This document shows positions 1 through 14,592 of a stretch of 14,592 bases of DNA, in pieces. This DNA comes from Pseudomonadota bacterium (GTDB taxonomy: Bacteria > Pseudomonadota > Alphaproteobacteria > Micropepsales > Micropepsaceae). How positions within the stretch are numbered: position 1 is the stretch's first letter; every line of letters starts with the position of its first letter. Location: the NCBI GenBank assembly GCA_021817355.1, contig JAKAVI010000168.1, positions 1 through 14,592 on the forward strand. The letters run 5' to 3'. A program made the translations under genes and the position numbers. The notes beneath the pieces are model-generated. The model was not told the DNA's origin. It was given only the letters and a program-made list of their open reading frames with translations, and made no database searches.

Positions 1-763
1 ATTCGCCAAGCGCGCCAACGGGTCCATAATGCAAAATCTCTAGATCGGCCCTGGAAATGCGCGGACGCACGCCGATCAGCCCGATTTTCTGAACGTCACC
101 AAAGCCATCCTGGACACGGGTCAGGCGCGGGGTGATCTGCAGCCGAAGGAGATGATGGTCACGGGTAACCTGCATGCTCATGGTGCGCCCCGGACTGATC
201 GAGATCATCGCCTGCAGATCCGAGAAGGTGTGGATCGGGGCACCGTCCACCCGGGTAATTACATCGCCTGGCTTTAGCCCGGCCGCAGCGGCCGCACTGT
301 GCGGTTCTACCGCACCCACAACCGGTCGGATCACTTCTCGCCCAACCAGCATGAAAGTTGCGGCGAAGATGAGGATCGCCAGCACGAAATTAGCCACGGG
401 GCCAGCTGCCACGACCGCCGCGCGCTGCCAGAGCGGTTTGGCCTGAAAAAGGCGGATACGCTCGGTCGGGCTCATCCGCTCGATCAGGGCACGATCAGGG
501 GTCGAGGCCGGGCCGGCATCACCCAAGAACTTCACATAGCCGCCGAGCGGTATGAAGGATATTTTCCAGCGGGTTCCATGACCGTCGGTCCATCCAATAA
601 TTTCCGGGCCGAAACCGATCGAGAACGCCTCAACGCCAACACCACAGGCGCGGGCGACAAGAAAATGGCCAAGTTCGTGGAAAAACACCACCACGGTGAT
701 GACAAACAGGAAGGCGGGCAGCCCCAGCGGCAGCCATGACAACAAATCGCCTAAGATGTGCAC
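1..763 (-). CDS. rseP: RseP/MmpA family site-2 zinc metalloprotease, 3' end beyond window
   Basis: This is an intramembrane zinc protease that cleaves membrane-anchored regulators such as anti-sigma factors within the inner membrane. Only the first 254 codons are present; the gene runs off the left edge. The N-terminus is a hydrophobic helix carrying the catalytic HELGH (H29, E30, H33). Next come the ISFIPLGGYVKF segment typical of the family, a second membrane helix (about residues 128-147), and a PDZ domain (about 150-225) with AAGLKPGDVI. No ATG fits the N-terminus. I chose GTG at 763 because AGGAG lies 8 nt upstream and the protein then starts just before the first membrane helix. It lies 21 bp after dxr, as the last gene seen in the operon; in related genomes bamA and lpxD usually follow. 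The family call is firm. The substrate here is unknown. Confidence 0.95.
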   Translation of the reverse strand, partial: MHILGDLLSWLPLGLPAFLFVITVVVFFHELGHFLVARACGVGVEAFSIGFGPEIIGWTDGHGTRWKISFIPLGGYVKFLGDAGPASTPDRALIERMSPTERIRLFQAKPLWQRAAVVAAGPVANFVLAILIFAATFMLVGREVIRPVVGAVEPHSAAAAAGLKPGDVITRVDGAPIHTFSDLQAMISISPGRTMSMQVTRDHHLLRLQITPRLTRVQDGFGDVQKIGLIGVRPRISRADLEILHYGPVGALGE

Positions 764-784
764 GCGAAAATCTCCTGACGTCCG

Positions 785-2005
785 TCACGCCGCTAGTTTG
801 CGACAGAAGCCCGTCGCCGTGGCCCGGGCACGGGCATCTATTGCAAGTACCGCTTCCAGATCTTCCGCGTGCGCGGTATTGGACCCGTCCGCATCCAAGG
901 TGGCCCGAACGACGCGCGCAATGTCATAAAAGGCAATACGCCGCTCCAGAAAGGCGCCTACAGCAACCTCATTGGCGGCATTCAGGATGGTAGGGCTCAC
1001 CCCTCCCGCACGCAAGCACGCTTCGGCCAAAGCCAAGCACGGGAAGCGTTCACGATCTGGCGCCTCAAAGGTCAGGCGGCCGAGAGCGGCCAGATCCAAA
1101 CGGTTCGCTGGTCCATCCATGCGCTGCGGCCAGGCCAAAGCGTGGGCGATCGGCGTGCGCATGTCCGGCGCTGAGAGGTGCGCAAGCATTGAACCGTCCG
1201 CATAGGTCACAAACGAGTGCACTGCTGACTGGGGGTGGACAATGACGTCGAGCTTTTCGGCAGGAAGGGCAAAAAGTACATGGGCCTCGATCACTTCCAA
1301 GCCCTTGTTCATCAAGGTAGCGCTGTCGACCGAAATCTTGGCCCCCATCGACCAATTCGGGTGGGCGACCGCCTGTTCGGGCGTCACCTGCTCCATGCGC
1401 TCGCGCGACCATTCACGGAAAGGGCCTCCGGAGGCTGTAAGTGTTACCTTTTCAATGGCATGGTGTTGCTCGAATTCCAGACACTGAAACGCGGCGTTGT
1501 GCTCGGAATCGACCGGTATCACGGTAGCCCGCGAGGCTTCGAGGGTCCGCCGGAAGAGCTCTCCAGCTGCCACCACACATTCCTTGTTAGCCAGAGCGAG
1601 GATTGCCCCCCGTCGCACGGCCCTGAGCGCAGGCGGCAGTGCCGCTGCTCCCACGATCGCAACCATAACAAGCTCGGCCTCCATGTCGGCTGCAGCCTCA
1701 ACCGCCACCGGGCCGCCATCTGTTTCGATACCGGTACCAACCAGCAGCTCCTTTAGCCGGGGCAACAGTTCCGCTCTGCCGATGACCGCGCGCTGTGGCC
1801 GGAATTTAAGGGCTTGTGCCGCCAGCTCCTGAACGTTGGACTGGGCTGTAAGAGCTTCGATCGGAAATGCCTCGGCGCCGTAATTGGCCCGAGCATGTTC
1901 CACGACACTGAGGGTAGATACGCCAATCGAGCCAGTGCTGCCCAAGACGGTCAGCCGCCGGGTCAGGGCCCTGTAAAGATCGGAGGAGAGGTTCATTTGG
2001 GTCAC
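785..2005 (-). CDS. dxr: 1-deoxy-D-xylulose 5-phosphate reductoisomerase
   Basis: It converts DXP to 2-C-methyl-D-erythritol 4-phosphate with NADPH, the first committed step of the MEP isoprenoid pathway, in the cytosol. The NADPH-binding GSTGSIG is at residues 22-28. The metal-binding PVDSEHNA, the LTASGGPFR loop, HPNWSMGAKISVDSATLMN and the NKGLEVIEA segment follow in the usual order. Length is about 406 aa, normal for the family. The open frame continues to 2161 inside cdsA, but that extension is not homologous. Two starts are realistic: ATG at 1996, or GTG at 2005 three codons earlier. I prefer the GTG because GGAGG lies 6 nt before it and it overlaps the cdsA stop as GTGA, the classic coupling arrangement. 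The ATG would put the same Shine-Dalgarno about 15 nt away. Its product feeds the isoprenoid supply that the neighbouring uppS uses. Confidence 0.96.
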   Translation of the reverse strand: MTQMNLSSDLYRALTRRLTVLGSTGSIGVSTLSVVEHARANYGAEAFPIEALTAQSNVQELAAQALKFRPQRAVIGRAELLPRLKELLVGTGIETDGGPVAVEAAADMEAELVMVAIVGAAALPPALRAVRRGAILALANKECVVAAGELFRRTLEASRATVIPVDSEHNAAFQCLEFEQHHAIEKVTLTASGGPFREWSRERMEQVTPEQAVAHPNWSMGAKISVDSATLMNKGLEVIEAHVLFALPAEKLDVIVHPQSAVHSFVTYADGSMLAHLSAPDMRTPIAHALAWPQRMDGPANRLDLAALGRLTFEAPDRERFPCLALAEACLRAGGVSPTILNAANEVAVGAFLERRIAFYDIARVVRATLDADGSNTAHAEDLEAVLAIDARARATATGFCRKLAA

Positions 2006-2909
2006 AGATTGCCTCCCAAAAGCGCATGCGCGCCGAACATAATGACGAAAAGAGCGCAGCACGGCGCGGCAAACAGGATCGAATCGATGCGATCGAGCAC
2101 CCCGCCATGACCCGGGATCAGATGGCCGCTGTCCTTTCGACCAACCCGCCTTTTGACCCATGATTCAAACATATCGCCTCCATGGCTGATAAAAGCGATG
2201 ATGAGCCCGAACACTGCACCGCGCCAGACCTCGGCGCCAAGGATGGCCAACAGCGCTGCCGTCGCCAGGCTCGCGCTCACGCTGCCACCAGCGAACCCCG
2301 CCCAGGTCTTGTTCGGCGAGAGCCTGGGCACGAGCTTGGGACCCCCGATCAGTTTACCGCAAATCAGGGCGCCGGTATCGCAGGCCCAGACTGCCGCAAA
2401 GAGCGCCAGTACCAGCCACAGCCCGTGATCGGGGGTTGCGCGCAGGGCAAAGAGCGAAAGTCCTGGAATGCCGAGATAAAGTGGGCCCAGCCCCTGCCAC
2501 AGGGCCGATTCATCGCGGATCCGGGCTACCACCGCCGCGATAAAGGCAGCAACCATCTCGCCCGCGCCGGCCAGCCCATAAGCCACTCTGGCCCGCTCCG
2601 GCCCTCTGCTCGCAAATACCGCCAGCGAGAGCCCGAGGACAATGGCAAGAATCGATGCCGGAAGAAAGGGTCGATAATCTCGCCGGCTAACCATGCGATG
2701 CCATTCCCGCACGCCAGCGCAGGTGCCTAAAACTATAAAGCCGGCAAACCAGGCGCCCCCCGCAAGGAGTGTGCCCACCGCCATGGCCGCGAGCAGCAAA
2801 CCGAATACGGGACGAAGCAGCCAGTGCTGAAAGCCTGGCCGGGGGGCTGCCGGCCCTTCTGATGCCGAACTACCAGGGCCTGCCATTTCCGCCGCCACCA
2901 TCACCGCGC

Positions 2910-2913
<4 letters not shown>
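2002..2913 (-). CDS. cdsA: Phosphatidate cytidylyltransferase (CDP-diglyceride synthase)
   Basis: An integral membrane enzyme that makes CDP-diacylglycerol from CTP and phosphatidic acid, the branch point of phospholipid synthesis. Several hydrophobic helices run from about residue 30 to 230. The C-terminal signature is clear: SPNKTWAGFAGG, then a D-x-F-x-SWVKRR segment, KDSGHLIPGHGG and VLDRIDSILF. The protein is up to 303 aa, with a Gly/Pro/Ala-rich N-terminal tail longer than in most relatives. The start is uncertain. TTG at 2913 overlaps the uppS stop by 4 nt (TTGA) and has AGGAA about 8-9 nt upstream. GTG at 2904, ATG at 2901 and ATG at 2886 are also in frame. Any of them gives an intact enzyme. 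It overlaps uppS upstream and dxr downstream, so the three are probably translationally coupled. Confidence 0.95.
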
Positions 2914-3644
<731 letters not shown>

Positions 3645-3678
3645 TGAACTCCGTTCCGGCCGTCAGCCGGGTGCGCGG

Positions 3679-4242
3679 TCAAACCTGCATGATTTCCTGC
3701 TCCTTGGCGTGGAGCGCATCATCGATCTCACGGATATTGCTATCGGTGAGTTTCTGCAATTCATCGCTAAGTTTATGGTGTTCGTCTTGACCAATCTTGT
3801 GGTCTTTTTCGAGTTTTTTTAAAAGCTCCATGCCATCACGGCGTACATTGCGCACGGCAACCCTGGCCTGTTCGCCATATTTGGAGGCCAGCTTGGCAAG
3901 TTCCTTGCGTCGCTCCTCGTTGAGTTCGGGGATTGGAATTCGCAGGAGCTGCCCATCCACCTGCGGATTAAGACCGAGCCCGGCGTCGCGAATGGCCTTC
4001 TCTGCTGGCTTGACCATCGCCTTGTCCCAGATCTGGACCGTGATCAACCGCGGTTCGGGAGTGGAGACCGTGCCGATCTGGTTGACAGGCATTTCACTGC
4101 CGTAGGCCTCAACCACCACAGGATCAAGCAGCGCCGCGCTCGCCCGCCCGGTACGCAGTCCGGAAAACTCGCTGCGCAGCGTCTGCACCGCCCCCTTCAT
4201 CCGCCGACTGAGGGCTTCTTTATCGAATTCGACTGTGGCCAT
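3679..4242 (-). CDS. frr: Ribosome recycling factor
   Basis: RRF splits the post-termination ribosome together with EF-G. The 187-aa product has the full two-domain layout: an N-terminal helix with [17 protein letters not shown], the beta-rich domain II (about residues 30-105, with [19 protein letters not shown]), and the long C-terminal coiled-coil helices with [10 protein letters not shown]. The frame stays open to 4413, but the extra N-terminus overlaps pyrH and is not RRF-like. The ATG at 4242 has a strong GGGAGGG 4-5 nt upstream and gives the family's usual length of about 185 aa. It starts 19 bp after pyrH. Parts of the gene are AT-richer than its neighbours: the line at 3721-3780 counts to roughly 43% GC. 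Confidence 0.97.
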
Positions 4243-4261
4243 CTGGCCCTCCCTGCTCGTC

Positions 4262-5011
4262 TCAGGCGCCGCGCATCGCAGGTTCGCCGCGCTCTTCGAT
4301 GATTGTGCAGCGACCCTGGCCGCGCAACACCCGCGCCAGGGCTCCGCGATCATGGATCGAAAACACAACAATCGGAATGCCATTCTCCCGGGACAGCGCC
4401 ACCGCTGACGCATCCATTACCTGAAGATCTCGTGCTAAGACTTCGTAATAGCTCAACGAATCGAACCGCTGTGCCTGCTTATTTTGCTTTGGGTCCATGT
4501 CATAGACACCGTCTACCTGGGTACCCTTGAGCATGACCTCACAATTCATCTCGGCAGCGCGCAAGGCCGCTGCGGTGTCCGTCGTGAAAAACGGGTTCCC
4601 AGTTCCCGCAGCAAAAATCACCACCCGCCCCTTTTCCATGTGGCGGATGGCACGGCGGCGAATATAGGGTTCACACACGCTCGTCATCGGTATGGCCGAC
4701 TGAACCCGAGTGGGAATGCCGGCCCGCTCGAGCGAGGCTTGCACCGCCAGCGCATTCATGACCGTGGCGAGCATTCCCATATAATCTGCCGTCGACCGGT
4801 CAATTCCCTTGGCCGCCCCGGCGAGTCCACGAAAAATGTTGCCGCCGCCAATCACTAGGCAAATCTGCACCCCGGCCTCGACCGCTTCTTTGACGTCTGC
4901 AGCGATCCGTTCAACCGTCACAATATCGATGCCATAGGCAGCCTGCCCCATCAGGGCTTCGCCGGAGACCTTAAGCAGGATACGGCGCCAGAGTGGCGAG
5001 GCGTTATCCAT
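4262..5011 (-). CDS. pyrH: UMP kinase
   Basis: A cytosolic amino-acid-kinase-fold enzyme that phosphorylates UMP to UDP with ATP; in bacteria it is hexameric and allosterically controlled by UTP and [14 protein letters not shown] near residues 12-22 is the phosphate-binding N-terminus. [39 protein letters not shown] and [12 protein letters not shown] follow in family order. It is 249 aa, slightly longer than E. coli PyrH (241). The ATG at 5011 has GGAG 9 nt upstream. It lies 23 bp after tsf and 19 bp before frr. Confidence 0.97.
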
Positions 5012-5034
5012 TCCGCAGGTCTCCGAACGAGGAC

Positions 5035-5961
5035 TCAGTGCCCGGACATCTTGCTGACTTCTCCGGCGAAGTCACTGTCTTCCTTTTCGATTCCTTCGCC
5101 AACCTGATAGCGTACAAAGCCGCTCAGCTGGATCGGATGGCCGAGATCCTTGGCCGCCTTTTCGATTACCTTGTTGACCGGCGTTTCTCCATCAATCACA
5201 AAGGTTTGTTCCAGAAGTACTTGCTCCTGAAAGAACTTCTTCATTCGGCCATCGACCATCTTGGCGATGATGTTCTCAGGTTTACCGCTTTCACGCGCCT
5301 GTTCAGCGTAGATCGCCCGCTCTCGTTCCACAATCTCGGCCGAAACATGGTCAGAGGACAACGCGATCGGCGAAGCAGCAGCCACATGCATGGCGATCTG
5401 CCGGCCCAGCTGGGTTAGCGCAGCCGGATCAGCCGAAGAGCTCAGGGCTACCAGCACGCCAATCTTGCCAAGCTCCGGGCCTGCAGCATTGTGAACGTAG
5501 CTGGCTACTACGCCGGGGTTGACGCCAAGCACCGTCGCACGGCGGACACTCATGTTTTCTCCGATCTTCGCGATCAGAGCGGTCAGGGTCTCGCTAAGTG
5601 AAGCGCCCTGTCCGTCATGGGGATGTGCCATCAGCCGCTCCATGTCCCCTTCAACCTTGAGGGCGACTTCGGCAGCGCGCTTGACGAAGTTTTTGAACTC
5701 TTCGTTACGGGCAACAAAATCCGTCTCGGAATTAACCTCGACGAGCGCACCGCTAGCCACTCCGGAGGCAACCCCAATCAGACCTTCGGCAGCAACCCGC
5801 CCAGCCTTTTTGGCGGCCTTGGCCAGACCTTTGGTGCGCAACCAATCAACGGCGCTTTGCATGTCGCCGCCGGTTTCGGTCAGGGCAGTCTTACAATCCA
5901 TCATGCCTGCGCCGGTCATATCGCGCAGTTCCTTGACCATGCCGGCGCTGATATTCGCCAT
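5035..5961 (-). CDS. tsf: Elongation factor Ts
   Basis: EF-Ts is the nucleotide exchange factor that regenerates EF-Tu-GTP. The 308-aa protein has the N-terminal UBA-like module (residues 1-55, with [13 protein letters not shown]), then TDFVAR at 80-85, whose D81-F82 insert between EF-Tu helices. The core exchange domains follow, with LEQTFVIDG near the C-terminus. The frame is open upstream to 6117, but that part overlaps rpsB in another frame and is a shadow. The ATG at 5961 has AGGAG 7 nt upstream. A GTG two codons earlier (5967) would sit only 1 nt from that Shine-Dalgarno and is unlikely. The gap to rpsB is 34 bp. Confidence 0.97.
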
Positions 5962-5995
5962 CGTCACGCTCCTAATGCTGTCAGAAGCCCGGCTC

Positions 5996-6787
5996 TCAGG
6001 CCGAAGCTTGGTTCGCAGTCGCTGCGCCAGCCTCATTCGAGAGTCCAGCGAGGGAAACATCTTCAGCGGCGCCGATATCGACACCGGAGGCGATCTGGCT
6101 CTGAGACAGGCCGTCAATTATGGCCCGTGCCGCTAGCTCACAGTAGAGGGACAGCGAGCGGGCCGCATCGTCGTTGCCGGGGATCGGATATGCGATCCCT
6201 TCCGGATCGGAATTGGAATCCAGAATGGCTGTAACCGGAATATTAAGCTTGCGGGCCTCAGCTACTGCGATGGACTCCTTATTCGTGTCGATAACGAACA
6301 GCATGTTGGGTAGGCCACCCATCTCCTTGATGCCACCCAGCGAGCGCTCTAGCTTTTCCTGCTCGCGCAGCATTTGCAATAATTCCTTTTTGGTCCGTCC
6401 CGAACCTTGCGCGGCATTCAGGGTTTCCTCGATCGTGCGCAGGCGCTTGATCGAATGCGAAATCGTTTGCCAATTGGTCAGGGTGCCACCGAGCCAGCGA
6501 TGGTTGACATAATACTGCGCACATCTGCGGGCCGCGGCCGCGACCGGATCTTGCGCCTGACGCTTGGTGCCAACAAAGAGGATGCGTCCACCGCCGGCGG
6601 CAACCTCGCGCAGCACCACCAGGGCCTGATGCAGCAGAGGCACGGTCTGGGTCAGATCGATTATGTGTACATCGTTACGGGCGCCATAGATGTAGGGCGC
6701 CATTTTCGGGTTCCAGCGTTGTGTGCGGTGACCGAAATGAACGCCCGCCTCGAGCAGCTGACGCATGGAAAAATCTGGCAGGGCCAT
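5996..6787 (-). CDS. rpsB: 30S ribosomal protein S2
   Basis: S2 is a late-assembling protein of the small subunit. The 263-aa product begins [15 protein letters not shown] with [14 protein letters not shown]. Next are [24 protein letters not shown] and [16 protein letters not shown], then [19 protein letters not shown] and the C-terminal [20 protein letters not shown]. It ends in a short Ala/Asn-rich tail, without the long extension some alphaproteobacteria have. The ATG at 6787 has AGGAG 9 nt upstream. It is the first gene of the operon, behind a strong promoter and a structured leader of about 130 nt. In other bacteria S2 represses its own operon by binding such a leader; whether it does here is inference. 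Confidence 0.97.
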
Positions 6788-6920
6788 GAAACTCGTCTCC
6801 TTTTCCGGTTTGGCCTAGCGCGAGGGGTATATCCCTGGTGGGGCCTTCCGGACACCGCACCTCGGGACACCGGAGGGGCAGAGCAGCCAAGGCTGCCTGA
6901 CCACCCTCGCGCGTGGAATG
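6788..6920 (-). promoter_or_regulatory. Structured 5' leader of the rpsB operon
   Basis: This is the untranslated stretch between the predicted transcription start (about 6920) and the rpsB ATG. Read on the minus strand it can form two hairpins. The first (6879-6899) is an 8-bp stem with one bulged base and a CTTG loop (GCAGC/GCTGC core). The second (6844-6876) pairs CCTCCGG with CCGGAAGG through one bulge. The octamer CGGTGTCC occurs twice within 6850-6875. The Shine-Dalgarno follows in a short AG-rich unstructured tail. S2-responsive leaders are known upstream of rpsB in other bacteria; matching this one to a described family needs covariance analysis. Confidence 0.5.
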
Positions 6921-6926
6921 GCGGGG

Positions 6927-6955
6927 GTTATACGGGTGTGGCTTGACGGGTGCAA
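6927..6955 (-). promoter_or_regulatory. Sigma-70 type promoter of the rpsB-tsf-pyrH operon
   Basis: On the minus strand, TTGCAC (6955-6950) and TATAAC (6932-6927) are separated by exactly 17 bases. Right after the -10 comes a GC-rich discriminator (CCCCCGCC), as often seen at promoters of ribosomal genes under stringent control. A 5-bp inverted repeat (GCTTG/CAAGC, 6941-6957) overlaps the -35. This promoter would drive the whole minus-strand operon down to rseP. Confidence 0.75.
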
Positions 6956-7003
6956 GCATCACGGGCGAGGAAGTGCACCTCCATCGCATATCAGGTTCCC
7001 CCA

Positions 7004-8200
7004 ATGTCGCCACTGGACTCCCCCTCCTCACCCATCCGCCCCGCCATTCTGGCACTCAAGCCCAACGGCATCGGCGCCGTATCCTCTCTGGGCCTGGGCG
7101 ACCCCAGCGTTATTCCACTGTGGTTCGGCGAGACCGACCTGGTGACCCCCGCCTTCATCCGGGAGGCGGCCAAACAGGCCCTCGACGAGGGTAAGACCTT
7201 TTACAGTGGGGCGCGAGGCATGCTGGCTCTACGACAGGCCATCGCAGATTTTTACGGTCGGGTCCTGGGGATCACACCCGACATCACCCGGATATCTCTG
7301 CCCGGAGCGGCAACGCTCGCACTTGTGACCGCTCTGCAATGCCTGATTGAGGCCGGGGACAATTTGGTGATTGTGTCGCCCGTGTGGCCCAGCATTTTCC
7401 AAGCCGTGACCCAGCTAGGAGGCGAAAACCGCTTTGTGCGCCTGCGGGAGAATTGGAAGAGCCAGTGCTGGCATCTTGATCTGGACGAACTTTTTGCCGC
7501 CTGTACCGACCGCACCAAGGCCATCTTTATCGCCTCCCCTGGCAATCCCACCGGCTGGGTTGCCGGCCGCGAGGAGCAAAGGGCCATACTCGATTTTGCC
7601 CGTTCCAGGGGTATTGCGGTCATTGCCGACGAAGTCTACGGCCCGCTCGTATATTCCGAGCGGGCACATGCGCCCTCCTTCCTCGAAATCGCGACGACCG
7701 AAGACAACCTCTTTGTTATCAATGGATTTTCCAAAGCCTGGGCGATGACCGGATGGCGCATTGGCTGGCTCATCCATCCTTCAACGCTTGATCGCAGCAT
7801 GGATGTCATGTGCATCGCCAACAACACCGGCCCCACCGCTTTCGCCCAGTATGGTGCATTGGCTGCCTTATCCGACGAAGGCGACAGGTTTCGCGCGCAT
7901 ATGCGTACTTACTGCGGGCGCGGGCGCGAGGTTGTCGAAGAGTGGCTTGCCGGTCAAAACCGCCTGCGCTGGATACGCCCGGAAGGGGCATTTTACGGCT
8001 TTCTGCAGATTGATGGTCTGCAGAACAGCCTCGAGTTTGCCAACCGACTAGTACACAGCGCCAAGGTCGGGGTTGCTCCTGGCTCGGCCTTTGGCCCAAC
8101 GCAGGATCTTGCCAGCGACGCGTGTGTGCGAATCTGCTTTGGCCAAAACCCCGAACGCCTGCGCGAAGGGCTCGGAAGGTTGGGTGCCGCCCTTTCTTGA
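7004..8200 (+). CDS. Class I/II pyridoxal-phosphate aminotransferase, substrate unknown
   Basis: A fold-type I PLP enzyme of the aspartate aminotransferase superfamily, 398 aa. The sequence shows FYSGARGMLALRQAIADF, ASPGNPTG (N181), VIADEVYG (D209, Y212), the PLP lysine K244 in INGFSKAWAMTGWRIGW, and the substrate carboxylate arginine R376 in CVRICFG. All key residues are therefore present. It carries no signal peptide. The donor and acceptor cannot be told from sequence; this broad group includes aspartate, aromatic and other aminotransferases. The ATG at 7004 is preceded only by a weak AGG. The frame is open back to a GTG at 6950, but that overlaps the rpsB -35 and encodes nothing family-like. 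It diverges from rpsB and converges on dnaE, so it is probably a single-gene transcript. Confidence 0.93.
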   Translation: MSPLDSPSSPIRPAILALKPNGIGAVSSLGLGDPSVIPLWFGETDLVTPAFIREAAKQALDEGKTFYSGARGMLALRQAIADFYGRVLGITPDITRISLPGAATLALVTALQCLIEAGDNLVIVSPVWPSIFQAVTQLGGENRFVRLRENWKSQCWHLDLDELFAACTDRTKAIFIASPGNPTGWVAGREEQRAILDFARSRGIAVIADEVYGPLVYSERAHAPSFLEIATTEDNLFVINGFSKAWAMTGWRIGWLIHPSTLDRSMDVMCIANNTGPTAFAQYGALAALSDEGDRFRAHMRTYCGRGREVVEEWLAGQNRLRWIRPEGAFYGFLQIDGLQNSLEFANRLVHSAKVGVAPGSAFGPTQDLASDACVRICFGQNPERLREGLGRLGAALS

Positions 8201-8707
8201 CACGTCGGAGGGGGGAGAGCCCCAGCTCTGGCGTTCAGGCCGCCGATCGGCCCGAAGGAGCATCTGCGCCAACAAGGCTCTCGGTCGGGGGGGCTGCTGC
8301 TCAACGTACTGTTTGCTGATGCCGAGCGTAGCTCCTCCACCGGAAATGCCGAAACAGCCAGCCTATGACAGCACGCCACTCCAACCGCGTCCCACCATTG
8401 GGCATGGCGCTGGCGCAGGAGTCGGCCAGAACTCACCCTCGAGGTTGTTCACCAAGGCCGACATGGCGAGCTTTGGGAGGATTGGTCACCGGCAGGAACT
8501 TACTCTGGAGCTGTGCGGCGCGTGTTCTCGGCCTTACACCGCAGCCATCTGCCAGACCATGATTTTCGCCGGGCGATACCATGAACTTGCCGCATTGCGA
8601 GACGGTCTGGACCGGATGAAGGCGGCTGGTTCAAGCCGGAACCCACAGGTAGGCTCTAGAAGTCGCTTTTCGCAACCATAGCCCGTCAGAGCCCGCAGGA
8701 CCTCAGA
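8201..8707. other. Intergenic stretch with no recognised gene; one weak ORF
   Basis: About 500 bp separate the converging aminotransferase and dnaE genes. The longest plausible plus-strand frame is 8346-8681 (ATG, 111 codons). It includes ELCGACSRPYTAAICQ, with a C-x2-C and a third cysteine, but has no convincing Shine-Dalgarno and matches no family I know. A minus-strand frame through the same bases is similarly uninformative. Short inverted repeats lie at 8216-8229 (AGAGC/GCTCT) and near 8239-8253 (GGCCG/CGGCC). They could help end transcription of the aminotransferase, but no T-run follows. I see no repeat, tRNA or phage signature. It may be eroded coding DNA. Confidence 0.5.
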
Positions 8708-11700
8708 TCATACCGCCTCCACAGCAGCAACACCAGGTAGGGACTTTATAGCGCTACGCAGTTGGGCGGTGACATGAAAGCCTTTCGGCAAGCGGATTTC
8801 AGCTTCCTGCCCATCTGCTGCGGGCACCACGAGCGTAACAATGCCCTTACCCGCTTCACGCAGTTGGGCCGCGATCGCCCCCAAGGGTTCGGTGCCCTCC
8901 AGAAAGATACGCATCCCCTCGCCTGCCTGCGCTGCCGCCTGTTCTAGATCGGTCGCCGAGAGTGCCCGCAGTTTTAACTCCTCGCCTTCACGCGAAGCAC
9001 TCACCTTGAGGAGCACAGATTTTCCGGGTTCAAGAAGTGAACGGGAGGCGGCGAGCGCCTCGGGAAAAAACATCACCTCAAACATGCCAGACGCATCCGA
9101 GAATGACACGAAAGCGTACGACTGATCATTCTTGCCCCGTCGCTCCGATTTTCTAATTATAGTACCTGCCAGCAGCGTGACGAATGACATTCGACGATCT
9201 TCGACTACTTGGACGAAGTTGGCAACCTGCAACCGCTTGAGGGCGACGTCAAAGTTGTCGAGCGGATGCCCCGAAAGATAGAACCCGATAGCAGAAAATT
9301 CTTCACCCAGTCGCTCGTGCGCAGGCCATTCGTCAATATTGGCAAGCCGAATTTCCACGGTCTCATTGCCAACTTCATCAAATAATGTTGATTGACCACT
9401 CTCTCGCTCACGGCTCGCACGCGTCGCATCACCTAATACTGCATCAGCGCTTTCAACGAGTTGGTGTCGATTTGCGTTCAGTGCGTCGAAGGCACCCGCA
9501 CGTGCAAGCATTTCAAAACAACGCTTATTGACGAGTTTCGGGTCAATTCGTCGCGCAAAATCGGCAAGTGAGGTAAAAGTTCCTCCGGACCTTCTCACCT
9601 CTACAACGTGATCCATTGCCTGGCGACCAACACCCTTGACTGCAGCGAGTGCATAAAAAATGCTAGCTCTCTCATGATCACAGGAAAACGCCGCTTCGGA
9701 ACGATTGATGTCGGGAGGTCGCACGATGATCCCAAGTCGCTGCGCTTCCTGACGGAAGATATTTAAGCGATCTGTGTTGCCAATATCGAGAGTCATCGAG
9801 GCAGCAAGAAATTCAACCGGGTAATTGGCCTTCAAATATGCAGTCTGGTAGGCGACTTGAGCATAGGCCGCAGCATGCCCCTTATTGAAGCCGTAGCCGG
9901 CAAATTTAGCCGCCTGCTCGAAGATCTGCTCGGCAATATTGGAATCTACTCCCTTTTGTTTTGCGCCTGCAACGAACCGTTCGCGATGCAATGCCATTTC
10001 AGAGGGAATCTTCTTACCCATGGCTCGTCGCAGGAGATCGGCATCACCAAGTGAATAGCCACCAAGTTCGCGTGCAATGCTCATGACATCTTCCTGATAG
10101 GTCATCACCCCATAGGTTTCCTTCAGGATTGGCTCCAGTGCAGGATGGAGGTACTCCGGCTTCTCGCGACCATTTTTACACGCAATATACTTGGGAATGG
10201 AATCCATTGGGCCTGGTCGATAGAGAGCAACCAGCGCAACCAGATCATTGATGTGATCAGGCTTCATCTTGCGCATTAGATCGCGCATGCCCTGACCTTC
10301 GAGCTGAAACACTCCCACGCTTTCGCCCCGTGCCAGCATATCGAAGGTGCGACGATCTTCAAAAGCAATAGACTGGGTATTTAGCTCAATCCCGCGTCGG
10401 GCTAAAAGTTCTTCCGCCTTGGCAATTACAGTTAGGGTCTTCAAACCTAAAAAATCGAATTTCACGAGTCCGGATTTTTCCGCGTCCTCATAATCAAATT
10501 GTGTTACCGGCATATCCGATCGGGGATCGCGATAAAGCGGAACCAACTCGTCGAGAGGTCTGTCCCCAATTACAACTCCGGCCGGATGGGTTGAAGCGTG
10601 CCTATAAAGTCCCTCTATTTTGCGTACCACATTGAAAAGGCGTACTGCCGCCGGTTCCGACTGGGCAATTTCGGAAAGCCGCGGCTCATGACTTAAGGCA
10701 TCTTCAAGCGATACCGGCTTACCCGGAGGGTTAGGAATCAATTTAGCAATGCGGTCTACAAGACCAAGCGGAAGTTGTAATACACGACCGACGTCACGGA
10801 CCGCTGCACGCGCCTGCAGGGATCCCAATGCCATAATATGAGCAACGCGATCCAGTCCATATTTGTGCTGGACATAGTGAACAACTTCGTCGCGACGTTC
10901 CTGACAAAAATCGATATCAAAATCCGGCATAGATATGCGTTCCGGGTTCAGAAAGCGTTCAAATAGTAACCCGAAACGCAAGGGATCGAGATTAGTAATA
11001 TCCAATGACCATGCGACCAGCGAGGCGGCACCCGAACCGCGTACGCCAACAGGAATACGCTGCCCTCGCGTCCATTTCATAAAATCAGAAACGATAAGAA
11101 AATAGCCGGGAAAATCCATGCGGTTGATGATCTCAAGTTCATAAGCAAGCCGCTCGTCATACTGTTCACGGGGTGCATACAGCCCACTTTCAGTCAACCG
11201 TCTTTCTAATCCACTTTGTGCCAAACGCTTTAACTCGTCCTGTGGCGAGAGACCTGAAGCTGGCTCAAACTTTGGCAATATGGGTTTGCGCTTTTTAGGT
11301 CGAAAGGCACACCTTTGCGCTATCTCTATCGTGTTGGCGATAGCTTCGGGCAAGTCAGCAAATTGCGCACTCATTTCGGCAGGAGACTTAAACCGATGTT
11401 CTCGGGTAAGCCGTCGACGATCACTTTGCGAGACATAGGTGCTGTCAGCGATACAGAGCAAGGCATCGTGTGCCTCGTACATATCTTCACGGCCAAAATG
11501 CACATCATTGGTGGCTACAAGCGGCATGGATTTGTCATAAGCCAGATCAATCAGAAACCGCTCAGCAGTGCGCTCCTCAGCAATTCCGTGACGCTGTAGC
11601 TCGATATAAAGACGGTCATCAAATATTTCTGCGAGCTGATCCAGGATTAACGATGCCGTATCTAACTGCCCGCTAGCCAGAAGCCCGTTAAGAGGACCGC

Positions 11701-12151
11701 CTGAACCGCCGGTCAAAGCGATCAAGCCCTTGCCATGCTTAGCGAGCGCCGAGGCATCCACATGTGGCCATTCTCCGGGACCGCAGGTCAGATACGCAGC
11801 ACTCAGTAATTTAACGAGATTGCGATAGCCGTCAGGATTTTGTGCCAGCAGGGGCAGGACGGGTGGTTTTTGACGCATGCCCAACCCGGAAATCTGAGGC
11901 GTTGGATCCAGATCCACCGAAACCAAGGCCCCGACGATAGGCTGCACGCCCTCATTGGCCAAGGTTTCGGAAGTGTCAAAAACACCGAACAGATTATTGT
12001 TGTCACAGATAGCGACCGCAGGCATGGCAAGAGAAGTGCAAAGCCTGGCGAGTTCCTTAGGACGAACAGCCCCTTCAAGGAGCGAATAGCAACTTTTGAC
12101 ACGTAGATGGACGAAGTTAGCGACTACCCTGCCCAATGCTTTTTCGGTCAT
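8708..12151 (-). CDS. dnaE: DNA polymerase III alpha subunit (DnaE1 type)
   Basis: The replicative polymerase, 1147 aa. In order: an N-terminal PHP domain (about 10-275, starting FVHLRVKSCYSLLEG); the C-family polymerase core with RGSGAASLVAWSL, PDFDIDFCQERR (D412, D414) and VKFDFLGLKT (D566); GPMDSIPKYI; and GYGFNKGHAAAYA. A helix-hairpin-helix region with GVGRQAMDHV, the clamp-binding QSTLF at 920-924 and a C-terminal OB domain follow. The three aspartates align with E. coli D401/D403/D555 at a constant offset. The layout and start are DnaE1, not the shorter error-prone DnaE2. ATG 12151 has AGGGA 6 nt upstream; a longer frame to 12181 lacks support. K19 replaces the histidine usual in RVHS, so the PHP site is degenerate. 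The middle is AT-richer (hand-counted lines about 47-50% GC) than the 3' end (about 68%). It is a single gene facing the aminotransferase. Confidence 0.98.
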   Translation of the reverse strand: MTEKALGRVVANFVHLRVKSCYSLLEGAVRPKELARLCTSLAMPAVAICDNNNLFGVFDTSETLANEGVQPIVGALVSVDLDPTPQISGLGMRQKPPVLPLLAQNPDGYRNLVKLLSAAYLTCGPGEWPHVDASALAKHGKGLIALTGGSGGPLNGLLASGQLDTASLILDQLAEIFDDRLYIELQRHGIAEERTAERFLIDLAYDKSMPLVATNDVHFGREDMYEAHDALLCIADSTYVSQSDRRRLTREHRFKSPAEMSAQFADLPEAIANTIEIAQRCAFRPKKRKPILPKFEPASGLSPQDELKRLAQSGLERRLTESGLYAPREQYDERLAYELEIINRMDFPGYFLIVSDFMKWTRGQRIPVGVRGSGAASLVAWSLDITNLDPLRFGLLFERFLNPERISMPDFDIDFCQERRDEVVHYVQHKYGLDRVAHIMALGSLQARAAVRDVGRVLQLPLGLVDRIAKLIPNPPGKPVSLEDALSHEPRLSEIAQSEPAAVRLFNVVRKIEGLYRHASTHPAGVVIGDRPLDELVPLYRDPRSDMPVTQFDYEDAEKSGLVKFDFLGLKTLTVIAKAEELLARRGIELNTQSIAFEDRRTFDMLARGESVGVFQLEGQGMRDLMRKMKPDHINDLVALVALYRPGPMDSIPKYIACKNGREKPEYLHPALEPILKETYGVMTYQEDVMSIARELGGYSLGDADLLRRAMGKKIPSEMALHRERFVAGAKQKGVDSNIAEQIFEQAAKFAGYGFNKGHAAAYAQVAYQTAYLKANYPVEFLAASMTLDIGNTDRLNIFRQEAQRLGIIVRPPDINRSEAAFSCDHERASIFYALAAVKGVGRQAMDHVVEVRRSGGTFTSLADFARRIDPKLVNKRCFEMLARAGAFDALNANRHQLVESADAVLGDATRASRERESGQSTLFDEVGNETVEIRLANIDEWPAHERLGEEFSAIGFYLSGHPLDNFDVALKRLQVANFVQVVEDRRMSFVTLLAGTIIRKSERRGKNDQSYAFVSFSDASGMFEVMFFPEALAASRSLLEPGKSVLLKVSASREGEELKLRALSATDLEQAAAQAGEGMRIFLEGTEPLGAIAAQLREAGKGIVTLVVPAADGQEAEIRLPKGFHVTAQLRSAIKSLPGVAAVEAV

Positions 12152-12247
12152 ACCGCATCCCTGCCCCTGCGCACTCCACACCTAGCCCGGGCGGGCGGTG
12201 CACGAAACGGCACATTAGCGACTTTCCACAGCCTATCGATTGTGCCC
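12152..12247. other. Upstream region of dnaE
   Basis: This short non-coding stretch lies between the TnpB relic and the dnaE start. It includes the dnaE Shine-Dalgarno (AGGGA) and a GC-rich run around 12184-12196 (GCCCGGGC-like). I could not identify a convincing -35/-10 pair here. Transcription may start farther up in the islet or from a weak promoter I cannot see. Confidence 0.4.
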
Positions 12248-12622
12248 CTAACTTCCTCTCCGCCCTGACGGGCGGAGGTTGCGGCGAGACGCATCATACG
12301 GCCTGCAGCTGGTTCTTGCGTCATCGGGCTGGCTGATGTGAGCGGGAGGCACCTCTAACAGCCTGCCGCCGTGATCCGCCAGCTTGTAGTTTGGCAGGGT
12401 GTGGACAAGCATTGCCTCTTGCCACTCCACCTCGGCCCGCTGCGGCGCCACCTCGCAGCGTCGGCTGGCAAAACTGAACTTTGGCCGGGGCAATACCGGT
12501 CACGGCACGGCTCTGGCGCGAGGTTATAGACGAACTGGCACGCACCAGCGATCTGCCATGTCTGTGCTCCTGCCCAGGCGTCGGGTAGAGGCGCAACAGT
12601 GCAGCTTTGTGTTCGATCGTGA
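12248..12622 (-). pseudogene. Decayed TnpB (IS200/IS605 OrfB) relic, frameshifted and internally deleted
   Basis: TnpB is the RNA-guided nuclease of IS200/IS605-type transposons. Here only broken pieces remain, in three minus-strand frames. Frame a (about 12622-12569) reads IEHKAALLRLYPTPGQE, the family's N-terminus. Frame b (about 12566-12485) continues with QTWQIAGACQFVYNLA. Frame c (12484-12248) has KFSFASRRCEV, RAEVEWQEAMLVHTL, and then directly YKLADHGG and RLLEVPPAHISQ. That last motif normally precedes the C-terminal zinc finger, some 250 residues later. So there are frameshifts near 12565 and 12482 and a large deletion at about 12386-12397 that removes the whole RuvC catalytic core. 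After ISQ the zinc-finger cysteines are lost and the frame ends at 12248. It cannot be an active nuclease. Family recognition is from memory of conserved motifs. Confidence 0.8.
12258..12277. repeat. Perfect 8-bp hairpin at the end of the TnpB relic
   Basis: CTCCGCCC and GGGCGGAG are separated by a 4-base loop (TGAC on the plus strand). The hairpin overlaps the last codons of the relic on its 3' side, where IS200/IS605 elements carry their right-end hairpin and the guide-RNA scaffold. It is not followed by a T-run on either strand, so it is not a typical intrinsic terminator. Assignment as a right-end remnant is inference. Confidence 0.55.
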
Positions 12623-12653
12623 GGAAAACATACCATTAACATCGGAGTTTGCT

Positions 12654-12674
12654 GGGCTGAGCTCCGCTCAGGCC
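12654..12674 (-). terminator. Hairpin at the 3' end of the 35-codon gene, terminator-like without T-run
   Basis: On the minus strand CTGAGC-GGA-GCTCAG forms a perfect 6-bp stem with a 3-base loop. It is extended by two G-C pairs beyond one mismatch. The TGA stop of the small gene lies inside the left arm. No U-tract follows, so it may protect the transcript end or attenuate read-through to dnaE rather than terminate it fully. Confidence 0.35.
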
Positions 12675-12775
12675 ATTCCGATGAACCCTACAGCCGCATG
12701 AGCCAGAACGAACGTAGCAGCTATAAAGGTGATCAGCCCTGCTCCAGCGATCATGTCGGAAACCCAGATTTTCAT
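12668..12775 (-). CDS. 35-aa single-pass membrane peptide, LexA-box promoter (not previously recognised)
   Basis: The frame starts ATG at 12775 and ends TGA at 12668, and encodes a peptide of 35 residues. It has a short N-terminus, MKIWVSD, with one lysine and one aspartate. An uninterrupted hydrophobic segment runs from about residue 8 to the end (GLITFIAATFVLAHAAVGF), with only a histidine as a polar residue. It is best read as one inner-membrane helix. The strongest evidence that it is real is upstream. AAGGAGG lies 9 nt before the ATG, one of the best Shine-Dalgarnos in the window, and beyond it is a promoter with a perfect TTGACA -35 framed by two LexA boxes. I recognise no homologue. 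Small SOS-controlled membrane peptides are known: Caulobacter SidA, which blocks FtsW, and E. coli TisB, a pore-forming toxin. By analogy this could be a division inhibitor or membrane-depolarising peptide; that is inference. Confidence 0.75.
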   Translation of the reverse strand: MKIWVSDMIAGAGLITFIAATFVLAHAAVGFIGMA

Positions 12776-12803
12776 ATTGAAGGCCCTCCTTGTTGGTGGA
12801 CCG

Positions 12804-12832
12804 AGCTAAATGTTCTTTTTTTGTTCTGTCAA
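12804..12832 (-). promoter_or_regulatory. Promoter of the 35-codon gene: perfect -35 between two LexA boxes
   Basis: On the minus strand a perfect TTGACA (12832-12827) is followed after 17 bases by TTAGCT (12809-12804), a poor -10. Transcription would start near 12797, about 20 nt before the ATG, leaving a short leader made mostly of the Shine-Dalgarno. The -35 lies exactly between two 15-bp LexA boxes, and the downstream box fills the spacer, so bound repressor would block RNA polymerase directly. Confidence 0.65.
12812..12826. promoter_or_regulatory. LexA box 1, GTTC-N7-GTTC
   Basis: On the plus strand GTTC at 12812-12815 and GTTC at 12823-12826 are exactly 7 bases apart, with an all-T spacer. 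This matches the alphaproteobacterial SOS box, a direct repeat unlike the E. coli CTGT-N8-ACAG palindrome. The T-rich spacer is also typical of such boxes. It covers the -35/-10 spacer of the minus-strand promoter. Confidence 0.75.
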
Positions 12833-12847
12833 GAACATAAACAGAAC
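12833..12847. promoter_or_regulatory. LexA box 2, GAAC-N7-GAAC (inverted orientation)
   Basis: GAAC at 12833-12836 and GAAC at 12844-12847 are exactly 7 bases apart, the reverse-strand form of the same box. It lies directly upstream of the TTGACA. With box 1 it makes a fully symmetric 38-bp array (12811-12848): two TGTTCT and two AGAACA hexamers with spacers of 5, 4 and 5 bases. Such symmetry is unlikely by chance and suggests cooperative binding of two repressor dimers. Confidence 0.75.
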
Positions 12848-12873
12848 ATTGTCGCCCATTGGGGTTGAAATTG

Positions 12874-12901
12874 TTGCCTGGGACCTTGTTTAGTGTATAA
12901 A
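12874..12901 (+). promoter_or_regulatory. Promoter of the hicB-like gene
   Basis: TTGCCT (12874-12879) and TATAAA (12896-12901) are 16 bases apart, a plausible sigma-70 promoter pointing into the hicB-like gene. Transcription would start near 12908, leaving a leader of about 20 nt. The -10 overlaps the left arm of the palindrome at 12898-12923. The LexA array ends 26 bp upstream of this -35, so it probably does not block this promoter directly. Confidence 0.55.
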
Positions 12902-12923
12902 GTGTGTCAAAAGGCACACTTTA
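12898..12923. promoter_or_regulatory. Palindrome over the hicB -10 and leader, probable autoregulatory operator
   Basis: TAAAGTGTG (12898-12906) and CACACTTTA (12915-12923) are perfect 9-bp inverted arms with an 8-base spacer. Allowing one mismatch, the symmetry extends to 12894-12927, into the ATG. It covers most of the -10 and the probable start site. HicB antitoxins bind palindromic operators in their own promoters through their C-terminal DNA-binding domain, so this is the natural candidate site for the adjacent gene. Confidence 0.65.
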
Positions 12924-12926
12924 CAC

Positions 12927-13352
12927 ATGTCAAAGCGCTATTATCCCGCCGTAATTGAGCGGTCCGAAGGCGGAGCGATTGCCGTCTGGTTTCCGGATTT
13001 TCCGGACTGCGTAGCTGCCGCCAGCACGCAGGATATAGCAGTGCAAAAGGCGGAACACGCCCTTCAGATGACAGTCGCCAAGCAGGCCGAAGACGACAAG
13101 GCCCCGCCAACTCCCAGCAGCATGGAGACGATACCATTACCCAAGAGTAGCAATGTGATCGCCCTTGCCTTGATCGGAGTCGACCTTCCCGATCCGTCCG
13201 AGCGGGTTAATATTTATCTGCCCAGAAGCCTGTTGTCAGAGGCGGACACATATGCTGAAACCCTTGGCATGAGCCGCTCTAGCTTCTTTGGCTTGGCGAT
13301 ATCCATAATGCTGGGCCGCCGACCACCCCTGCCACGCGCGCCCGCGCCCTAA
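12927..13352 (+). CDS. hicB: HicB-type antitoxin / regulator, no hicA partner present
   Basis: The 141-aa protein has two parts. Residues 1 to about 60 match the HicB partial RNase-H fold: [23 protein letters not shown], and AEHALQMTV on a helix. Residues about 91-132 ([21 protein letters not shown] with [15 protein letters not shown]) look like a ribbon-helix-helix DNA-binding domain. A low-complexity linker (about 54-72, with PPTPSS) joins them. In complete systems HicB neutralises the mRNA interferase HicA, a roughly 60-aa dsRBD-like protein encoded next to it. No hicA frame exists on either side. The gene therefore looks like an orphan antitoxin, now perhaps a regulator only. The Shine-Dalgarno is weak: AAAGG, 12 nt from the ATG. 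Its TAA overlaps the lolD stop by a few bases. Confidence 0.88.
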
Positions 13353-14068
13353 ATCTTGCGCGACGGCTCTGCAGGAGCCCGAAGATCGCCCCCGGCGACC
13401 AAAGACCCTTCTCGCAGCACAAGCGCCCGATCCATTTTGGACGCCAGATCAAGATTATGCGTGGCTACCAGCGCCGCGAGACCCTCTGCCCGCACCATGC
13501 GCACCAGCGCGTCGAATACGCCACCGGAGGTGCGTGGATCCAAATTTCCTGTGGGCTCGTCAGCGAGGAGCAAGCGCGGCTTGTTGGCCAAAGCGCGAGC
13601 AATGGCAACGCGCTGTTGCTCACCTCCAGATAACTGGGCTGGCCGATGTTCAAGGCGAAGTGCAAGCCCCATCTCCTCCAAGAGCGCAGCGGCCCGCGCG
13701 CGCGCGTGCGGGCCACCAACTCCAGCAATACGCTGGGGGATCATCACATTTTCCAAGGCCGTGAACTCTGGCAGCAGGTGATGGGCTTGATAAACAAAAC
13801 CGATGAATTCCCGACGCAAACGCGTGCGTTCACCATCGCCGAGCTGGGAGGCGGCTCGGCCGGCGATGAACACTTCACCCGCACTGGGTGTCTCTAGAAG
13901 ACCCGCCATGTGCAGTAGCGAGGACTTACCCGCGCCGGAGGGCCCCACCAGAGCCACGAGTTCACCGGGACGCACTTCCAAGCTGAGATCCCGAAAGACC
14001 TCAAGTGTAACTTCCGCTTGATGGTAGATTCGGCTTACACGCTCAAGCCGAAGCATCGCCTCACTCAT
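13349..14068 (-). CDS. lolD: Lipoprotein-releasing ABC transporter ATP-binding protein LolD
   Basis: The ATPase of the LolCDE-type complex, which extracts mature lipoproteins from the inner membrane for transfer to the carrier LolA. The 239-aa sequence has Walker A GPSGAGKS (42-49), a Q-loop in [10 protein letters not shown], the signature LSGGEQQR starting at L146, Walker B LLLADEP with D170 and E171, and the switch histidine in VATHNLDLA. The ATG at 14068 overlaps the end of the permease gene by 8 nt and has GGAA about 10 nt upstream; a second ATG four codons on is possible. The 3' end meets hicB tail to tail with overlapping stops. In related genomes dnaE follows lolD closely; here a 1.2-kb islet lies between. 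Confidence 0.96.
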
Positions 14069-14592
14069 AGCGCAGCGCTTCCACCGGATCGAGACGAGCC
14101 GCTCGCCAAGATGGATAAAGTGTGGCGAGAAAGCTCAGAGCAAGCGCCATGCCCACCACAACGATAACCTCGCTGCGATTAATCTCCGCGGGCATCCGGC
14201 TCAAAAAATATATTTCCGGATTGAACAAATCCGTCCCAGTTAAACGAGAGAGAAAATTGCGGATGGAATTTATATTATCGCAGAATACCACCCCAACGAT
14301 GAAACCGAGAAAAGTTCCAATTACGCCGACGCTGCTCCCGGCAATCAGAAAGACCCGCATAATTGCGCCGCGCGTTGCTCCCATCGTACGCAATATTGCT
14401 ATATCTGCACCCTTGTCTTTCACCAGCATGATAAGCCCTGAAATGATGTTGAGTGCAGCGACAATGACAATCAACATCAAGATCAAAAACATGACATTTT
14501 TTTCAACGTTGATGGCACCAACCAGGCTTGAATTCATGTCCTGCCAAGTCAAAACACGCGTGTTTTGCCCCGCCGCCAGGCCGATCGCACCC
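14061..14592 (-). CDS. lolC: LolC/LolE family lipoprotein-releasing permease, C-terminal part only
   Basis: The last 176 residues of an FtsX-type permease; the start lies beyond the right edge. After a soluble stretch ([18 protein letters not shown]) come three membrane helices: [20 protein letters not shown], a second around [20 protein letters not shown], and a third [19 protein letters not shown]. The segment [19 protein letters not shown] between the first two is the coupling motif of MacB/LolE permeases, and the end [15 protein letters not shown] is diagnostic. Whether it is LolC, LolE or the single fused type cannot be told from this fragment. It overlaps lolD by 8 nt, so the two are one operon. 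Its last part is notably AT-rich: lines at 14221 and 14461 count to about 32-35% GC, against about 60% or more in lolD. Confidence 0.93.

What the first reader, a model, noticed from the sequence alone, without database searches (positions are those of the whole stretch)
12811..12848. Symmetric double LexA array framing a perfect -35
Seen directly: GTTC-N7-GTTC at 12812-12826 and GAAC-N7-GAAC at 12833-12847, with the 6 bases between them being TTGACA on the minus strand. The unit is four hexamers with spacers 5, 4, 5 and full twofold symmetry. Known: GTTC-N7-GTTC is the LexA box of Alphaproteobacteria. Most SOS promoters have one box; two inverted boxes with the -35 exactly at the centre imply very tight, possibly cooperative repression. 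Such tight control is expected for a harmful product. The poor -10 would further lower leak.
Basis: partly seen in the sequence, partly recalled or inferred. Interest (0 to 1): 0.82.

Follow-up and report, generated by a model that had tools for sequence, protein, structure and literature searches.

The report
Double LexA switch for SidA-like peptide
Two mirrored binding sites for the DNA-damage repressor LexA flank a promoter that drives an unannotated 35-residue membrane peptide, most likely a relative of Caulobacter's SidA, which stops cell division while DNA is repaired.

Summary
In detail: GTTC-N7-GTTC (12812-12826) and GAAC-N7-GAAC (12833-12847) flank TTGACA on the minus strand. Downstream lie a Shine-Dalgarno site and a 35-aa hydrophobic ORF (12775-12668) upstream of dnaE. 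The exact double-box-plus-TTGACA pattern has five matches in a collection of 84,980 species genomes, and all five precede a similar peptide. In 96 genomes of the closest relative's order, ten perfect inverted pairs occur, all before such a peptide. Of 64 promoters of this peptide family with a perfect downstream box, 60 keep an upstream box at 7/8 or better. The same motif precedes lexA (5 of 5) and recA (6 of 10, not in G003, the nearest relative). In a family inferred to be Caulobacteraceae, 50 of 55 dnaE genes have a 28-31-aa peptide upstream (41 are 29 aa, SidA's length); 49 of those 50 carry two LexA-type boxes, in tandem. Profiles link the window peptide to SidA only through intermediates. 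Best reading: a LexA-repressed SidA-type division inhibitor with a doubled operator, a new variant of a known kind. LexA binding, cooperativity and division block are inferred.

The parts
12833..12847 (-). upstream LexA box, GTTCTGTTTATGTTC read on the minus strand, just 5' of the -35
   Evidence: exact match; in relatives an upstream box at 7/8 or better is kept in 60 of 64 promoters, perfect in 10
12812..12826 (-). downstream LexA box, GAACAAAAAAAGAAC read on the minus strand, in the -35/-10 spacer
   Evidence: exact match; perfect in 64 of 68 family loci including the window
12827..12832 (-). -35 hexamer TTGACA between the two boxes
   Evidence: sequence; TTGACA follows the upstream GTTC in 25 of 64 promoters in the table
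12805..12810 (-). putative weak -10, TTTAGC at spacing 16 (alternative TTAGCT at 12804-12809)
   Evidence: best of spacings 15-18, 3 of 6 matches; inferred
12785..12789 (-). Shine-Dalgarno GGAGG
   Evidence: sequence
12668..12775 (-). 35-aa SidA-like membrane peptide gene (MKIWVSDMIAGAGLITFIAATFVLAHAAVGFIGMA)
   Evidence: ORF; maximum 17-residue hydropathy 2.22; homologues in 65 of 96 genomes of the order at E <= 0.01
12640..12683 (-). inverted repeat across the end of the gene, possible terminator (no U tract)
   Evidence: arms 22 nt, 73% complementary; not listed by the terminator scan
8708..12151 (-). dnaE, DNA polymerase III alpha subunit, downstream on the same strand (context; start taken at MTEKALGR)
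   Evidence: ORF; N-terminus 91% identical to that of G003; the name dnaE is recalled from sequence, not from a family search

Best explanation
The segment is the SOS operator-promoter of a SidA-type division-inhibitor gene. Under normal growth two LexA dimers, one on each GTTC-N7-GTTC box, cover the DNA just upstream of the -35 and the -35/-10 spacer and keep RNA polymerase off. After DNA damage RecA-stimulated self-cleavage of LexA frees the promoter, and a 35-aa single-pass inner-membrane peptide is made that holds septum synthesis (by analogy with SidA, through FtsW/FtsN) until repair is done. Shown by sequence comparison: both boxes, their conservation at this gene, the peptide family and its place upstream of dnaE. 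Inferred: LexA occupancy, induction, and the division block.
For: Boxes and -35. All five matches of the full pattern in genome contigs precede a similar peptide. Ten perfect inverted pairs in 96 whole genomes, nine at peptides found by the profile and one (L276) at a peptide recognised by eye; the reversed-pattern control hit 2 of 96 genomes. Upstream box at 7/8 or better in 60 of 64 promoters, against a shuffle mean of 1.8 and maximum of 6; at N7 53 of 64 match GTTC in at least 3 of 4 positions, at most 11 of 64 at other spacings from 3 to 12. Same motif upstream of lexA, 5 of 5, and recA, 6 of 10. Of 110 dnaE genes examined out of 151 matched in a class sample, 22 have a perfect box within 900 nt upstream (shuffle mean 2.1); 16 of these have a small hydrophobic ORF after the box, 13 of them outside the window's order. 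In the family of G283, 50 of 55 dnaE genes have a 28-31-aa peptide upstream, 41 of them 29 aa, the length of SidA (PMC4211646). Profile comparison: window family to class intermediates 0 of 100 column shuffles reach the score (HHalign probability 90); intermediates to the 29-aa set 0 of 100 (86).
Against: No binding, expression or phenotype data. Direct comparison of the window family with the 29-aa set is not significant (probability 4; 1 of 100 shuffles scores as high). 31 of 96 genomes of the order give no peptide match, and only 4 of 289 in the first class sample gave strong matches, all in one order. One clear peptide homologue, L063, has no box. recA of G003, the nearest relative, and of three others lacks a perfect box. 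The identification of G283's family as Caulobacteraceae is inferred. The -10 is poor.
Confidence: 0.76

Rival explanations
1. The peptide is an SOS-induced type I toxin of the TisB/DinQ kind that depolarises the membrane and makes dormant cells, with an antisense RNA antitoxin, rather than a divisome inhibitor.
For: Small, hydrophobic, single predicted membrane span, LexA-type control; TisB and DinQ are SOS-controlled membrane peptides (PMC11449926 and PMC3567139, abstract starts).
Against: Position upstream of dnaE and the profile chain point to the 29-aa SidA set. No Rfam family in the window. No antisense gene was searched for beyond that.
Confidence: 0.13
2. A different repressor, for example an XRE-type protein reading TGTTCT-N4-AGAACA, uses the inner palindrome.
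For: The inner two hexamers form a perfect palindrome in the window.
Against: The distance between the inner half-sites is not kept: gaps of 6, 12 and 14 are all common, while the N7 spacing inside each box is. The same N7 motif lies before lexA and recA.
Confidence: 0.05
3. Only the downstream box works; the upstream one is a by-product of the sequence preferred around the -35.
For: The downstream box is perfect in 64 of 68 loci, but the upstream box is perfect in only 10 of 64 and its 5' half is GATC in 34 and GGTC in 10 of 60. In the class sample, 14 of the 16 loci with peptide have one perfect box or one pair in which single boxes dominate: only L106, L116 and L157 have two.
Against: The 5' half-site sits 11 bases from the GTTC next to the -35, outside any promoter element, and is kept at N7 far above other spacings. 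In the G283 family a second box is also kept, 49 of 50.
Confidence: 0.2

Closest known systems
SidA of Caulobacter crescentus (CCNA_02004), SOS-induced division inhibitor
   Same: Small inner-membrane peptide (29 aa; PMC4211646, passages), LexA-repressed, harmful when derepressed (PMC12700426, passages). Peptides of 29 aa lie upstream of dnaE in the inferred Caulobacteraceae, as here.
   Different: The window peptide is 35 aa and its sequence is linked to the 29-aa set only through intermediates. Its two boxes are inverted about the -35; in the inferred Caulobacteraceae they are in tandem, mostly 17-18 nt apart. Division block untested.
Multi-box LexA operators such as E. coli lexA (two operators; PMC9210283, abstract start)
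   Same: Two LexA sites at one promoter.
   Different: E. coli boxes are inverted repeats (TACTG-N10-CAGTA type, PMC9578287 Table 1); here each box is a direct repeat and the pair is mirrored about the -35.
YneA (Bacillus subtilis) and SosA (Staphylococcus aureus), SOS-induced membrane division inhibitors (abstract starts)
   Same: SOS-induced, small membrane-bound, block division; YneA acts on FtsW.
   Different: No sequence comparison was made; treated as analogues only.

Membership tests
Alphaproteobacterial LexA box / SOS regulon | GTTC-N7-GTTC in the promoter | tested here: met
   two perfect copies; consensus as in PMC9578287 and PMC12700426 (passages)
Alphaproteobacterial LexA box / SOS regulon | the clade's own SOS core genes carry the same motif | tested here: met
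   lexA 5 of 5; recA 6 of 10, absent in perfect form from G003, G331, G001 and G009; the window's own genome is not held
Alphaproteobacterial LexA box / SOS regulon | LexA binds and damage induces | not testable with these tools
   needs gel shift, footprint, RNA-seq
SidA | very small single-span membrane peptide | tested here: met
   35 aa, maximum 17-residue hydropathy 2.22; span predicted by hydropathy only
SidA | gene upstream of dnaE on the same strand | tested here: met
   window; for Caulobacter itself inferred from the G283 family; in print only sidA = CCNA_02004 (PMC10769358) and dnaE = CC1926 (PMC1839093), two numbering systems
SidA | sequence homology to SidA | tested here: inconclusive
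   direct profile score not significant (1 of 100 shuffles as high); significant through intermediates (0 of 100 at each step). No published SidA sequence was available to compare
SidA | binds FtsW/FtsN and blocks division | not testable with these tools
   known for SidA (PMC4211646, passages)
TisB/DinQ type I toxin-antitoxin | antisense RNA antitoxin | tested here: inconclusive
   no Rfam match in the window; no other search made

The most novel reading that the evidence does not exclude
The doubled LexA operator is a hallmark of the sidA division-checkpoint gene across Alphaproteobacteria, reached in two geometries: inverted about the -35 in the window's order and tandem in the Caulobacteraceae-like family. 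In the window's lineage, with both boxes perfect and 21 bp apart (two helical turns), two LexA dimers lie on one DNA face about a dyad at the -35 and act as one cooperative lock, so that the checkpoint peptide is released only below a set LexA level.
Probability: 0.3. Interest if true: 0.7.

Novelty: new variant of a known kind. Interest (0 to 1): 0.55.

Why it matters
SOS division inhibitors are too small and too divergent for ordinary annotation: none of the peptides tried has a Pfam or NCBIfam match. The operator gives a way to find them: a LexA box upstream of dnaE points to a SidA-like peptide in many alphaproteobacterial groups. The doubled operator at this one gene also makes an old question testable: do cells use LexA operator number and geometry, or promoter strength, to set when division stops? 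The Caulobacter study that favours promoter strength reports a single box at about 97% of SOS promoters (PMC12700426, passages), so a promoter with two conserved boxes is a useful exception.

Tried and rejected
Tried and left: (1) The window's own genome: not held, so lexA and recA were tested in relatives. (2) Rfam: no match in the window. (3) Pfam and NCBIfam for the peptide: none at E <= 1. (4) Type I toxin with antisense RNA: no support found, not excluded. (5) An XRE-type repressor on the inner palindrome: the inner gap is not conserved. (6) A match of the first class profile search below about E = 1e-4: these lie inside larger ORFs or lack boxes and were not counted. (7) Searches returned the same 96 genomes as and add nothing. 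(8) Modell 2011 and da Rocha 2008 (PubMed ids recalled): not held, so it cannot be said that two boxes at sidA are unreported; searches that showed no such report in the listed abstracts or passages were. (9) One search was superseded, because some rows were hand-picked or trimmed and one (L273) held an unchecked residue; the outcome is the same in direction but the scores are lower. (10) In the count, for about seven promoters the nearest GTTC is an extra copy inside the gap; avoids this. In one search one perfect pair (L045, three boxes) is entered at offset 32 where its nearer box is at 21.

Full report
Check of the observation. The array is present as described at 12811-12848: two perfect GTTC-N7-GTTC boxes in opposite orientation with TTGACA (minus strand) exactly between them. 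The hexamers are symmetric, the spacers are not (89% arm complementarity). An inverted pair with a gap up to 20 did not occur in 1000 Markov copies of the window. The -10 is weak.

What it controls. On the minus strand, a GGAGG at 12785-12789 precedes a 35-codon ORF, 12775-12668, MKIWVSDMIAGAGLITFIAATFVLAHAAVGFIGMA, with one strongly hydrophobic stretch (2.22 over 17 residues). The same strand continues into dnaE, whose first Met (MTEKALGR) is at 12151. The peptide has no Pfam or NCBIfam match. A profile search of 5.8 billion proteins gave 530 proteins at E <= 10; of the 120 listed none has a Pfam domain, and the names shown are 'hypothetical protein' except one 'predicted permease' and one described as a hypothetical protein of an alphaproteobacterial MAG.

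Same layout elsewhere. GTTCN7GTTCTGTCAAGAACN7GAAC has five exact matches in genome contigs, all alphaproteobacterial MAGs. All five lie before a 33-35-aa peptide 36-89% identical to that of the window. A profile of these six found three further genomes at E < 1e-6 (L013-L015), also with a perfect box and also directly upstream of dnaE. In the order of G003, the nearest relative (91% over the DnaE N-terminus), 65 of 96 genomes have a match at E <= 0.01; rows whose sequences were in the profile match by construction. I read 67 of the 68 listed places plus the window. Of these 68, 64 have a perfect downstream box; four do not: L063 (a clear peptide homologue) and L099, L104, L105 (weak or second matches). 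Of the 64, 60 have an upstream box with an exact 3' half and at least 3 of 4 in the 5' half; L046, L074, L080 and L090 do not. Ten upstream boxes are perfect; the others mostly have GATC (34) or GGTC (10) as 5' half. Shuffled promoters give a box at this level in 1.8 of 64 on average, at most 6. The species are related, so these counts are not independent events.

Whole-genome uniqueness. Among the 96 genomes, the perfect inverted pair with a gap of 0-20 occurs at ten places in ten genomes; the control pattern occurs in two genomes. Nine places are the peptide loci. The tenth (G297, L276) lies before MSASAFLKEASALIGLFVTLYMWSLVALALQS, which the profile had not found and which I judge SidA-like by eye; it sits beside a dusA-like gene, not dnaE.

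Is the repressor LexA? All five genomes of L001-L005 have LexA with GTTCTA(C/G)TTTAGTTC just upstream of the main lexA gene; a second LexA-domain gene in G002 has none. recA has a perfect box within 500 nt upstream in 6 of 10 genomes; G003, G331, G001 and G009 have none. The distance between inner half-sites varies (gaps 6, 12 and 14 common) while N7 inside each box is kept, which fits LexA boxes better than a palindrome-reading repressor.

Beyond the order. In a class sample 151 of 190 genomes matched the DnaE N-terminus. I read upstream of 110 of the 151. 22 have a perfect box within 900 nt (shuffle mean 2.1). 16 of these have a small hydrophobic ORF right after the box: three from the window's order (L106-L108) and 13 others. 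The other six boxes lie within 100 nt of dnaE without such an ORF. Most of the 13 have one box, placed just after a TTGAC; L116 and L157 have two in inverted orientation, as does L106 of the order.

Link to SidA. Caulobacter SidA is a 29-aa inner-membrane protein that acts on FtsW (PMC4211646, passages); sidA is CCNA_02004 (PMC10769358, one passage) and dnaE is CC1926 (PMC1839093, passages). Of 60 genomes, 55 matched DnaE. 50 of the 55 have a 28-31-aa peptide with a motif I wrote after seeing the first 30 loci; 41 are exactly 29 aa, for example MVQFCRDSLALASVAGFVWMVCQATVLLS; their starts lie 133-373 nt before the DnaE match. 49 of the 50 have two same-orientation boxes at 7/8 or better (shuffle mean 0.3, maximum 2); 32 have at least one perfect box and 11 have two; offsets are mostly 17-18. 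The published Caulobacter box GTTCttgttatGTTC (PMC12700426) occurs in 70 of 199 genomes of the family, the reversed control in 1. I therefore take this family as Caulobacteraceae and the peptides as SidA; both are inferences. Perfect tandem pairs occur at 16 places in 60 genomes, 11 of them at this peptide; the other five lie before lexA (1), between mraZ and an RNase P RNA-like sequence (2), and between a coaBC-like and a lipoprotein gene (2), names given by eye; control 1. So doubled boxes are not exclusive to sidA there.

Homology. Direct HHalign of the window family (64) with the 29-aa set (50): probability 4, 1 of 100 column shuffles as high. Window family with the 14 class intermediates: probability 90, 0 of 100. 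Intermediates with the 29-aa set: probability 86, 0 of 100 (one search is an earlier run on hand-picked rows). The link is transitive and rests on short hydrophobic sequences; position and regulation agree with it.

Mechanism. LexA dimers on the two boxes would cover the region upstream of the -35 and the spacer, excluding RNA polymerase; cleavage after damage would release the peptide, which would hold the divisome. Loss of LexA in Caulobacter causes extreme filamentation through sidA (PMC12700426), so leak is costly. In the window's lineage the two perfect boxes are 21 bp apart, two turns, so dimers could sit on one face; but related promoters use 20-22 and 27-30, so a fixed contact is not required across the order. 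In Caulobacter sidA is induced early from a strong promoter and leaks heterogeneously (PMC12700426), so two boxes need not mean late or perfectly tight.

Novelty. The product type is known, the operator arrangement is a variant. Whether two boxes at sidA have been described I cannot say: the two key papers are not held. PMC12700426 states that about 97% of SOS promoters carry one box, without naming the exception in the passages seen.

Noticed in passing
window 12239-12667: About 429 bp inserted between the peptide gene and dnaE compared with L003 and L005, where about 10 bp lie there; 12422-12623 is 77.9% identical to a TnpB-family gene region of an Azospirillum plasmid (one record of the plasmid collection), a likely IS200/IS605-type remnant. 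The Pfam OrfB helix-turn-helix match is below its cut-off.
   Followed up: partly
window 12894-13352: HicB-like antitoxin gene (PF15919) diverging from the peptide gene, with a 13-nt inverted repeat at its start (12894-12927). No hicA was noticed among the window's ORFs (not searched for). A similar ORF lies near the peptide gene in L001, L003 and L014.
   Followed up: partly
L318 and L319 (G408, G421): Perfect tandem LexA-type box pair between an mraZ-like gene and an RNase P RNA-like sequence, which would put the division gene cluster next to an SOS operator (names by eye).
   Followed up: no
L276 (G297): SidA-like peptide with a perfect inverted box pair moved away from dnaE to beside a dusA-like gene.
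   Followed up: partly
L063 (G312): Clear peptide homologue (MEWLKDAAAGVGLMLFLACSYVLTGAAQAVMAAG) whose upstream 140 nt hold no box at 7/8 or better.
   Followed up: no
L011 (G002): A second, shorter LexA-domain gene (147-aa frame) without the box upstream.
   Followed up: no
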